DNA from: Candidatus Pseudelusimicrobium marinum
GTDB lineage: Bacteria > Elusimicrobiota > Elusimicrobia > Elusimicrobiales > Elusimicrobiaceae
Direction: 5' to 3'
Length of the DNA: 64,000 bases
NCBI GenBank assembly: GCA_018656005.1
Contig: JABHZW010000037.1
Span: 1-64,000 of the forward strand
The notes under the pieces were generated by a model. It worked only from the letters and a program-made list of their open reading frames with translations, was not told the origin of the DNA and made no database searches. Below are positions 1-64,000 of the stretch, piece after piece (positions within the stretch are counted from its first letter, which is position 1; every line of letters begins with the position of its first letter). The position numbers and the translations under genes are program-made.

Positions 1-1
1 T

Positions 2-1270
2 GTTCGCCATGCAGAAAGAACAGCAGAAGAAATTTTAAATCGATTTGATACACTCGGTAAAAGTGCAATAAAAGTTGCCAAACGAGCAAAAGTTTTATTT
101 TTCCCAGGTATGGTTTTTGAAGAAATGGGCTTTGAATATTTTGGTCCTGTAAACGGACACGACACCGAAGCTTTATTAGAAGTTTTAACCAATATTAAAG
201 ATATGAAACGACCTGTTTTGCTTCATCTTATAACTCAAAAAGGTAAAGGATATGAACCAGCAGAACAAAAACCAACAAGCTATCACGGGCTTGGTATTTT
301 TGATGTTGAAACAGGCGAAAGTATCGGTAAAAAAGGTGATATAAGTTTTACAAAATCTTTTTCAGATTCCATTGTGAAATTGGCTGAAAAAGATAAAAAA
401 ATTACAGCTATAACAGCTGCAATGCCAGAAGGCACAGGGCTAGATAAATTTAGAGATACTTATCCAGAAAGATATTATGATGTAGGTATCGCAGAAGAAC
501 ATGCCGTAACATTTGCAGGCGGTTTAGCAAAGGAAGGTTTAAAGCCAGTAGTGGCTCTTTATTCTAGCTTTATGCAAAGAGGGTACGACCAACTTATCCA
601 CGATATTTGTTTGCAAAACCTACCAGTTGTTTTCGCTTTAGATAGAGCAGGTGTTGTTGGCGAAGACGGACCAACTCATCATGGTGTTTTTGATTTAAGT
701 TTTATGAGGCATATCCCTAACTTAACAATTTTCGCACCAGCCGATGAAGCTGAACTTGCACATGGTTTAAAAACTGCTTTTGATAGTAATACACCTTTTG
801 CAATCCGATATCCAAGAGGTGCTGGTTTTGGTATGAAAATGCCTAAAAAGTTTGAAGATTTTAAGAGCCTTCCAATAGGAAAAGGTGTCTGGTTAAAGAA
901 AGGTAAAGATGCAAATATAATTGCAATTGGTAATAGAGTTATCCCGTCGTTAGAAGCATGTAAATTGCTTGCTAAAAAAGGTATAGATTGTGGCGTAATA
1001 AATGCAAGATTTGTAAAACCTTTAGACACAAAACTTATTTCTGAAGCTGTAAAATTTTGTGATAAAATTATTACAGTTGAAGACAATGCTTTGCAAGGCG
1101 GGTTTGGTAGTGCGGTGCAGGAATATTTATCCGACAACAACATAAACCACAAAATTTTACGACTTGGTATAGCAGATAATTTTATAGAACACGGCAAACA
1201 AGCTCAACTTTATGATATCATAGGGATAAGCGAGCAAAAAATTGCTGAAAATGTAGAAAAATTTTTATAG
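2..1270 (+). CDS. dxs: 1-deoxy-D-xylulose-5-phosphate synthase, 3' part
   Basis: Condenses pyruvate and glyceraldehyde-3-phosphate to DXP, the first step of the MEP isoprenoid pathway (thiamine diphosphate enzyme, cytoplasm). The reading frame is open from base 2, so the gene enters from the left; about 422 C-terminal residues are present of a family length near 620. The ATG at 110 is internal: residues before it (FFPGMVFEEMG) continue the family alignment. Visible motifs are GPVNGHD, the transketolase-type GIAEEHAVTFAGG with the catalytic Glu, and EDGPTHHGVFD. The N-terminal cofactor motif lies outside the window. A LOG-family gene follows after 11 bases, probably co-transcribed. ispE, another MEP gene, lies at 31.9 kb. 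Confidence 0.95.
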   Translation, partial: VRHAERTAEEILNRFDTLGKSAIKVAKRAKVLFFPGMVFEEMGFEYFGPVNGHDTEALLEVLTNIKDMKRPVLLHLITQKGKGYEPAEQKPTSYHGLGIFDVETGESIGKKGDISFTKSFSDSIVKLAEKDKKITAITAAMPEGTGLDKFRDTYPERYYDVGIAEEHAVTFAGGLAKEGLKPVVALYSSFMQRGYDQLIHDICLQNLPVVFALDRAGVVGEDGPTHHGVFDLSFMRHIPNLTIFAPADEAELAHGLKTAFDSNTPFAIRYPRGAGFGMKMPKKFEDFKSLPIGKGVWLKKGKDANIIAIGNRVIPSLEACKLLAKKGIDCGVINARFVKPLDTKLISEAVKFCDKIITVEDNALQGGFGSAVQEYLSDNNINHKILRLGIADNFIEHGKQAQLYDIIGISEQKIAENVEKFL

Positions 1271-1281
1271 AGGTAAATTTA

Positions 1282-2112
1282 ATGAAAAAATATAATAAAA
1301 AAGAAAGAGTTTTATACCCAAAACACAGCAAATCTTATGTGCGAGCATATGAAGATATAGATTTTATGCATACAGACAATCTTCGCCCAATGCGTCTTCA
1401 GTTAGAACTTTTAAAACCAGAAATAGCATTAAGAAAAGCCAATATAGAAGACACTGTTGTCTGTTTTGGTAGCGCAAGAATTTTAGAAAAACATAAAGCT
1501 ACTAAAAAAATAAAATCTCTTGAAACAAAACTTAAAAAAACTCCTAGAAATGCAAAATTAAAATTAGAATTAAGATATGCAAAAGGTTTAGCAAAACTAT
1601 CTAAATTTTATGATGTGGCAAGAGAATTTGGTAAATTAGTATCCAAAGGAACAAAAGGTAAATTCGTCGTAGTAACAGGTGGCGGACCAGGTATTATGGA
1701 AGCCGCCAACAGAGGCGCTTACGAATCAGGTCACAGAAGTTTAGGATTCAATATCACACTTCCACACGAACAAGAACCTAACAATTATATAACACCAAAT
1801 TTAGCGTTTTGTTTCCACTATTTTGCTGTAAGAAAAATGCATTTGGTAATAAGATCAAGAGCTTGTGTAATTTTCCCGGGCGGGTCTGGTACATTAGATG
1901 AGTTTTTTGAAATTTTAACACTTGTTCAAACACAAAAGAAAGACGATATCCCTATGATTTTGGTAGGTAAAGATTATTGGAACGAAATTTTAAATATCAA
2001 AAAACTTGAAGAGTACGGTGTGGTAAGTAAACAGGATTTAAAAATGGTAAGCATTGTAGATACCGCCAAAGAAGCATGGGGAATTATTAAAAATTTCTAT
2101 AAGATAAAGTAA
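1282..2112 (+). CDS. LOG-family protein (TIGR00730-like, Rossmann fold)
   Basis: Member of the lysine-decarboxylase-like LOG family, whose characterised members release free base from nucleoside 5'-monophosphates (cytokinin riboside monophosphate phosphoribohydrolase). The signature residues are present: GGGPGIMEA at 133-141 and PGGSGTLDE at 199-207, with RKMH between them. At 276 aa it is longer than the common ~190 aa form because of a charged N-terminal extension of about 55 residues and a Lys-rich insert at about 70-105. An AGAGG site lies upstream of the ATG. The true substrate in this organism is unknown. Confidence 0.85.
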   Translation: MKKYNKKERVLYPKHSKSYVRAYEDIDFMHTDNLRPMRLQLELLKPEIALRKANIEDTVVCFGSARILEKHKATKKIKSLETKLKKTPRNAKLKLELRYAKGLAKLSKFYDVAREFGKLVSKGTKGKFVVVTGGGPGIMEAANRGAYESGHRSLGFNITLPHEQEPNNYITPNLAFCFHYFAVRKMHLVIRSRACVIFPGGSGTLDEFFEILTLVQTQKKDDIPMILVGKDYWNEILNIKKLEEYGVVSKQDLKMVSIVDTAKEAWGIIKNFYKIK

Positions 2113-2137
2113 TAAGAAAAAACAATTGATTTTAATT

Positions 2138-2167
2138 AAAAACCCTACTTTTGCGAGTGGGGTTTTT
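2138..2167 (+). terminator. Terminator of the dxs-LOG unit
   Basis: Arms 2138-2148 and 2157-2167 pair over 11 bases with one G-T wobble around an 8-base loop. The right arm ends in GGGGTTTTT, which also supplies the U tract. Confidence 0.75.
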
Positions 2168-2186
2168 AAAAACAGCTAAAATTTGG

Positions 2187-2226
2187 TAAAATATATATGT
2201 AAGGTTTTTGCCTTACATATTTTTTT
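2187..2226 (+). promoter_or_regulatory. tRNA-Val promoter box plus terminator-like leader hairpin
   Basis: A GG-TAAAAT -10 box (TAAAAT 2187-2192) is followed by a perfect 10-bp hairpin (2195-2204 with 2211-2220, loop TTTTTG) and six T residues, all before the tRNA starts at 2243. Only a weak -35 is visible, overlapping the preceding terminator. The hairpin could trim or attenuate the tRNA precursor; this is inference. Confidence 0.5.
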
Positions 2227-2242
2227 GACAATTTTTAATTTC

Positions 2243-2318
2243 GGGCTGGTAGCTTAGCTGGTAGAGCGCCTCGTTTACACCGAGGAGGTCGAAGGTTCGA
2301 GTCCTTTCCGGCCCACCA
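2243..2318 (+). tRNA. tRNA-Val (anticodon TAC)
   Basis: A 76-base cloverleaf: acceptor GGGCTGG pairs with CCGGCCC (one G-T), anticodon stem CCTCG/CGAGG with loop TTTACAC and anticodon TAC, T loop TTCGAGT. The 3' CCA is encoded, unlike the Gln, Ser and Pro tRNAs in this window. Confidence 0.97.
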
Positions 2319-2335
2319 TTTTACTTCATCTTCTG

Positions 2336-2431
2336 GCTGAATTTCAGTTTTTTTCTTCCTAAAGTAGGAACACTCGCTTCGCTCGTGTGCGTCGCACCTA
2401 CTAGTCGTCAGAAAGAAAACTGAAATTCAGC
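2336..2431. repeat. Long inverted repeat downstream of tRNA-Val
   Basis: Arms 2336-2355 and 2411-2431 are nearly perfect complements of about 20 bases, each with a poly-T or poly-A inner end. The ~55-base loop is richer in GC, with CGCTTCGCTCG and TGCGTCGCA. A similar structure follows tRNA-Gln at 33541. Confidence 0.8.
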
Positions 2432-2456
2432 ACGAAATACTCATAAAAACAATTTT

Positions 2457-2485
2457 AGACATACAGAGATGTATGTCTTTTTTTT
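2457..2485 (+). terminator. Terminator after tRNA-Val
   Basis: Perfect 8-bp stem (2457-2464 with 2471-2478, loop AGAGAT) followed by a T tract to 2485. It lies beyond the inverted repeat, so the repeat is probably part of the tRNA precursor. Confidence 0.75.
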
Positions 2486-2487
2486 AT

Positions 2488-2525
2488 CAAAAAACCCAAC
2501 CCTAAGTTGGTTCTTAGGGTTGGGT
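2488..2525 (-). terminator. Terminator of rpsT
   Basis: Perfect 13-bp stem, 2494-2506 with 2513-2525, loop of 6; read on the minus strand it is followed by six T (A run 2489-2494). It lies 24 bases after the rpsT stop codon. Confidence 0.85.
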
Positions 2526-2549
2526 AAATTTGTTGAAAGTAAAGATAAT

Positions 2550-2816
2550 TTACTTTACTGCTTTTTCTGTTTTTACTTTACTAGCTAATCGGGATTTTTT
2601 TCTTGCTGCTGTTTTCCAGTGAAGTAAACCTTTCTTTGCTGCTTTATCTATTACAGAAGAAGCCTTGTTTAAACTTTTATCATCTTTATTTTCTAAAACT
2701 GCTTTAGAAGAATTTTTAATTAAAGTTTTTATACCTCTATTTGCACTAGCTCTTTTTTCAGACTGTCTATGCGCTTTTAATCCGCTAGTATGTCTACCTG
2801 TTTTTAACTTTGCCAT
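2550..2816 (-). CDS. rpsT: 30S ribosomal protein S20
   Basis: S20 binds 16S rRNA early in 30S assembly. The protein is 88 aa, very rich in Lys, Arg and Ala, starts MAKLKTGRHTS like the family and has the helical RASANRGIKTLIK and KAAKKGLLHWKTAARKKSRL segments. I chose the ATG at 2816 rather than one 12 codons upstream because it restores family length and has AAGGA about 8 bases before it. It is a monocistronic gene with its own promoter, a copy of the repeated leader element and its own terminator. Confidence 0.95.
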   Translation of the reverse strand: MAKLKTGRHTSGLKAHRQSEKRASANRGIKTLIKNSSKAVLENKDDKSLNKASSVIDKAAKKGLLHWKTAARKKSRLASKVKTEKAVK

Positions 2817-2828
2817 TTCTTTTTTATC

Positions 2829-2889
2829 CTTGTTTCTGTGACTACATAACACATATTTTGTTAATGCTTTATTGCCACCGTATGTTAAA
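2829..2889 (-). repeat. Leader element copy E1 (rpsT 5' UTR)
   Basis: On the minus strand it reads from AACATACGGTGGCAATAAAG through GTGTTATGTAGTCAC to AGAAACAAGGA. The last bases are the rpsT Shine-Dalgarno site. It aligns without gaps over its first 33 bases with the copies at 12744, 25859, 58556 and 63053. Confidence 0.85.
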
Positions 2890-2907
2890 TTATATCTTAA
2901 TAAGTAT

Positions 2908-2936
2908 ATTTTACCTTATTATAAACGCCTTATCAA
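2908..2936 (-). promoter_or_regulatory. rpsT promoter
   Basis: Minus-strand TTGATA (2931-2936), 17-base spacer, TAAAAT (2908-2913) preceded by GG. Predicted start near 2901, just upstream of leader element E1. It abuts the 3' end of aclA. Confidence 0.75.
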
Positions 2937-4763
2937 CTAGTCCATATAGCTTATGTCATCATATGGATGTCTATACAATGGTTGTTTTAATCGTTTTTGA
3001 TCAAATATATGTCCAAATAAACCAATACTTCGCCCAACTACAAATAAGCCGTTTAAACAGCCTAATTCAATAATATCGTTAATCTCGCTTTTCTTAAATT
3101 CTTTACAACTTTTGAGTAAATCTACAAAACATACACCAATACAACCGTCCACATTCAGAATAAGATTGTTTTTCTTTTGAGTTGTTATTTTTTCTACTTC
3201 AAGTGCAAAATCTAAGGTTTCGGTACAAGTGAAATTCTTTTTAACAAATTTCTTAAGCAAACTAACTCTCATATCTGGATTGTTTATGCTTTTTACTTTA
3301 TGACCGATTCCAGGAATTGGAGTATCTTTTGCTTTCATCTCTTTCATAAATTCCTGTGGAGTTAAACCTCTTTCAATAGCATCTTTGAAATTTTGTGCAG
3401 CACCATCAATAGCACCGCCGAATCTTGGTCCGATAGTTAATAAACCACTAACCAAACTTGAAATAATATCTTTACCTGCTCTTGCAGCCACAATACTATT
3501 ATGTGCGCCAGATACTGCTGGTCCGTGATCTGCAGTTAGTATCATAGCTAGTTCAAGGTATTGTCTTGCATATGCTGGTAATTTTTTCTTAAACCATAAC
3601 AAACCAATCACACCGCCAATACCCATTTCTTTACCAATTACATCGGATATTTTTATGCCATTATATTCTAACTCTTCTTTTTGATCGTTAGATATTGTAG
3701 AAATAAAAGCTGTAGGTTTTCTCATTTTACCTGCTTTTACAACATCGGCATAATCCTCTGGAATTACGGGAACTTCAACATCTTTAGCTGGCTTGATTTT
3801 ACCTGCCTTAACTAGCTTATCATAGGTTTGTTTGATTTTTTTATCATAATCGTCAAAGCTATTTGGCACTATTGCGCCAGCTTTTTTAAGTGCATCGTTT
3901 TTGGCATCGGCAGTTTCTAATTTGCCATCTGCTTTTGCACCAGCATGACCAAACTGTACACCACTTGGGAACATACTTGCACAAGTGCCGGTCACCCAAA
4001 TAACTAATGGTTTTTTTATTTTGCCGGTTTTTAGGGCTTCTACAATTTTGAGTTCTTCTGTTCCACCGATTTCGCCAAGTGCGGTTATCATTTTTACTTG
4101 TGGTAATTTTTCGTATCTTAAAATATGATCTAGCAAAGTTGAACCTGCAAAACTATCGCCACCAATTGCTATACCTTCGTACAAGCCGTCTGTGTTTCTT
4201 GCGATAATATTATAACATTCGTTAGAAAGTCCACCACTTTTACTTACAAAGCCAATGCTTCCTGGTCTGTGTAGTTTACTTTCAATAATATTGCCAATTG
4301 TGCCTGCTGTATTACCAATTTTGAAACAACCCGCTTTTATACCGCCAACTGTTGCTGGACCGATAATCATTTTGCCGTTTTGTTTAGCATATTCTGCTAT
4401 TTGTCTTGCTCTTCTTTCTGGTATACCTTCGGCGATAACTGCTACTGTGTTTATAGTTTTTTCGTCCAAAGCTTGCATTGTTGTTTTGTAAGAACTTCTA
4501 AAGCTTGCGAAGTTAATAACAACATCACTTTTTGGGTGATTTTTGGTTGCTGTTTTAATGTCTGGATAGATAGGTATTAAAATTTCTTTTGTACCCATAA
4601 AACATTTATGTATGCCATCTTTACCGGGATTTATTATTGCAGATACAGATGGAGTTGTTCTTTTACAGACAAAATCAAAATCCAACATTCTTTGTATAGC
4701 TTTTTGTTGGTAGCCAAAAATTATTGCTGTTGTTTTGTTTGAAAATAATTCTAAATTTTTCAT
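2937..4763 (-). CDS. aclA: ATP-citrate lyase, large subunit (citryl-CoA lyase half)
   Basis: With AclB it converts citrate, CoA and ATP to acetyl-CoA and oxaloacetate. At 608 aa it has the usual length of the two-subunit bacterial enzyme. The N-terminal half is succinyl-CoA-synthetase-like, with the phospho-histidine loop FGHAGAKADG (His273). The C-terminal half is citrate-synthase-like, with DHGPAVSGAHNS, PGIGHKVKSINNPDMRV and the ending YRHPYDDISYMD. It is the last gene of acn-icd-aclB-aclA; its ATG is one base after the aclB stop codon, implying coupled translation. A citrate-synthase role in reverse is chemically possible and is known for the Desulfobacter enzyme. Confidence 0.96.
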   Translation of the reverse strand: MKNLELFSNKTTAIIFGYQQKAIQRMLDFDFVCKRTTPSVSAIINPGKDGIHKCFMGTKEILIPIYPDIKTATKNHPKSDVVINFASFRSSYKTTMQALDEKTINTVAVIAEGIPERRARQIAEYAKQNGKMIIGPATVGGIKAGCFKIGNTAGTIGNIIESKLHRPGSIGFVSKSGGLSNECYNIIARNTDGLYEGIAIGGDSFAGSTLLDHILRYEKLPQVKMITALGEIGGTEELKIVEALKTGKIKKPLVIWVTGTCASMFPSGVQFGHAGAKADGKLETADAKNDALKKAGAIVPNSFDDYDKKIKQTYDKLVKAGKIKPAKDVEVPVIPEDYADVVKAGKMRKPTAFISTISNDQKEELEYNGIKISDVIGKEMGIGGVIGLLWFKKKLPAYARQYLELAMILTADHGPAVSGAHNSIVAARAGKDIISSLVSGLLTIGPRFGGAIDGAAQNFKDAIERGLTPQEFMKEMKAKDTPIPGIGHKVKSINNPDMRVSLLKKFVKKNFTCTETLDFALEVEKITTQKKNNLILNVDGCIGVCFVDLLKSCKEFKKSEINDIIELGCLNGLFVVGRSIGLFGHIFDQKRLKQPLYRHPYDDISYMD

Positions 4764-4764
4764 C

Positions 4765-6033
4765 TTATTTATCTCCCTTTAAAGCCATCGACACAATTCT
4801 TGTCATATGAGTTTCTGGTCCAAAGACTTTAATATCTATACCCATTTTATTGGCAGCTTTTTCTATTTTTACCAAACCTTCTTTATAGTTTGGTCCGCCA
4901 CGGCGAACAAATATTTTTATCTTGTGTGCTTTAATTTTTGTTTTAAATTCTTCTAATGCTTGTATAATACCTGTGAAAGTTTTTGCCACATCTGTAAAAT
5001 TTGCAATCCCTCCACCGATTAATAAAACTTTGCCCTTAGAATTCTTCTCAACTGTCATCATTTTAAGCAGAGTTTTCGCATATAAATAGGTATGTTCGGT
5101 GGAGGGATTGCCCGAATATTCGCCATAGTTAGCGAGTTCTTTTGCAAAACCTAAATCACTTACGGTATCGGCGTAAATAACCGATGCTCCACCACCTGCT
5201 ACCATTGTCCAAACTCGTCCTTTTCTGTTCAAAACTGTTAGCTTTAAACTTGAACCAGTTTGTTCGTCTAATTCTTTGATAAATTGTTCTTCTTTTTCCA
5301 TACTTGTGCCAAAACTTGCAGGAAATTGTAAGTCTTTCCATATATGATTGGTTTCAAACATTGAAGTATCGTCCACTTTTGCAACAAGATCTAATGCGAC
5401 GGGTTCGTTGCCTTCAAATGTGAATGGATTAATTTCTAAATAAGAAAATCCACCTTCTCTATATAAATTGAATAAACCTTTTAAGAATTTTCTTATTTCT
5501 GTATCTCTGCCTTTAACTTTTGGAAGTTTTGTCAAATGTTCTGCGGATAATTCTTCTAATACAGGTATTTTTATTTCCAAAACTTTATCCCAATTTTCTT
5601 CTACGAAAATACCACCGTGAAGCGAGAAATAAATTGTATCAGAATCTCTGTTTGATTTTATCGCAACATACATTTCTTCATTATCTCTATGTGGTGTGCA
5701 AGGTTCAATTAAAAAGTGTGTTAATTTGCCAGAAGTTTTGACAATTTTTTGTGTAGTGTTCATTTTGCTTTGTATCCACTTCCAAGTGGTTTCAAAGTCT
5801 TTATTTATAGATAGTAAACCGTGTTTACCTCGTTTACCAAAAAGTTGGTCTGGCTTTGCCACAAGTTTTGCAGTTTTGAGCCATGGATGTTTTTTTAATA
5901 AATCTTTTTTTGTAGTTGTTGGATTAACTAGTGCGAGCATTTTTGCTCTTTTACTAAAACCCGAAAATTCGTTTGATAGGTAATTAAATAATACTTTTTT
6001 ACCGTCGTATTCTCTTATTCCTTTTACAGCCAT
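4765..6033 (-). CDS. aclB: ATP-citrate lyase, small subunit (ATP-grasp half)
   Basis: Binds ATP and CoA and forms the citryl-phosphate/citryl-CoA intermediates together with AclA. The 422-aa protein begins MAVKGIREYDGKKVL, typical of this subunit in green sulfur bacteria and plants, and contains GFSYLEINPFTFEG (ATP-grasp metal site) and VLLIGGGIANFTDVAKTF in the CoA-ligase part. A GAGGG site lies 6 bases before the ATG. The split two-gene form differs from the single fused animal enzyme. Confidence 0.95.
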   Translation of the reverse strand: MAVKGIREYDGKKVLFNYLSNEFSGFSKRAKMLALVNPTTTKKDLLKKHPWLKTAKLVAKPDQLFGKRGKHGLLSINKDFETTWKWIQSKMNTTQKIVKTSGKLTHFLIEPCTPHRDNEEMYVAIKSNRDSDTIYFSLHGGIFVEENWDKVLEIKIPVLEELSAEHLTKLPKVKGRDTEIRKFLKGLFNLYREGGFSYLEINPFTFEGNEPVALDLVAKVDDTSMFETNHIWKDLQFPASFGTSMEKEEQFIKELDEQTGSSLKLTVLNRKGRVWTMVAGGGASVIYADTVSDLGFAKELANYGEYSGNPSTEHTYLYAKTLLKMMTVEKNSKGKVLLIGGGIANFTDVAKTFTGIIQALEEFKTKIKAHKIKIFVRRGGPNYKEGLVKIEKAANKMGIDIKVFGPETHMTRIVSMALKGDK

Positions 6034-6052
6034 TTTTTCCCTCGTTTAAATT

Positions 6053-6082
6053 GCGAAGGGTTGTTTTTTAACAACCCTTCGC
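6053..6082. other. Intercistronic hairpin between icd and aclB
   Basis: Perfect 13-bp stem (6053-6065 with 6070-6082) and a 4-base loop. On the transcribed strand no T tract follows, so it is more likely an RNA stability or processing site than a terminator. It could set different levels for icd and acl. Confidence 0.6.
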
Positions 6083-6092
6083 TTAGTTTTAT

Positions 6093-7304
6093 TTACTTCA
6101 TAAGCTCTTTTAGTTTCTTTTCTACTTTGTCCAAAAACTGTTCTGTTGTTTGATGTGTTTCTGGTTTTTTATCCATCAAAGGTATTAAGTCTTTTGTTAC
6201 TATGCCACTTTCGATACAATCTATTACAGCTTTTTCTAGGTTTTCACCAAATTTAACAACATCTGGTGTGCCGTCTAATTCGCCTCGTTTTTTGATTGCA
6301 CCTGTCCATGCGAAAATACTTGCAACTGAATTTGTACTTGTTGCTTCGCCTTTCAAATGTCTGTAATAATGTCGTTTCACTGTGCCGTGTGCTGCTTCAT
6401 ATTCAAATTGTCCTTTTGGTGATACTAGTACACTTGTCATCATACCTAAAGAACCGAAACCTGCTGCGATCATGTCTGAAAACACATCGCCGTCATAGTT
6501 TCTCATTGCCCACAATACATTACCTTCGTGTTTCATTATTTGTGCTACTGCATCGTCAATAAGAAAGTAGTTATATTTTATACCAGCTTTTTCAAATTCT
6601 GTCATTCTATCTGCTACTAAAGCACCAAAAATGTTTTTGAATCTTGTATGATACTTTTTTGAAATGGTATCTTTTACAGCAAACCATAAATCTATTTTTT
6701 CGCTCAATGCATAGTTGATACAACTTGTTGCGAAATCTGTGATAGATTTATCAGTATTATGAACACCCATTATCACACCACTACTTTCAAACTCGTGGAT
6801 TGTTGATCTTGTTTCACCATTACCGTCTGCTGGTGTGAACACTAATTCTGCTATACCTGGTCTACCGATCACCATTTCTACATTTTTATAAAGGTCGCCA
6901 TAAGCATGTCTGCCTACGATTATTGGTTGTTTCCAATTTCGTACTGCAGGTTTAATGTTTTTTACCATTATTGGTTTTCTAAAAACTGTACCACCTAAGT
7001 AAGAACGAATTTGTCCGTTTGGAGATCTCCATTGTTTTTTCAAATCGTATTCTTTTACTCTGTCATCATCTGGAGTAATAGTTGCACATTTTACACCTAC
7101 TCCAAGTTCTTCAATTGCTTTTGCTGATTCTAATGTGATTTTATCGTCACTATCGTCTCTTGATTTTACACCTAAATCGTAATACTTTAATTCTACATCT
7201 AAGTATGGATGTATGAATTTATCTTTAATCATCTGCCAGATGATTCGTGTCATTTCATCGCCGTCCATTTCTACAATTGGTGTTTTCACTTTAATCTTTG
7301 CCAT
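6093..7304 (-). CDS. icd: Isocitrate dehydrogenase, homodimeric NADP type
   Basis: Interconverts isocitrate and 2-oxoglutarate plus CO2. The 403-aa protein belongs to the eukaryote-like subfamily (TIGR00127-like): [17 protein letters not shown] at the N terminus, substrate loop [19 protein letters not shown], metal-binding [18 protein letters not shown], and the [17 protein letters not shown] cofactor region whose His/Arg pattern suits NADP. It lies between acn and aclB, so isocitrate and citrate chemistry are co-expressed. Direction of use cannot be read from sequence. Confidence 0.95.
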
Positions 7305-7338
7305 TGTTTTGAATCTCCTATTTATTTTTTTAATTAAA

Positions 7339-9273
7339 CTATTTGCCTGTCGTATAATTTAGTAATCCGCCTTCCAGAACCATATCTTTCTGCCTGTCAG
7401 AAAGTTCATACTTAACTAGAATATCAACCCCTTTGGTTGTATTTTTAAGTGTAATGTTTTTACCATTTTTTAAATCTTCTTTCCATGTTGGTGCTTCCAA
7501 CTTGTCGCCTGCTTCTATTTTGTCGTAATCCTCGGCATTTTCAAACATAAGTGGTAATATGCCAAAGTTCACTAAGTTAGCAGCATGTATTCTTTCTAAA
7601 TTTTTAACTACCACTGCTTTTACTCCAAGATACATCGGACACATCGCAGCATGCTCTCTGCTAGAGCCTTGTCCATAACTGTCGCCTGCTACTATTATAT
7701 TATGTCCGCCTTGTTCTTTATTTTCTAAACATTTTTTCCAAAAATCTTTGTCTATATTTTCAAAAACAAATTCGGAATATTTTTTTATGTTTGAACGATA
7801 TTTTAATCTTGGTCCTGCTGGCATAATATGATCTGTAGTGATTTTGTCGCCCACTTTTATCATAACACTTCCATTTAATGCTTCTGGCATTTTGTCGTTT
7901 GATGGTGGGTTACCAATGTTTGGTCCGCGAAAAATATCCACTTCTTTTTTTGCTTTATCCAAATTTAAAAACATTCTATCATCAATTAAAAATGTATCTG
8001 GCTCAGAAATTTCTGGATATTTTTCGCCAGCATTTTCAGGCGATATAAACTTACCATGTATTGCTGCTAGTGCTGCAATTTCTGGACTTACTAAATATGC
8101 TTGTGCATCTTTAGTTCCACTTCTACCTTCAAAGTTTCTGTTAGAAGTTCTTGCTGAAACTGCTCCACTTTTTGGTGAAAAACTATTTCCTATACAAAAG
8201 CCACATGCACTTTCTAAAATTCTTGCACCACTATTTACTAAATCTAACATAGCTCCATTTTTTGTCAACATTTGTATAACTTGACGAGAACCTGCCGCTA
8301 TACCAAGACTTGTGTTTTCTGCAACTGTTTTATCTTTTAAAATGCTAGCAACTATCATCATATCTCTATAAGAAGAGTTTGTGCATGAACCTATACAAAC
8401 TTGATCTACTTTCATACCTTCTATTTCTTTTATAGTTACTACATTGCCCGGACTATGTGGAGCTGCTGCTAAAGGTTCTACCTCGGATAAGTTAATATCT
8501 ATAACTTTATCGTACTCTGCATTTTCGTCTGCTGATAGTTCAATATAATCGCCTTCTCTGTCTTGCGCTTTTAAAAATTGTTTTGTGATTTCGTCCGATG
8601 GAAATATAGAAGTTGTTACACCCATTTCTGCGCCCATGTTTGTGATTGTTGCTCTTTGTGGAACGCTCAAAGTTTTTATACCTTCGCCACCATATTCAAT
8701 TATTACACCAACATTTCCTTTTGTTGAAAGTATAGATAACATTTTTAAAATTACATCTTTTGCAGAAATCCAAGGTTTTAATTTTCCTGTTAAATTTACT
8801 TTGTAAACTTTTGGACAAGTCAAATAAAAATTTCCACCGCCCATCGCAACTGCGACATCAAGTCCGCCAGCTCCGATTGCAATTTGTCCAACACCACCAC
8901 CGGTTGGAGTATGCGAATCACTACCAACTAAGGTTGTACCCGGTTTACCAAATCTTTCTAAGTGAACTTGATGACAAATTCCGTTTCCTGCACGAGAATA
9001 AACTACACCAAATTTTTCTGCAACACTTTTTAAATATAAATGGTCGTCATTATTTTCAAAACCAACTTGAACTGTATTGTGATCAACATAAGAAACACTT
9101 AAATCTGTTTTAACTTCTGTCATACCAAGTGCTTCAAATTGCAAGTAAGCCATTGTGCCTGTTGCATCTTGAGTTAATGTTTGATCCATACGGATTCCAA
9201 TTTCTTTTCCTTTTATATATTCACCTTCTTTTAAGTGTTGTTGTAAAACTTTTTCAACTATATTTTTTGGCAT
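7339..9273 (-). CDS. Aconitate hydratase (aconitase), ~640-aa bacterial form
   Basis: Interconverts citrate and isocitrate through a [4Fe-4S] cluster. The 644-aa protein is the short form common in anaerobic bacteria. Cluster ligands appear in CIGSCTNSS and [10 protein letters not shown]; the swivel domain near the C terminus has [16 protein letters not shown]. The ATG is preceded by GAGGA at good spacing. It is the first gene of the acn-icd-aclB-aclA operon and has a leader with a terminator-like hairpin. Confidence 0.95.
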
Positions 9274-9304
9274 TTTATTTTCCTCATTTTTGTTTGTAAG
9301 TATT

Positions 9305-9346
9305 AAAAAAAACAGACTCCTAAAAAGTTTCCTTTTTTAGGTTCTG
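9305..9346 (-). terminator. Terminator-like hairpin in the acn leader
   Basis: On the minus strand, a stem built from CCTAAAAA/TTTTTAGG (9319-9326 with 9334-9341), extended by CAGA/TCTG, is followed by eight T (9305-9312), about 30 bases upstream of the acn start. A nine-codon ORF (MQNLKKETF) starts at 9349 and ends inside the hairpin. Attenuation is possible but unproven. Confidence 0.5.
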
Positions 9347-9473
9347 CATTTATTTACTTGTCCTTACTTTAATTTAACAATATTTTAACCAGTTTTGTAA
9401 AGGATTTTAAATAAGTATTCCATATATAGTGTTTTGTGCTTATATCACAAAAATAAAAGCTCATATAAAAAAA

Positions 9474-9502
9474 TTGTGTAGTTTTTTAAAAAATTGTATT
9501 AT
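9474..9502 (+). promoter_or_regulatory. Promoter of the group 4 hydrogenase operon
   Basis: TTGTGT (9474-9479), 17-base spacer, TATTAT (9497-9502). The expected start, 6-8 bases downstream, falls on or beside the ATG at 9509, so the mRNA would be leaderless. It diverges from the acn operon within a 235-base gap. Confidence 0.6.
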
Positions 9503-9508
9503 GTACTT

Positions 9509-10921
9509 ATGTACTATTTCCCATCTTTATTGTATCCAATACTACTGCCTATTTTAGGTAGCTTGTTTATTGCTTATAACAAAAAATTAAGCATAAGACC
9601 CAGCGTGGTAGCAGTAATAATTGCCGCACTGGTATTTGTATCAAACATATACTTTATAAGTTTTACAAACCATGGTATATCGCCGGAAATATTCTTGCCG
9701 ATGTCACTTGGCTTCAACTTTTTTATGCAAGCCGATTTGATGTCTGTGTTTATGGCTTTAACATCATCGTTTTTAAGTTTGATAATTTTAATCTATTGTT
9801 TAGGTTATATAAAAAAAGACGAATACGAAACCGAATTCTATTCAATGGCAATTTTATTTTTAGGCGCTATGATGGGTTTAGTTTACAGTATGAACCTAAT
9901 GTGGCTATTCATCTTTTGGGAAATCACCGCAATAGCCAGTTGGCGTTTAGTAGGTTATTTTAGAGCTGATGCTGATACTCTAAAAGCAAATAAGACCTTC
10001 CTTATAACAATGGGCGGTGCATTATTCCTATTATTAGGTATTATTATAATACTCTTAAACTTCCAAACTTTAGACTTAAATAAATTACAAGGGCAAGCAA
10101 TACCAACATTAGCTGTTGTATTCATTATAATAGGAGCATTTTCTAAAAGTGCAATATTCCCATTCTCAACATGGTTACCAGATGCTGGTGTAGCACCTTC
10201 CCCTGTTACTGCAATGCTTCACGCTGCGGTGCTTGTGAAAATTGGTGTTTTTGCTTTTGCTAAAATATTCCACTATATTCCATTAGATGTAGATATGTCT
10301 ACACTAGTTCTATATATGACAGGTATCAGTTCGTTAATTGCGGGTGGTGCAGCTTTAATAGAAACTAATATTAAAAGAATTATTGCTTATTCGACAATTT
10401 CTCAAATAGGTTTTATATTCTTAGGTTTTGCAACATACACACAAATAGGTTTTGTAGGTGGTATGTTGTTTATACTTATGCATGGAATATCTAAAGCCGG
10501 TTTATTCTTGGCTGCAGGCACAATCGAACATACTGCTCATACTAAAGACATTTCTAAAATGGGCAACTTATTCAAAGCCATACCTATTACAGGTGTAGCT
10601 TTTGGTTTATGTGCATTGTCTGTTATGGGTATACCACCTTTCGGCGGATTCTTCAGTAAAATGATGGTAATAAAATCTGCTGCTGGGTTTGGTAATCCTG
10701 TTATATTCACAATATTCTTGTTAGGTGCATTACTAACTATTTTGTATCTTACAAGATTGTTCTACTTGGTGTTTTTCGGATCACCAACCAAATCTTACAA
10801 AGAAACTGAAAAAGGAACTTCCAACTGGATGGTATACTCTGTGTTAACACTTGGTGTATTATCTTTGATATCGGGCTTACTAGTTAAGTTCCCTTTAAAG
10901 TTTTTAATTAATGTATTTTAA
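9509..10921 (+). CDS. Antiporter-like membrane subunit (NuoM/MrpD family), hydrogenase subunit
   Basis: A polytopic protein of about 14 transmembrane helices and 470 aa, homologous to the ion-pumping antiporter-like subunits of complex I and Mrp. It keeps the TM5 Glu (FIFWEITAIAS), the TM7 Lys in GAFSKSAIFPF, the signature STWLPDAGVAPSPVTAMLHA and the later Lys in ETNIKRIIAYSTISQIG. The frame extends to a TTG at 9494, but the ATG at 9509 fits the family better and sits 6 bases after a -10 box. No Shine-Dalgarno site is visible. First gene of an 11-subunit operon. Confidence 0.9.
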   Translation: MYYFPSLLYPILLPILGSLFIAYNKKLSIRPSVVAVIIAALVFVSNIYFISFTNHGISPEIFLPMSLGFNFFMQADLMSVFMALTSSFLSLIILIYCLGYIKKDEYETEFYSMAILFLGAMMGLVYSMNLMWLFIFWEITAIASWRLVGYFRADADTLKANKTFLITMGGALFLLLGIIIILLNFQTLDLNKLQGQAIPTLAVVFIIIGAFSKSAIFPFSTWLPDAGVAPSPVTAMLHAAVLVKIGVFAFAKIFHYIPLDVDMSTLVLYMTGISSLIAGGAALIETNIKRIIAYSTISQIGFIFLGFATYTQIGFVGGMLFILMHGISKAGLFLAAGTIEHTAHTKDISKMGNLFKAIPITGVAFGLCALSVMGIPPFGGFFSKMMVIKSAAGFGNPVIFTIFLLGALLTILYLTRLFYLVFFGSPTKSYKETEKGTSNWMVYSVLTLGVLSLISGLLVKFPLKFLINVF

Positions 10922-10934
10922 GGTGGAGAATTAA

Positions 10935-12728
10935 ATGAATTTAGTATACCTATATATAATCTTACCGCTGATAGCAGCATTAATCTGTGCTTTTACTAAG
11001 GAAGAAAATAAATTAGTACGAAACATAACTACTTTTACAACATCGACAGTAGTATTAGTATTTTCTTTCCTTAATATAAGTAAGTTTTTCTTATTTGCTA
11101 AGGAACTCTTAGGCGACTTCAATATGTATATGATGTTTAGGATTGATACCTTTTCATCATACCTAATATTCGCAGTTGCTGGTTTTGTGTTCCTTACCTT
11201 AATATATGCAATGTCATATTTGAAAGATAAACCATTAAGTAAATGGTTCCATTTCAACTTGATGATAACCTTATCCTTCGCCTGTGGCGTATTAATGGCA
11301 GATAGCTTTATATTGCTATTATTATTCTGGGAAGGTTTACTATTAAGTTTATATGGTTTCTTAGTACTTTCAAACAATACACAAGAAGCAAGAGATACTG
11401 CTTTAAAAGCATTCATAATAAACGGCTTGGGCGATATACTATTACTTGGTGGATTTGCAATATTGGGGCTTAAAGGACTTTCAACATTAAGCGAATTCTC
11501 TATAGTAAAAATAGACGCAACCGGCTGGAACGCAGCAGCATTCATTATGGTTGGATTAGGTGCATTAGCTAAAGCTGGTATATTCTTTTTCCACGGCTGG
11601 ATACCTAATGCAGCGAAGACAGCTAACTCTGCATTTATGGCTATTATGCCTGGTAGTATAGAGAAAATTTTATCTATATACTTCTTCACAAAAGTAGTAC
11701 TTGGTTTATTTAACTTCTGTGCAACACCACTTAAATTTGTATTCGCAGGGCTTGGTATTATCACTGTATTATATGCAGTAATATCAAGTTTGTGGCAAAC
11801 AGATATAAGAAAATTTTTAGCGTATCAAGTAATCGCACAAATAGGTTTATTTGCTATTGCTCCTGTGTTTAAACATTTACATACAGCAACAGAAGCAGCA
11901 CAATATTCTGTAAATCATGCTGTTTATAAAGCAGCAATTTTGGCTGGCTTGTTTTTAGCAATCGGTGCGATAGAACACAAAATGAAAACTACAGATATTT
12001 CTAAACTTGGTGGCTTGCTTAAAAAGATGCCCATAACATCTATATCCTTTATAGCATTATCTTTAGGACTTATGGGTATAACTGCATCAGACTTATTTTT
12101 CACACATCATTCCCTATTCTATTGGATAACAGAAAGCAATAGTTATTTATTTATAGTTTTGATGTTATCTGCAAACTTACTAATAGTACCAGCATTTATA
12201 AGAGTAATAAAACCTGTATTTTTAGACGGCTTCAAAAAAGCTACTAAAATTGAAGAAGCACCTATCACAATGTTGCTACCTATAATAGTATTAACAATTG
12301 TTGGTACACTTTTTGCAAGTGGATGGGAATTCAATTTAACAGGTCATTTATGGTTACCGCATATTGGGTTTGATAAAATGTCAATGATAAACCTAACTAT
12401 AATAATTATTGGGTTTTTATTATACATTGTTGGAACAGAAAAATTATTAAACTTACCAATAATAAAACAAATAGCAAGCCTTGGCAAAAGCGAAACTGCA
12501 GACTGCTACAAAATTGGAATGGATACAGTATCTGCATTTGCTAACTTCCTATTCAAAATTGATAGATTAACAGATTATCTAATAGACACTTTACCAGTAA
12601 AAATAACAAAAGCTACTGCAACTTATACATCTAACTTGCATAAGGGTTATAGTTCTGCATACATAGTATGGGCTGTAATTGGGCTTATAATTTTTGTATT
12701 ACTAGTAAAAACTGGTTTCGGATTGTAA
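10935..12728 (+). CDS. Divergent NuoL-like antiporter subunit, hydrogenase subunit
   Basis: 597 aa with a long C-terminal extension after the 14-helix core, as in NuoL/HyfB-type subunits that carry the lateral helix. The Glu of TM5 (LLLFWEGLLLSLYGF) and the Lys of GALAKAGIFFFHGW are present. The usual WLPDA signature is changed to WIPNAAKTANSAFMA, and the following segment ends SIEKILSIYFF, so this is a diverged copy whose pumping path may differ. Strong site AAGGTGGAG before the ATG; 13 bases after the previous gene. Confidence 0.88.
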   Translation: MNLVYLYIILPLIAALICAFTKEENKLVRNITTFTTSTVVLVFSFLNISKFFLFAKELLGDFNMYMMFRIDTFSSYLIFAVAGFVFLTLIYAMSYLKDKPLSKWFHFNLMITLSFACGVLMADSFILLLLFWEGLLLSLYGFLVLSNNTQEARDTALKAFIINGLGDILLLGGFAILGLKGLSTLSEFSIVKIDATGWNAAAFIMVGLGALAKAGIFFFHGWIPNAAKTANSAFMAIMPGSIEKILSIYFFTKVVLGLFNFCATPLKFVFAGLGIITVLYAVISSLWQTDIRKFLAYQVIAQIGLFAIAPVFKHLHTATEAAQYSVNHAVYKAAILAGLFLAIGAIEHKMKTTDISKLGGLLKKMPITSISFIALSLGLMGITASDLFFTHHSLFYWITESNSYLFIVLMLSANLLIVPAFIRVIKPVFLDGFKKATKIEEAPITMLLPIIVLTIVGTLFASGWEFNLTGHLWLPHIGFDKMSMINLTIIIIGFLLYIVGTEKLLNLPIIKQIASLGKSETADCYKIGMDTVSAFANFLFKIDRLTDYLIDTLPVKITKATATYTSNLHKGYSSAYIVWAVIGLIIFVLLVKTGFGL

Positions 12729-12743
12729 AATTAACAAGCTAAA

Positions 12744-12807
12744 GCATAACATACGGTGACAACAAAGTAGAAACAAAATCAGTGTTATGTAGAAAGCTTA
12801 AACGAGG
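12744..12807 (+). repeat. Leader element copy E4 (operon junction)
   Basis: Fills most of the 88-base gap between two hydrogenase genes. It starts AACATACGGTGACAACAAAG, passes through GTGTTATGTAGAAAGCTTAA and ends with CGAGGA, the ribosome site of the next gene. It links the two variants of the family: its 5' half resembles the rpsT/rpmE copies and its 3' half matches those at 20736 and 63053. CATAACA (12745-12751) can pair with TGTTATG (12783-12789). Confidence 0.85.
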
Positions 12808-12816
12808 ATAAAAGAT

Positions 12817-14235
12817 ATGGACTTGATATTTATAAACTTTATACTACTTCCCTTAATAGCTGCGGTGGTAACGGCTTTTCTAAACAATAAGTCAAAACTA
12901 GCAAACGGCATCTGTGTTGCGGTTTTTGGTTATCACTTGTTATACATCTTGCACAACATCTTAGTTGCTAAAACAGCTTTTTATACAGGAATGAATATGT
13001 TAAGTGGAATAATGCTTATCGCAATAGCATTAGTAGCTTTAACAGTAGCGGTGTTTTCTTACTTTGCAGAAAGCACTAACAGAAAGGGTATCTATTACGC
13101 TTTAATGTTAATACTTGTAGCTGGTATGAACGGCATCGTTTCAACTGGCGACTTTTTTAGTATATACATCTTCTTAGAAGTTGTAGCAGTAGCATCTTTT
13201 GCATTGATAGCTTTCTATAATAACCCCCTCAGCACAGAAGGTGCAATAAAATACTTCTACTTATCAGCATTTGCTTCTATACTTATAATATTGTCAGTAT
13301 CCTTATTATTTGTATTTACTGGTGATACTAGCTTTACAGCACTTCAAAATGCAATGACATCAAATGCGACTAATCCAACAGCATTAAACATAATACTTGG
13401 TTTAATGGTTGTAGGGTTTATGGTAAAAACTGGTTTAGTACCATTTCATACATGGACACCAGATGCTTACCAAGGCGCATCAACAAGTGTATCTGCGATA
13501 CTTGCTGGTATAGTAACAAAAGTTGCTGGTGCTTATATGTTGATAAGAATAGCAATAAGCCTAGGCATAATTAATGATGGAATAAAAACAAACTCTGTTG
13601 GTTTTGCAATAATGGTTTTTGGTCTTATAACGATATTAGTTGGTGCAATAGCAGCAATGAAACAAAACAACTTTAAAAGAATGTTAGCATTTAGTTCTGT
13701 TAGCCAAATGGGATATATCGCATTAGCAGCAGGTCTTGCAACACCATTAGCTTTGGCTGGTGCAGTATTTCACTTATTTAATCATGCAACATTTAAAACT
13801 CCATTATTTTTCAATGCAAGAGCGTTGGAACAACAAGCAGGTAGTTGCGATATAGATAAACTTAAAGGGCTTGGCACAAAAATGCCTTACACCGCATGGT
13901 CTTCTATAGTAGCAATGTTATCTACTGCTGGTTTACCACCATTGTCTGGTTTCTGGAGTAAAGTTTTGATAATAGCAGCATTGTGGGAAGCTGGTTTCCA
14001 TACTTTTGCAATAGTTGCTTTATTTGCAAGTTTATTAACACTTGCATACTTTATTAACTTTCAACGAACAGTATTTTTTGGCAAAGTTTCACCTGAGCTT
14101 AAAAATGTTAAGGAAGTTGGTTTTAAATATTTATTACCAGTTTTCGTGTTTGTTATATTAATAGTCGGTATTGGGTTAGCATTTACAACTTGTTTTGAAA
14201 CTTTCATTGAACCCTTTATAAGGTTTTTAACTTAA
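12817..14235 (+). CDS. NuoN/MrpD-like antiporter subunit, hydrogenase subunit
   Basis: 472 aa, about 14 helices. Canonical features are present: TM5 Glu in IYIFLEVVAVASF, GFMVKTGLVPFHTWTPDAYQ with the TM7 Lys, and KQNNFKRMLAFSSVSQMGYI. It is the third antiporter-like subunit of the complex, so the enzyme has as many proton or sodium channel modules as complex I. The ribosome site (GAGGA) is supplied by the repeated element in front of it. Confidence 0.9.
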   Translation: MDLIFINFILLPLIAAVVTAFLNNKSKLANGICVAVFGYHLLYILHNILVAKTAFYTGMNMLSGIMLIAIALVALTVAVFSYFAESTNRKGIYYALMLILVAGMNGIVSTGDFFSIYIFLEVVAVASFALIAFYNNPLSTEGAIKYFYLSAFASILIILSVSLLFVFTGDTSFTALQNAMTSNATNPTALNIILGLMVVGFMVKTGLVPFHTWTPDAYQGASTSVSAILAGIVTKVAGAYMLIRIAISLGIINDGIKTNSVGFAIMVFGLITILVGAIAAMKQNNFKRMLAFSSVSQMGYIALAAGLATPLALAGAVFHLFNHATFKTPLFFNARALEQQAGSCDIDKLKGLGTKMPYTAWSSIVAMLSTAGLPPLSGFWSKVLIIAALWEAGFHTFAIVALFASLLTLAYFINFQRTVFFGKVSPELKNVKEVGFKYLLPVFVFVILIVGIGLAFTTCFETFIEPFIRFLT

Positions 14236-14253
14236 AAATTAAGGAAGATATTT

Positions 14254-14748
14254 ATGATTGAATATATTATTTTAATAACACTATTATTAGTATCTGGCGC
14301 AGCAGCTATAATGTTTAAAAACATGCTGTACGCTGCAATGGGCTTAGCCGTTTGTAGCATAATGCTAGCGTTTGTGATGTTTAAATTAAATGCACCATGG
14401 GCTGGTGTATTTGAACTATCTGTATGTGCTGGACTTATAACCGTACTTTTCGCAAGTACAGTAAGTATGGTAAAAACAGACAAAAAATATTTTGTACAAA
14501 GCAAAATGTCTAAATATTTACCACTTGCAGTGATAATATTTGGTTTAATATTGCTTTCTTTTGGCAAACCATTTTTGACAGTCCTAATGGCAGAGCATAA
14601 AGCACATGTATCTCAGTCCGTGGGCGACATTATATGGAATGTAAGGTTTAAAGATTTAATAGCACAACTTGCAATATTAGTTGCAGGTGTTGTTGCTATA
14701 AAAGCATTCTTTGGTAAACATTCCGATGAAGTAGAGGAGAAAAAATAA
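14254..14748 (+). CDS. NuoJ-like membrane subunit
   Basis: 164 aa with about five helices, matching complex I subunit NuoJ (ND6) in size and position before NuoK. The segment AAMGLAVCSIMLAFVMFKLNA followed by FELSVCAGLITVLF resembles the conserved TM3 region with its pi-bulge. The stop codon overlaps the next ATG (14748), indicating tight coupling. Individual residues are poorly conserved in this family, so the assignment leans on gene order. Confidence 0.8.
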   Translation: MIEYIILITLLLVSGAAAIMFKNMLYAAMGLAVCSIMLAFVMFKLNAPWAGVFELSVCAGLITVLFASTVSMVKTDKKYFVQSKMSKYLPLAVIIFGLILLSFGKPFLTVLMAEHKAHVSQSVGDIIWNVRFKDLIAQLAILVAGVVAIKAFFGKHSDEVEEKK

Positions 14749-15071
14749 TGACAGAAATTTTTAACCCTTCAAATTTAGTATTAAATTACTTTGTAGCTAC
14801 ACTACTCATATTTATGGGTATCTATGGTATGGCTTCAAGCAGAAATATATTAAAACTTCTAATTGGTATAGAAGTAGCTTCTAAAGGTTGTATGATGGCA
14901 ATCTTAACAGCAGGATATGCTTTACAAAAAATCAACTATGCACAGGCATTAATCATATTAATGGTTGGAGTAGAAGTTATTGTAATAGCAGTAGCATTAA
15001 GTTTGATTATTAAAAACTATATTCAAAGACATAATGTCGATGCATGGAAACTTAAAAAATTAAAAGGATAA
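14748..15071 (+). CDS. NuoK-like membrane subunit
   Basis: 107 aa, three helices, like NuoK/MnhC (ND4L). It has SRNILKLLIGIEVASKG, where the conserved Glu of TM2 is visible, and QALIILMVGVEVIVIAVALSLI with the second conserved Glu in TM3. These two Glu residues form part of the central ion pathway of complex I. Located between NuoJ-like and NuoA-like genes. Confidence 0.85.
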   Translation: MTEIFNPSNLVLNYFVATLLIFMGIYGMASSRNILKLLIGIEVASKGCMMAILTAGYALQKINYAQALIILMVGVEVIVIAVALSLIIKNYIQRHNVDAWKLKKLKG

Positions 15072-15075
15072 TATT

Positions 15076-15420
15076 ATGTTAAATTATTTATTATTTCCAG
15101 GGATAGTATTTGTAGTAAGTTTGGTAGCAATATTATTATTTTCTAAATATACAGAAGATATGATGGCATCTAACCAAGGCACTGCAGAAGAAAAGAAAGA
15201 AGGCGAAACCGTGTATGCATGTGGTGAAGAATACGAAGGCAAAAAAGCAGAACCAGATTATAATAAGTTTTTCCCCTTCGCAGTATTTTTTACAATAATG
15301 CATGTAGCAACTCTTATGATAGCAACTCTTGCGAGTGCAGATATAAGAAGTGCTCTTTCAATATCAATATTTTATTTGGTAACAGTAACGGTAATTTTAG
15401 CGATACTTTATAAGGATTAA
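15076..15420 (+). CDS. NuoA-like membrane subunit
   Basis: 114 aa, three helices. The loop after TM1 contains YACGEEYEGKKAEPDYNKFFPFAV, like the ND3/NuoA loop with its conserved Cys-Gly-Glu, and TM2 has the usual acidic/aromatic pattern. NuoA is a hallmark of complex I and F420 dehydrogenase and is not part of the simple Ech or Hyc hydrogenases, which makes its presence beside a Ni-binding large subunit notable. Confidence 0.8.
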   Translation: MLNYLLFPGIVFVVSLVAILLFSKYTEDMMASNQGTAEEKKEGETVYACGEEYEGKKAEPDYNKFFPFAVFFTIMHVATLMIATLASADIRSALSISIFYLVTVTVILAILYKD

Positions 15421-15422
15421 TT

Positions 15423-15860
15423 ATGATAAAAAATTTAAAAGAAAAAGCAGTAACATGGTCTAGGATTAAATCCCCCTGGGTACTACATTACAACTCGGGT
15501 TCTTGTAACGGTTGCGACATTGAAACATTAGACGCACTAACACCTCGTTTTGATATTGAACGATTTGGTGTACTATTAAAAGGTAGTCCAAGACATGCAG
15601 ATGTTTTACTAGTAACAGGTGCTGTAACAAAACAACAAGCTAAAAGATTAAGAAGAGTGTACGATCAAATGGCTGCACCAAAGTTTGTAGTTGCGATTGG
15701 GGCATGTGCTTGTAGCGGTGGTGTGATGTACGGCTGTTATGGTGTGCTTGGTGGGGTAGACAAAATTATCCCAGTATCGGCATACATTCCGGGCTGTCCT
15801 CCAAGACCAGAAGCACTTATTGACGGTGTAGTAAAATTGTTATCGACCTTAAAAAAGTAA
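15423..15860 (+). CDS. Group 4 [NiFe] hydrogenase small subunit (NuoB/EchC-like)
   Basis: 145 aa electron-transfer subunit holding the proximal [4Fe-4S] cluster. Ligands: Cys28 and Cys31 in GSCNGCDIE, a Cys in AIGACACSGG, and the Cys of PGCPPRP. The CxxC spacing (CNGC) is the hydrogenase form; complex I has adjacent cysteines (CCG). This supports true hydrogenase identity. Two bases separate it from the NuoA-like gene. Confidence 0.93.
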   Translation: MIKNLKEKAVTWSRIKSPWVLHYNSGSCNGCDIETLDALTPRFDIERFGVLLKGSPRHADVLLVTGAVTKQQAKRLRRVYDQMAAPKFVVAIGACACSGGVMYGCYGVLGGVDKIIPVSAYIPGCPPRPEALIDGVVKLLSTLKK

Positions 15861-15873
15861 GGGGTTAAAAATT

Positions 15874-16350
15874 ATGAAAAATGAAGAAAAAATAAAACAA
15901 TCATTAGAAAAACAGTTTAGCGATAAAATAGAAGTTGAAGCAAGATCAAAACAAAAACTTTGGGCTAAAGTAGATGCAAATATTTCGCACGATGTTATTA
16001 AATATATGTTTGACGAACTTAAATTTCAGTATCTTGCAACAATTACAGGTACTGAAGAAGGCGATAATTTTGAAGTATTGTATCATCTTCAAGCAGACGA
16101 ACATTCAATACTCTGCACATTAAGAGCGGTATTACCAATAAAAAAACCAGATTTAAAAACAATAACAGACATTATACCAGGTGCAATATGGTACGAAAGA
16201 GAATTGGTAGATATGTTTGGTATTAATGTTATAGGTTTACCAAAAGGTAATAGATATCCATTGCCAGATGGTTGGCCAAAAGATGTACATCCATTAAGAA
16301 AAAATTTAACTCAAGAAGAGTTGAGCAAATATCCAAAGGAGGGTAAGTAA
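15874..16350 (+). CDS. NuoC-like 30-kDa subunit
   Basis: 158 aa, like complex I 30-kDa subunit and the matching group 4 hydrogenase protein. The diagnostic stretch is PGAIWYERELVDMFGINVIG followed by NRYPLPDGWP and HPLRK. It packs on the large subunit in the peripheral arm and has no cofactor. A GGGG site lies upstream; the next gene begins one base after its stop. Confidence 0.92.
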   Translation: MKNEEKIKQSLEKQFSDKIEVEARSKQKLWAKVDANISHDVIKYMFDELKFQYLATITGTEEGDNFEVLYHLQADEHSILCTLRAVLPIKKPDLKTITDIIPGAIWYERELVDMFGINVIGLPKGNRYPLPDGWPKDVHPLRKNLTQEELSKYPKEGK

Positions 16351-16351
16351 G

Positions 16352-17545
16352 ATGCCAAAAATTACAGTTCCATTGGGTCCACAACACCCAGCATTAAAAG
16401 AACCAGGAAGTTTTATGCTTTCCTTGGAAGGCGAAGAAATTAAAGACGCTGTGCTAAGACTTGGCTACAATCATAGAGGTGTAGAAAAAGCAGCAGAAGC
16501 AAGAAATTATGTTCAAAACATTTACCTATTAGAAAGAGTTTGTGGTATTTGTTCCCACGCACATGCAACAGCATATGTACACAATGTGGAAGAAATCGCA
16601 CAACTAGAAGTACCACAAAGAGCAAAAGCTATAAGAATGATAGTTGGCGAATTAGAAAGATTACATAGTCACTTATTATGGCTTGGTGTTGCAGGACACG
16701 AAATAGGTTTTGATACTTTATTTATGTACTCTTGGAGAGATAGAGAACTTGTATTAGATGCTTTAGAAGAAATAAGCGGAAACAGAGTTCACTATTCGAT
16801 GAACTCCATTGGTGGAGTAAGAAGAGATATGTCTAACGAACAAATTAAAAAAGTATTAGGTATATTAAAAACTCTTGAAAAAAGAATTAAATACTATATA
16901 ACAGTAGGCACAGAAGAATCTACAATTTTAGCAAGAACTCAAGGTGTTGGTGTTCTTCCTAAAGACGAAGCTTTAAAAAGATGTGCAACAGGTCCACAAG
17001 GAAGAGCATCAGGTGTGGATAGAGATGTAAGAAGAGATAACCCATACTTGCTATACGACAAAGTAGATTTTAAAGTTATCACTCAAGATTCTTGCGATGT
17101 ATTTGGCAGATTAGTAGTAAGAGCTTTAGAAATGGTAGAAAGTTGCAAAATATTAAAACAAGTTTTAGAAAATATGCCATCTGGTGACATAGCTGTAAAA
17201 GCACCTATAAAAATAGGTCCGGGTGAAGCCGTAAACAGATATGAAGCACCAAGAGGCGAAGACATTCATTACTTAAAAGCAAACGGCACAGATGTACCAG
17301 CTCGTGTTAAAGTAAGAGCACCAACATTAGCAAACTTTGAAAGTGTAGCTTATATGTTAGAAGGCGACACATTGGCAGATGCTCCGTTAATTATCGCAGC
17401 GATAGACCCTTGCTTCTCCTGTACAGATAGAATGAGTTTAGTTCAAACAGGTACAGGTAAGAGCGGTATTATGAGTTTTAAAGAATTAAGAGCTTACAGT
17501 ATAGAAGAATATAAAAAGAAAGGAATAGACTTTAGCAAGCTATAA
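16352..17545 (+). CDS. Group 4 [NiFe] hydrogenase large (catalytic) subunit
   Basis: 397 aa, homologous to NuoD but with all Ni-Fe ligands: R62-V-C64-G-I-C67-S-H-A-H71 (L1 motif) and D352-P-C354-F-S-C357-T-D-R360 (L2 motif). NuoD lacks these cysteines, so this is a real hydrogenase. After Arg360 there is a 37-residue tail beginning Met-Ser; in E. coli HycE the protease HycI cuts between Arg and Met of the same DPCxSCTDR-M context, and a HycI-like gene follows this operon. The enzyme probably couples ferredoxin oxidation and H2 evolution (or the reverse) to ion pumping at the cytoplasmic membrane. Confidence 0.95.
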   Translation: MPKITVPLGPQHPALKEPGSFMLSLEGEEIKDAVLRLGYNHRGVEKAAEARNYVQNIYLLERVCGICSHAHATAYVHNVEEIAQLEVPQRAKAIRMIVGELERLHSHLLWLGVAGHEIGFDTLFMYSWRDRELVLDALEEISGNRVHYSMNSIGGVRRDMSNEQIKKVLGILKTLEKRIKYYITVGTEESTILARTQGVGVLPKDEALKRCATGPQGRASGVDRDVRRDNPYLLYDKVDFKVITQDSCDVFGRLVVRALEMVESCKILKQVLENMPSGDIAVKAPIKIGPGEAVNRYEAPRGEDIHYLKANGTDVPARVKVRAPTLANFESVAYMLEGDTLADAPLIIAAIDPCFSCTDRMSLVQTGTGKSGIMSFKELRAYSIEEYKKKGIDFSKL

Positions 17546-17558
17546 AAAGTAGGAGATT

Positions 17559-18518
17559 ATGGAGATAATTAAAGAACTAATAATAGGATTATTTTATATC
17601 ATCGTATTCCCAGGGTTACTATTTTTAGTAATCTATGGTGGACTATCCGAATGGCTAGACAGAAAGTTTTATGCACAAATGCAAAACAGACAAGGACCCC
17701 CATGGTACCAACCGTTTGCAGATATCATTAAACTTATGTCCAAACAGGTTATAATACCTAAAGCAGCGGATAAAAAAATGTTCAAAATATTGCCGTTCAT
17801 AGCTATAGCAGCTATTAACACATCAATATTTATGATACCTATATTCAGCAATAGCGCATTGTACGGTTTTAGAGGTGATATTATTGCTGTTATATATTTG
17901 TTATCCATACCAACAGCAACATTGTTTTTAATAGGGTGGAGTTCCACCAGTCCGTATGCTACAATTGGTTCAATGCGTGTACTTACACAGCTTTTCGCAT
18001 ATGAAGTACCTTTATTAATAGCAGTACTCGGACCTTGTATTTTAGCAGGTAGTTGGTCTATAGAAGATGTAGCAGTATTTTTCACAAATAACCCATGGCT
18101 TATGTTAGTAAACATTATCGGTTTCCTAGTAGCGATAGTTGCATTACAAGGTAAGCTAGAAAGAGTGCCGTTTGATATCCCCCATGCAGAAACAGAAATT
18201 GTTGGCGGTGTATTTACAGAATATTCAGGTAGATTATATGGCTTTATGAGACTTGCCTTAGATATGGAAATGGTAGTAGTAGCTGCATTAATCAATGCTG
18301 TATTCTTAGGCGGAAGTTTTGGATATTCTGGCTGGATAGGGTTATTATTATTTGTAATTAAAACCGAGTTTGTAGTATTCTTGTTATCAGTATTAAAAGC
18401 TGCAATGGCAAGGGTAAAAATAAACCAAATGGTAGATTTTTGTTGGAAATGGTTAGCACCATTTGCGATACTCCAAATTCTAATTTGTATAGTAGCGAGG
18501 TTTATGATAAATGGCTAG
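17559..18518 (+). CDS. NuoH-like membrane anchor subunit
   Basis: 319 aa, about eight helices, equivalent to NuoH/EchB, the subunit connecting the peripheral arm to the ion-pumping arm. Recognisable are DRKFYAQMQNRQGPPWYQP, near the quinone/large-subunit interface of complex I, and ERVPFDIPHAETEIVGGVF with its acidic cluster. AGGAG precedes the ATG. Its last 8 bases overlap the next gene. Confidence 0.93.
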   Translation: MEIIKELIIGLFYIIVFPGLLFLVIYGGLSEWLDRKFYAQMQNRQGPPWYQPFADIIKLMSKQVIIPKAADKKMFKILPFIAIAAINTSIFMIPIFSNSALYGFRGDIIAVIYLLSIPTATLFLIGWSSTSPYATIGSMRVLTQLFAYEVPLLIAVLGPCILAGSWSIEDVAVFFTNNPWLMLVNIIGFLVAIVALQGKLERVPFDIPHAETEIVGGVFTEYSGRLYGFMRLALDMEMVVVAALINAVFLGGSFGYSGWIGLLLFVIKTEFVVFLLSVLKAAMARVKINQMVDFCWKWLAPFAILQILICIVARFMING

Positions 18519-18936
18519 ACCTTTAAGAGCTTGGAGAGAGCTCGTTAAAAATCTTTTTAGAAAACATGTCACAGGACAGTATCCTCATACTAAACCTGTT
18601 ATAGATAAAAACTATCGAGCAAAAATATTGTTTGATGCCAACAAATGTATAGGTTGTAATATTTGTGTAAGAAACTGCCCAGCAGATGCAATTAAAATTA
18701 TACAAGTGAACCAAGACGAAAAACCTACAGAAGTAGATGGCAAAACAATACCAGCTAAACGAAAGTTTAAATGTGTAATAGACTTGGCTAAATGTGTTTA
18801 TTGTGGACAATGTACAGATGGTTGCCCAGTAAAAGCATTATCAAGTTCGCAAGATTTTGAACTTGCACATTTTAATAGAGAAGCTTTGATAGATGAAATG
18901 AAACATCCATATGAAACTGAATCTAAAAAAAAGTAA
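18511..18936 (+). CDS. NuoI-like 2[4Fe-4S] ferredoxin subunit
   Basis: 141 aa polyferredoxin subunit carrying two [4Fe-4S] clusters: Cys46, 49, 52, 56 (CIGCNICVRNCP) and Cys95, 98, 101, 105 (CVYCGQCTDGCP). It passes electrons, probably from a soluble ferredoxin, to the small subunit cluster. No other soluble-arm subunits (NuoE, F, G) occur in this operon, which agrees with ferredoxin rather than NADH as donor. Overlaps both neighbours. Confidence 0.93.
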   Translation: MARPLRAWRELVKNLFRKHVTGQYPHTKPVIDKNYRAKILFDANKCIGCNICVRNCPADAIKIIQVNQDEKPTEVDGKTIPAKRKFKCVIDLAKCVYCGQCTDGCPVKALSSSQDFELAHFNREALIDEMKHPYETESKKK

Positions 18937-19381
18937 TGACAATATAGTTATTTTAGCAATTGGAAATGAAATGCTCGCAGATGATTCTGCGGGCATTTTT
19001 GTTGCCGAAATTTTACTAAAAAAACTGGCGCATAAAAAAAATATCAAGATATTTAAAACAGGTGTTATGCCAGAGAGTTTTTTTAGTAAAATTTCGGCTT
19101 TTAAGCCATCATTAATAATTTTTATAGACGCATGTAGTTTTGGTGGCAAAATAGGCGAAATAAGACATATTCCGATGGATAAAATAGATGGTGCCGGCTT
19201 TTCAACCCACAGTTTACCTATAACAACATTTGTAAAGTATTTGACTAACCAAATACCAAACATAGAAGTTCAGTTTATAGGCATAGAACCTAAAAGCATA
19301 GAGTTCGATAAACCTATGACTACTGAAATAAAAAAATCCTGCCAAGATTTAGCAGGATATCTAATCGAAAAATTATCTTAA
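18911..19381 (+). CDS. hycI: Hydrogenase maturation protease, HycI type
   Basis: 156 aa endopeptidase that trims the large-subunit C terminus once nickel is inserted. Family signs: GNEMLADDSAG near the N terminus, an Asp in LIIFIDACSFGG, and His in STHSLPITT, the expected nickel-sensing acidic/His residues. It overlaps the ferredoxin gene by 26 bases, is the last gene of the hydrogenase operon, and explains processing of the DPCFSCTDR-M tail. It converges with the coiled-coil gene 5 bases away. Confidence 0.9.
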   Translation: MKLNLKKSNDNIVILAIGNEMLADDSAGIFVAEILLKKLAHKKNIKIFKTGVMPESFFSKISAFKPSLIIFIDACSFGGKIGEIRHIPMDKIDGAGFSTHSLPITTFVKYLTNQIPNIEVQFIGIEPKSIEFDKPMTTEIKKSCQDLAGYLIEKLS

Positions 19382-19385
19382 TTTT

Positions 19386-20726
19386 TTAATTCTTCAAATT
19401 CATTGTCCAGTTAAGCCGACCCCAAACGGTATCCATTTTCTTAACAAACGCTTTCTGATCTGCTTTCTTATAAGAATTTCTTTTTACAAGAATTTTTTCT
19501 CTTATATCTTTTAAATCTTTCAAACTTTTATTAAAAGTTTCAACTTTTTCTGCAATTCTTTCTGGTGTGTAGCTTAAAGATACATTTGCCACTTTACCAA
19601 CTGCCACTTTTTCAGAAACCATTTGTTTTCTAAGATTAGCATCCAAGAAAGTGCCTTTTCGTTTCAATAATATATTCTCTGCAGAAACAGCTTCTAATTT
19701 ATTTTTCAAAGATATTATTGTATTATCTTTTTGTGCTGTTTTTTGTTTAACAGTGTTAAATGCAGAAACAAAATCTTTACTCAATACTCTATATTTTTGT
19801 GTTTTTGTTTCAAGTGCATAATTTTTTGCTTTCAAATTACAAACCATTTTGTGCACTTCATGTTCATTGGTATTTTTTGCATAATCTTCTTTCAAATTCT
19901 TAATGTATGCAGACAAAATACCAACCTCTTTATTCTTATGTTGATATTTTTTCTGATAATCCGCAGTCAAATTATTTCTCGCAACCAATGAAACATTGCT
20001 ATCTTTAAGATTTTTAATTTCTTTCAAATTTGTAATACACTTATTAGAAACTTCCTGCAACTGATGTTCCAAAGCAATAGTTCTTTTTTTATGTTTTTGA
20101 ACGGTTATAGCAAGGTTAGTTTCATTATTTACATTCGTAGCATAAAGCCTTGCTATTTTACCAGTAGTTTCTGATAATTTCTGACTATCTTGCGCACCTT
20201 GTGTAAAAGTTTGAGTAAGTTTACCCTCTAATGCTTTGTTTACTGTTTTTAAACAGTTAATTTTATTATTAAGCTGATTAAAGGTTTGCGAAAATTCTTG
20301 TTTTCTTATATCTAGCTCTTTTAAAAGTTCCTGATTGGCTTCTTCTGCTAGTTTTTGGTTAGGATCTTGCTGACTTACTATGAAACTTTCCATGCTTTGT
20401 TTTAAGTCCATAAAAATAGCCGACATATTTCCATAAAATTGTTCTTTATTGTTATCGTCTTGCACATGTTTGTTTGCTAGAAGATTTAAAAGTGTTGTGT
20501 TTTGAAGATGATATTGTTCAAACTTTTGTTCAAGCTGTAAAATTTTATTTTCTAGCTTTCTGTATGAAAAAGTTTTTTCTTGTTTTTGAACAATTTTGTT
20601 TACATAGCTATCTAAAACTGGTGTGCCGAAAGGTTTGTTGTTAGGAAATTCACTTCTTGATTTAGAAGTGTGAAATGTTTCTAATGGTTTGATGTTTATT
20701 TTATTTATATTATTATAATGTCCCAT
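19386..20726 (-). CDS. Uncharacterised long coiled-coil protein
   Basis: 446 aa, not recognised. From about residue 50 to 400 it is almost entirely heptad-like, rich in Lys, Gln, Asn and Leu, with a short break near 360-380 (VAVGKVANVSLSYTPERIA). There is no signal peptide, membrane span or Cys cluster, so it is probably cytoplasmic and filament- or scaffold-forming. The start at 20726 has GGGGA five bases upstream. Its leader carries a copy of the repeated element with a 3' hairpin and a clear promoter. A cell-shape or chromosome-scaffold role is speculation. Confidence 0.75.
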   Translation of the reverse strand: MGHYNNINKINIKPLETFHTSKSRSEFPNNKPFGTPVLDSYVNKIVQKQEKTFSYRKLENKILQLEQKFEQYHLQNTTLLNLLANKHVQDDNNKEQFYGNMSAIFMDLKQSMESFIVSQQDPNQKLAEEANQELLKELDIRKQEFSQTFNQLNNKINCLKTVNKALEGKLTQTFTQGAQDSQKLSETTGKIARLYATNVNNETNLAITVQKHKKRTIALEHQLQEVSNKCITNLKEIKNLKDSNVSLVARNNLTADYQKKYQHKNKEVGILSAYIKNLKEDYAKNTNEHEVHKMVCNLKAKNYALETKTQKYRVLSKDFVSAFNTVKQKTAQKDNTIISLKNKLEAVSAENILLKRKGTFLDANLRKQMVSEKVAVGKVANVSLSYTPERIAEKVETFNKSLKDLKDIREKILVKRNSYKKADQKAFVKKMDTVWGRLNWTMNLKN

Positions 20727-20735
20727 TTGTCCCCA

Positions 20736-20800
20736 GTGCCAAAGGCACCCCTTTCTTTTTTAAGCTTTCTACATAACACCCTTTTCGCTTTAGCTTCTTA
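20736..20800 (-). repeat. Leader element copy E6 with 3' hairpin
   Basis: Minus strand: AAGAAGCTAAAGC, then GTGTTATGTAGAAAGCTTAA, AAAAGAAAGGG and hairpin GTGCC-TTT-GGCAC (20748-20736). It lies between the promoter and start codon of the coiled-coil gene. Read through in one frame it encodes CYVESLKKKGV, nearly the peptide of the copy inside the NuoE-NuoF fusion. Confidence 0.85.
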
Positions 20801-20817
20801 ACATCTTTTACTAAATT

Positions 20818-20845
20818 ATTATAACATATTAGCAATGGCGGTCAA
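20818..20845 (-). promoter_or_regulatory. Promoter of the coiled-coil gene
   Basis: Minus-strand TTGACC (20840-20845), 16-base spacer, TATAAT (20818-20823). It overlaps the 3' end of folC and separates this gene from the murA-folC unit. Confidence 0.7.
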
Positions 20846-22035
20846 ATTTTATATTTCAGCTCGTCTAAGACTTTTGAAGCAAGGTAAAACGAACCTAAAA
20901 ATACACGATATTTGTACGGCTCTGCACATGCCATAGCGGTGGCAACATTTTTGCATGCAATTATTTTTTTAGGACTTTTAATATCAATAAATTTGGCTAA
21001 ATTTTTGGCAGTTTCTGTACGAGAGTTCTTAACTTCTGTAAAAATTATGTCCCCCCCATGCTTTGATATTTGTTGGACGATTTTTTGACAATTTTTATCT
21101 GCCATAAGCGAAACCACAAGCACCATATTTTCTTTTTTTGGTAAAGATGTTAGACAATTTTTGATGGCTTCAATATTATGAGCGCCATCTATTATAAAAG
21201 TTGCATTGTCTTGTTTGACAACTTGCATACGGGCTGGTATTTTGGTTTTTTTAATGGAAGATAATATTATTTTATCCCCGATATCAAAGAATTTTGCAAC
21301 TTTATAGCAAATATTGGCATTTATTTTTTGGGCTGGGTTTATTGTGTTTAGTTTTAGATTTTTGCTTGCTAAAATATTTTCGTAAGAAAATATTTTAGCA
21401 CCTTTATCAACCGCTACTTTTTTGATAATTTTTAATGGCTTGCTTTCTATCTTACCAAATGCCACTGGTACGCCTTTTTTTATGATGCCAGCTTTTTGCA
21501 TAGCTACTTTTTCTATGGTATTGCCAAGGGTTTTGTTATGGTCTAACCCTATACTAGTTATAAGGCAAAAAGCTGGCTTAATTATATTAGTAATATCCTT
21601 CTTTCCACCTATACCGGTTTCTATAATTGCGATATCCACCTGCTCGTCTGCAAAAATTTGAAAAGCCATCGCAGTTAAAATTTCAAAGTAGCTTAAACTG
21701 TTATTATTTCGCTTTTCTGTAGCTGAAATAAGACCAAGATACTTTTCAAATTTTTGTTTAGAAATAGCTTTACCATTTATTCTAATTCTTTCGGTCGGAC
21801 AAAGTATATGAGGCGAACTATAAACACCAACTTTATAGCCAGAAGCCATAAATATTTCTGATAATATTGCACCGCAAGAACCTTTACCATTAGTACCTGC
21901 GATATGTATAGATTTGAATTTTTTTTGTGGATTATCAAGATTTTTAAGACAAGTTTTAAAATCTACAAAGCTATTTTTTTTACTAACTTCGTATGCTCTT
22001 TTAAGTAGGAAGTTCCAGCTTTCGTTAAAGCTCAT
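20842..22035 (-). CDS. folC: Folylpolyglutamate / dihydrofolate synthase
   Basis: Mur-ligase-family enzyme that adds glutamate to dihydropteroate and folates. 397 aa with P-loop IAGTNGKGS at about 45-53, the ERIRINGK segment, ETGIGGKKDITN (metal-binding, Mur signature), DGAHNIEAIK and the C-terminal FLGSFYLASKVLDEL. It starts 4 bases after murA ends, so both come from one mRNA. Confidence 0.93.
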   Translation of the reverse strand: MSFNESWNFLLKRAYEVSKKNSFVDFKTCLKNLDNPQKKFKSIHIAGTNGKGSCGAILSEIFMASGYKVGVYSSPHILCPTERIRINGKAISKQKFEKYLGLISATEKRNNNSLSYFEILTAMAFQIFADEQVDIAIIETGIGGKKDITNIIKPAFCLITSIGLDHNKTLGNTIEKVAMQKAGIIKKGVPVAFGKIESKPLKIIKKVAVDKGAKIFSYENILASKNLKLNTINPAQKINANICYKVAKFFDIGDKIILSSIKKTKIPARMQVVKQDNATFIIDGAHNIEAIKNCLTSLPKKENMVLVVSLMADKNCQKIVQQISKHGGDIIFTEVKNSRTETAKNLAKFIDIKSPKKIIACKNVATAMACAEPYKYRVFLGSFYLASKVLDELKYKI

Positions 22036-22039
22036 AGGT

Positions 22040-23293
22040 TTATGCTTTTTTCCTTTTTATTTTAGCACCAAGCCCTGCAAGTTTTTTTTCTAACTGTTCG
22101 TAGCCTCTATCTATATGATAAACTCTGTCAACGACGGTTTCACCACTAGCACAAAGCCCAGCCAAAACTAAACAAGCACCACCACGAAGATCTGAAGACA
22201 TCACATTTGCACCCGTAAAACTAGTACCACCCATAATGCTTGCGGTTTTGCCTTCCATATGGATATTTGCACCCATTCTTACAAGTTCGGCTACATGCAT
22301 AAATCTATTTTCAAAAATATCTTCCGAAACTTCACAAGTGCCTTTTGCTTGACTCATAAGTACCATCCAAAGTGGTTGTAAATCTGTAGCAAAACCGGGA
22401 TAGGGAGCTGTTTTGATATGCACCGGCTTAACATTTTTTGTACGGGGCGAAATTTTAATCGAATTTTTGCCACACTTAACATTAAACCCCGCTTCCTGTA
22501 AATATTCGATTAAAATTTCGTCATTTTCTGGCTCGCAATTTATAACTTCAATTGTACTTTTGGTACAAGCCGCCGCAATTAGATATGTGCCAGTTTCAAT
22601 TCTATCTGCAATAACGGTATGGTTAATTCCTGAAAGTTTTTTAACACCTTCAACAATAACTTTGTTTGCTTGGTAAGAAATTTTTGCGCCCATTCCGTTT
22701 AGACAGTTAATTAAATCGTCCACTTCTGGTTCTCGGGCGATATTTTCTAAAATTGTTTTCCCTTCTACCAAACTTGCACACATAAGCAAGTTTTGACTAG
22801 CACCAACACTTGGAAAACCTAAAATTATTTTTGCAGGTTTTAATTTTTTGGCTGATATTAAAATGTCACCACCTTTTTGCTTAATTTTAGCACCTAATTT
22901 GCTAAAACCTTTAAGGTGGATATCGACTGGACGAATACCAATAGCGCAACCGCCCGGTAAAGAAATTGTTGCATGTTTATATCTTGCAAGTAATGGACCT
23001 GCTGATAAAAATGAAGCTCTCATTTTTTTGACAAGTTCGTATGGGATATCTGTTTTACAGCATCCGTTTTTGGTTATGGTTATTGTATTGTTTTTAAATT
23101 CTACTTTTTTGCCAAGGTATTGCAAAATATCAATTGTGCTTGAAATATCGTGAAGGTTTGGGACATTTTTTATGACACATTTTTCGTCTGTTAACAGACT
23201 AGAAATAATAATAGGTAAAGCCGAGTTCTTTGAACCGCTAACTTTTATTTGACCTGTAAGTTTTGTATTTCCCTGAATAGTAAATTTGTCCAT
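22040..23293 (-). CDS. murA: UDP-N-acetylglucosamine 1-carboxyvinyltransferase
   Basis: First committed step of peptidoglycan synthesis: transfers enolpyruvate from PEP to UDP-GlcNAc. 417 aa, full length. The active-site loop LPGGCAIGIRPVD contains Cys116, equivalent to E. coli Cys115, the fosfomycin target, so sensitivity at the enzyme level is expected. KNSALPI near residue 22 and RASFLSAGPLLAR are also typical. Its leader holds a repeated element whose terminal hairpin lies between the AAGGAG site and the ATG. Transcribed with folC. Confidence 0.96.
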   Translation of the reverse strand: MDKFTIQGNTKLTGQIKVSGSKNSALPIIISSLLTDEKCVIKNVPNLHDISSTIDILQYLGKKVEFKNNTITITKNGCCKTDIPYELVKKMRASFLSAGPLLARYKHATISLPGGCAIGIRPVDIHLKGFSKLGAKIKQKGGDILISAKKLKPAKIILGFPSVGASQNLLMCASLVEGKTILENIAREPEVDDLINCLNGMGAKISYQANKVIVEGVKKLSGINHTVIADRIETGTYLIAAACTKSTIEVINCEPENDEILIEYLQEAGFNVKCGKNSIKISPRTKNVKPVHIKTAPYPGFATDLQPLWMVLMSQAKGTCEVSEDIFENRFMHVAELVRMGANIHMEGKTASIMGGTSFTGANVMSSDLRGGACLVLAGLCASGETVVDRVYHIDRGYEQLEKKLAGLGAKIKRKKA

Positions 23294-23367
23294 AGTGGGA
23301 AGCCCACTCCTTTTTTTGTTTTCGTGACCACATTACACTAGTTTTGCTAATGCCTAATAGCCACCTT
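23294..23367 (-). repeat. Leader element copy E3 with 3' hairpin (murA 5' UTR)
   Basis: Minus strand: AAGGTGGCTATTAGGC, hairpin-forming CATTAG-CAAAA-CTAGTG, TAATGTGGTCACG, AAGGAG, then a perfect hairpin AGTGGG-CTT-CCCACT directly joined to the ATG. The stem overlaps the last two bases of the Shine-Dalgarno site, so folding could either block it or bring it next to the start codon. Confidence 0.85.
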
Positions 23368-23371
23368 ATTT

Positions 23372-23377
23372 ATTTTA
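23372..23377 (-). promoter_or_regulatory. murA -10 box
   Basis: Minus-strand AAGGTAAAAT, identical in context to the rpsT box. The expected start (~23365) coincides with the beginning of leader element E3. No good -35 is visible. Confidence 0.5.
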
Positions 23378-23379
23378 CC

Positions 23380-24222
23380 TTATTTTAGCTCAGCGAAAAT
23401 GTATCTATCTACCCCGAAAATGTCTTTCTTAACCACAACCTCTTGCCAAAGCTCTTTTTTGAAAAGTTTCGAAACAGCTTCCGACTGCTGATACCCTATT
23501 TCCATTGCTATCATACCTTCGGAATTTAAAAATTCTGGTGCGGAATTAATTATTTTTTTAATATAAAGAATTCCGTCTTTACCGCCGTCCAACGCTTTTC
23601 TTGGTTCTTGCAAAACTTCCTTTTGAAGCTTGGAAATATCCGCTGTCGGGATATATGGTGGGTTAGAAATTATCAAATCAAACTTACCTTCCAATTTACT
23701 AAATAAGTTTGATTTGATAAATTTAATTCTTTCAGCAACATTTAAATTCTCTGCATTTTTAATAGCTGTGTTTAAAGACTTTTGTGATACATCACTACCC
23801 ACAACTTCAGCATTTTGATAAAGCAAAGATAAACTGCATGCTATGCAACCAGAACCTGTACACAAATCTAAAATTCTATTTGGTGCTTTACCTTTTAATA
23901 ATCTTAGTGTTTCTTCTACCAAGCCTTCTGTTTCTGGACGAGGTATTAATACATTTTTATCGACGATAAAAATGTGTCCTAAAAATTCCTGCTCGCCAGT
24001 GATATGGGCAATAGGCTCGCCTTTGGCTTTTTTTTCTAATATAGATAAAAAGTTTTGCCTATCTTTTTCTGAAACCATATAATCTGAAAACACTTTTAAA
24101 AAAGTGCTTCCTCTTTTTAATGTCAAAGATAATAGTATAAGAGCATTTTGGCTAGGTTCTTCTATCTTATGTTGTTTAAGATATTCTTCGCCATAATTTG
24201 TAAGTTCTCTTACTGTTAGCAT
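23380..24222 (-). CDS. prmC: Peptide chain release factor N5-glutamine methyltransferase
   Basis: Methylates the Gln of the GGQ loop in RF1/RF2 using S-adenosylmethionine. 280 aa: N-terminal helical substrate domain, then a Rossmann domain with LDLCTGSGCIA (118-128) and the catalytic NPPY at 187-190. It starts one base after its substrate gene prfA ends, the standard bacterial order. Confidence 0.95.
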   Translation of the reverse strand: MLTVRELTNYGEEYLKQHKIEEPSQNALILLSLTLKRGSTFLKVFSDYMVSEKDRQNFLSILEKKAKGEPIAHITGEQEFLGHIFIVDKNVLIPRPETEGLVEETLRLLKGKAPNRILDLCTGSGCIACSLSLLYQNAEVVGSDVSQKSLNTAIKNAENLNVAERIKFIKSNLFSKLEGKFDLIISNPPYIPTADISKLQKEVLQEPRKALDGGKDGILYIKKIINSAPEFLNSEGMIAMEIGYQQSEAVSKLFKKELWQEVVVKKDIFGVDRYIFAELK

Positions 24223-24223
24223 T

Positions 24224-25282
24224 TTAAATGTCCAAGTTTTTTAATTTTTCCTCTAGTCTATACTTTCTAAGTGCGGTTAAAATTTCAAATAAGTCGCCGT
24301 CCATTACTTCTTCTATATTATAAAAAGATTTTTCTAATCTGTGGTCTGTAATTCTGTTTTGTGGGAAGTTATAGGTTCTTATTTTTTCACTTCTATCGCC
24401 ACTACCAACTTGCGATTTTCGTGCATCATAAAGTTCTTTATTTCTTTTTTCTTCTTCCATTTGAAAAAGCTTAGCTTTTAACATTTTCATCGCTTTTTCT
24501 CTATTTCTAAGCTGATTTCGCTCTTCCCTACAACTTACAACTACACCTGTTGGTTTATGTATAATTCTTACAGCACTTTCTATTTTATTAACATTTTGCC
24601 CGCCTGCACCACCTGCTCGACAGGTTTCCATTTCTAAATCTGCTTGATTAATTTGGATATCAATATCCTCTGCTTCTGGTAATAATGCAACAGTTGCCGT
24701 AGATGTGTGCACCCTGCCACCTGTTTCTGTTTGAGGAACTCTTTGCACTCTATGTGTGCCACTTTCGTCTTTTAACCAACTATATGCACCATCACCTTTT
24801 ATAAATACAGATGCATATTTACAACCTTTAAGCCCAGTTTCTGAAAATTCTAAAACTTCGGCTTTCCAGTTTTTTCGTTCTGCAAATCTTATATACATTC
24901 TAAAAAGTTCAGCTGCAAACAAACTACTTTCATCTCCGCCGGCTGCTGGACGAATTTCAAAATAAATATTTTTACTATCATTCGGATCTGGCGGGATAAC
25001 TAATACCCGTAAATCTTTTTCGGCTTTAGTTTTGGCTTCTTGTATTTGTTCGATATCGTCTTGAGCCATTTTAACAAGTTCTTTATCTTCGCCTTGTTTA
25101 ATTATTTCTTTAGATTCTTTTATCTGTTTATCGCAGTTTTCTATTTCTTTAATTTTTTCAACAATTGGCTGTAAGAAAGCGTGCCTCTTAGAGACATCTT
25201 TAAATTCGTTAGAAGCTAAATTACCGCCAGATAATTTTGCCTCTACATTTTCAAATTCTTTTAAAAACTTTTCTACATTCAT
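24224..25282 (-). CDS. prfA: Peptide chain release factor 1
   Basis: Reads UAA and UAG and triggers peptide release. 352 aa. The stop-codon tripeptide is PQT (183-185, in [13 protein letters not shown]), i.e. the PxT type of RF1 rather than SPF of RF2, and the catalytic GGQ is at 227-229. Part of the conserved order rho-rpmE-prfA-prmC-murA. Confidence 0.96.
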
Positions 25283-25343
25283 AATTTATTGATCCTCTAA
25301 TGTACTACTCTATTCAAATTATAATAAAATTACAATTTTTTGT

Positions 25344-25425
25344 CATTGCGGGCTTGGTCCGCAATCTTACTATAAGATCCTGAAACAAGTTCAGGATGAC
25401 AGTTTTTTTGTTCAGGATGACAAGG
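25344..25425. repeat. Compound palindromic repeats between rpmE and prfA
   Basis: Three units in tandem: GTCATTGCGGG-cttggt-CCGCAATC, then GATCCTGAA-acaag-TTCAGGATGAC, then a partial second TTCAGGATGAC. The first belongs to the same ATTGC...GCAAT class as the palindrome inside the prepilin gene (39983) and near 60285. Confidence 0.75.
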
Positions 25426-25435
25426 GGTGTGCTAT

Positions 25436-25474
25436 ATAAAAAAACAGATTCCCTATATATGATAGGAAATCTGT
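25436..25474 (-). terminator. Terminator of rpmE
   Basis: Arms 25444-25456 and 25462-25474 pair with one mismatch; on the minus strand eight T follow. Located 20 bases after the rpmE stop. Confidence 0.8.
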
Positions 25475-25493
25475 CTAAAAATAAGTAACTAAG

Positions 25494-25847
25494 CTATTTT
25501 TTAGCTTCTTTTTTCTCTGCTGTTTTAGCTGCTCTATAATCCGCTTTTTTTGGTGCTGTTGTGAATACACCTTTTTCTTTAGCCATTTTCTTCTTTACTA
25601 TTTTTGCTTTAACTTTTGTTTTTGGCTTTTTAGCTACTGTTTTACCAGCAGTTTTTGCGAATCTTTTTTGGAATTTCTCTACTCTACCTTCTGTATCAAG
25701 CATTCTGTCCTTACCAGTAAAGAATGGATGACAAGCAGAACAGATGTCCAGCTTTAAGCTTTTTAAAGTTGATTTTGTTTCAAAACTATTACCACATGCA
25801 CATTTTACTGTTACTGAGTCGTAGTTTGGATGTATCTTATCTTTCAT
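25494..25847 (-). CDS. rpmE: 50S ribosomal protein L31, with basic C-terminal extension
   Basis: Zinc-binding (C+) type L31: CACG and SACH supply the ligands, followed by the family signature [19 protein letters not shown]. The core ends near residue 66, whereas the protein continues to 117 aa with a Lys/Ala-rich tail ([15 protein letters not shown] and similar), so it is about 45 residues longer than usual. Its leader contains element E2, which provides the AAGGA site. It has its own terminator. Confidence 0.94.
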
Positions 25848-25858
25848 TGTTTTTGTCC

Positions 25859-25918
25859 TTGTTTCTGTGACTACATTACACTAGTTTTGCTAGTGCTTTA
25901 TTGCCACCGTATGTTAAG
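25859..25918 (-). repeat. Leader element copy E2 (rpmE 5' UTR)
   Basis: Minus strand: ACATACGGTGGCAATAAAGC, hairpin CACTAG-CAAAA-CTAGTG, TAATGTAGTCACAG, AAACAAGGA. Nearly the same as the rpsT copy, so two ribosomal protein genes share the leader. Confidence 0.85.
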
Positions 25919-25937
25919 TTAATATCTTTATACATAC

Positions 25938-25943
25938 ATTTTA
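25938..25943 (-). promoter_or_regulatory. rpmE -10 box
   Basis: Minus-strand TTGGTAAAAT, same GG-TAAAAT form as rpsT, murA and the Val and Ser tRNAs; predicted start near 25931. The -35 is weak (TAGCCA). Confidence 0.5.
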
Positions 25944-25968
25944 CCAAATTTCATCTGTTTTGGCTATG

Positions 25969-27357
25969 TTATAGAGTAGAAACTTCCATTTGTTTCAAAA
26001 AGTCTTTATTGGACTTTGTTGCTGATAGCTTCTCTAACAACAAATTCATAGCATCTACAGAACTTAATGGTGCAAGCACTTTTCTCATTATCCAAACTTT
26101 ATTCAATTCGTCGTTTGAGAGAAGTAAATCTTCTTTTCTAGTACTGGTTTTATTTAAGTCTATAGCTGGGAATATTCTTCTGTCTGCTAATTTTCTGTCT
26201 AAATAAACTTCACTATTACCAGTTCCTTTAAATTCTTCGAAAATAACTTCGTCCATTCTAGAACCTGTTTCAACAAGTGCGGTTGCGATAATTGTTAAAC
26301 TTCCGCCTTCTTCTATATTCCTTGCTGCACCAAAAAATCTCTTTGGTCTTTGCAAAGATGTTGATTCAAGTCCACCAGTTAACACTCTACCACTAGACGG
26401 GGTTACTGTATTGTATGCTCTACCAAGTCTTGTAATAGAATCTAGCAAGATAACAACATCTTTGCCGTGTTCTACCATTCTTTTGGCTTTTTCTATTAAC
26501 ATTTCAGCTACTTGTACATGTCGTTCTGGTGCTTCGTCAAAAGTGGAGGCAATAACTTCGCCAGATATACTTCTTCTCATATCGGTAACCTCTTCTGGTC
26601 TTTCGTCGATTAAGAGTACCAAAAGTTCTATATCTTTATGGTTTTCTATAAGCGAGTTTGCTATTGACTGCAACATCATAGTTTTACCAGTTTTTGGGGC
26701 TGCAACTATTAACGCTCGTTGACCTTTACCAATTGGTGCCATTAAATCTATAACTCTTTGGGTAAGCCCTTTTTTGTCTGTTTCTAAAATAAACCGTTCT
26801 TCTGGATAAAGTGGTGTTAGATTATCAAACAATCTTCTTGACTGAAGTTTCTCTGCTTCTGTTTTGTTTATCTTTTGAAGTTGCAACATAGCGAAAAATC
26901 TTTCACCCTCTTTTGGAGGACGAATTAACCCTTCAACAGTATCACCTTTTCTTAAACTGAACCTTTTTATTTGGCTTGGCGATACATAAATATCGTCTTG
27001 CCCCGGTAAATAGTTATTGTCTTCAGATCGTAGAAAACCAAAGCCGTCTGGTAAAATTTCTAAAGCTCCACCGCCGTATACACTGCCGTTTTGTTTTGCA
27101 GTGCTTTCCATAATTTTACTTATAATTTCGTGTTTCTTTAAGTTTGCTACACCTTCAATATTATAGTTTTGTGCTAATTTTGTTATTTCTGACACGCTTA
27201 ATTTTGCGAGTGCTGTTGCATCCATAGGATTATTTGGTGTTGTTTCTTTTAGGTTTATCGCCTGAAAGTTTAGGTTTTTGCCATTACCATTTTTGTGTCC
27301 GTTTCGGGGTTTGTTATCCCTTTTGATGTTTTTATCTTGATCGTTCTTTTTTTCCAT
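25969..27357 (-). CDS. rho: Transcription termination factor Rho
   Basis: Hexameric RNA-dependent ATPase. 462 aa with a basic, Asn-rich N-terminal tail of about 35 residues, the Rho N-terminal helical domain ([20 protein letters not shown]), a cold-shock-like RNA-binding domain, P-loop [12 protein letters not shown], Walker [17 protein letters not shown] and the Q/R loop region. coaE is 2 bases upstream and polA beyond it. Both Rho-dependent and intrinsic termination should operate here. Confidence 0.96.
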
Positions 27358-27359
27358 TT

Positions 27360-27962
27360 TTATATTCTCCTCAAACTTTTGTTTAAATTTTTAACCTTTT
27401 CTTTTAGATTTTTTGTGTTACCATTATTGTCAATTACAATATCGCTTAGCATTGCTTTTTTGCTAAGCAAAATTTGTGTTTTATTTCTTTTTAGAAATTC
27501 TGTTTTTGTTATTTTTCTTTTTAAAGCTCTTTTTATTCTAATTTTATCATCTGCAAAAATACAAAGTGTTAAATTAAAAAAACTTTCTAGTTTTGTTTCA
27601 AATAAAATTGGTGCTTCAAATATTATTAACTTTTTTTTGCTTTTTTTAATTTGTAAACCTGCTTGTTTTATTATTTCTGGATGAAGTAAATTTTCTAACC
27701 AAAGTTTATGTTTTGGATTTGCAAAAATTTTATCTGCTAATAATTTTTTTGTAAACTTTTCGCCAAACTTTTTAGATATTTGTGCTTTTACTTGCTTGTT
27801 AGAAGATAAAATTTTTGCAGAAATATCGTCTGCACTTAAGGTTGTAGCACCTAAGTTTTTAAATATTTTTAAAACTTCGCTTTTACCACTACATATACCG
27901 CCAGTTAACCCGACAACAATTTTATTTTTTGGTAGCGTCCATTTATATTTTTCTAATTTCAT
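27360..27962 (-). CDS. coaE: Dephospho-CoA kinase
   Basis: Last step of CoA synthesis (phosphorylates the 3'-OH of dephospho-CoA). P-loop [13 protein letters not shown] and the ADDI segment are clear. An upstream ATG at 27989 is in frame, but I prefer 27962, where the ATG overlaps the polA stop codon (ATGA) and gives 200 aa, the family length. Downstream rho follows after 2 bases. Confidence 0.92.
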
Positions 27963-30568
27963 AGTAAAAGACCTTGCATGTCGTACCAATTCTTTCCACT
28001 CTTTACATCTACCCGAAGTGGTACTTTCAACTGCACTGCATTTTCCATTTTATCTTTAATTAAAGAAGCATATTTATCTATCTCTTTTTCTGGTACTTCA
28101 AACAATAGTTCGTCGTGAATTTGAAGTATCATCTTAACATCTGTATTCATTATTTCTTTATAAATATCTAGCATTGCTTTTTTAATAATGTCCGAACTTC
28201 CACCCTGAACAACTGTATTTACAGAAGCTCTTTTTGCAAAACTTTCCAAGCGGGCGACACCCATACCAAATTCTGGCAAGTATCTTGTATGCCCGTATAA
28301 AGTTTTCACATAACCTTTCATTTTAGACATTTTCACAGTATTATCTATCCAATTTTTGACACCACTATAGGTTGCAAAATAACCTTCTATATATGCTTTT
28401 GCCTCGTTAAAATCTATATCCAAACTTCTAGAAAGTGCTAGAGGGCCTTGTCCATAAACTATTCCAAAGTTAATTGCTTTTGCCTGATATCTTTGCTCTT
28501 GGCTGACATCTTTAATTGGTGTTTTAAAAACTTCGCTAGCTATTTTTATGTGGATATCTTCATCTTTTGCAAAAGCTGAAACTAAAATTTCATCGCCACT
28601 TACATGTGCTAAAATTCTTAAATCTATTTGCGAATAGTCCAATGCTAACAAGGTATTTCCTTGGGTTGCTTTAAATGCTTTTCTTATACTTCGTCCTTTT
28701 TCCGTTCGGATTGGTATGTTTTGTAAATTTGGTTCAAACGACGATAATCTGCCTGTAACTGTACCTGTTTGATCATAATGGGTATGGACACGGGAAGTTT
28801 TTTCATCTGCTAAATTAATTAAATTTTCTACATAAGTAAAGCGAAGTTTTGCAGCTTCTCTATATTCTAAAATTTGCCCTGCAATTGGATGCATATGAGC
28901 TATTTGGCTAAGCACATCTTCGTTTGTGGAATAACCTGTTTTTGTTTTTTTAATTGGTGTGATTTTTAATTTTTCAAACAAAAATTCCGACAATTGCTTT
29001 GGCGAATTTATATTTATATGATAGCCTGCAGCTTTATCTATATCTTGTTGAATTTTGTCCATATCTATTTTAAGTTTTGCTTCGTATTCTTTTAAGAAAT
29101 TTGTATCAACCGTTATTCCATTATGTTCCATATTTAATAGTACGGATAAAAATGGTTGTTCTAATTTATAGTAAAGATCTTCTTTGTCTTCTTTCTTAAG
29201 TTCGGCTGACAAAATGTCTTTTAATTTCCAAATATGTTGATTATATTGATGCAAATTATCCTCTGAAGATGTGTTTTCTATTATTTGACTTAAATATTTT
29301 GCGATTATACCAGAAAAATCAAAAGCGCTTGAAGAATTTAGACAATATCTTGCTAAATTAATATCAAAACAATTTATAAAAGAAGTACAAAAAATTCCCA
29401 AATCTCTAAAAGTTTGTTTTAAATTAAAACCAATTTTTAAAATTTTATTTTCTGCCACAAGTCCGCCAATTATTTCTTTATCCCTTTTGGTTAGTTTTGA
29501 TATTTCGTTAATATAAAAATCTTTTTTAGAAGTTGCAAGTATAATTAGCCCCTCTTCTTTTTGGATAAAGAAATTTTGGGAATTTTTTGTACTTTCAATG
29601 ATATCTTCAAAATTTTTACCTTTATGTTTAAATTCCAAGCTTAAATCTCCCCCCACGGAATTATCTTTTTTAGTAATCGTGTCTTTTTGTGGTGCATCGA
29701 AAAAGTGAAGTAAATTTTTAAATTCGTATTTTGTAAAAATATCTGCCAAATCTTGTTTTTTAGGAGTATTTACCTCAAAATCTTTTACAGATTTATCTAT
29801 ATCAACATTACCTTTAAGTTCAAATAATTCTTTAGACATTAATGCATTTTCTTTACCTTCAACAAGCTTGTTTCGCATTACTTCTTTAATATCTTCATTG
29901 CCAGCTTCGGCTTCTTTTAAGATATTTTCTATAGTCCCAAATTTGTTAATTAAAGTTTCAGCAGCTTTTGGTCCTAGACCTTTTATACCGGGGATATTAT
30001 CGGAACTATCGCCTACGATAGAAAAATAATCTAATAAATTTTTACCTTCAACTCCGTACTTTTCTTTTATATATTCTTCGCCTCGCAACTTATCTTTACT
30101 ACCACCGCCCCAAACTTTTACATCTTTATCTGTTGTTAATTGATACACATCTTTATCGTGTGTAATAAGCACAGCTTCATACCCTTCAGCTACAGATTTT
30201 TTGGACGCATATGCAATTAAATCGTCCGCTTCGTATCCTTCTTTAGCTAAAATTTTAAAGCCAAGCTTTTTAGTCAAATCCCTCGCGGATATTAGCTGGT
30301 TAACAAGCTCTTGCTCGGTTTCTTTGCGATTAGCTTTATAGTTCGCAAAAATTTTATGCCTAAAATTTTTGCCTTTAGAGTCGAAACAAACCACAACATA
30401 TTTAGGGTCATAACTTTTTAAAAATTTCACTAACCATTTGCTAAAACCATACAATGCACCAACCTCTTCTCCAGACGAAGAAGTGAGCTTTGGCAATGCA
30501 TGATAGTTTCTATGCAAAAAGCCATGTGCATCTATAACAAATAAGGTTTTTTCGGTTTTTGGAAACAT
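27959..30568 (-). CDS. polA: DNA polymerase I
   Basis: 869 aa repair and Okazaki-processing polymerase. Residues 1-290 form the 5'-3' nuclease (GFLHRNYHALP, ADDLIA, GDSSDNIPGIKGLGPKAA). The polymerase domain has motif A ALDYSQIDLRI, motif B RYQAKAINFGIVYGQG and motif C LQIHDELLFE. The middle region lacks the 3'-5' exonuclease ExoI Asp-x-Glu (here NFFIQKEEGLI), so proofreading is probably absent. No clear Shine-Dalgarno site precedes the ATG. Confidence 0.95.
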   Translation of the reverse strand: MFPKTEKTLFVIDAHGFLHRNYHALPKLTSSSGEEVGALYGFSKWLVKFLKSYDPKYVVVCFDSKGKNFRHKIFANYKANRKETEQELVNQLISARDLTKKLGFKILAKEGYEADDLIAYASKKSVAEGYEAVLITHDKDVYQLTTDKDVKVWGGGSKDKLRGEEYIKEKYGVEGKNLLDYFSIVGDSSDNIPGIKGLGPKAAETLINKFGTIENILKEAEAGNEDIKEVMRNKLVEGKENALMSKELFELKGNVDIDKSVKDFEVNTPKKQDLADIFTKYEFKNLLHFFDAPQKDTITKKDNSVGGDLSLEFKHKGKNFEDIIESTKNSQNFFIQKEEGLIILATSKKDFYINEISKLTKRDKEIIGGLVAENKILKIGFNLKQTFRDLGIFCTSFINCFDINLARYCLNSSSAFDFSGIIAKYLSQIIENTSSEDNLHQYNQHIWKLKDILSAELKKEDKEDLYYKLEQPFLSVLLNMEHNGITVDTNFLKEYEAKLKIDMDKIQQDIDKAAGYHININSPKQLSEFLFEKLKITPIKKTKTGYSTNEDVLSQIAHMHPIAGQILEYREAAKLRFTYVENLINLADEKTSRVHTHYDQTGTVTGRLSSFEPNLQNIPIRTEKGRSIRKAFKATQGNTLLALDYSQIDLRILAHVSGDEILVSAFAKDEDIHIKIASEVFKTPIKDVSQEQRYQAKAINFGIVYGQGPLALSRSLDIDFNEAKAYIEGYFATYSGVKNWIDNTVKMSKMKGYVKTLYGHTRYLPEFGMGVARLESFAKRASVNTVVQGGSSDIIKKAMLDIYKEIMNTDVKMILQIHDELLFEVPEKEIDKYASLIKDKMENAVQLKVPLRVDVKSGKNWYDMQGLLL

Positions 30569-30684
30569 AAATTTTTTTGTTTTTTTGCGAGAGGCTCGCC
30601 CCCGTTTTTTTTAAGAATAGTTTTTGTATTGGGATTGTTTTTTAATCTTATCTGCTCCTTATATATAGAGCAGATAAGGTTATG

Positions 30685-31014
30685 CTAATTTTTTTCTATT
30701 AAAGAGTCAAGTTTACTTTTTAAAGTTTCTTTATCTTGTACACCCATAAGCTGGTCTGCTACTTTACCATCTTTAAAAAGTAATATTGTAGGAATAGAGC
30801 TAACTCTATATTCCCCAGCTAATGTTTGATTTTCGTCTACATTGACTTTTGTAATTTTTACCTTGCCATCATATTCTCTTGCAAGTTCTTCTATAATAGG
30901 TCCTAAAGTCCTACATGGTCCGCACCATGGTGCCCAAAAATCTACTAAAACTGCTCCGTCGTGTTCTAGTACCTCTTTTTTAAAAGTATCTTGTGTAAGA
31001 TTAAGTTCGCTCAT
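30685..31014 (-). CDS. trxA: Thioredoxin
   Basis: 109 aa thiol-disulfide carrier with the WCGPC active site (DFWAPWCGPCRTLGP), the cis-Pro SSIPT and no signal peptide, so it is cytoplasmic. GGGGAGG lies before the ATG. It is separated from polA by 116 bases containing two hairpin sequences (around 30590 and 30640-30675), without a standard T tract in its own direction. Confidence 0.95.
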   Translation of the reverse strand: MSELNLTQDTFKKEVLEHDGAVLVDFWAPWCGPCRTLGPIIEELAREYDGKVKITKVNVDENQTLAGEYRVSSIPTILLFKDGKVADQLMGVQDKETLKSKLDSLIEKN

Positions 31015-31098
31015 CGATCCTCCCCTAAAGTTTATGTGATTGTTTGTTAATTATTAAAGAATAGCTTATATATATAGATTAGCAGACTACGATAACAC

Positions 31099-31127
31099 TT
31101 GTCAAGCGGACGGGTAAGTTATAAAAT
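31099..31127 (+). promoter_or_regulatory. Promoter of the MORN-ispE unit
   Basis: TTGTCA (31099-31104), 17-base spacer, TAAAAT (31122-31127). The ATG is at 31137, so the predicted leader is about 2-3 bases and lacks a Shine-Dalgarno site. Confidence 0.65.
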
Positions 31128-31136
31128 GTATTAACT

Positions 31137-31910
31137 ATGACAGAAAACAATAAAAAAAATAGCAATCCTGTTACATTTAATGTGCTTGAAAATCAAAAAA
31201 TCTTTTATAAGGATAATCAGCAAATAGCTATTCAAACTATGTCTTCCCACGGGACGATACTAAAAGAAGTGGTAGCTACAGCGGGCAAAATACCAGACGG
31301 CGAGGCAATTGAATATTATAAGGAAAATGGTATAAAAACCAAAGCTCACTATAAAAATAATCAATTAGACGGTTTTTTAGAAAAGTTTGATGCTTTTGGC
31401 AATACCTTAGCAGAAGAAAATTATAGTGGCGGAATGCTTGAAGGCAAAACTACCATTTATTATCCTAAAGAAAAAAAGATTAGGGAAGTAAGGCATTATA
31501 AACAAAATAAATTAAATGACAAAAGGGATGTTTTTTATGCCAATGGCAATAAATTTATAGAAGAAAATTATTGTAATGGCAAGTTGGACGGATTAAGACA
31601 AACTTTTTATGAAAATGGCACTTTAAACGAAAAAGAAATTTATATAAACGATAAACTTGAAAGTGAAAAAATTTATTATTATCAAACAGGAGAAGTTTGG
31701 TATAAAGAAAACTATTCTAACGGCAAATTAAAAGGTGTAAAAGAGGTTTATTATCCAAACCAAAAGCCATTTAGCACCGAACATTATAAAGACGGTATGC
31801 TTCACGGAGAAAAGTTGGTTTACGACGAAAATGGTAAAGTAAAATTAAAAGAAAATTACGATTGTAATCAACTTGCTCGCAAAAATAAAGAGGATAAAAA
31901 TGGAAAATAA
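31137..31910 (+). CDS. MORN-variant repeat protein (YwqK-like)
   Basis: 257 aa made of about nine tandem ~22-residue repeats with the pattern G-x-x-x-E-x-Y-(Y/H)-x-N-G-(K/x)-L-(D/K)-G, for example YCNGKLDGLRQTFYENGTL and YSNGKLKGVKEVYYPNQKP. Such MORN-like repeats form beta-hairpin arrays that bind proteins or membranes. YwqK relatives are annotated as antitoxins, but no toxin gene is adjacent. It overlaps ispE by 11 bases. No export signal is seen. Confidence 0.8.
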   Translation: MTENNKKNSNPVTFNVLENQKIFYKDNQQIAIQTMSSHGTILKEVVATAGKIPDGEAIEYYKENGIKTKAHYKNNQLDGFLEKFDAFGNTLAEENYSGGMLEGKTTIYYPKEKKIREVRHYKQNKLNDKRDVFYANGNKFIEENYCNGKLDGLRQTFYENGTLNEKEIYINDKLESEKIYYYQTGEVWYKENYSNGKLKGVKEVYYPNQKPFSTEHYKDGMLHGEKLVYDENGKVKLKENYDCNQLARKNKEDKNGK

Positions 31911-32817
31911 AATATCACTTTTTTCGCCCGCTAAAATTAATTTATTTTTAGATGTTGTAGGCAAACGGGAAGATGGGTATCATAATTTAGCTACCATTTT
32001 TGCAAAGCTAAATTTTGGCGATAATATTACATTAAAAACTAAATCGGCTGAAAAAACCGAAATTAATATCAACATAACTGGCAAAAATGGTGATAAAATA
32101 CCAAGTGGTAAGGATAATTTAATCTATAAAGCATGTGAAAACTTTTTAAGTCATTTCAAAATTTCTGCAATTATAGATGTAGAGCTTGAAAAAAATATAC
32201 CAGTAGGTGCTGGGCTTGGTGGTGGCAGTTCTAATGCTGGGGTGGTATTAAAAGGGCTTGCAGAAATTTTGAAAAAAACAAGCGAAACAGATTTTGAGCA
32301 AATAAAAAACATCGCCACAAAATTGGGTGCAGATGTACCATTATTCTTATATAAAAACACTTTTTTAAAAGGCGAAGGCATTGGCGAAAGGTTAGAACCT
32401 ATAGAAATTTCAGATAAAAACAATCTACCTTATATAGTTTTAGCATTCCCAGGTTTTGGAATGGAAACAAAACAAGTTTTTAAAAATTTAAGTGGTATTT
32501 GCGACGATAATATATTGACAAATCCGTCTAATATTAATAAAATAATAATATGCCTTAAAGGTGATAATCCACTAACCAAATGGGGGCATTTGATATTTAA
32601 CAAGTTGGAATTTTGTGCCATATCTTTAAATCCTCAGATAGAGGAACTCAAACAAAAGTTTAAAGATTTGGGCGCAGAATATGTATTGATGTCTGGTTCA
32701 GGTTCTTGTGTGTACGCTTTAGTGTCTAAGCGGGAAAAAGCAGAAGAGATTGCCAAAAATCTCACAAGCCAATTAACAGCTGAAAACAGTTTGATAAAAG
32801 TAACAAATTTTTTATAA
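31900..32817 (+). CDS. ispE: 4-diphosphocytidyl-2-C-methyl-D-erythritol kinase
   Basis: GHMP kinase of the MEP isoprenoid pathway. 305 aa: FSPAKINLFLDVVGKREDGYH at the N terminus, ATP loop PVGAGLGGGSSNAG, and a C-terminal MSGSGSCVYAL. I chose the ATG at 31900 over one nine codons upstream because GAGG lies 7 bases before it and it begins the family alignment. ispE followed by spoVG is also seen in Firmicutes. Confidence 0.95.
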   Translation: MENKISLFSPAKINLFLDVVGKREDGYHNLATIFAKLNFGDNITLKTKSAEKTEININITGKNGDKIPSGKDNLIYKACENFLSHFKISAIIDVELEKNIPVGAGLGGGSSNAGVVLKGLAEILKKTSETDFEQIKNIATKLGADVPLFLYKNTFLKGEGIGERLEPIEISDKNNLPYIVLAFPGFGMETKQVFKNLSGICDDNILTNPSNINKIIICLKGDNPLTKWGHLIFNKLEFCAISLNPQIEELKQKFKDLGAEYVLMSGSGSCVYALVSKREKAEEIAKNLTSQLTAENSLIKVTNFL

Positions 32818-32845
32818 CTAAAGACAACAAGTCGGAGGACAAGCG

Positions 32846-33172
32846 ATGAAAATCACAGAAGTAAGAATACATCTTATGAACGAGGAACGATTAAAAGCAT
32901 TTGCAAGCATAACTTTTGACGATTCCTTTGTAGTAAGAAACATGAAAATAGTTAAGGGAAACAAGGGTATATTCTTATGCATGCCATCTAGGAAACTTGC
33001 TAATGGAACACATAAAGATATGGTGCATCCGATAAATCAAGAGTTCAGGCAGTATTTAGAAGATAATGTTTTAAAAGCTTACGAAGAAGATCTTGCAAAA
33101 AACGGCGGGGAAGCTGTACAAGTATCAGAGGAAGCTAAAGAAGCAGCGGAAGAAGAAACAGTAGCCGAATAA
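32846..33172 (+). CDS. spoVG: SpoVG-family RNA/DNA-binding regulator
   Basis: 108 aa; residues 1-85 match SpoVG closely (MKITEVRIHLMNEERLKAFA, SFVVRNMKIVKGNKGIFLCMPSRK), followed by an acidic tail. In Bacillus it affects septation, and in several bacteria the family binds nucleic acid and regulates gene expression. Strong site GGAGG. Last gene of the MORN-ispE-spoVG unit. Confidence 0.95.
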   Translation: MKITEVRIHLMNEERLKAFASITFDDSFVVRNMKIVKGNKGIFLCMPSRKLANGTHKDMVHPINQEFRQYLEDNVLKAYEEDLAKNGGEAVQVSEEAKEAAEEETVAE

Positions 33173-33200
33173 AAACTGTAACAAATTTTTTTAATAAATT

Positions 33201-33237
33201 GGGCAAGTTTACAAAATGATGCCCTAGTATTTTTTTG
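33201..33237 (+). terminator. Probable terminator after spoVG
   Basis: GGGCA (33201-33205) pairs with TGCCC (33220-33224), followed by a T tract at 33230-33237. The stem is short. The rest of the gap to tRNA-Gln (33238-33462) holds AT-rich sequence and a GC-richer patch GGTAGAGCGAGCGAATGCG, with no gene. Confidence 0.45.
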
Positions 33238-33462
33238 ACGACAATGTCGCAAATTTTCTAGAAATTTTTGATCTTTTTATAGCGCAAGTATTTTGAGATG
33301 ATTTTTTTTGTTAATAATACGGTTCTTTGCAAGTATTTTTGTGGAAATTTTTTCTTTCTTTGCGACCGTGGACTAGGTCGGTAGAGCGAGCGAATGCGAG
33401 CACCCCTAGTTGAGGGAGCAAAAAAGGGAAAATTTACCAAAAAGACGAAGCAAAGAAAATTA

Positions 33463-33533
33463 TTCCGGGTGGTGTAATGGTAACACTTCTGTTTTTGGTA
33501 CAGACATTCTAGGTTCGAGTCCTAGCCCGGAAA
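33463..33533 (+). tRNA. tRNA-Gln (anticodon TTG)
   Basis: 71-base cloverleaf: acceptor TTCCGGG/CCCGGAA, D arm GTGT/ACAC, anticodon stem TCTGT/ACAGA with loop TTTTGGT (TTG), T arm CTAGG-TTCGAGT-CCTAG. CCA is not encoded, so a CCA-adding enzyme is needed. Confidence 0.95.
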
Positions 33534-33540
33534 CTTTTGG

Positions 33541-33655
33541 AAGGCTTTTCCTTTTTTTCTGTGTTTCTCACAAGCTCAAGTACGTGAGCTCGCAAGCTCG
33601 CCCGTTACACTTGTACTCTTCACTTGTTCGTGCCTTGAAAAAAAGGAAAATCCTT
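33541..33655. repeat. Long inverted repeat downstream of tRNA-Gln
   Basis: Arms 33541-33559 and 33637-33655 are complementary over 19 bases with one mismatch. The loop is GC-richer, with GAGCTCGCAAGCTCG. Same plan as the structure after tRNA-Val. No gene is visible from 33534 to 33830. Confidence 0.8.
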
Positions 33656-33830
33656 GCAAAAGACTCTTTTGTGCTAACTCAAAAATTAATCACAAAATCC
33701 TTGAAAACCATTCTGAACCCTCGTCTTCCTTGAAAAAAGAAGAAAATAAATTAAAAAACCATTTTCGTTGCTCTTCGTAAAAACCATACAACACTACTCT
33801 AATTATAAATCTTATGCTATAATATTCCTG

Positions 33831-34253
33831 ATGAAAATAAGAGAGATAAGAAAAGAAGAATATGATCAGTGCCAACAAATGATCTACGATATATTCGATA
33901 AATGTTTAGCTAAAGAATATTCTGCAAAAGGAAGAGAAACATTTAGAAATATTATACGATTTGAGGACAAAACAACTTGGGTTGCAGAAGATAATAACAA
34001 AATAATCGGAGTTTCTGCTATAATAAAAAACACAAGACATATGATGTACTTGTTTATTCTTCCACAATATCAAGGTAAAAAAATTGGAACTTTACTACTA
34101 GATAAAGTAAAAAAATATTTAGGACCCGGTCCAATTACAGTTAAAGCATCTAGGATAGCAGACAAATTTTATCTTAAACATGGCTTCAAACCTACCGACG
34201 ATTGGCAAGAAGAGGGAGAATTATATTATCTTCCAATGAAACTGGATATTTAG
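33831..34253 (+). CDS. GNAT-family N-acetyltransferase
   Basis: 140 aa acetyl-CoA-dependent acyltransferase of unknown substrate. The acetyl-CoA loop is in FILPQYQGKKIGTLLLDKVK, preceded by the beta-strand GVSAIIKN, and the C terminus has the typical YLKHGFKPTDDW. I use the ATG at 33831 because it begins the family alignment and a TATAAT (33818-33823) lies 7 bases upstream; an in-frame ATG at 33768 would add 21 unrelated residues. Monocistronic. Confidence 0.85.
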   Translation: MKIREIRKEEYDQCQQMIYDIFDKCLAKEYSAKGRETFRNIIRFEDKTTWVAEDNNKIIGVSAIIKNTRHMMYLFILPQYQGKKIGTLLLDKVKKYLGPGPITVKASRIADKFYLKHGFKPTDDWQEEGELYYLPMKLDI

Positions 34254-34293
34254 CCAAATTAAATCCTAACACAAATCTAACATAAATCAATTA

Positions 34294-34322
34294 TTTACTT
34301 AAATTTCAAAATTCGCTACAAT
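34294..34322 (+). promoter_or_regulatory. Promoter of the small RNA candidate
   Basis: TTTACT (34294-34299), 17-base spacer, TACAAT (34317-34322); start expected near 34329. Confidence 0.55.
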
Positions 34323-34323
34323 G

Positions 34324-34499
34324 TTATTAGGCAATTGAACTTTAAAACTTTGCCAAAATTTTCAATTGCCTAATAAAGGTGGGAAACTAAGAATTCTTTC
34401 TTAGGGAAATAAATATTTTCAATTGCCTAGCAAATGTGTGGGGCAAAGCATTTTTTATATGGGAGATAAGCATTCTTTATAATAGGATGCTATTTTTTA
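34324..34499 (+). ncRNA. Candidate small RNA (~170 nt), unrecognised family
   Basis: It has its own promoter and terminator and no ORF. A perfect 16-bp stem forms between 34324-34339 and 34361-34376. A second copy of the 3' arm (the 14 bases at 34359-34372) recurs at 34416-34429, so the 5' arm could pair with either. A perfect 7-bp hairpin lies at 34387-34404, flanked on both sides by GGGAAA. Terminator: AGCATTC/GGATGCT (34469-34475 with 34485-34491), then ATTTTTT. It lacks T-box motifs, and leuS has a separate promoter, so it is not simply a leader. 6S RNA is possible by size, but I cannot show the fold. Confidence 0.55.
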
Positions 34500-34531
34500 T
34501 TCTCCCCTCTCCATTACCTGCAAATATTTTA

Positions 34532-34537
34532 TATAAT
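34532..34537 (+). promoter_or_regulatory. leuS -10 box
   Basis: TATAAT 7 bases before the ATG, predicting a leaderless mRNA. No convincing -35 or Shine-Dalgarno site. Confidence 0.5.
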
Positions 34538-34544
34538 CTTACAT

Positions 34545-37076
34545 ATGACTAATCAAAAAGAAACAACCTTTAGAACTATAGATTCTAATCAGCAAAAACG
34601 CTGGGAAAATTCCAATTTATTTAAGTCGGATAAATTACCGAAAAATAAATCAAAAAAATTCTACTGCTTAGATATGTTCCCCTACCCATCAGGTACAGGT
34701 CTTCATGTTGGGCATCCAGAAGGGTACACCGCATCGGACATTCTTTGTAGATACAAAAAAATGAATGGCTTTAGCATTCTTCACCCAATGGGTTGGGATG
34801 CTTTTGGTTTACCAGCAGAAAATCATGCTATTGCAACCGGCGTTCACCCTGCAATTACCACAAAAAATAATATAGACAATTTTAGAAGGCAAATAAAATC
34901 CCTCGGTATGATGTACGATTGGGGTAGAGAAGTAAACACCACAGATCCGGAATATTACAAATGGACTCAGTGGATATTTGTTCAGCTTTACAAAAAAGGT
35001 TTGGCTTATCAAGATGAAGTCGCAATTAATTTTTGCCCAAGTTGTAAAACTGGTATCGCTAATGAAGAGGTGCATCAAGGTAAATGCGAAAGATGCGAAA
35101 CTAAAATTGAACAAAAGAAACTTCGTCAGTGGATGCTAAAAATTACAGCTTATGCCAAACGACTATTAGACGATTTGGAAGGGTTGGACTGGCCTCACTC
35201 CACAATGACTATGCAAAAAAATTGGATAGGTAAAAGCGAAGGTGCAGAAATAATTTTTAAATTAGATAATTCTGACAAAACAATAAATGTTTTCACAACT
35301 CGTCCAGATACTTTATTTGGTTCTACCTATATGGTACTTGCACCAGAACATCCTTTGGTTTCAAACATTACAATCAAAGAACAAGAAAAAGAAGTAAAAA
35401 AATATTTAGAAACTTCTAAAAACAAAACAGAATTTGAAAGAACCGAAATTAATAAAGATAAAACCGGTGTTTTCACAGGTGCTTATGCGATTAACCCAGT
35501 AAATAACGAAAAGCTACCAATTTGGGTGGCAGATTATGTATTAATGGGCTATGGTTCTGGCGCTATTATGGCAGTACCCGCACACGACGAAAGAGATTAC
35601 GAATTTGCCACAAAATTTAAACTACCAATTGTTGAAGTTATCCAAAGTAAAGAGGGAGTTTCCAAAAAAGCATATCTTGGTGATGGTAAAGCAATAAATT
35701 CCGATATTTTAAACGGACTTAATGTTAAAGATGCGATAAAAAAAATAAATAATTATTTGGAAGAAAAAAATATAGGTAAAGCAAAAACTACTTATAGATT
35801 AAGAGATTGGGTATTTTCAAGACAAAGATACTGGGGCGAGCCAATACCAATTATCCATTGCGATAAATGTGGTACTGTGCCTGTGCCAGAAAAAGATTTA
35901 CCCGTAATTCTTCCGCAAATGGAAAAGTTTGAACCATCTGGCACAGGCGAATCCCCGCTTGCTAACAATTTAGAATGGGTAAACACAACCTGTCCAACCT
36001 GCAAAGGAAAAGCAAAAAGAGAAACTAATACAATGCCACAATGGGCAGGAAGTTGTTGGTATTATCTTCGCTATTTAGATCCTAAAAATAGCAAAGAATT
36101 TTGTGCAAAAAATATCGAAAAAGCATACTGCCCGGTAGACTATTATATCGGCGGGGCAGAACATGCTGTACTTCACCTTTTATATGCACGGTTTTGGCAT
36201 AAAGTTTTGTTCGATTTGGGATATGTATCTTACAAAGAACCTTTCCAAAAATTGAGGCATCAGGGTATGATACTTTCTTATGCATACACAACAAAAGCAG
36301 GTGCATATTGTGGGTACGAAGAAATAGATTTTTCAGATCCTAAAAATCCAAGACATAAAAAAACTGGCGAAGTTTTAAAAGCTACTGTAGAAAAAATGTC
36401 TAAAAGTAAAAAGAATGTAATTAATCCAGATGAAATTTTAGACCAATACGGTGCAGATGCTTTTAGAATGTACGAAATGTTTATGGGTCCATTTGAAGCA
36501 AGTAAACCTTGGGACATTAATGGCATTGAAGGTATAAACAGATTTTTAAAGAAAATTTGGTTTTGGGCATTACCAATTTCAGAGCAAAAAAGTTTCGCAG
36601 ATTCCCTACCAAAAGAACTTGAAATTTTAAAACATAAAACTATTTTCAAAGTTTCAGACGATATAGAAAATTTAAGGTTTAATACGGCGATATCCCAAAT
36701 GATGATATTTTTCAACTCGCTAAGCAAACAAGAAAAAATCACAAAAGATAGTTTTGAAACTTTCTTAAAACTTCTTCACCCATTTGCGCCACATATTACA
36801 GAAGAAATATGGCAAAAATTTGGCGAAGACAAATTTTTGCTACAAAGCGACTGGCCAACTTACGAAAAAGAAATGTTGCAAGACGAAACTATAAGTATCC
36901 CCGTACAAGTCAACGGAAAAGTAAGAGATAAACTAGAAGTAAGTAAAGATACCAGCAAAGAAGATCTTGAAAAACTTGCCCTAGCATCTGAAAAAGTTAT
37001 AAAGTTTACAGAAGGCAAACAAATACTAAAAACAATTGTTATACCAGGCAGAATGGTAAGCATTGTTATTAAATAA
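34545..37076 (+). CDS. leuS: Leucyl-tRNA synthetase
   Basis: 843 aa class I synthetase. HIGH-type motif HVGH at 54-57 ([16 protein letters not shown]), zinc-like CPSCKTG...CERCE, CP1 editing domain with [20 protein letters not shown], a second Cys cluster (CDKCG...CPTCKGK), KMSKS in [10 protein letters not shown], and the C-terminal anticodon region ending in [11 protein letters not shown]. First gene of leuS-lptE-holA. Confidence 0.97.
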
Positions 37077-37087
37077 AGGAAATTTTT

Positions 37088-37684
37088 ATGAAAACTAAAC
37101 TCCTAATTCCAATATTATTAACAGCCTTAATAATTGGCTGTTCTTCGAGTGAGAAAAAAAAGGTAGATTATAAACCCTATCCTCAATTAGTACCACAAAA
37201 TGTATCTAAAATAGGGGTGCGACCTTTTGTAAACAAAACTCAAATTTTTGGTATTGAAGATTTGTTAACATTAGAACTTGTAGACGAATTCATAAGAAAC
37301 GGCTCTTTTGCATTAGTACCAGAATCTCAGGCAAGTGGAGTAGTTGTTGGGCAAATAGTTAGGTATATGTTAATACCAATTCAAAACGACACTAATCTTG
37401 TACCAACTGTATATAAAATAGAAATGTGGCTAAATGTTAAATTATTAGATAAAGGTAGCGATATTTTCGTATGGGAAGAACCTGCATTAAATGCATCTCA
37501 CACATACATAGCAGCTACACTTCCTGGTGGTATCACCGAGGAAAGAGCAAGAGAAATTTTATTTGAAAAACTTTCTAAAGACATTGTAAAAAGAACCATA
37601 GAAGGTTTTGGCACAGTGACCAGTCAAAGAAAGAGAGAGTTTCAAGAAAACGATAAAGAACCTACAATTATAGAACCGCTATAA
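37088..37684 (+). CDS. lptE: LptE-like lipoprotein (LPS transport)
   Basis: 198 aa with a lipoprotein signal: hydrophobic LLIPILLTALIIGC, lipobox Cys at about residue 18. The mature part has the family-like SKIGVRPFVNKTQIFGIEDLLTLELVDEFIRNG and a C-terminal helix. LptE plugs the LptD barrel in the outer membrane. Sequence similarity is low in this family; the call rests on fold-like features and the gene order leuS-lptE-holA, the same as in E. coli. AAGGAA site before the ATG. Confidence 0.8.
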   Translation: MKTKLLIPILLTALIIGCSSSEKKKVDYKPYPQLVPQNVSKIGVRPFVNKTQIFGIEDLLTLELVDEFIRNGSFALVPESQASGVVVGQIVRYMLIPIQNDTNLVPTVYKIEMWLNVKLLDKGSDIFVWEEPALNASHTYIAATLPGGITEERAREILFEKLSKDIVKRTIEGFGTVTSQRKREFQENDKEPTIIEPL

Positions 37685-37698
37685 GAAAGACTTAAATT

Positions 37699-38679
37699 AT
37701 GTTAGAAAATCAAACAAAAAATAAACTTGATGAACCTGTATACCTTTTTACAGGTGAAGATTTATTTACAAAAAACGAAACGATAGAAAAAATAACAAAA
37801 CAGCTAAATGCAGACGAATTTAACTATTCCAAACATAGTTGCGAGAGTATTAATTTTAACGAGGTTTTAAACCTTGCTAATACCCCGCCAACATTTTCAG
37901 ATTTTAGAATTATAGTTTTAAAAAGAATAGATAAACTTAAAGACAAACAAAGAAAAGCATTGCTTGAATATGTGCAAGATCCTATCTCTACAACCTGTTT
38001 AATTTTAACTTGCGACGATAAAAAGCAAGCAAAGAAATTAACCAGTTTTAAAAAATTCGCAAGCTTTAAAGATTTCCCCCTCTTAAAACCAGCAGAACTT
38101 ACTAGCTGGATATCTGGTATGTTTCAAAAAAGTGGTATTAAAGCAGGCTTTGGACAATGCAAAATGTTAGCAGAATTTGTAGGTAGCGATTTGCAAGCAC
38201 TTGCTAGCGAGATAGAAAAATTATCGCTTTTTATCCACGACAGAGAAAATAAAACCGTAACACAAGAAGACATTTTAGAATGTGTTGGTTTTACTAAAGA
38301 GGAAAATCCGTTTCGCTTAAATAATTCCATTTTATATTGCAAAAAAACAGACGCACTTGAAGCGATAGATAATTTAATAAATGGTGGCGAAACTCCGTTT
38401 GCAATATTATCGCAAACATATAATGCACTTAAAACACTTTTTAAAATTCGGCTTATGAAAGATTCTGGCTTCTATAATGAACAAGAAATTTTTAATGCAT
38501 CGGGGCTTCGGTTTGATAATCAAAAAAGTATAATTCGTGGTTCTGTACCATCTGCAACGGCACTTGGCAAAGCATTTAAAAAGATTATTGAAGTAGAAAA
38601 AACCTTAAAAAGTTCCAGTGTTGAAAAACCAGCTATAATGTTAAAAAGTATTATTCTTATCGGACTTTCTAAAAAGTAA
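37699..38679 (+). CDS. holA: DNA polymerase III subunit delta
   Basis: Clamp-loader subunit that opens the beta clamp. 326 aa: YLFTGEDLFTKNE at the N terminus, FSDFRIIVLKRIDKLKDKQR, a degenerate AAA+ lid, GSDLQALASEIEKLSLF and the collar domain with NNSILYCKKTDALEAIDNLINGGETPFAILS. Located 14 bases after lptE. Confidence 0.9.
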   Translation: MLENQTKNKLDEPVYLFTGEDLFTKNETIEKITKQLNADEFNYSKHSCESINFNEVLNLANTPPTFSDFRIIVLKRIDKLKDKQRKALLEYVQDPISTTCLILTCDDKKQAKKLTSFKKFASFKDFPLLKPAELTSWISGMFQKSGIKAGFGQCKMLAEFVGSDLQALASEIEKLSLFIHDRENKTVTQEDILECVGFTKEENPFRLNNSILYCKKTDALEAIDNLINGGETPFAILSQTYNALKTLFKIRLMKDSGFYNEQEIFNASGLRFDNQKSIIRGSVPSATALGKAFKKIIEVEKTLKSSSVEKPAIMLKSIILIGLSKK

Positions 38680-38689
38680 AACTCCTTAT

Positions 38690-38834
38690 GCTCCCTCTAC
38701 CCTTGGGAGAGGGTTGGGGTGAGGGCTATGCTTCTTTGTTTTCTTTTATCTTTATAAGCTATGAAACATAGCCCTCACCTCGCTAATTTTTTCAAAATTA
38801 GTCGTCCTCTCCCAAAGGGAGAGGAGCAGTCAAA
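38690..38834. repeat. Large inverted repeat of CTCCC/GGGAG type between holA and rnpB
   Basis: CTCCCTCTACCCTTGGGAGAG and GGGGTGAGGGCTATG on the left are mirrored by CATAGCCCTCACC and CCTCTCCCAAAGGGAGAGGAG on the right, with an extra short palindrome (CTAATTTTTTCAAAATTAG) inserted in the right arm. Probably also stops holA transcription. No gene here. Confidence 0.75.
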
Positions 38835-38842
38835 ATAAATGG

Positions 38843-38848
38843 TATAAT
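38843..38848 (+). promoter_or_regulatory. rnpB -10 box
   Basis: GGTATAAT, an exact TATAAT, about 15-20 bases before the RNase P RNA. The -35 is unclear. Confidence 0.55.
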
Positions 38849-38861
38849 ATAAGAGTATGGT

Positions 38862-39178
38862 TTAAAGAGTTGCGGTTTCGCAAGAAACTGAGGAACCTCC
38901 GGACTCCATAGAGTAAAACGCTTGTTGAAAGGCAAGAATATTGGGGCTATATCCCCAGTAATGGAAAGTGCAGCAGAAAATAACCGCCGTTTACGGTAAG
39001 GGTGAAAAGGTAGGGTAAGAGCCTATCGTGCAATTAGTGATAATTGTAGCAATGCAAACCCCGTTTGGAGCAAGATCAAGATTGCGCATAGGCTACTCGT
39101 CTTCGTCGCAAAGGTAGATTGCTAAGATAAATAACTCTTCACGACAGAATCTGGGGTATCGAGCCGTACACTATTTAA
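38862..39178 (+). ncRNA. rnpB: RNase P RNA, class A
   Basis: Catalytic RNA for 5' tRNA maturation. Conserved blocks appear in order: GAGGAACCTCCGGACTCC (CR-I, 38890-38907), CAGAAAATAACCGCC, GGTAAGGGTGAAAAGGT, GGTAAGAGCC, GCAAACCCCGTTTGGAGCAAG, AGATAAATAACT, ACGACAGAATCTGGGGTATCG (CR-V). A short P3 with GCAA loop precedes CR-I. P4 differs from the near-universal sequence by paired changes: 38895-38902 still pairs with 39151-39157 around a bulged U. Ends are approximate, based on P1 (TTTAAA...) and the following terminator. Confidence 0.95.
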
Positions 39179-39213
39179 AAAAACATTTGCATTAATGCAA
39201 ATGTTTTTTTTAT
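39176..39213 (+). terminator. Terminator of rnpB
   Basis: Perfect palindrome of AAAAAAACATTTGC and its complement around TTAA, ending in a T run. Confidence 0.85.
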
Positions 39214-39372
39214 TTTATATTCCCTCTCACCCACGAGGGAGAGGGCTAGGGAGAGGGGGCTATTTTTATAAAAATACAACTTAATTTTATAATTAAAGGT
39301 AATATTCACCCCCACCTTAATCCTCCCCCAGAGGCTGGGTCCCCGACCCCTCATGTAGGGGGAGGAAATAAA
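39214..39372. repeat. Second CTCCC/GGGAG repeat region, between rnpB and the prepilin gene
   Basis: CCCTCTCACCCACGAGGGAGAGGG and, further on, ATCCTCCCCCAGAGG with CATGTAGGGGGAGGA. It resembles the block at 38690, so rnpB is bracketed by this repeat type. No gene is visible between 39214 and 39380. Confidence 0.65.
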
Positions 39373-39380
39373 AAACATAA

Positions 39381-39412
39381 AAAAACGCTGACATTTTTGC
39401 CAGCGTTTTTTT
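39381..39412. terminator. Bidirectional terminator downstream of the prepilin gene
   Basis: Ten-base arms AAAAACGCTG / CAGCGTTTTT (39381-39390 with 39401-39410), T runs on both strands. Confidence 0.75.
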
Positions 39413-39440
39413 ATTTTTCACAATTAATCTTTAAATTTGT

Positions 39441-40040
39441 TTAATCCCATATACAAGTAACATTGGTTCCACTGCATGTTGCACCCATGCTTTTCCCTAA
39501 CTTTTCGCATCTTTCTTCGTTAGGATCTCCGTTTCCGCCTACCTCATAACAAAAGAGCCTAAAAGTGGTAGTAGCACTAGTATTGTCAATGTAAATTTGC
39601 GTATGAATATCAAGTCTTCCAAGATATAAATCATCTGCTACGGGGTAAAAGGTAATGTAATTACTTCCTATATTTCCACTAACATTTAAACGAGGATACA
39701 TACGATAATCGTTGCCTGATACTGTCATTCTACAACCACCAGTAGTACAATCGTTTCCCTGATAATCCTTTAAACTTATATCTAATAAATTTAAGGCAGT
39801 ATTTACATCAGAATCATCAAAAAGGCTTCTTCTATCCAAAGCATCATTAACATTTTTACCAATTGCCATTAACCCACTAAGATGTGCCTTATCTCTTGTT
39901 GCCATATATTTTGGAAGAGCAATGCTTGCGAGTACTGCAATAATCAATACCACAACCAAAAGTTCTATTAATGTGAACCCGAGATTGCCACGGCACTTTG
40001 TGCCTCGCAATGACAAATTTTTAAATGCTTTTTTATTCAT
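39441..40040 (-). CDS. Type IV prepilin / pseudopilin with palindrome-extended leader
   Basis: 199 aa. Prepilin peptidase site G21-F22 (GFTLIELLVVVLIIAVLAS), Glu5 of the mature protein present, then a ~20-residue hydrophobic helix and a globular domain with Cys pairs (DCTTGGC, CYEV...RCEKL, TCSGTNVTC). Such PilE-like proteins are numerous in Elusimicrobia. The leader is 21 residues instead of the usual 5-10: residues about 8-19 (NLSLRGTKCRGN) are encoded by a palindromic repeat (39983-40014). No other pilus gene is nearby. Confidence 0.88.
   Translation of the reverse strand: MNKKAFKNLSLRGTKCRGNLGFTLIELLVVVLIIAVLASIALPKYMATRDKAHLSGLMAIGKNVNDALDRRSLFDDSDVNTALNLLDISLKDYQGNDCTTGGCRMTVSGNDYRMYPRLNVSGNIGSNYITFYPVADDLYLGRLDIHTQIYIDNTSATTTFRLFCYEVGGNGDPNEERCEKLGKSMGATCSGTNVTCIWD
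39983..40014. repeat. Palindromic repeat inserted in the prepilin coding sequence
   Basis: 32 bases, GATTGCCACGGCAC-TTT-GTGCCTCGCAATGAC; GGCAC/GTGCC and ATTGC/GCAAT pair. It is in frame and adds about 11 residues. Related units lie at 25344, 53099 and 60285. Confidence 0.8.
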
Positions 40041-40054
40041 GTTTTTATTATACT

Positions 40055-40987
40055 TTATTTTTTTGTTGGCAAATTAAACCAAAATGTAGTTCCCCGTCCC
40101 AACCCTGCACTCTCAAAACCAATGTCGCCTTTATGTGCTTTAACAATATCTGACGCTATGCATAAACCCAAACCCCAACCTTGTTTTTTGCTCTTTCTAT
40201 GGGCTTGCTCGGACTGATGGAATTTTTGGAAAATTCTATCTTTATCCTCGTATCCTATCCCCGGCCCAGTGTCTGAAACAAAAGTTTTAACAAAGTCGCC
40301 TTCCACCTGATATTTTATTTCCACCTTACCACCGCTTGGTGTAAATTTAACAGCATTTGAAATTATATTATTTAAAATTTGCAATACTCTTAACCTATCA
40401 CCAAGCGCTGAAATTGTTGTAGGATAATTTTGTAATAAAAATTGAATACCCTTTTTTTCTGCATCTATTTTATTCAATACATAAACTTCTGCCACAAGTT
40501 CGTTATAATTAAAAGGTTGAGTGTCCATTTTTAACGAACCAGATTCCATCATAGAAATATCCACCAAATCCGACATTAAATTGTTCATATTTTCGCTAGC
40601 TTTTAATATGCTTGTTAACATTTGCTGACTTTCGTTTTTATTTTCGTCATCATCCATTAGTACAGATGTAAAACCTTGTATGCTTGTTAAGGGTTGTTTT
40701 AAATCGTGTGCCACAATAGACATAAATTTACTTTTTATCTCGTTAAGTCTATTAAGTTCTTGATTAGAAAGTTCCAGCTTATTAATGATGCCTTGCAAAA
40801 TATCTAAACGGGAATGTAATTGCTTTTTTAAATCTGTAGCTTGTTTGGTGAAATTATGTTCGGCTTTCATTATCACACGACTAACTTTTTTGTTTAAATA
40901 TCTTCTTGTTAAATATATAGACAACACAGCAGTTATAACTATTGCCGAACATATCAATATTATGTGATTAGGATTTGTTAACATCAT
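40055..40987 (-). CDS. Membrane sensor histidine kinase (orphan)
   Basis: 310 aa. One transmembrane span (residues 9-27), a short coiled linker, HisKA domain with the phospho-acceptor His94 in SIVAHDLKQPLTS, then HATPase: N box NIISNAVKFTPSGG, G1 DTGPGIG, F/G2 GWGLGLCIA. There is almost no periplasmic sensor domain, so it probably senses through the membrane or cytoplasmic partners. No response regulator is adjacent. It lies 6 bases after tsaC and 14 before the prepilin gene; regulation of pili is only a guess. Confidence 0.9.
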   Translation of the reverse strand: MMLTNPNHIILICSAIVITAVLSIYLTRRYLNKKVSRVIMKAEHNFTKQATDLKKQLHSRLDILQGIINKLELSNQELNRLNEIKSKFMSIVAHDLKQPLTSIQGFTSVLMDDDENKNESQQMLTSILKASENMNNLMSDLVDISMMESGSLKMDTQPFNYNELVAEVYVLNKIDAEKKGIQFLLQNYPTTISALGDRLRVLQILNNIISNAVKFTPSGGKVEIKYQVEGDFVKTFVSDTGPGIGYEDKDRIFQKFHQSEQAHRKSKKQGWGLGLCIASDIVKAHKGDIGFESAGLGRGTTFWFNLPTKK

Positions 40988-40993
40988 TACCTT

Positions 40994-41617
40994 TTAGTTA
41001 AATAAATTTTCTATATCTTCTTTTGAAATACTGCCTTGCCGTAAAATATCTACACTACCAGAACTAATATCTACAATAGTGGAATGTGTATTATCTTGCA
41101 AATTTGCAGATGTAAGCAAAATATAATCTACCTTACCATCAAACGAAGATATTATTTCCGAACTATTACTGCTTGTTGCCTGTCCATGCAAATTTGCACT
41201 TGTTGCAGATAATGGGATACCCATACTTTTTACAAGTGAAACTAAAAATTCACTGCCAGGTATTCTTAAAGCTATTTTACTAAACTTAAAACCTAGTTGC
41301 ACAGCAGTTTCCGACGGAACAGCAAGTATTGTTAACGAACCTGGCCAAAATTTTTGGGCAAGTTTTACAAAAGTTTCGTCCACTTTGGCATATTTTCTTG
41401 CTTCTTCTAAACTTGATACTAAAAGTGGAAGAGGCATATCTTGAGGACGATTTTTTGCTTGAAATATTCTAGCTTCTGCACTAAAATCAAATCCGTTGCT
41501 ACCTATACCATAAATTGTGTCTGTTGGGAAGACGGCTATTTTGCCATCTGTTAAATCTTGTGCTATTTGCGAAAGTTCTTGGGGTTGCAAATTTTCTATA
41601 TTAAGTATTTTTGTCAT
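40994..41617 (-). CDS. tsaC: L-threonylcarbamoyladenylate synthase (Sua5/YrdC)
   Basis: Makes threonylcarbamoyl-AMP for t6A37 of ANN-decoding tRNAs. 207 aa single YrdC domain: FPTDTIYGIGSNGF, KNRPQDMPLPLLVSS (substrate site), RIPGSEF and PLSATSANLHGQ. It overlaps the rsmI end by 17 bases. tsaB and tsaE are at 47.4-48.6 kb; tsaD is not in the window. Confidence 0.93.
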   Translation of the reverse strand: MTKILNIENLQPQELSQIAQDLTDGKIAVFPTDTIYGIGSNGFDFSAEARIFQAKNRPQDMPLPLLVSSLEEARKYAKVDETFVKLAQKFWPGSLTILAVPSETAVQLGFKFSKIALRIPGSEFLVSLVKSMGIPLSATSANLHGQATSSNSSEIISSFDGKVDYILLTSANLQDNTHSTIVDISSGSVDILRQGSISKEDIENLFN

Positions 41618-42311
41618 ATTTATTTACTTTTACTCTTTTTTCCTTTTCTGGGGCTTCAATTATCAAAACAAACTCGCCAAGTATTTTTTTTCTTGCTTGA
41701 AAGTTTTTTAAAACTTCTTCCGCATTACCTCTAACGGTTTCTTCGTATGCTTTTGTTATTTCTCTTGATACAGATATATTGGCATCAGTGCCAAAAATTT
41801 CTGTAACCATTTCTAAAAGCTTCAAAATTCTGTGTGGCGATTCGTAAATCACCACCGTCTTACAGAAATTTTTGGCACTTTCTAACAGCGTCTTAATTTT
41901 GCCACTTTTTCTTGGCAAAAAGCCAAGAAAAATAAAACTTCCTGCTGGCATTCCACTTAAAGCAAGTCCAGCTGTTACAGCTGATGCTCCGGGAATAACT
42001 TGCACCTTAATCCCTTCCTCTCTAGCACCTGCTACTATCTTATATCCGGGGTCTGAGACACATGGTGTTCCATTATCTGAAACTAGGGCACAAGGTACAC
42101 CTTTTTTTAAAAAATTTATACAATTTTTTATAGAATTATCGTCCTGCTCATTATATCTTACTAACTTAGCATTAGAACCTACATGCAAAGCTAAAACTTT
42201 TGTTATTCTGGTATCTTCACAAAAAATAATATCGCAAGTTTTTAGCACTTCTATTGCACGAAGTGTGATGTCTTGCAAGTTGCCTATTGGTGTTGAAACT
42301 ACATAAAGCAT
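41601..42311 (-). CDS. rsmI: 16S rRNA C1402 2'-O-methyltransferase
   Basis: 236 aa SAM-dependent methyltransferase acting on the 30S decoding centre. Signature MLYVVSTPIGNLQDITLRA, EDTR, SDNGTPCVSDPGY and PGASAVTAGLALSG. The open frame extends far upstream, but I use the ATG at 42311, which starts the family alignment and has AAGGAG 7 bases before it. Divergent from the YfcC-like transporter. Confidence 0.95.
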   Translation of the reverse strand: MLYVVSTPIGNLQDITLRAIEVLKTCDIIFCEDTRITKVLALHVGSNAKLVRYNEQDDNSIKNCINFLKKGVPCALVSDNGTPCVSDPGYKIVAGAREEGIKVQVIPGASAVTAGLALSGMPAGSFIFLGFLPRKSGKIKTLLESAKNFCKTVVIYESPHRILKLLEMVTEIFGTDANISVSREITKAYEETVRGNAEEVLKNFQARKKILGEFVLIIEAPEKEKRVKVNKYDKNT

Positions 42312-42333
42312 ACAATTCTCCTTCTTAATTTTA

Positions 42334-42339
42334 TATAAT
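42334..42339 (+). promoter_or_regulatory. -10 box of the YfcC-like transporter gene
   Basis: TATAAT followed by AAGAGGGAT, a Shine-Dalgarno site, so this unit has a normal leader. Confidence 0.5.
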
Positions 42340-42360
42340 ATTAATAAGAGGGATACAAAT

Positions 42361-43794
42361 ATGTCTCTCTCTTTTTTTTGTAAACAGAGGATAGTAAATA
42401 AAATGATCAAAATGGAAAAGTTCAAACTAGATGCATTCTTCTTAATAACAATGCTTATTCTAGTAACAGCCGTACTAACTTGGGTATTACCAGGTGGCAC
42501 CTACGATAGAGTAGAGCAAGACGGCAGACAGGTGGTAGTAGAGGGTACTTACCAAACTGTAGATAGCGACCCGCAGGGTGTATTTGATGTTCTTAAATCT
42601 CCTATAAAGGGTTTTGAACAAACAGCAGAAATAATATTTTTCATACTTATAATAGGTGGTTTCTTTTCTGTATTAGAAAAGACAGGCACTATCGGTATCA
42701 TAATAAAGAACATGGCATTGTTCTTTAACTCACACGAAACCATTAAGATGTTCTACATACCAGTACTTATGACACTAATTTCTCTGGGAGGTGCAATACT
42801 CGGACTTGGCGAAGAACTTATAGTATTAACCCCCCTTATAATATCCATATCCCTAGTACTTGGCTATGATACCATTGTAGGTATATCCATATCTCTTGTT
42901 GCAGCAGCAACAGGTTATAGTGCTGGTTTTTTAAACCCATTCAATGTTGGTATAGCACAAGGTGTGGCGGAAATTCCACTTTATTCTGGTATCGGTTATA
43001 GACTTATAGTTTGGATTGTTTTCACAGGTATAGCAATATTTTTTACTATGAGATATGCTATGAAAATTCAAAAAAACCCAGAACTTAGCTTAACAGCTAA
43101 AATGGATAAAGAAAAACGAAAAGAAATCAAAATTTTAGAAAAAACCGATAAAGTCACCCTTGCACATAAACTTATTATGTTTGCTTTTGGTGGTGCATTA
43201 ATTTTGCTCGTTTGGGGTATTGTGAAACAAGGTTGGTACATTCAAGAAATAGCAGCATTATTTTTAGGGCTTTCTTTTTTAACAGCTGTAATTTACAGAA
43301 TGAACCCAGCAGAAACTTCAAGCGCTTTTGCCAGAGGTGCTGCAAGTTTAGTAAAAATATCTATATTCATCGCATTTGCTCGTGCAATTGTTATAGTAGC
43401 AGGCGATGGTAAAATTTTAGACCCCATTTTACATGGCTTAGTTTATGTATTCTCTAAATTCCACCCGATAGTATCTTCACAATTTATGTTTATAGCACAC
43501 AGTATAATTTCATTCTTTGTGGTATCAAGCTCTGGGCAGGCAGTTTTGACAATCCCTATTTTAGCACCATTATCAGATTTAATTGGACTTTCAAGACAAA
43601 TAACCGTTCTTGCTTTCCAACTTGGACAAGGTATCATACATATATTCATACCAACAAGTCCTATCGTTTTAGCGATACTTGGTATCGGACGAGTTTCTCT
43701 GTCAGACTGGTTTAGCTGGTGTTGGAAACTGGTTCTTATTTTAACCATAACCGCTATGCTTTTACTTATACCACCATATTTTATGGGGTGGTAA
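42361..43794 (+). CDS. YfcC/DcuC-like anaerobic carrier, 12-TM
   Basis: Polytopic inner-membrane protein of the C4-dicarboxylate anaerobic carrier-like family, whose members include basic amino acid exchangers and uncharacterised YfcC. Family features: VLPGGTYDR near the N terminus, GGAILGLGEELIVLTPLI, and the paired TGYSAGFLNPFNVGIAQ and SSSGQAVLTIPILAPLSDLIG, repeated halves with conserved Asn/Ser/Gly. The ATG at 42361 has GAGGG at good spacing; the ATG at 42412 (MEKFKLDAFF) would better match family length. Substrate not predictable. Confidence 0.8.
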   Translation: MSLSFFCKQRIVNKMIKMEKFKLDAFFLITMLILVTAVLTWVLPGGTYDRVEQDGRQVVVEGTYQTVDSDPQGVFDVLKSPIKGFEQTAEIIFFILIIGGFFSVLEKTGTIGIIIKNMALFFNSHETIKMFYIPVLMTLISLGGAILGLGEELIVLTPLIISISLVLGYDTIVGISISLVAAATGYSAGFLNPFNVGIAQGVAEIPLYSGIGYRLIVWIVFTGIAIFFTMRYAMKIQKNPELSLTAKMDKEKRKEIKILEKTDKVTLAHKLIMFAFGGALILLVWGIVKQGWYIQEIAALFLGLSFLTAVIYRMNPAETSSAFARGAASLVKISIFIAFARAIVIVAGDGKILDPILHGLVYVFSKFHPIVSSQFMFIAHSIISFFVVSSSGQAVLTIPILAPLSDLIGLSRQITVLAFQLGQGIIHIFIPTSPIVLAILGIGRVSLSDWFSWCWKLVLILTITAMLLLIPPYFMGW

Positions 43795-43811
43795 TTTTGT
43801 AGAATAGGGAT

Positions 43812-45221
43812 ATGAAGTTCCAAAGCAGTATAAATACTTTACAAACACTATCCAGCTTAGACTGGATAGTGTTTTCTTTAATACTAATATTTGTATTCCT
43901 AGCTGTGTATCTTGGTAATAAGTTTAGGAATCGCAAAATTAACCCTATTTTAGACTATATCGTTATGGGTAGAACCTTAACCCTTCCTATGTTTATCGCC
44001 ACATTATCTTCTTCTTTTTACGGCGGAATTTTTGGCGTGAACGAAATAACTTTTAATTATGGTATTTTTGGTTTTATCACTCAAGGTGTATTTTGGTATA
44101 TTGCTTATGCAGTGTTTGCGATTTTTATTGTAAAAAAAATATCTGCCTACAAAACTATTACTTTGCCGGAACTTACTACTGGACTTTTTGGAAATAAAGC
44201 CGGTAAAATAACCGCTCTATTTAGTTTTATGTATGTTATGCCTATAAGTTATGTGCTTAGTTTAGGTATTTTTATTAATTTGATATTTGGTATCGGGCTT
44301 GTATATTCTATGCTTGCAGGTGTTGTTGTAGTTTGTCTATATTCTGCAGGTACTGGGTTTAGAGCGGTTGTGTTTTCCGATTTAGTACAAGCAAGTGTGA
44401 TGTTTTCGTCCATAATAATAGCAGCGATATTTTGTATAAAAACTTTTAATGGTTTTGATATTTTATTTACAAACCTACCCAAAACCCATTTCGACCCTAC
44501 CGGTGGAAACACCATATTACACACTTTAACTTGGGGCTTTATAGCAATGGTTGTTTTGATAGACCCTAGCTTCTATCAACGCTGTTTTGCCACCAAAGAT
44601 GCCAAAACAGCAAGACGAGGTGTTTTTATTTCCATAGCTTTATGGATAGTTTTTGATATTTGTGCCAATCTAGGTGCTTTATATGCAAGAGCAGTTATCC
44701 CCGATGCTAATGCATCAACAGCATTTTTCACACTTGCTTTACAAATTTTACCAGTTGGTTTGAAAGGCTTTTTTATAGCGGGTATTTTGGCAACCATATT
44801 TTCTACGCTGGACTCGTTTTTATTTATATCCTCCAACACTTTAATTTACGATATGATACGGGTTCGCAGTAAAAATTTTGTGAAGATAAGTTTCTTTTCA
44901 ATGTTTGCAATTGGGCTTTTATGTGTAGGTTTAACGGTTTTATTTAACCACAGCTTTAAAGCTATTTGGATGACAATGGGCTCTTATTATTCCGCCTGTA
45001 TTTTAATACCTGTACTACTTGTATATATAAAACCTAATTTTATTGGGGATAGAATTTTTACTGCAAGCGCATTATCCGCAGCCTTCATTATGACTCTTTG
45101 GAACTTTACTAAAGTTAACCTACTTATCCCCGGGCTAGACTCGTTTTATGTAGGGCTTGCTACAAGTATATTGGTTATAGGAATTTCAAAAGTGGTATTA
45201 TTTAAAAATGAAACAATCTAA
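43812..45221 (+). CDS. Sodium:solute symporter family transporter
   Basis: 469 aa, about 13 helices, SSS/LeuT fold. Recognisable are the N-terminal DYIVMGRTLTLPMFIATLSSSFYGG (unwound TM1 region), the TGFRAVVFSDLVQ loop, DPSFYQRCFATKDAKTARRG, and FIAGILATIFSTLDSFLFISSNTLIYD, where TM8-type Ser/Asp residues bind sodium. Substrate unknown. It overlaps thiN by 14 bases, which would fit a thiamine or precursor transporter, but SSS members are very diverse. Confidence 0.82.
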   Translation: MKFQSSINTLQTLSSLDWIVFSLILIFVFLAVYLGNKFRNRKINPILDYIVMGRTLTLPMFIATLSSSFYGGIFGVNEITFNYGIFGFITQGVFWYIAYAVFAIFIVKKISAYKTITLPELTTGLFGNKAGKITALFSFMYVMPISYVLSLGIFINLIFGIGLVYSMLAGVVVVCLYSAGTGFRAVVFSDLVQASVMFSSIIIAAIFCIKTFNGFDILFTNLPKTHFDPTGGNTILHTLTWGFIAMVVLIDPSFYQRCFATKDAKTARRGVFISIALWIVFDICANLGALYARAVIPDANASTAFFTLALQILPVGLKGFFIAGILATIFSTLDSFLFISSNTLIYDMIRVRSKNFVKISFFSMFAIGLLCVGLTVLFNHSFKAIWMTMGSYYSACILIPVLLVYIKPNFIGDRIFTASALSAAFIMTLWNFTKVNLLIPGLDSFYVGLATSILVIGISKVVLFKNETI

Positions 45222-45828
45222 TGCATTAATAGTTGCTAATGGCACAAAACTTGCAACAAAAAAATTAGAAACTTTGGCAAAACAAGCAGATTTTATAATT
45301 GCAGCAGACGGCGGTGCGAACATTTTAGCTAAAACAAAAATAGTGCCAGATATTGTGCTGGGCGATTTAGATTCTATAACAAAAACAACCCGCAAAAAAT
45401 TTGCAAATAAACTTCTTCACATAAAAAAACAAGATAATACAGACCTTGAAAAAGCATTAGACTATGCTGTAAAAAAAGGGTACAAAAATATTTTCATAGC
45501 TTGTGCTAGCGGGGATAGACCAGACTTTAATTTCTGCAATTATCTAATGTCCCTATGCTACATTAACACCGTTAATATAATTTTTGAAGAAAAAGATTGG
45601 CGAGTGTTTCCTATTTCTAAAAGCGGAATTTTTACTTGTAAAAAAGGTGCTATTGTTAGCATTGCAGCACTTGGCACACCAATAATTTCGCTTGAAGGTT
45701 TAAAATATAAACTTACTAACCATAAAATGCGAAATTGCGAAATTGGTATTAGCAATTTCGCAATAAAAAACGAGTTCTCAATTACCTTTACTGGTGGCAA
45801 ACTACTTGTTTTTGTAGAAAGCAAGTAA
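45208..45828 (+). CDS. thiN: Thiamine pyrophosphokinase
   Basis: 206 aa, converts thiamine and ATP to thiamine diphosphate, the cofactor of Dxs among others. Motifs: AADGGANIL, PDIVLGDLDSI, KKQDNTDLEKAL (catalytic Asp/Asn/Asp residues) and the C-terminal beta domain GISNFAIKNEFSITFTGG. Translationally coupled to the upstream symporter. Its 3' end overlaps the convergent TPR gene by 27 bases. Confidence 0.92.
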   Translation: MKQSNALIVANGTKLATKKLETLAKQADFIIAADGGANILAKTKIVPDIVLGDLDSITKTTRKKFANKLLHIKKQDNTDLEKALDYAVKKGYKNIFIACASGDRPDFNFCNYLMSLCYINTVNIIFEEKDWRVFPISKSGIFTCKKGAIVSIAALGTPIISLEGLKYKLTNHKMRNCEIGISNFAIKNEFSITFTGGKLLVFVESK

Positions 45829-47421
45829 TTTTTCTTCAACTGCTTCTTTGGTATTAGGCAAATCTTTATTTCTTAATTTTCTTTCTAATTTTTTTGTATA
45901 TTTTATAGCATTTTTATTTTCAATATCTAAATATTGTGCTTTTTTAAAACATAAATAACTTTGAGTATACTCGCCCATATCATAAAAAACAAAACCCAAA
46001 TGTTCCCAAATTTCTGCAGTATCTTTACCGCCCATATTTAAAGAAGAAACAAATTCGTCCTTCGCATCTTCGTATTTACCCTGTTTATAATATACCCAGC
46101 CAAGAGTATCTTTATATGCAAAAGTATATTCATGCTCGTCGTAAGAAAGAGCTTTTGTAGATAATTCTTCTGCTGTATCAAGCTTAATTCCTCTCTTAGA
46201 ATAGGAATATGCCAAAAAATTTAAAAGACGATGGTTATTAGGATCTTCTTGTAAAAGTTCTGCAATAGTTTTTTCCATATCAGAATATTTACCAATTTTT
46301 TCTGCGGAATATACAAACTGCCTTCTTGCAGATTGGCTAGTAGAATCTTCTTTTAAAAAATCTTTCAAAATCTTGTAAGATTTGTACGGATCTGTTTCGT
46401 ATAAATCTGTTGCATAAAAATATACTACATCTTTATTTTCTGGAAATTTTTCGTATGCGGTTTCCAAATATTTTCTTGCCTCTTCTGGTTTACCTGCTTC
46501 AAAATTTATGTATGTAACAGATACCCAAAGCATTGGATTTGTTTGAAAATCTGCTCGAGAAGTAGCATAATGGATAGATTTTTCGTAATTCTTTTCCTTC
46601 CTATAATATAAGCTTAAAAATTCGTTAACTTCTATACTATTTTTATCTAAAGCTAAAGCTTTTTCGAAATATTCAAATGCTTTTTTTTCATTATTTTGTT
46701 TTAGATAAAAAGCACCTACTTCGCCGAAAAATTTTGGTTCTTTATATCCTAAATTTTCTAAAATAATTGCTTCTTTTATGAAACTTTGTTGTTTATCTTC
46801 TAAAAGGTAAACAGTCATTGCATTAAGATAAGAATTATAATTATATTTGTCTAATTCTTTCGCTTTTTGGAAAAGTAAAAGTGCTGTTTCGTAATTTTCT
46901 TTAGTAATTTCCATTTTGCCAATTTCATTATAAAGAAGTGGCGCACTGTTTGGATAAAGCTCTGCATATTTTGCTAAATATTTTATAATTTCTGCAGAAT
47001 CTTCCACAGATAATAACATTATATATTGATATAAAATTGCAGGGTCATCCGAGCCGAGATCTATACTTTTTTGATATGCATTTTGTGCCTTATCCACATC
47101 GCCAAGAAGCCATTGATATCCGCCGTACAAACCCCAAACTTTTGCATCTTCGGGGAGTTTCTTTATTACATTATCAACATACGGGCTAGCAATTTCTGGA
47201 TTTTTTAGGGATATAGAAATTTCCAAAATATCTTTTTGTGCATCTAAATTATTTGGCTCTAATTCTAAAAACTTTTTGTAATATTCCAAAGCTACCTGAT
47301 AATTATCTTGGCTAGCCTCATAACTTGCAATTGTAAAATATTCGTAAGCATTTTGTTTGTTTTCTGCAAACAAAATATTAGTAGCGAGTATTAAAAAAAG
47401 TGGTAATAATAATTTTTTCAT
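45802..47421 (-). CDS. Exported TPR-repeat protein
   Basis: 539 aa. Signal peptide residues 1-19 (LLLPLFLILATNILFA), then tetratricopeptide repeats along nearly the whole chain, e.g. YKKFLELEPNNLDAQ, YQKSIDLGSDDPAILYQ, FEKALALDKNSIEVNEFL, LGFVFYDMGEYTQSYLCF. It probably acts as a periplasmic or outer-membrane-associated scaffold; partner unknown. No lipobox Cys. 11 bases after tsaB, likely in the same transcript as tsaE-tsaB. Confidence 0.85.
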   Translation of the reverse strand: MKKLLLPLFLILATNILFAENKQNAYEYFTIASYEASQDNYQVALEYYKKFLELEPNNLDAQKDILEISISLKNPEIASPYVDNVIKKLPEDAKVWGLYGGYQWLLGDVDKAQNAYQKSIDLGSDDPAILYQYIMLLSVEDSAEIIKYLAKYAELYPNSAPLLYNEIGKMEITKENYETALLLFQKAKELDKYNYNSYLNAMTVYLLEDKQQSFIKEAIILENLGYKEPKFFGEVGAFYLKQNNEKKAFEYFEKALALDKNSIEVNEFLSLYYRKEKNYEKSIHYATSRADFQTNPMLWVSVTYINFEAGKPEEARKYLETAYEKFPENKDVVYFYATDLYETDPYKSYKILKDFLKEDSTSQSARRQFVYSAEKIGKYSDMEKTIAELLQEDPNNHRLLNFLAYSYSKRGIKLDTAEELSTKALSYDEHEYTFAYKDTLGWVYYKQGKYEDAKDEFVSSLNMGGKDTAEIWEHLGFVFYDMGEYTQSYLCFKKAQYLDIENKNAIKYTKKLERKLRNKDLPNTKEAVEEKLLAFYKNK

Positions 47422-47432
47422 TTATGTATCCT

Positions 47433-48128
47433 TTATTTTTCAAAATTCGCTGGTTTTAGGTATAGGGGTTGTAAAGTGTTTTTATCAAATTTTGTTATTT
47501 TAGCAAGTGCAATTAATGTTTCTGGCTTTACTACACATAAACTTTTTTTGGCATATCCATATTTTTTAGACGACAAAAAATCTTTCAAGCTACCATTATC
47601 TTTTGCAAAGCCAATAAAATAAAGTGGATTTTTTATTTTTTTTATGTGTTTTTTTAAATCTTCCTCGCTTGCCCAAATTGGTTTATCGCAAGTTTTGCCA
47701 GAAAATGTTTGTAAAAAATATTCGTCCCTAAACGCATGTAGCACAACTGCTATTTTAGCGGTTTTGTTTTTGTCTGCAAAACTTGCAAAATCTTTGCTGT
47801 ACTTTGCCTGATAATACAAAACATCAAAAACCGTAGCACTTGAAACCTCTGTTTTATTAAGCTCTTTTAAAATAGATGCTATTGTTAAACCAATCCTTAT
47901 CCCCGTAAATTTACCGGGTCCTTTTAAAAAGAAAAACTTTTTAATATCTGTTATATTGTTTTTTTTGCCAAGAAGTTTATCCATAACATTAAAAACAAAT
48001 TGCTCTTGTTTAACACCGTTTTTCTTTATGCTCGCAATTTCTTTACCAAAAGAAATTGCCACAGTTAATGGACTATTACTACTATCTAAAGCTAAGGTTA
48101 TTTTTTTATCGGTTATTTTTTTTGCCAT
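47433..48128 (-). CDS. tsaB: tRNA t6A biosynthesis protein TsaB
   Basis: 231 aa ASKHA-fold scaffold that dimerises with TsaD. LALDSSNSPLTVAISFGK at the N terminus and KGPGKFTGIRIGLTIASILK (the GPGSFTGLRIG motif) identify it; the C-terminal half is short and weakly conserved, as is common. It overlaps tsaE by 16 bases. Confidence 0.92.
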   Translation of the reverse strand: MAKKITDKKITLALDSSNSPLTVAISFGKEIASIKKNGVKQEQFVFNVMDKLLGKKNNITDIKKFFFLKGPGKFTGIRIGLTIASILKELNKTEVSSATVFDVLYYQAKYSKDFASFADKNKTAKIAVVLHAFRDEYFLQTFSGKTCDKPIWASEEDLKKHIKKIKNPLYFIGFAKDNGSLKDFLSSKKYGYAKKSLCVVKPETLIALAKITKFDKNTLQPLYLKPANFEK

Positions 48129-48580
48129 AATTTTTTTAAAACCTCTGTAGATTTTTTACCACCTGCAATAATTTCTATTTTTCGTTTATCGCCAGTTTCT
48201 AAATTTATTGTTATATTCAATCTATCTTTAGTGAAAAAATTAGCACCAGCATCTGGCCATTCTACTAAGAAAATTGCTTTTTCATTACCAAGCATTTCGT
48301 CGATACCTAGGTTATAGATTTCGTCCTCTTCCAATCTAAATAAATCTATATGAAACACAGTATATTTTTTAGAAGTATACTTTTTAGCCAAACTAAAACT
48401 AGCACTTATAGGGCTTTGTTTGATTTTTAGCTCTTTACATAAAGCTTTAACAAAAATTGTTTTACCTGCACCAATTGGTCCACTTAAAAATAAAACCTCG
48501 CCACCTTTTATCAAGTTGGCGGTTTTAGAAGCAAGCATTTTTGTGTCCGCTAAATTGTTTATCTTAAAAACTCTTTTCAT
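48113..48580 (-). CDS. tsaE: tRNA t6A biosynthesis ATPase TsaE
   Basis: 155 aa P-loop ATPase of the TsaBDE complex. Walker A LSGPIGAGKTIFVKAL at about 32-47, SASFSLAKKY (switch I Thr/Ser region), FHIDLFRLE and the C-terminal LVEWPDAG. Directly upstream of tsaB; divergent from the PLD-like gene. Confidence 0.94.
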   Translation of the reverse strand: MKRVFKINNLADTKMLASKTANLIKGGEVLFLSGPIGAGKTIFVKALCKELKIKQSPISASFSLAKKYTSKKYTVFHIDLFRLEEDEIYNLGIDEMLGNEKAIFLVEWPDAGANFFTKDRLNITINLETGDKRKIEIIAGGKKSTEVLKKLWQKK

Positions 48581-48637
48581 ATTTGGTATCTTATCCTTAT
48601 AACTCTATTAGTTATGATATAAAATTTAGGGCTGTAT

Positions 48638-49801
48638 ATGAAACAAAAAATAATTATCCTTCTTGCCGTAATAATGGCAATTTTATTTATGCTTTTTCCT
48701 GCTAAAAAGGGTGATGAAATTATTATTGTGCAAAGTATAGCTAAAAATACAGTGCCTGCCCATCCAGAAACTACAACCACTCTTGATGCCTGGCTTACGA
48801 TGATAAAAGGTGCTAAAAAAGAAATTCTTATACAAATGCCTTATATGATTTCTAAAGACGGCAATAAAATGAAATGGCTTGTAAAAGCGTTAAAAGATTC
48901 TGCTGAATCTGGTGTAAAAGTAAAAATTTTACTTGATGAAATGTTCACAAGAAAAATAACCGCTACAATTTCCACTCTTCGTAAATATAAAAATATAGAG
49001 TATAAAATAGTAGATATTTCCACTGTGCCAAATTGCATACAGCATGCAAAAATAATTATTACAGATAGCCAGAATGTTTTTTTAGGTAGTCAAAATTTTG
49101 ACTACCGAGCATTGGACGAAATTTCGGAAATTGGTTTAATCGTAAAAAACAAATCACTGGCAGAAAGTTTTAAAGATGTTTTTAATTTTATTTGGCATCA
49201 ATCTGCCAACCAAACAACTCATGGGTATAGTTTTGAAAATATTGTTTCAAATCAAAACCCAATTTCTGCAAAATTTAAGGGTGAAGATATTCAAATTTAT
49301 CCATCCTTTAGCCCGGTAGATATGTTTTCGCAAATACATAATACCTTAATATCTGAAATTATTAAAATTATAAATTCTTCAGACGATACTTTGTATTTAT
49401 CTGTAATGACTTTTAACCCCACAAGAAACTGGACAGAAATTTCTGATGCATTAATAAAAGCAGAAAAACGAGGTGTAAAAATTAATTTAATGTTCGCAGA
49501 TTGGACACTTAAAAAATCCGCATCCAAAATTAAAAAATTGCAAAGGCAAATGCCATCTGCAACTATAAAAATAGCAACTATTCCACAGCCCAAAGAATTT
49601 ATACCTTATGCACGAGTGGTACACACAAAGTTTATAGTTGCAGATGGCAACAAATTACTTCTTACAACTGCTAATTTTGAAAAGGATTATTTTTATAAAA
49701 ATATCGATGCAGGTTTAACTATTAAAAGCAAAAACATTGCTAAAATTTTTGAAGATATTTTTAAGGATATGTTTAATTCAAAATTTGCGAGCCAAATTTA
49801 A
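48638..49801 (+). CDS. Membrane-anchored phospholipase D-family protein
   Basis: 387 aa with an N-terminal membrane span (residues 4-20) and two PLD domains. HKD motif 1: His136, Lys138, Asp143 (QHAKIIITD...GSQNFD); motif 2: His329, Lys331, Asp336 (VHTKFIVADG...TTANFE). Both catalytic sets are complete. Related proteins are cardiolipin synthases, nucleases or outer-membrane-side phospholipases; the context (no phospholipid genes next to it) does not decide. TATAAAAT about 12 bases before the ATG predicts a very short leader. Confidence 0.85.
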   Translation: MKQKIIILLAVIMAILFMLFPAKKGDEIIIVQSIAKNTVPAHPETTTTLDAWLTMIKGAKKEILIQMPYMISKDGNKMKWLVKALKDSAESGVKVKILLDEMFTRKITATISTLRKYKNIEYKIVDISTVPNCIQHAKIIITDSQNVFLGSQNFDYRALDEISEIGLIVKNKSLAESFKDVFNFIWHQSANQTTHGYSFENIVSNQNPISAKFKGEDIQIYPSFSPVDMFSQIHNTLISEIIKIINSSDDTLYLSVMTFNPTRNWTEISDALIKAEKRGVKINLMFADWTLKKSASKIKKLQRQMPSATIKIATIPQPKEFIPYARVVHTKFIVADGNKLLLTTANFEKDYFYKNIDAGLTIKSKNIAKIFEDIFKDMFNSKFASQI

Positions 49802-50256
49802 CCAACTTTTTTAATACAAAACTGTTCGTCAGAAATTTCTACTATATTATTATTCGCAGGATCTAAAATTCTTTCACCATTAGCTTCAAAATAATATTTG
49901 TATTCACCCGGTAAAAGTGCAACACTAACTTCCCAAATATTTTTGCTGTTTTTGATAAGTTTTAAGGAATTATCCCACAAATTAAAATCTGCTTTTAAAT
50001 AAACATCGCCACTTTTTATATTTGTAGATTTAAATGTAAAATTAACATACTTCACTCTAGTGTTTACGGTTTTATTACTCTGTTTAGAGGCTACTATATC
50101 CTCGTTAGCTAATGCTTGGGTTTTGCCACCCCAAAAGTTTATAAAATTAAAATAATCGCCACCACTTTTAAACATAAATAGCCCCGCAACAAACATTGTG
50201 CAAATAATAATGCTTGTTATAATCCAATAGCTAAAATTGTTTTTATTGTTGCTCAT
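49798..50256 (-). CDS. Single-span protein with AMPK/CBM48-type domain (first of two)
   Basis: 152 aa: a cytoplasmic start, one transmembrane segment (residues about 10-27), then an Ig-like glycogen-binding-type domain with VYLKADFNLWDNS, WEVSVALLPGEYKYYFEANGE and ILDPANN. This arrangement recurs at 61669. Such E-set domains bind alpha-glucans in AMPK, but here the domain would face the periplasm, so the ligand is uncertain. The stop overlaps the convergent PLD gene by 4 bases. Confidence 0.75.
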   Translation of the reverse strand: MSNNKNNFSYWIITSIIICTMFVAGLFMFKSGGDYFNFINFWGGKTQALANEDIVASKQSNKTVNTRVKYVNFTFKSTNIKSGDVYLKADFNLWDNSLKLIKNSKNIWEVSVALLPGEYKYYFEANGERILDPANNNIVEISDEQFCIKKVG

Positions 50257-50259
50257 AAA

Positions 50260-50910
50260 TTAGTCCAAAAATTCTCGTAAGTAAAATTTTGCACCCAAAC
50301 TTTCTGCTAATTTTTTTAGCTCGTCTTTATCAATTTCTTCCAAATCTACACCCGAAACTATTGTGCTTTGGAAAGTTTGGGTGCTTTTCTTAATAAAATC
50401 TAACACAGCTTCAAAACCAAGCTCTTCATACTTTTTTTGAGGACGAACAATCTCCACCCACTGTTTTGGATCTGCGGTATTTAGGGAAATATTAATTTCG
50501 TCGATTAAACCTTTTAAATCTTTAGTAATATCCCTACCTGCAACAAGCGAACCCAACCCAATTGTGTTTAAACGAATTTTAAAATTATGTATTTTACCTT
50601 CCGCCATTTGCTGTTTTAAATCTGTGCAAATTTCCACCATTTCTTGAAGTCTTAATGTGCTTTCGCCATAGCCACAGAAAACAAGTTCTTTAAAAAATCT
50701 GTTCTTAGAAATATCGTCTGCAATGGCAGTTAAAACTTGCTTAGCAGTAGGTTCTTTACCAGCTAGATTTAGATTATGGTCGTGAAATTTCATGTCCCAC
50801 TTATTTTTTATACAAAATCTGCATAAATTAGGACATTGATTAGTTAAATTGATATATAAATTATGTTTAAACCGATAAACAAGCCTTACCAAGTTATTCT
50901 CACTAGGCAT
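50260..50910 (-). CDS. Radical SAM protein, TatD-associated type
   Basis: 216 aa with the [4Fe-4S]-SAM motif Cys26-x3-Cys30-x2-Cys33 in NLTNQCPNLCRFCIKN. The GYGESTLRLQEM and SLNTADPKQW segments fit the group annotated as TatD-linked radical SAM (TIGR04038-like). Reaction unknown. It lies 3 bases before the CBM48-like gene; no tatD is present here. The call as a radical SAM enzyme is firm, the subfamily less so. Confidence 0.8.
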   Translation of the reverse strand: MPSENNLVRLVYRFKHNLYINLTNQCPNLCRFCIKNKWDMKFHDHNLNLAGKEPTAKQVLTAIADDISKNRFFKELVFCGYGESTLRLQEMVEICTDLKQQMAEGKIHNFKIRLNTIGLGSLVAGRDITKDLKGLIDEINISLNTADPKQWVEIVRPQKKYEELGFEAVLDFIKKSTQTFQSTIVSGVDLEEIDKDELKKLAESLGAKFYLREFLD

Positions 50911-50946
50911 TATTATTTCCTTTAAAGGTTCTTTTAAGTTAGTTTT

Positions 50947-51438
50947 TTAAATAGTGTCTTCTTTTTGCAATCTTTTTCTTAAAAGCTGTATATATTGATG
51001 CGAGTTTCTTGCATAATAATTATCCTTATTTTTTAAAGCATATCTTTTTGCTTTCTTAAAATCTGTCAAGGATTTTTCATACTCGTAAAAATACATATAC
51101 AAAGAACCTCTATAATAATAAGCATGATAACTTCTCTTATTTACAGAGACTGCTCTATTGCAATCTATTAAAGCTTCATCATATCGTTCAAGCTCTGTTT
51201 TAACCTTACATCTCACATAGTAGTTTGAGTAAGATCCAGGATTGGAAATTACAGCATTATTGAGGTCTTCTAGAGCTTCTGAATAAAGCCCTAATTTCAT
51301 TTTTTCTATGGCTCTAGTTCTATAAGAATTAGCAGCATCTTCGTTAACTTTAGCACAAGAAAACATAAACCCTGTTAACAATACAACTGAGAGAATAAGG
51401 AATATACTTTTTTTCTGCTTTTTACATTTTTGTTTCAT
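50947..51438 (-). CDS. TPR-repeat lipoprotein
   Basis: 163 aa. Basic N terminus, hydrophobic stretch and lipobox TGFMFSC with the lipid-bearing Cys at about 28, then three TPR units (YSEALEDLNNAVISNPGSYS, YDEALIDCNRAVSVNKRSYH, YEKSLTDFKKAKRYA). Probably anchored in the outer or inner membrane facing the periplasm. Partner unknown. Confidence 0.82.
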   Translation of the reverse strand: MKQKCKKQKKSIFLILSVVLLTGFMFSCAKVNEDAANSYRTRAIEKMKLGLYSEALEDLNNAVISNPGSYSNYYVRCKVKTELERYDEALIDCNRAVSVNKRSYHAYYYRGSLYMYFYEYEKSLTDFKKAKRYALKNKDNYYARNSHQYIQLLRKRLQKEDTI

Positions 51439-51462
51439 AATTATCTCCTGTTTTTTAAAAAA

Positions 51463-52851
51463 TTATTTGAGCGGTTTAAATTTAGCAAGAAAATGTCTCA
51501 ATGTTTCTGGTTCATATGTAAATTCTACACCTCTAATTCTTTTAGCATTTTTATTCAACTTAATCAATGACTTTGCAATATAATCCATATGATCGTTAGT
51601 ATAAGTTCTTCTTGGAATCGTTAATCTTAAAAATTCAAAGTCCGATGGTTTTTGCTCTTTTGTAACAGGATCTCTTCCCATTAAAAGCGATCCTATTTCC
51701 ACACCTCGCACACCGCTTTCTTTATAAAGTTCACATGCTAATGCATGTGCTGGAAATTGTGTTACAGGTATATGTGATAACATTTTTTTTGCATCAACAA
51801 AAACTGCATGCCCGCCGATAGGATACTGAACTGGCACACCATTTTCTCTTAACTTTTCGCCAAGATATTGCACCTGTGCTATTCTGTACTGCAAATAATC
51901 TTCGTCCATACCTTCGTGCAAACCGACAGCTAAAGCTTCCATATCTCTACCTGCTAAACCACCATATGTTACGAAACCTTCGTAAGGCACACATCTTGCT
52001 TGGGCAAGTGCGAAAAGTTTTGATAAATTTCTAAATGCTACAAAACCACCTATATTTACAATAGCATCTTTTTTAGAAGACATTGTCATAATATCTGTAT
52101 TTTTAAACATTTCTTTGACAATAGCTGGGATAGTTTTGTTTTTGTATTTTGCATCTCTTTGTTTTATGAAATATGCATTTTCGAAACATCTTGCACTATC
52201 CATAACAACTAAAATTTTGTTTTGTTTGGCTACTTTATATATTTCTTTTATGTTATCCATACTAACTGGTTGTCCGCCAGAGTTATTACAAGTTATAGTT
52301 GTGATAATTGCAGCTATATTTTTTGCACCTTCTTTTTTTATGGTAGCTTTGAGTTTTTTAATATCCATATTACCTTTCCACTTATAATATGTGGTGGTGT
52401 TTAGAGCATTACTTACAACACAATTTATTGCTCTTGCACCAGAAAGTTCCACATGAGCTGCTGTGGTGTCAAAATGATAGTTGGATATGTATACTGGGTT
52501 TTCTATCTTTAGATATTCATTTAATGTCGGGAATAAAACCTGTTCTGCACCTCTTCCTTGATGGGTAGGAATCATATTATTTAAATCAAAAATATCTGCT
52601 ACAGCTTTTTGCATTTTGTAAAAACTTCTACTACCTGCATAAGCTTCGTCGCCCATCATTAAGGCGCCCCATTGGTTATGGCTCATAGAACCTGTGCCAC
52701 TATCTGTAAGTAGATCTATATAAATGTGTTCGCTTCTTAAAAGGAATGGGTTATAACCGGCATCTTTAAGGTATTTTGTTCTTTCGATTTTAGTTGTAAC
52801 CTTGATAGGTTCTACCATTTTGATTCTAAACGGTTCTGGTAATCTTTGCAT
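51463..52851 (-). CDS. tnaA: Tryptophanase
   Basis: PLP enzyme that splits tryptophan into indole, pyruvate and ammonia. 462 aa. [31 protein letters not shown] and the PLP lysine in [14 protein letters not shown] (Lys261). It is distinguished from the sister tyrosine phenol-lyase by [12 protein letters not shown] (TPL has an Arg in MERG at the equivalent site) and the C-terminal [10 protein letters not shown], with the His of tryptophanase. No upstream tnaC-like leader or adjacent tryptophan permease is seen. Monocistronic. Confidence 0.9.
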
Positions 52852-52910
52852 AACTTCTCCTGGTATGATTATTTCTTATGAAACTATCATAACATATATT
52901 AGTGCATTTA

Positions 52911-52939
52911 TTAATACCTTTGGGAAAAAATGGTAAAAT
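52911..52939 (+). promoter_or_regulatory. tRNA-Ser promoter
   Basis: TTAATA (52911-52916), 17-base spacer, TGG-TAAAAT (52934-52939). A short imperfect hairpin (AAGGC...GCCCTT, 52949-52977) follows before the tRNA. Confidence 0.6.
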
Positions 52940-52979
52940 GTATATATAAGGCTTTTCTATAGCCCTTCTGAAGATTTAT

Positions 52980-53066
52980 GGAGAGATGGCCGAGTGGTTG
53001 AAGGCGCCAGTCTTGAAAACTGGTATGCGTGCAAGCGTATCGTGGGTTCGAATCCCACTCTCTCCG
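52980..53066 (+). tRNA. tRNA-Ser (anticodon TGA)
   Basis: 87 bases with a long variable arm (GCGTGCAAGCGT). Acceptor GGAGAGA/TCTCTCC, anticodon stem CCAGT/ACTGG with loop CTTGAAA, discriminator G. CCA not encoded. Its last 18 bases recur at 53303-53320. Confidence 0.96.
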
Positions 53067-53160
53067 ATAATTTAAAAATACCCCTAGCCTCAAATTCTTG
53101 TCATTCTCGCGAATGCGGGAATCCAGTATAAAAAAGAGGCTAGGGGTATTTTTGAATTAT
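53067..53160. repeat. 25-bp inverted repeat abutting tRNA-Ser, with nested palindrome
   Basis: Arms 53067-53091 and 53136-53160 are complementary with one mismatch. The loop holds a dRS3-like unit, ATTCTCGC-GAAT-GCGGGAAT (53103-53122). Confidence 0.85.
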
Positions 53161-53302
53161 ATCTGTTGATAAGCCAAAGCAAACTGCTTTGCTTTTGGCT
53201 CGGATTCGAAAAGCGGAGCGATGTTTTAGTTTGAGCGAAGCGAAAGGCTAAAACCGCGAGCTGGGGTCGCGAGATTTTTCCGTCAGGAAAAATACTTGTG
53301 AC
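53161..53302. other. Structured, gene-free spacer between tRNA-Ser and the duplicated 3' end
   Basis: Contains hairpins GCCAAAGCAAA/TTTGCTTTTGGC, GTTTTAG/CTAAAAC enclosing GAGCGAAGCGAAAGG, and ATTTTTCC-GTCA-GGAAAAAT. GC-richer than neighbouring spacers; no ORF. Confidence 0.6.
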
Positions 53303-53320
53303 CGAATCCCACTCTCTCCG
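53303..53320 (+). repeat. Duplicated 3' end of tRNA-Ser (att-like)
   Basis: CGAATCCCACTCTCTCCG, identical to tRNA bases 53049-53066, followed by seven T. Such a direct repeat is the usual scar of integration at a tRNA 3' end, but only 236 bases lie between the copies and there is no integrase. Confidence 0.8.
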
Positions 53321-53325
53321 TTTTT

Positions 53326-53880
53326 TTACTTCCTAAAACAATAGTTTACATGATCGTTAACCATGCCAATAGCTTGCATATATGCATAAATAATAACAGA
53401 TCCTACAAACTTCATTCCACGATTTTTTAAATCAGCCGAAAGTTTATCAGATATTTCGCTTTTTACGGGGATATCTTTCATCGTTTTTATATCATTAACG
53501 ATAGTCTTATAATTTACAAAACCCCAAAGATATTTATCAAAACTATCAAATTCTTTCTGAATTTCCATAAAAACCTTGGCATTGCTCACCACAGATTTTA
53601 CTTTCAAACGATTTCTAATTATCCCTGCATCTTGCAATAGTTCTTCTATCTTTTTATCATCGTATTTGACGATTTTTTTTACATCAAAATTATCAAAAGC
53701 TTTTTTATAATTATCCACCCTCTTTAATATCGTTATCCAAGATAATCCAGCTTGTGCGCCGTCTAAAGATAGCTTTTCAAACAATTGTCTATCGTCGTGG
53801 ACAGGTACTCCCCACTCTTCATCGTGATATTTTACATAAATGATGTCTTCGCCACACCATTGGCATCTTTTTTTAATCAT
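53326..53880 (-). CDS. tag: DNA-3-methyladenine glycosylase I
   Basis: 184 aa base-excision repair enzyme removing 3-methyladenine. RCQWCGEDIIYVKYHDEEWGVPVHDD (zinc-ligand Cys, catalytic-site residues) and LDGAQAGLSWITILKR are diagnostic; the C terminus NDHVNYCF supplies the remaining zinc ligands. AAGGA about 11 bases before the ATG. Divergent from the next gene. Confidence 0.95.
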   Translation of the reverse strand: MIKKRCQWCGEDIIYVKYHDEEWGVPVHDDRQLFEKLSLDGAQAGLSWITILKRVDNYKKAFDNFDVKKIVKYDDKKIEELLQDAGIIRNRLKVKSVVSNAKVFMEIQKEFDSFDKYLWGFVNYKTIVNDIKTMKDIPVKSEISDKLSADLKNRGMKFVGSVIIYAYMQAIGMVNDHVNYCFRK

Positions 53881-53882
53881 AT

Positions 53883-53911
53883 TTGTTAATAATCCTTAAA
53901 TATTGTTTAAT
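53883..53911 (+). promoter_or_regulatory. Promoter of the 53918 gene
   Basis: TTGTTA (53883-53888), 17-base spacer, TTTAAT (53906-53911), 6 bases before an ATG; predicts a leaderless mRNA. Confidence 0.55.
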
Positions 53912-53917
53912 ATCCAT

Positions 53918-54421
53918 ATGAGAAAATTCTACTATTTTTTATTCATTATATTCCTGTTTATCTCTGGCATGTTTGTCGGGCAGATGTATTTTCCTAAATT
54001 AAATACTTCCAACACAACAAGTGTTAGCTTGCCTAGTTTAGATCCTGTTATAGCAGAAAATATCCCCGAAGTAAATGCACGGGAAGATATTTTGCATATT
54101 CAAAATTTACTTGCTTCCATACAATCTGATAATGAAATTTTATTAAGATCTGAAACGATAGATAAACCACAAGTTAAAAAATTATCAGAACTTATCGCAG
54201 AACTTAATGAAAAAATAGAAAATATAAAAATTAATTTGTACCTTTCAGAATTTGAACATAGAAAACTTAACTACGAAATTGCATTACTGCAAAACTCTCA
54301 AACAAAAAAAGATAGTAAATTTTTAAAACTTTGCGCAGAAGAATTTGAAACTGCTAAAAAAGATTTAGAAGGCATTATCTACTGCCCAGACCCTGAACTT
54401 ATTGAAGAAGAAAATAAATAA
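53918..54421 (+). CDS. Small membrane-anchored coiled-coil protein, unknown
   Basis: 167 aa, not recognised. One N-terminal span (FYYFLFIIFLFISGMFVGQ), a Thr/Ser/Pro-rich linker, then two helical segments with heptad character (residues about 60-110 and 115-155) and an acidic tail. The frame opens at a TTG five codons earlier; the ATG at 53918 fits the promoter. Convergent with the acyltransferase-like gene. Probably faces the periplasm. Confidence 0.65.
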   Translation: MRKFYYFLFIIFLFISGMFVGQMYFPKLNTSNTTSVSLPSLDPVIAENIPEVNAREDILHIQNLLASIQSDNEILLRSETIDKPQVKKLSELIAELNEKIENIKINLYLSEFEHRKLNYEIALLQNSQTKKDSKFLKLCAEEFETAKKDLEGIIYCPDPELIEEENK

Positions 54422-54422
54422 T

Positions 54423-55544
54423 TTAGAAATCTAGTTTTTCGAATATTCGGTAGGTTTTACTTTGGTGAGCACCGGCTTCTTTTATGATATTTATCATTTC
54501 AACATTATCCTCTAGTATCCACGATAACTCGCCACTTTTATAACGAGTAGAATTGCCCTCTTCTATAATTCTTTTTATAAGTAAAAGTTCTAACCCTCGT
54601 TTTCTATATTCTGGCAAAACACCAAGCATTATCAGACGAACTTTTTTTATTTTTAAAAATGCCAATACAGCTGGCACAATATTAAATAAATTTATACCAC
54701 CTTTAACTTTTTTTAGCACACAATTTAAATCTGGTATAGAAATTGCAAACCCAGCTGGCACATCAGCTACAGAAATTACAGATGTAAGTTTTGGATTAAT
54801 TATATGTTGTAATTCTTTACAACTTTCGGTAAACTCTTTTTTACTTATTGGTACAAAACCCCAATTTTTAGCCCAACTTTTATTATAAATATCCCTTAAA
54901 AGTTCGCTTTCTTCCTCGAAGTTTTTAAAACTTACTGCTCTCACTTCTAAATCTTTTTTACTTTCTATTCTTTTAATAATTTTTGTAAGCCTATTTGACA
55001 TATGGGCGCCTTCTTCTCGATCAAAAGCAAGTAAATCTTTGGCTTTTGTAAAACCAACCGCTTCCATATGCTTTAAATAATATTCAAAATTATAAGGCAT
55101 CATAATTTTAGGATCTTTATCAAAACTATCAGCTAACATTCCAGATACATAATTTGTACTTGGATTAAAAGGTCCTCGGATTTTTCGGATATTATTATCC
55201 TTAAAATATTTATAAGCATTCTCAAATAATTTTTTAGAAATTTCTATATCATTTTCCACATCATAAAACCCGAAAAATCCGATTTTCTCGTCGTGATATT
55301 TATTATATGTATGATTTATTATTGCAGCAAGTCTGCCAACGGGTTTGTCATTTTTATATGCTAAAAATAATTTTCTTTCTGCAGTTTTTCCGTCCTGCCA
55401 AAAAGGGTTGTTAATATTTAAAAGTTTTTTTTGATTAGATTTTAGATCGCCAATAAAATTAGAATTTTTAGCATAAAGATTATACTGCAAGTTAACAAAC
55501 TCACTTATTAAATTTTCTGCATCTTTAACTATTATTTCTTGCAC
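54423..55544 (-). CDS. GNAT-fold acyltransferase, bacterial ceramide synthase (bCerS)-like
   Basis: 373 aa with two GNAT-like halves. NPFWQDGKTAERKLFLAYKN, KPVGRLAAIINHTYNKYH, FFGFYDVEND, RGPFNPSTNYVSG, MMPYNFEYYLKHMEAVGF and LGVLPEYRKRGLELLLIKRI match, from memory, the family that includes the Caulobacter ceramide synthase. It starts with GTG, two bases after the stop of the serine-palmitoyltransferase-like gene, so the pair is translationally coupled. Predicted role: N-acylation of the sphingoid base. Without a search the assignment is moderate. Confidence 0.65.
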   Translation of the reverse strand: MQEIIVKDAENLISEFVNLQYNLYAKNSNFIGDLKSNQKKLLNINNPFWQDGKTAERKLFLAYKNDKPVGRLAAIINHTYNKYHDEKIGFFGFYDVENDIEISKKLFENAYKYFKDNNIRKIRGPFNPSTNYVSGMLADSFDKDPKIMMPYNFEYYLKHMEAVGFTKAKDLLAFDREEGAHMSNRLTKIIKRIESKKDLEVRAVSFKNFEEESELLRDIYNKSWAKNWGFVPISKKEFTESCKELQHIINPKLTSVISVADVPAGFAISIPDLNCVLKKVKGGINLFNIVPAVLAFLKIKKVRLIMLGVLPEYRKRGLELLLIKRIIEEGNSTRYKSGELSWILEDNVEMINIIKEAGAHQSKTYRIFEKLDF

Positions 55545-55545
55545 T

Positions 55546-56730
55546 TTATATAAGCCCTAGCTCTTTTCCTGCTTTAGTAAAGCATTTTAATATTTTGTCT
55601 ACATGTTCGTCTGTGTGGGTAGCCATCATAGTTACTCTTATAAGTGCATGTCCGGGAGGCACTGCTGGTGTTATAACTGGATTTGTGAAAATACCCATTT
55701 CAAACAAAATTTTCCACATTTTAAAACATGTATTATTTTCGCCAACAATTATAGGTATTATTGGTGTTTCTGTATCGCCAATATAAAAACCAGCTTTTAA
55801 GAAACCTCTTTTAAGTTTTTTGGTATTTTTCCAAAGTTGTTTTCTTCTTTTTGGATCGTCTTTAATGATATCCAAAGCTTTTGAAATTGTTGCTACATTA
55901 ACCGGTGGCAAAGCAGCAGAAAATATCATAGAACGAGACATATGTCTTATATAATCTATAACATCTTTCTTACCTACAACAAAACCACCAACACTGGCAA
56001 AACTTTTGGAACATGTGCCTACAACAAGGTCTATCTCGCCATTTTCAAGATGGAAATGTTCGCAAGTGCCTCTGCCGTTTTTACCCATAACACCTGTGCC
56101 GTGTGCATCGTCTACTATTAATCTTGCACCATATTTTTTTGAGAGTTTTGCAATTTCAGGAAGTTTACAAATATCGCCTTCCATACTGAAAACGCCGTCT
56201 ACGATGATTAGTTTTCCTTGGTCTTCATCTATAGAGGCAAGTATTCTTTCTAAATCTTTCATATCATTATGTTTATAACGACGCATTTGCGCACCAGATA
56301 GTTTTACACCATCTAATATACTTGCATGATCTAATTTATCTACAACGGCAACATCGTCTTTGCCAAGCAAACAGGATACTACACCCAAATTCATTTGATA
56401 TCCTGCTGAAAATATTAAACCTGCTTCTTTTTTCTTAAATTTTGCTAATTTTTCTTCAAGCTGTTCGTGAGCTATGGTATTACCATTTAAAAATCTTGAA
56501 CCAGCACAACCTGTGCCGTATTTTGAAAAAGAATCTATGCCAGCTTGTTTCATTTGTTTGTCATCTGCTAAACCTAGATAGTTGTTAGAACCAGCCATTA
56601 TATATTTTTTGCCTTCTAACATAATTTCTGGAGCTTGAGCAGATTCTATCGGCTGAAAATAACCATAGATGCCAAGTCTTTTCATTCTTTTTACTTCATT
56701 AAAATCTTTACATTTCTCAAAAATATCCAT
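55546..56730 (-). CDS. spt: Serine palmitoyltransferase-like alpha-oxoamine synthase
   Basis: 394 aa PLP enzyme of the AOS family (SPT, KBL, BioF, ALAS). YGTGCAGSRFLNGNTIAHEQLE, VDDAHGTGVMG, the PLP lysine in GTCSKSFASVGGF and SMIFSAALPP are family features. LGIYGYFQPIESAQAPEI, ETPIIPI and the C-terminal RVTMMATHTDEHVDK resemble bacterial SPT more than KBL or BioF. It would join serine with palmitoyl-CoA or -ACP. The operon with accB, accC, rfaE2 and a bCerS-like gene favours a lipid role. Glycine C-acetyltransferase remains the main alternative. Confidence 0.78.
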   Translation of the reverse strand: MDIFEKCKDFNEVKRMKRLGIYGYFQPIESAQAPEIMLEGKKYIMAGSNNYLGLADDKQMKQAGIDSFSKYGTGCAGSRFLNGNTIAHEQLEEKLAKFKKKEAGLIFSAGYQMNLGVVSCLLGKDDVAVVDKLDHASILDGVKLSGAQMRRYKHNDMKDLERILASIDEDQGKLIIVDGVFSMEGDICKLPEIAKLSKKYGARLIVDDAHGTGVMGKNGRGTCEHFHLENGEIDLVVGTCSKSFASVGGFVVGKKDVIDYIRHMSRSMIFSAALPPVNVATISKALDIIKDDPKRRKQLWKNTKKLKRGFLKAGFYIGDTETPIIPIIVGENNTCFKMWKILFEMGIFTNPVITPAVPPGHALIRVTMMATHTDEHVDKILKCFTKAGKELGLI

Positions 56731-56731
56731 A

Positions 56732-57193
56732 CTATTTCCTATTGTTAATTTTTTTAATTACACCAGAAGTAGATTTGCCCTTTACTAAAGGATATATTAT
56801 AACTTTCTTTGCAACCTTGTTTCCCACAACTTCGTCTTCGCTATAATCCCCGCCTTTTACCAAAATATCTGGTTTAATTAATGTTATCAAATTATGAGGA
56901 GTTTGCTCTCCAAAAAAACATACAGCATCGATACTTTCTAAAGCACCTAATACTAAAGCTCTATCTTTCTGTTTATTAATAGGACGACCTTTGCCCTTTA
57001 ATTTCCTTACACTAGCATCTGTATTTAAACCAACTACAAGTATATCGCCTTTGTTTTTACAAAATTCCAATATTTTTATATGTCCAGCATGTAGAATGTC
57101 GAAACAACCATTTGTAAACACGACACTTTTACCCTGCTTTTTTGCTTTACGCAAAAAAGCTAATAAATTATTTTTTGTTTTTAATTTTTTCAT
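56732..57193 (-). CDS. rfaE2: RfaE2/HldE C-domain nucleotidyltransferase
   Basis: 153 aa single cytidylyltransferase-like domain: TNGCFDILHAGHIKIL (HxGH), GLNTDASVRKLKGKGRP, LIKPDILVKGGDY and PLVKGKSTSGVIKKI, which match D-glycero-beta-D-manno-heptose-1-phosphate adenylyltransferase. It would supply ADP-heptose for the LPS core. In some bacteria related domains activate other sugars or alcohol phosphates. It overlaps accC by 26 bases and precedes spt by one base. Confidence 0.85.
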   Translation of the reverse strand: MKKLKTKNNLLAFLRKAKKQGKSVVFTNGCFDILHAGHIKILEFCKNKGDILVVGLNTDASVRKLKGKGRPINKQKDRALVLGALESIDAVCFFGEQTPHNLITLIKPDILVKGGDYSEDEVVGNKVAKKVIIYPLVKGKSTSGVIKKINNRK

Positions 57194-58547
57194 TTTTATT
57201 TTTCTCTTCTGCGAAATATTTTTCTAAGAAGCTGGTATCAATATCGCCTTTTATAAAATCCTTATGATTTATAATTTTGGAATGGAAATCTATAGTAGTT
57301 TTTACACCTTCTATATAAAATTCGCTTAACGCTCTTTTACTTCTTGCAAGTGCTTTTTCTCTTGTTGGCGCCCATACAATAAGCTTTGCTATCATACTAT
57401 CGTAATAACTTGGTATGGTATAGCCCGTATATACATGAGAGTCCACCCGAACACCTAAACCACCCGGCATAAACCAGCTGTCTATTGTGCCTGGACAAGG
57501 TGCAAAATTATGTTGCATATCCTCGGCATTTATCCTATGTTCTATTGCATGTCCATGGATTTCTAAGGCTCTTTCTTTAGTAAATTCTAACTTTTCGCCC
57601 TCGGCTATGTGTATTTGCATTCTTACAAGATCTAAACCGCTAACCATTTCTGTGACAGGATGTTCCACCTGTAAACGAGTGTTAACTTCCATAAAATAAA
57701 ATTCTTTATTTTGAGCCATCAAAAATTCCACAGTACCAACACCATGATAACCACTAGCTTTTACAAGTTTTATTGCACTATTTGCTAACTTTTTACGAAC
57801 TGCTGGAGTTACAAATGGACTTGGACTTTCTTCCACTAATTTTTGATGTCTTCTTTGCATACTACAATCTCTTTCTGCAAATGCAATTACATTGCCGTGT
57901 GTATCTGCTGCTACTTGAATTTCTATATGTCTTGGTTTTAAAATTAATTTTTCAAAATATACGCCATCGTCGCCGAATGCAGCTAAACTTTCGTTTTTTG
58001 CCATATTTAAACAATGTTCAAATTCTTTTTCGTTCATCGCAGCTCGCATACCTTTACCACCACCACCGGCAGATGCTTTAATCATAATAGGATATCCTAT
58101 TTTTTTTGCTACTTGTTTATGGTTTTTTGTTACAAGCCCGTCTGAACCCGGTGTAATTGCTACACCTGCTTTAACAGCTATTTCTCTTGCGGTAGATTTG
58201 TATCCTAATTCTTTTATAGCTTTGCCTGATGGACCAATAAATATTGCACCTGCTTTTGTTACAGCGTCTGAAAAATCTGGATTTTCGGCTAAGAAACCAT
58301 AACCAGGATGTACGGCATCAGCATTACTTATCTTTAATGCTGTTATTATTGCTTCTATGTTTAGGTAGCTATCTTTAGAAGTTGCTGGACCTATACAATA
58401 ACTTTCATCAGCTTCTTTTACATGCATAGAAGTTCTGTCTGCTTCGGAATATACACAAACAGCTTTTATATTTAATTCCCGTAAAGTACGGATAATCCTT
58501 AAGGCGATTTCACCACGGTTTGCTATTAAAACTTTTTTAAATTTCAT
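57168..58547 (-). CDS. accC: Biotin carboxylase subunit of acetyl-CoA carboxylase
   Basis: 459 aa ATP-grasp enzyme that carboxylates biotin on BCCP. KKVLIANRGEIALRIIRTLRE at the N terminus, glycine-rich SAGGGGKGMR, FEKLILKPRHIEIQV, catalytic EVNTRLQVEHPVTEM and GHAIEHRINAED. The C-terminal Lys/Asn tail is where it overlaps rfaE2. Element E7 supplies its ribosome site. The carboxyltransferase genes accA/accD are not in the window. Confidence 0.94.
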   Translation of the reverse strand: MKFKKVLIANRGEIALRIIRTLRELNIKAVCVYSEADRTSMHVKEADESYCIGPATSKDSYLNIEAIITALKISNADAVHPGYGFLAENPDFSDAVTKAGAIFIGPSGKAIKELGYKSTAREIAVKAGVAITPGSDGLVTKNHKQVAKKIGYPIMIKASAGGGGKGMRAAMNEKEFEHCLNMAKNESLAAFGDDGVYFEKLILKPRHIEIQVAADTHGNVIAFAERDCSMQRRHQKLVEESPSPFVTPAVRKKLANSAIKLVKASGYHGVGTVEFLMAQNKEFYFMEVNTRLQVEHPVTEMVSGLDLVRMQIHIAEGEKLEFTKERALEIHGHAIEHRINAEDMQHNFAPCPGTIDSWFMPGGLGVRVDSHVYTGYTIPSYYDSMIAKLIVWAPTREKALARSKRALSEFYIEGVKTTIDFHSKIINHKDFIKGDIDTSFLEKYFAEEKNKNEKIKNKK

Positions 58548-58555
58548 TTTTTTCC

Positions 58556-58612
58556 TTGTTTTTCGTGACTACATAGCACTGGTTTTGCTAATATTTAATG
58601 AGAACCTTAACT
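58556..58612 (-). repeat. Leader element copy E7 (accB-accC junction)
   Basis: Minus strand: AAGGTTCTCATTAAATATTAGC, AAAACCAGTGCTATGTAGTC, ACGAAAAACAAGGA. It begins at the accB stop codon and ends with the accC Shine-Dalgarno site, so it fills the junction. Confidence 0.75.
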
Positions 58613-58981
58613 TGCCTCTTCTACAAAAAATAGTGGTTGATTATATTCGACAGCATCGCCATCTTCTATCATAATTTTTTTAAGTTTTCCTTCCACAGGA
58701 CACTTAATTTCTTTATTAGTTTTGCCTTGCTCTACAATACCCAAAACTTCGCCCTTTTTTACGACTTTGCCTTCTTTTAAATTTAAATTTTTACCTTTTT
58801 GACTTGCATGATATATGCCTAATGCTGGGGATAGTATTTCTTTATAGCTACATTGTATATGAGCACCTTCTACTGGTGCTTCAGCTGTTTTGATTTTTAT
58901 ATGATCCTTTTTATTTTTATAAAAAACTTCTACTAAATCGGTTTGTTTAACCCAATCGGATATCTCTTTTAATTGTTTCAT
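58607..58981 (-). CDS. accB: Biotinyl/lipoyl-domain protein, BCCP-like with unusual lysine motif
   Basis: 124 aa. The N-terminal ~35 residues resemble the BCCP helical/linker part (MKQLKEISDWVKQTDLVEVF) and residues 45-122 form a biotinyl fold (SPALGIYHAS, GKVVKKGEVLGIVE, CPVEGKLKKIMIEDGDAVEYNQPLFFVE). At the hairpin that normally reads EAMKLMNE the sequence is EQGKTNKE: the modified lysine (Lys87) is kept but both flanking Met are lost. The linker is shorter than in E. coli (156 aa). Position upstream of accC strongly supports BCCP; whether biotin ligase accepts it is open. Confidence 0.78.
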   Translation of the reverse strand: MKQLKEISDWVKQTDLVEVFYKNKKDHIKIKTAEAPVEGAHIQCSYKEILSPALGIYHASQKGKNLNLKEGKVVKKGEVLGIVEQGKTNKEIKCPVEGKLKKIMIEDGDAVEYNQPLFFVEEAS

Positions 58982-59038
58982 AAATACTCCTGCTAGTTAG
59001 CTTATAATATCATTATATATTATATTTAACCCGCTGTT

Positions 59039-60238
59039 CTAGTGCTTAAATTTGCCGTTTTCATAGATAGTAATTATCTTGCCATTTTTAAGTTTGGCTT
59101 TTACTATCTTTTTTTCTGTATTAATGATGTCCCAATGCAAAGCAGAATTATTAAAACCAAGCTCTTTTTGTTTTTTCTTATTTAATGTGGCTGGGTTTTT
59201 GGTATAAGTATCTGTATAACTTGAACCTAAGGCAATATGCGAATTTCCGTTTTTGCCACCAAAGTTTTCGTCGTATAGGGTATCTGCCATAAACTTATTT
59301 ATTTTGGAAAAGCGGGTATCGGTTAACGAAAATTCGCCCAACTGACAAGAACCTTCGTCCATAAATATCATTTTTCTTGCAAACTCTTCGCCTTCGTCTG
59401 CTTTTAGGTTTACAACTTTACCTTGATGAAATTCCAACTTCAAATTTTTAACATAATTGCCATTAATATACGATGGTAAATCTGCAAAATAGATACCTTT
59501 TGTATAGCGGTGGTCTGGCGAGATAAAAATTTCAAAACTAGGAATATTCGCCCCCCTTCCGCCAATAAATTTACGGTCTTTGCCTAATTTAATTTCCAAA
59601 TCAGTATTTTTACTTTTCATATAAAGGGTATCTATTTTTAAACCATTTAACCATTTTTCTATATTGTGAATTTTAGCTACAACACTTTTCCATTTTTTTA
59701 CAGGATCTTTTTCATTTAAAAAACATGCCTTTTCTATTTGATTGCTATATTCTTTCAAAGAAAGTTTTGCAGTTTTCGCCATATTGTTTGTTGGGAAGTT
59801 GGCAAGCGTCCACCCAAAATCGCCAGTTTGTTCTCTTTTGTTCATAATATCTCTAATTTTTTTCTTAGCGATGGTAGCTGTGGTTAATTTTTTAGGTTTT
59901 ATGTTTTTTAGCGAAAGTAAATCTTCTGTTGCTCTTAAAACTATGTAGCCGTTTAAACTTTTTATAAACTGCGGTCTGCCAGCTGGAATATTTTTTAGCA
60001 TTATATCGTCTGCATTAGCAAAAAAATCTTTAGAAATTTTTGCAGTAGGCAACATACTTATTATTGTATGTATTTTTTCTTTAGCTAATTTTTCGTGTAC
60101 AATTTCTGCAAGTAGCAATGCATCTTTTTCGAAATTAACTAAAACGGTGTCGTGTTTTTTAAATTTATTTTTTCTGGCAAGTTTTAAAGCCCAAATTATA
60201 ACATCTGCATATTTATGTAATTTTTTTTCGTCAAACAT
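59039..60238 (-). CDS. Aminopeptidase, peptidase family M29
   Basis: 399 aa cytoplasmic metallo-aminopeptidase (AmpS / aminopeptidase T type). C-terminal metal ligands and catalytic residues appear in NIPSFEIFISPDH, GEFSLTD, NSHIALGSSYTDTY and SALHWDII, with GGRGANIPSFE the family signature. The N-terminal half is an alpha/beta domain. Monocistronic, divergent from the gene at 60300. Confidence 0.9.
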   Translation of the reverse strand: MFDEKKLHKYADVIIWALKLARKNKFKKHDTVLVNFEKDALLLAEIVHEKLAKEKIHTIISMLPTAKISKDFFANADDIMLKNIPAGRPQFIKSLNGYIVLRATEDLLSLKNIKPKKLTTATIAKKKIRDIMNKREQTGDFGWTLANFPTNNMAKTAKLSLKEYSNQIEKACFLNEKDPVKKWKSVVAKIHNIEKWLNGLKIDTLYMKSKNTDLEIKLGKDRKFIGGRGANIPSFEIFISPDHRYTKGIYFADLPSYINGNYVKNLKLEFHQGKVVNLKADEGEEFARKMIFMDEGSCQLGEFSLTDTRFSKINKFMADTLYDENFGGKNGNSHIALGSSYTDTYTKNPATLNKKKQKELGFNNSALHWDIINTEKKIVKAKLKNGKIITIYENGKFKH

Positions 60239-60284
60239 AACAAAAACCTCGCTTAATTAAAGTATAATAATACTATTATATTAC

Positions 60285-60297
60285 ATTGCGAGGCAAT
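60285..60297. repeat. Short palindrome covering a ribosome binding site
   Basis: ATTGC-GAG-GCAAT; the GCGAGG inside is the Shine-Dalgarno site of the gene starting at 60300. Same ATTGC...GCAAT class as the units at 25344 and 39983. Confidence 0.55.
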
Positions 60298-60299
60298 TT

Positions 60300-61061
60300 A
60301 TGAAAAAACTACTACTTATATTTTTTATATTAATTTCTGCAAATACTTTTGCAGATATGTTACCTAAACCAGAGATGATATTCTCTTTCAAAACCCATAC
60401 TAAGAAAGATTTGCAGATAGATTTTACTCAAAGCGAACAAATTCAGTGTGAAGACAATCAGTGTATAACAAAAAAGCCGTTGGGCGATTATGGGTTTCAA
60501 AAATTACACTGCAAAAGTACAGATAATTGTTTTTCGCTTTCCTATAAATATTCGCCGTATCAAAAACTTATAATAACAACAAAAAATGGTAAGAAGTTGG
60601 AAAGTAATATATTTTTAAAGTCTAAAAAACTTCGATCTGAATATTTGGTACATGTTTATAGAAACAAAATTTTTGTAGAAGAAGCTCATAAAATAGGATA
60701 CCCGAAATCTATTTTTAGGATAGATTTTGTTAGTGCATTTTTAATAACAATTATTTTGGAATTTTTGGCAGTATTAATAATAATTTTCCCAAACAAACCA
60801 AAAGTTTCGATTTTACTTTCAGCTACACTTGTTAACTTTATAAGTGTGCCGTTGATATGGTTTTTCTTCCCGATAGTAAACATACAAAAATGGGTATACA
60901 TATTGTTTATCTGGGCATTTGAGGCAGCATTTATTTATGCTTGGAATAAGGATATATTGTCTATGAAACAATGTGGATATTATTCGTTTATAACTAACAC
61001 AGTTAGTTTGACGGTGGGTATGATAATATCGTTCATATTTTCCTCATTTTTAATATTATAA
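60300..61061 (+). CDS. Membrane protein of unknown function with Cys-paired periplasmic domain
   Basis: 253 aa, not recognised. Signal peptide residues 1-18 (LLLIFFILISANTFA), then a periplasmic domain of ~120 residues with four Cys in two pairs (CEDNQC, CKSTDNC) that may form disulfides, followed by four transmembrane helices from about residue 140. The topology resembles uncharacterised envelope proteins. Monocistronic; a TATAAT (60263-60268) lies upstream. No functional guess is justified. Confidence 0.7.
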   Translation: MKKLLLIFFILISANTFADMLPKPEMIFSFKTHTKKDLQIDFTQSEQIQCEDNQCITKKPLGDYGFQKLHCKSTDNCFSLSYKYSPYQKLIITTKNGKKLESNIFLKSKKLRSEYLVHVYRNKIFVEEAHKIGYPKSIFRIDFVSAFLITIILEFLAVLIIIFPNKPKVSILLSATLVNFISVPLIWFFFPIVNIQKWVYILFIWAFEAAFIYAWNKDILSMKQCGYYSFITNTVSLTVGMIISFIFSSFLIL

Positions 61062-61063
61062 AG

Positions 61064-61125
61064 TTGCCAGAAGTTACATAAATTGATAAAATATGAATAT
61101 AGGCATTTGATGTGCCTATATTTTT
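61064..61125 (+). promoter_or_regulatory. tRNA-Pro promoter and terminator-like leader hairpin
   Basis: TTGCCA (61064-61069), 17-base spacer, TAAAAT (61087-61092). The expected start lies at the base of a perfect 10-bp hairpin (61096-61105 with 61113-61122, loop 7) followed by TTTTT, 17 bases before the tRNA. Confidence 0.65.
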
Positions 61126-61141
61126 ACGAAAAATTTTATTA

Positions 61142-61214
61142 CGGGGCATGGCTCAATTGGTAGAGTGCTCGGTTTGGGACCGAGAGGTTCCCGGTTCAAG
61201 TCCGGGTGCCCCGA
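61142..61214 (+). tRNA. tRNA-Pro (anticodon TGG)
   Basis: 73 bases: acceptor CGGGGCA/TGCCCCG, anticodon stem CTCGG/CCGAG with loop TTTGGGA, T arm CCCGG-TTCAAGT-CCGGG. CCA is not encoded. Confidence 0.96.
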
Positions 61215-61225
61215 TATAATTTAAA

Positions 61226-61260
61226 AAACTCCATAAGCCAATGCTTACGGAGTTTTTTTT
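61226..61260 (+). terminator. Terminator of tRNA-Pro
   Basis: AAACTCCATAAGC (61226-61238) pairs with GCTTACGGAGTTT (61243-61255) with one mismatch; T run follows. Confidence 0.8.
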
Positions 61261-61278
61261 ATTTAACTAAAATTATTC

Positions 61279-61641
61279 TTATTTTTGTTCACTGGTGCTT
61301 TGGCAACCCACACAATACCTAGCAAAAGGCATTGCACCAAGTCGCTTCTTCATTATGGAACAGCCACAACTTTCACATTCACCATAAATACCTTTTTCTA
61401 TTCTTCTTATAGCTGCGTCAATTTGTTCCACAGTTTTTAATGCATTGTCTGAAACTTCAAACAACATTTCTTTATCCATACTTTGCGAAGCATTATCCAT
61501 AGGATCTCCCACTTCTGCTTCGGGCATGTCTAATGCTTTTTTTTCTTCTAATCTTTTTAAAATTTCTTCCCTAGTTGCTTCTAGATCTTTTTTAACTTTT
61601 TCAAGTTCTTTTGATGTTAATTTTTCTTTTGTATTTTTCAT
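61279..61641 (-). CDS. DksA/TraR-family zinc-finger protein
   Basis: 120 aa. Coiled-coil N-terminal half (LTSKELEKVKKDLEATREEI), a central MDNASQSMDKEM loop, and a C4 zinc finger CESCGCSIMKKRLGAMPFARYCVGCQ. DksA-family proteins bind the RNA polymerase secondary channel and tune rRNA and amino acid promoters, often with ppGpp. The coiled-coil tip acidic pair of E. coli DksA is not clearly aligned, so it may be a DksA-like relative. Monocistronic. Confidence 0.88.
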   Translation of the reverse strand: MKNTKEKLTSKELEKVKKDLEATREEILKRLEEKKALDMPEAEVGDPMDNASQSMDKEMLFEVSDNALKTVEQIDAAIRRIEKGIYGECESCGCSIMKKRLGAMPFARYCVGCQSTSEQK

Positions 61642-61668
61642 AAATTTTTCCTCTAACTAAAATTTGTT

Positions 61669-62184
61669 TTATTTTATTACCATCACACTTTTGCCATCTT
61701 CGTATATTTTGGCATAAGGATCCGCTAATGTTTCGCCATCTACAATAAATAAATATCTGTATGTACCAGGATATATAACTATAGCAGTTTCCCAGTAATC
61801 CCCTTTATATTTCATAGGCCATGGCTTTCGCATTGTAAAACCACCCACTACTGCTACTTCTCTTGCTTCACCCCAATATTTAAATATCACTTGTCTTGTT
61901 TTCGCATTTGTTTTTTTAACTATGATACTTTGTTTTACTTCTTGTTTTACCTCAATCTTTTTAACTTCAGGTTCAACAATAGTTTCTTCCACTACAATTT
62001 CTTCTTTTGTTGGAAGTTTAATATTATCGTATACATCTGTAGCGAAAACAGATTTGTATATTAAGTATCCAAAAAATAATATAAGCAAGACATCTAGCAA
62101 AATCAATATTAACCAAAAATTTGCAGATTTTTTGCTATTTATAAAAGCGTTAATTTTATTTTCTTTATTAGTTGATTGTTTCAT
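61669..62184 (-). CDS. Single-span protein with AMPK/CBM48-type domain (second of two)
   Basis: 171 aa: membrane span at about residues 19-45 (FWLILILLDVLLILFFGYLIY), an acidic/basic linker of repeated Val-Glu and Lys units, then an E-set domain with RQVIFKYWGEAREVAVVGGF, WPMKYKGDYWETAIVIYPGTYRYLFIVDGE and LADPYAKIYEDGKSVMVI. The GTYRYLFxVDG pattern is the glycogen-binding-like core. Same architecture as 49798. Function unknown. Confidence 0.8.
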   Translation of the reverse strand: MKQSTNKENKINAFINSKKSANFWLILILLDVLLILFFGYLIYKSVFATDVYDNIKLPTKEEIVVEETIVEPEVKKIEVKQEVKQSIIVKKTNAKTRQVIFKYWGEAREVAVVGGFTMRKPWPMKYKGDYWETAIVIYPGTYRYLFIVDGETLADPYAKIYEDGKSVMVIK

Positions 62185-62304
62185 AACCCACCTTTTTAAG
62201 CATTATATATTTATACAAAATCGTTCTACATTTTACAACATTAATACTAAGTTTGACAGTAAAATGTATTAAATGTATCATTAATACAAGAGGGAGGAAC
62301 TAAT

Positions 62305-62565
62305 ATGAAAACAAATATACTTCTTTTATTAATCAATGAAAGAAAACAACAAGCACCAACTGTACAAAAAGTTTTAACAGAATGGGGTTGTTTAATCAAA
62401 ACAAGATTAGGTTTGCATTCTGGGATTTTAGATGATTGCACAAATACGGGGTTAATTTTTTTAGAACTTGTAGGCGAAAAAGATAAGCATGACGAAATGG
62501 CAAGAAAATTAAATCTTCTAGAAGGCGTTAGCGCTAAGCTTGTAGAACTAGAACTTAAAGACTAA
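62305..62565 (+). CDS. Iron-only hydrogenase system regulator (TM1266-like)
   Basis: 86 aa ACT/NikR-C-like small protein. MKTNILLLLINERKQQAPTV, LTEWGCLIKTRLGLHSGILDD and LNLLEGVSAKLVEL fit the family found beside [FeFe]-hydrogenase operons (TIGR03959-like). It may bind a small ligand and affect hydrogenase expression or maturation; no DNA-binding domain is present. Strong GGGAGG site before the ATG. Upstream of the HydC-HydB fusion by 88 bases. Confidence 0.75.
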   Translation: MKTNILLLLINERKQQAPTVQKVLTEWGCLIKTRLGLHSGILDDCTNTGLIFLELVGEKDKHDEMARKLNLLEGVSAKLVELELKD

Positions 62566-62653
62566 AAATGCTTTTTTAATAAAACATTTTTTAATAAAAC
62601 CTTGATTTTAAGGTTAGTATTTTATATTTCTAAATAAAAGGAGAGGGAAGTGT

Positions 62654-64000
62654 ATGGAAACTAAATCTCAATTACTGGCAATTCTTCATACGATACAACA
62701 AAAATACGGATATATTTCAAATGAAAATATGCAAAAAATTGCAAACCAGCTAGACATCCATCCAGTGGAAGTTTATAGTGTGGTTTCTTTTTACGAATTT
62801 TTCTCTACAAAAAAAATGGGCAAAACCGTAATAAGAGTGAGTGGTTGTATGTCTAATGAAATTGCAGGTAATGCAAAAGTTATTAAAGCGTTTGAAAAAA
62901 AATTAAAAATAAAATGCGGACAAACAACTAAAGACGGAAAATTTACCCTTCTCAAAGCAAGTTGCTTAGGTATGTGCGACAAACCAGTAGCAATAATGTT
63001 AAATAATAATCTTATTGGCAATGTTACAGAAAAAGATGTAAATAAAATTTTAAAGGTGGATACAAAGCTAAAACAAAAATCGTGTTATGTAGAAAGCTTA
63101 AACAAAAAAGGGGTGAGCTTCTCACAAACTGGTAAGGTTATTTTTAGCGATTACAAACCTCTTTCAGGTTTAAAAAAAGCAATTAAACTTGGTGGCGAAA
63201 AAACTATTAAAGAAGTTCGCTCTTCAAACATAAAAGGTCGTGGTGGTGCAGGGTTTACTACCGGCGATAAATGGCAATTTGCAAGCGAAGCTTATGGCGA
63301 GAACAAATATATAATTTGTAATGCAGACGAAGGCGAACCAGGTACTTTTAAAGACAGAATTTTAATAACAAATTATGCTCATCTAATAATAGAAGGTATG
63401 ACAATTGCAGGACATGCAATTGGTGCAGAAAAAGGATATGTATATTTAAGGTATAGATATATAAATCTAAAACCTTACTTAGAAAAAGCTATCGCAAATT
63501 TTAAAAAACAAAAAGCACTTGGTAAAAATATTTTAGGTTCTGGTTTTAATTTTGATATTGAAATTAAAATAGGTGCAGGTGCATATATCTGTGGCGAAGA
63601 AACCGCATTGATAGAATCTATGGAAGGGCAAAGAGGCGAACCAAGAAACAAACCACCTTTCCCCGCAAATAGCGGATATTACGGTCAACCAACGGTAATA
63701 AATAATGTTGAAACTTTATGTGCTGTTTCACATATCCTTGCGAAAGGTGCAAAGTGGTTTAAAAAGTTCGGTACAGAAAAAAGTAGTGGCACAAAAGTTT
63801 TAAGTATATCTGGCGATTGTAAAAAACCAGGTGTCTACGAAGTTGAGTTTGGCACAACTATAAACCAAATTTTAAAACTTGCTAAAGCAACTAACACAAA
63901 AGCTGTACAGGTTGGTGGAGCAAGTGGAGTTTGTATTAAAAAAGGCGAATTCAATCGAAAAATTGCTTTTGAAGATGTTCCTACCGGCGGGGCAATAACA
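62654..64000 (+). CDS. NuoE-NuoF (HydC-HydB) fusion protein, 5' part
   Basis: The frame is open from ATG 62654 to the window end (449 codons). Residues 1-133 are a NuoE-like thioredoxin-fold domain; residues from about 160 are NuoF-like, with the FMN site GRGGAGFTTGDKW (195-207), NADEGEPGTFKDR and CGEETALIESMEGQRGEPR. In the NuoE part only Cys65, Cys104 and Cys108 match a [2Fe-2S] site: the usual C-x4-C pair is reduced to one Cys. The linker (about 135-156) is encoded by repeat element E5. The upstream TM1266-like gene suggests an NAD(H)-linked, possibly electron-bifurcating [FeFe] hydrogenase. GGAGAGGGAAG site precedes the ATG. Confidence 0.88.
   Translation, partial: METKSQLLAILHTIQQKYGYISNENMQKIANQLDIHPVEVYSVVSFYEFFSTKKMGKTVIRVSGCMSNEIAGNAKVIKAFEKKLKIKCGQTTKDGKFTLLKASCLGMCDKPVAIMLNNNLIGNVTEKDVNKILKVDTKLKQKSCYVESLNKKGVSFSQTGKVIFSDYKPLSGLKKAIKLGGEKTIKEVRSSNIKGRGGAGFTTGDKWQFASEAYGENKYIICNADEGEPGTFKDRILITNYAHLIIEGMTIAGHAIGAEKGYVYLRYRYINLKPYLEKAIANFKKQKALGKNILGSGFNFDIEIKIGAGAYICGEETALIESMEGQRGEPRNKPPFPANSGYYGQPTVINNVETLCAVSHILAKGAKWFKKFGTEKSSGTKVLSISGDCKKPGVYEVEFGTTINQILKLAKATNTKAVQVGGASGVCIKKGEFNRKIAFEDVPTGGAIT
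63053..63125 (+). repeat. Leader element copy E5, in frame inside the NuoE-NuoF fusion
   Basis: AAGGTGGATACAAAGC, AAAACAAAAATC, GTGTTATGTAGAAAGCTTAA (63082-63101), ACAAAAAAGGG and hairpin GTGAG-CTT-CTCAC (63113-63125). It encodes VDTKLKQKSCYVESLNKKGV plus SFS, joining the two domains. The 20-base core is identical to the copies at 12782 and 20779 (reverse). Confidence 0.88.

Follow-up and report, generated by a model that had tools for sequence, protein, structure and literature searches.

A copy of a dispersed repeat encodes the linker of a NuoE-NuoF fusion in an [FeFe]-hydrogenase operon of Candidatus Pseudelusimicrobium marinum

The fused hydC-hydB gene and its linker

The window analysed here covers the initial 64 kb of a contig of 79 kb from the draft genome of Candidatus Pseudelusimicrobium marinum (1.2 Mb, 62 contigs, 93% complete, 33% GC), the sole representative of its genus met in our searches. 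Close to the end of the window, a frame opening at 62654 runs without a stop until L031:4319, beyond the window end. The features of this region are the following.

62305..62565, + strand: gene for a TM1266-like hydrogenase-system regulator, upstream of the fusion (Pfam PF21699, E = 2.1e-5, 24.8 bits, just under the curated cut-off of 27)
62654..64000, continuing to about contig position 64318 (L031:4319), + strand: fused hydC-hydB gene (NuoE-NuoF), 554 codons (open frame, Pfam)
62660..63055, + strand: NuoE-like [2Fe-2S] thioredoxin domain, residues 3-134 (Pfam PF01257, E = 2.2e-39)
63051..63125 (75 bp), + strand: E5, the in-frame repeat copy encoding the NuoE-NuoF linker, residues 133-158 (leave-one-out profile, covariance model, translation)
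63113..63125, + strand: 3' hairpin of E5, GTGAG-CTT-CTCAC, intact although coding (sequence; the stem covaries across copies)
63215..63730, + strand: NuoF FMN-binding domain, residues 188-359 (Pfam PF01512, E = 1.8e-44)

Both domains are carried intact on one chain, which also includes the NuoF iron-sulfur domain (residues 460-541): PF01257, PF01512 and PF10589 all score above the Pfam cut-off. The next gene, overlapping the fusion by 8 nt, encodes the [FeFe]-hydrogenase large subunit (hydA, Pfam), and the order hydC-hydB-hydA is the same as in homologues. The mass of the fused product, estimated from its length, is about 61 kDa, below the ~65 kDa proposed in the first-pass annotation. An AlphaFold2 model of the chain matches structures of HoxF and HydB. 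It leaves residues 134-157, almost the whole of the part encoded by the repeat, disordered at pLDDT values below 50, and those of NuoF are mostly above 90; because the NuoE half is only moderately modelled, no claim is made on domain docking.

The first-pass annotation had recognized a repeat copy exactly between the NuoE and NuoF domains, and this was borne out by the leave-one-out profile, Pfam and translation. The residues encoded by E5 are LKVDTKLKQKSCYVESLNKKGVSFSQ and include, as had been noted, CYVESLNKKG. The 3' end had been placed correctly; at the 5' end the element is two bases longer and starts at 63051 rather than 63053. A nucleotide profile made from 15 copies other than E5 found it in the window at E = 3.1e-15, level with clear intergenic copies, and gave zero matches in the reversed window used as a decoy. 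This value is the fair figure for E5, since the covariance model, which ranks it third best in the genome (85.8 bits), included E5 itself. In a blastn search of E5 against the rest of the genome, the best other copy had E = 9.7e-15. That linker DNA resembles the repeat by chance, as the AT-rich composition of the genome might favour, is refuted by the leave-one-out profile and its empty decoy, and 60 related genomes reach 24.5 bits at best; we regard such a coincidence as vanishingly improbable.

No in-frame ATG lies between the two domains. The only two in-frame GTG codons are both without a well-placed ribosome-binding site, and hydB is without a plausible start of its own. One of them, GTG 63113, lies at the 3' hairpin inside E5, behind AAAAAAGGG, and could in principle be a separate hydB start; alternatively, an assembly or base error in a draft of 62 contigs could have simulated the fusion. 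We consider it very unlikely that no single protein exists for either reason. The G-run stands directly at GTG 63113, too near for a usual ribosome-binding site, and the frame is stop-free even if translation begins there. A draft-assembly error is unlikely because E5 has the length of the family without indels, its longest exact match to any other copy has 22 nt, and the genes stand in the same order as in homologues. We infer that one working protein is probably produced from the fused gene.

A repeat family at gene junctions

With the covariance model, 74 copies were detected in the genome at E ≤ 0.1, about 70 of them at E < 1e-3. The consensus is roughly AAGGTGGCAATAAAGCATTAACAAAACTAGTGTTATGTAG, followed by an A-rich stretch, GGAG and the short hairpin GTGNNCTTNNCAC. 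The stem of the 3' hairpin varies strongly with pairing kept: both partners of two of the five base pairs have changed in 7 of 16 copies, and none of the shuffles reached the covariation score observed. The 5' inner stem gave no covariation above shuffles. A short form lacking the hairpin is also present, often ahead of genes with ribosomal-protein-like starts (the start sequence being the sole basis for these names). Other copies in the window include the following.

2822..2883, - strand: short-form copy, before a small rpsT-like gene
12751..12829, + strand: short-form copy between two co-directional genes
20736..20810, - strand: intergenic copy, open in E5's frame (CYVESLKKKG)
23295..23369, - strand: the most intact of the window's copies, and the best-folding one of full length (z -4.05)
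25856..25912, - strand: short-form copy, before a small rpmE-like gene
58541..58610, - strand: copy exactly between accB-like and accC-like genes

The copies near 12751 and 58541 lie, as first proposed, between separate operon genes with co-directional neighbours. The 20736 copy was likewise confirmed to be open in E5's frame while lying between called genes. Elsewhere, about ten copies, mostly of the short form, occupy successive junctions of an apparent ribosomal-protein operon (L201, G000:C58:900-12400). Tandem units occur at C25:8092 and 8175 (L180, G000:C25:8092-8210) and extra free-standing hairpins at L202:329-421, which suggest that the repeat is modular.

To place the copies relative to genes, we wrote a simple gene caller based on codon usage, which is not a published program. 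The 74 copies fall into co-directional gaps in the direction of transcription (49) or against it (7), convergent gaps (13), divergent gaps (2) and genes (3). The usual site of the family is the junction between co-directional genes, where the sense orientation predominates (49 versus 7, binomial p = 4e-9). The stop codon of the upstream gene lies inside or at the element in 16/63 cases, and the downstream start within 18 nt of its end in 37/52, immediately behind it in 9. In these nine copies (L181:7755-7829, L199, L193 and others) the 3' hairpin abuts the start codon and GGAG precedes the hairpin, which thus stands between the ribosome-binding site and the start. Terminator-like hairpins precede 11 copies, compared to 1.75% of random positions, part of this excess arising because copies lie behind genes.

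These features might indicate that the family functions chiefly as an intercistronic RNA element, a module for ribosome binding and spacing that owes its spread and retention to selection, and that E5 retains this role in the mRNA while being translated. The sense orientation, the nine copies abutting a start codon, the compensated changes in the 3' stem, the short forms at ribosomal-protein junctions and the good preservation of E5 despite its coding role all fit such a function. However, copies also occur within genes, in convergent gaps and after terminators, the downstream genes have no single function in common, and the fold of E5 RNA on its own is no better than that of shuffled sequences (z -0.83). 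On balance this explanation seems doubtful to us. A loss by E5 of its inner stem along with its stops was considered and dropped, since an alternative pairing retains most pairs.

Two further copies are read within genes. The copy in glmU (L189, G000:C36:4665-4739, minus strand; 32.9 bits) is in frame and has an intact hairpin. The GlmU stretch concerned is 9 residues longer than in 29/29 aligned relatives, with some 10-15 host residues apparently replaced; it does not look like a clean insertion. The third coding copy (L168, G000:C8:24517-24590, minus strand) lies in a predicted membrane protein of 108 residues and uses a frame different from that of E5. The coding copies thus show no preference for a single frame. 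The frame used by E5 carries stops in 61/70 copies; with 9/70 open, E5 among them, a stop-free frame on its own says little about selection.

Judging by the genomes searched, the family appears specific to this lineage. No convincing copy was found in 60 relatives, where even the best matches do not rise above chance; among 295 genomes from the phylum there was one borderline match, in the distant member G087 (31.6 bits, near chance level for that number of genomes). The element was absent from viral contigs, phages and plasmids, and no Rfam family matched at the element within the window. Of the three families of mobilising enzymes searched for in the genome itself, Y1/RAYT (PF01797), RVT_1 and DDE_Tnp_1, none gave a match. 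The family may be, or may formerly have been, mobile.

A proposed origin for the fusion

The nearest homologues by identity are loci from Omnitrophota (L062, 57/64%) and Ignavibacteria (L063, 43/55%). Both have separate hydC and hydB without a repeat, and neither genome has a convincing copy (best E 0.2 in the L062 genome). At the L062 hydC-hydB junction we noticed a weak model match (15.3 bits, E 0.05-0.12), which is taken as chance because the core is largely missing, the hairpin pairs are broken and the genome is without a convincing copy. Both domains could be compared at 80-odd loci, and fusion was seen at just two of them, the distant L061 and L064, with unrelated linkers. These two fusions are independent of the present one, not the same event.

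E5 fits closely between the two coding regions: its start coincides with the natural HydC end (KIL plus a few residues), and the conserved HydB start (VIFS) follows within about four codons of its end. The reading that we find probable is that a lineage-specific repeat of ~75 bp at the hydC-hydB junction made one gene of two, its translation serving as a flexible tether. A copy would have come to lie at this junction of the [FeFe]-hydrogenase operon, the usual type of site for the family, and would have covered both gene ends, removing the hydC stop codon and the hydB start. Because E5 is without a stop in that frame, hydC and hydB would have become one gene, and the encoded stretch would now tether the NuoE-like to the NuoF-like domain in a HoxF-like diaphorase subunit. 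That the element caused the fusion is suggested by the junction habit of the family, the unfused repeat-free nearest homologues, the boundary match and the second in-frame copy in glmU.

The first-pass annotation had advanced a similar history, in which the repeat once separated hydC from hydB and fused them by loss of the stop codon. Much of it stands: E5 is a true copy, it is the linker, the family favours junctions, and the nearest homologues (L062, L063) are separate and repeat-free. The part that does not follow is the sequence of events, the repeat first and the stop loss later. Since 16 copies overlap the upstream stop and 8 others besides E5 are open, stop loss after insertion and a one-step insertion over the stop would look alike. 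The comparison of homologous junctions had been expected to reveal either separate genes with the element between them or fusions without it. The nearest genes are separate with no repeat between them, and the two distant fusions are free of the repeat. The same fusion with an unrelated linker, named at the outset as evidence against this history, was encountered only in the distant, independent L061 and L064.

Conversely, hydC and hydB could already have been one gene when the repeat, whose 75 bp are a multiple of three and make 25 codons, entered a tolerant linker, in the manner of Rickettsia palindromic elements in single genes. Repeat-free NuoE-NuoF fusions do exist (L061, L064, HoxF), and the glmU copy indicates that insertion within genes occurs in this genome. 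Yet the near homologues are all unfused, and E5 fills the whole stretch from the natural HydC end to the natural HydB start with no older linker left. We hold such a late insertion to be unlikely, and less likely than a fusion caused by the repeat. An extension of the repeat-caused fusion can be offered tentatively: the repeat may be a portable gene-junction module, bringing its own stop codons, folded spacer and ribosome-binding site, which becomes a linker when its stops are lost and which created the hydrogenase fusion in one or two steps.

Comparison with known repeats and fusions

Rickettsia palindromic elements (RPE) are stem-loops of 105-146 bp (Ogata et al. 2000, reviewed in PMC2229807). 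Like the present repeat, they are short and dispersed, and occur in intergenic regions as well as within conserved genes, where they are translated in frame. The present repeat is similarly multicopy in one genome, with the frame kept inside hydCB and glmU and also in the small membrane protein. The two are unrelated in sequence as far as the consensus structure tells and, unlike RPE, the present repeat lies mostly between genes, makes use of three different frames and in one copy joins two genes. REP elements of the GTAG/CGTC families are single palindromes of 20-40 bp with a GTAG or CGTC tag beside the stem; they have a similar gap distribution and their termini supply stop codons (PMC3733652). 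Both kinds of element lie behind genes in co-directional (here 56) and convergent (here 13; divergent 2) gaps, and at times within genes, where REPs encode 20-30 residues. In the present repeat, of about 75 nt, GTAG occurs in the core and never beside the 3' palindrome. In contrast to REPs, no RAYT (Y1) transposase was found (no PF01797 match in the 93% complete genome) and no head-to-head dimers were seen. Enterobacterial RU-1 (ERIC), RU-2 and RU-3 also form intragenic in-frame fusions (PMC2759123), in one case (ECA3499) at the cost of the normal stop codon. These repeats extend or begin single proteins, whereas the present one joins two conserved subunits.

NuoE-NuoF fusion is itself already known from HoxF (PMC3189943). 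In HoxF and formate dehydrogenase beta subunits (5xf9, 7e5z), a NuoE-like domain precedes a NuoF-like domain as here, but these are independent fusions with unrelated linkers, and the partner enzyme here is an [FeFe] hydrogenase (hydA). The trimeric [FeFe] hydrogenase HydABC has the same gene order, hydC-hydB-hydA, and domain content; in contrast, HydC and HydB are here one polypeptide and HydB is without the N-terminal ferredoxin-like domain of many HydB proteins. Such fusions and in-frame small repeats (RPE, REP, RU-1) are both known, but a search of the open-licence literature gave no report of a small repeat that joins two genes into one.

The origins of gene fusions and linkers are usually inferred long after their traces have vanished. 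Here the linker can still be recognised as a repeat, of which the genome contains about 70 relatives; its raw material can thus be seen, and sister genomes offer a test of the steps. E5 is likely, from its sequence, to be stray DNA turned into protein, which suggests that a repeat at an operon junction can help genes to fuse and need not merely disturb them.

Three side observations were made. The hydC-hydB-hydA set (62305-64000 and L031) is nearest to the Omnitrophota locus (56%), with only about 45% to its own family, a pattern that hints at a possible horizontal transfer. A second NuoF-like gene (G000:C30:37004-38164), 46% identical and part of a frame of 680 codons, is similar to the longer type that is common in the family. 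Finally, the window carries at 34355-34468 a tandem pair of a 57-bp unit, 74% identical.
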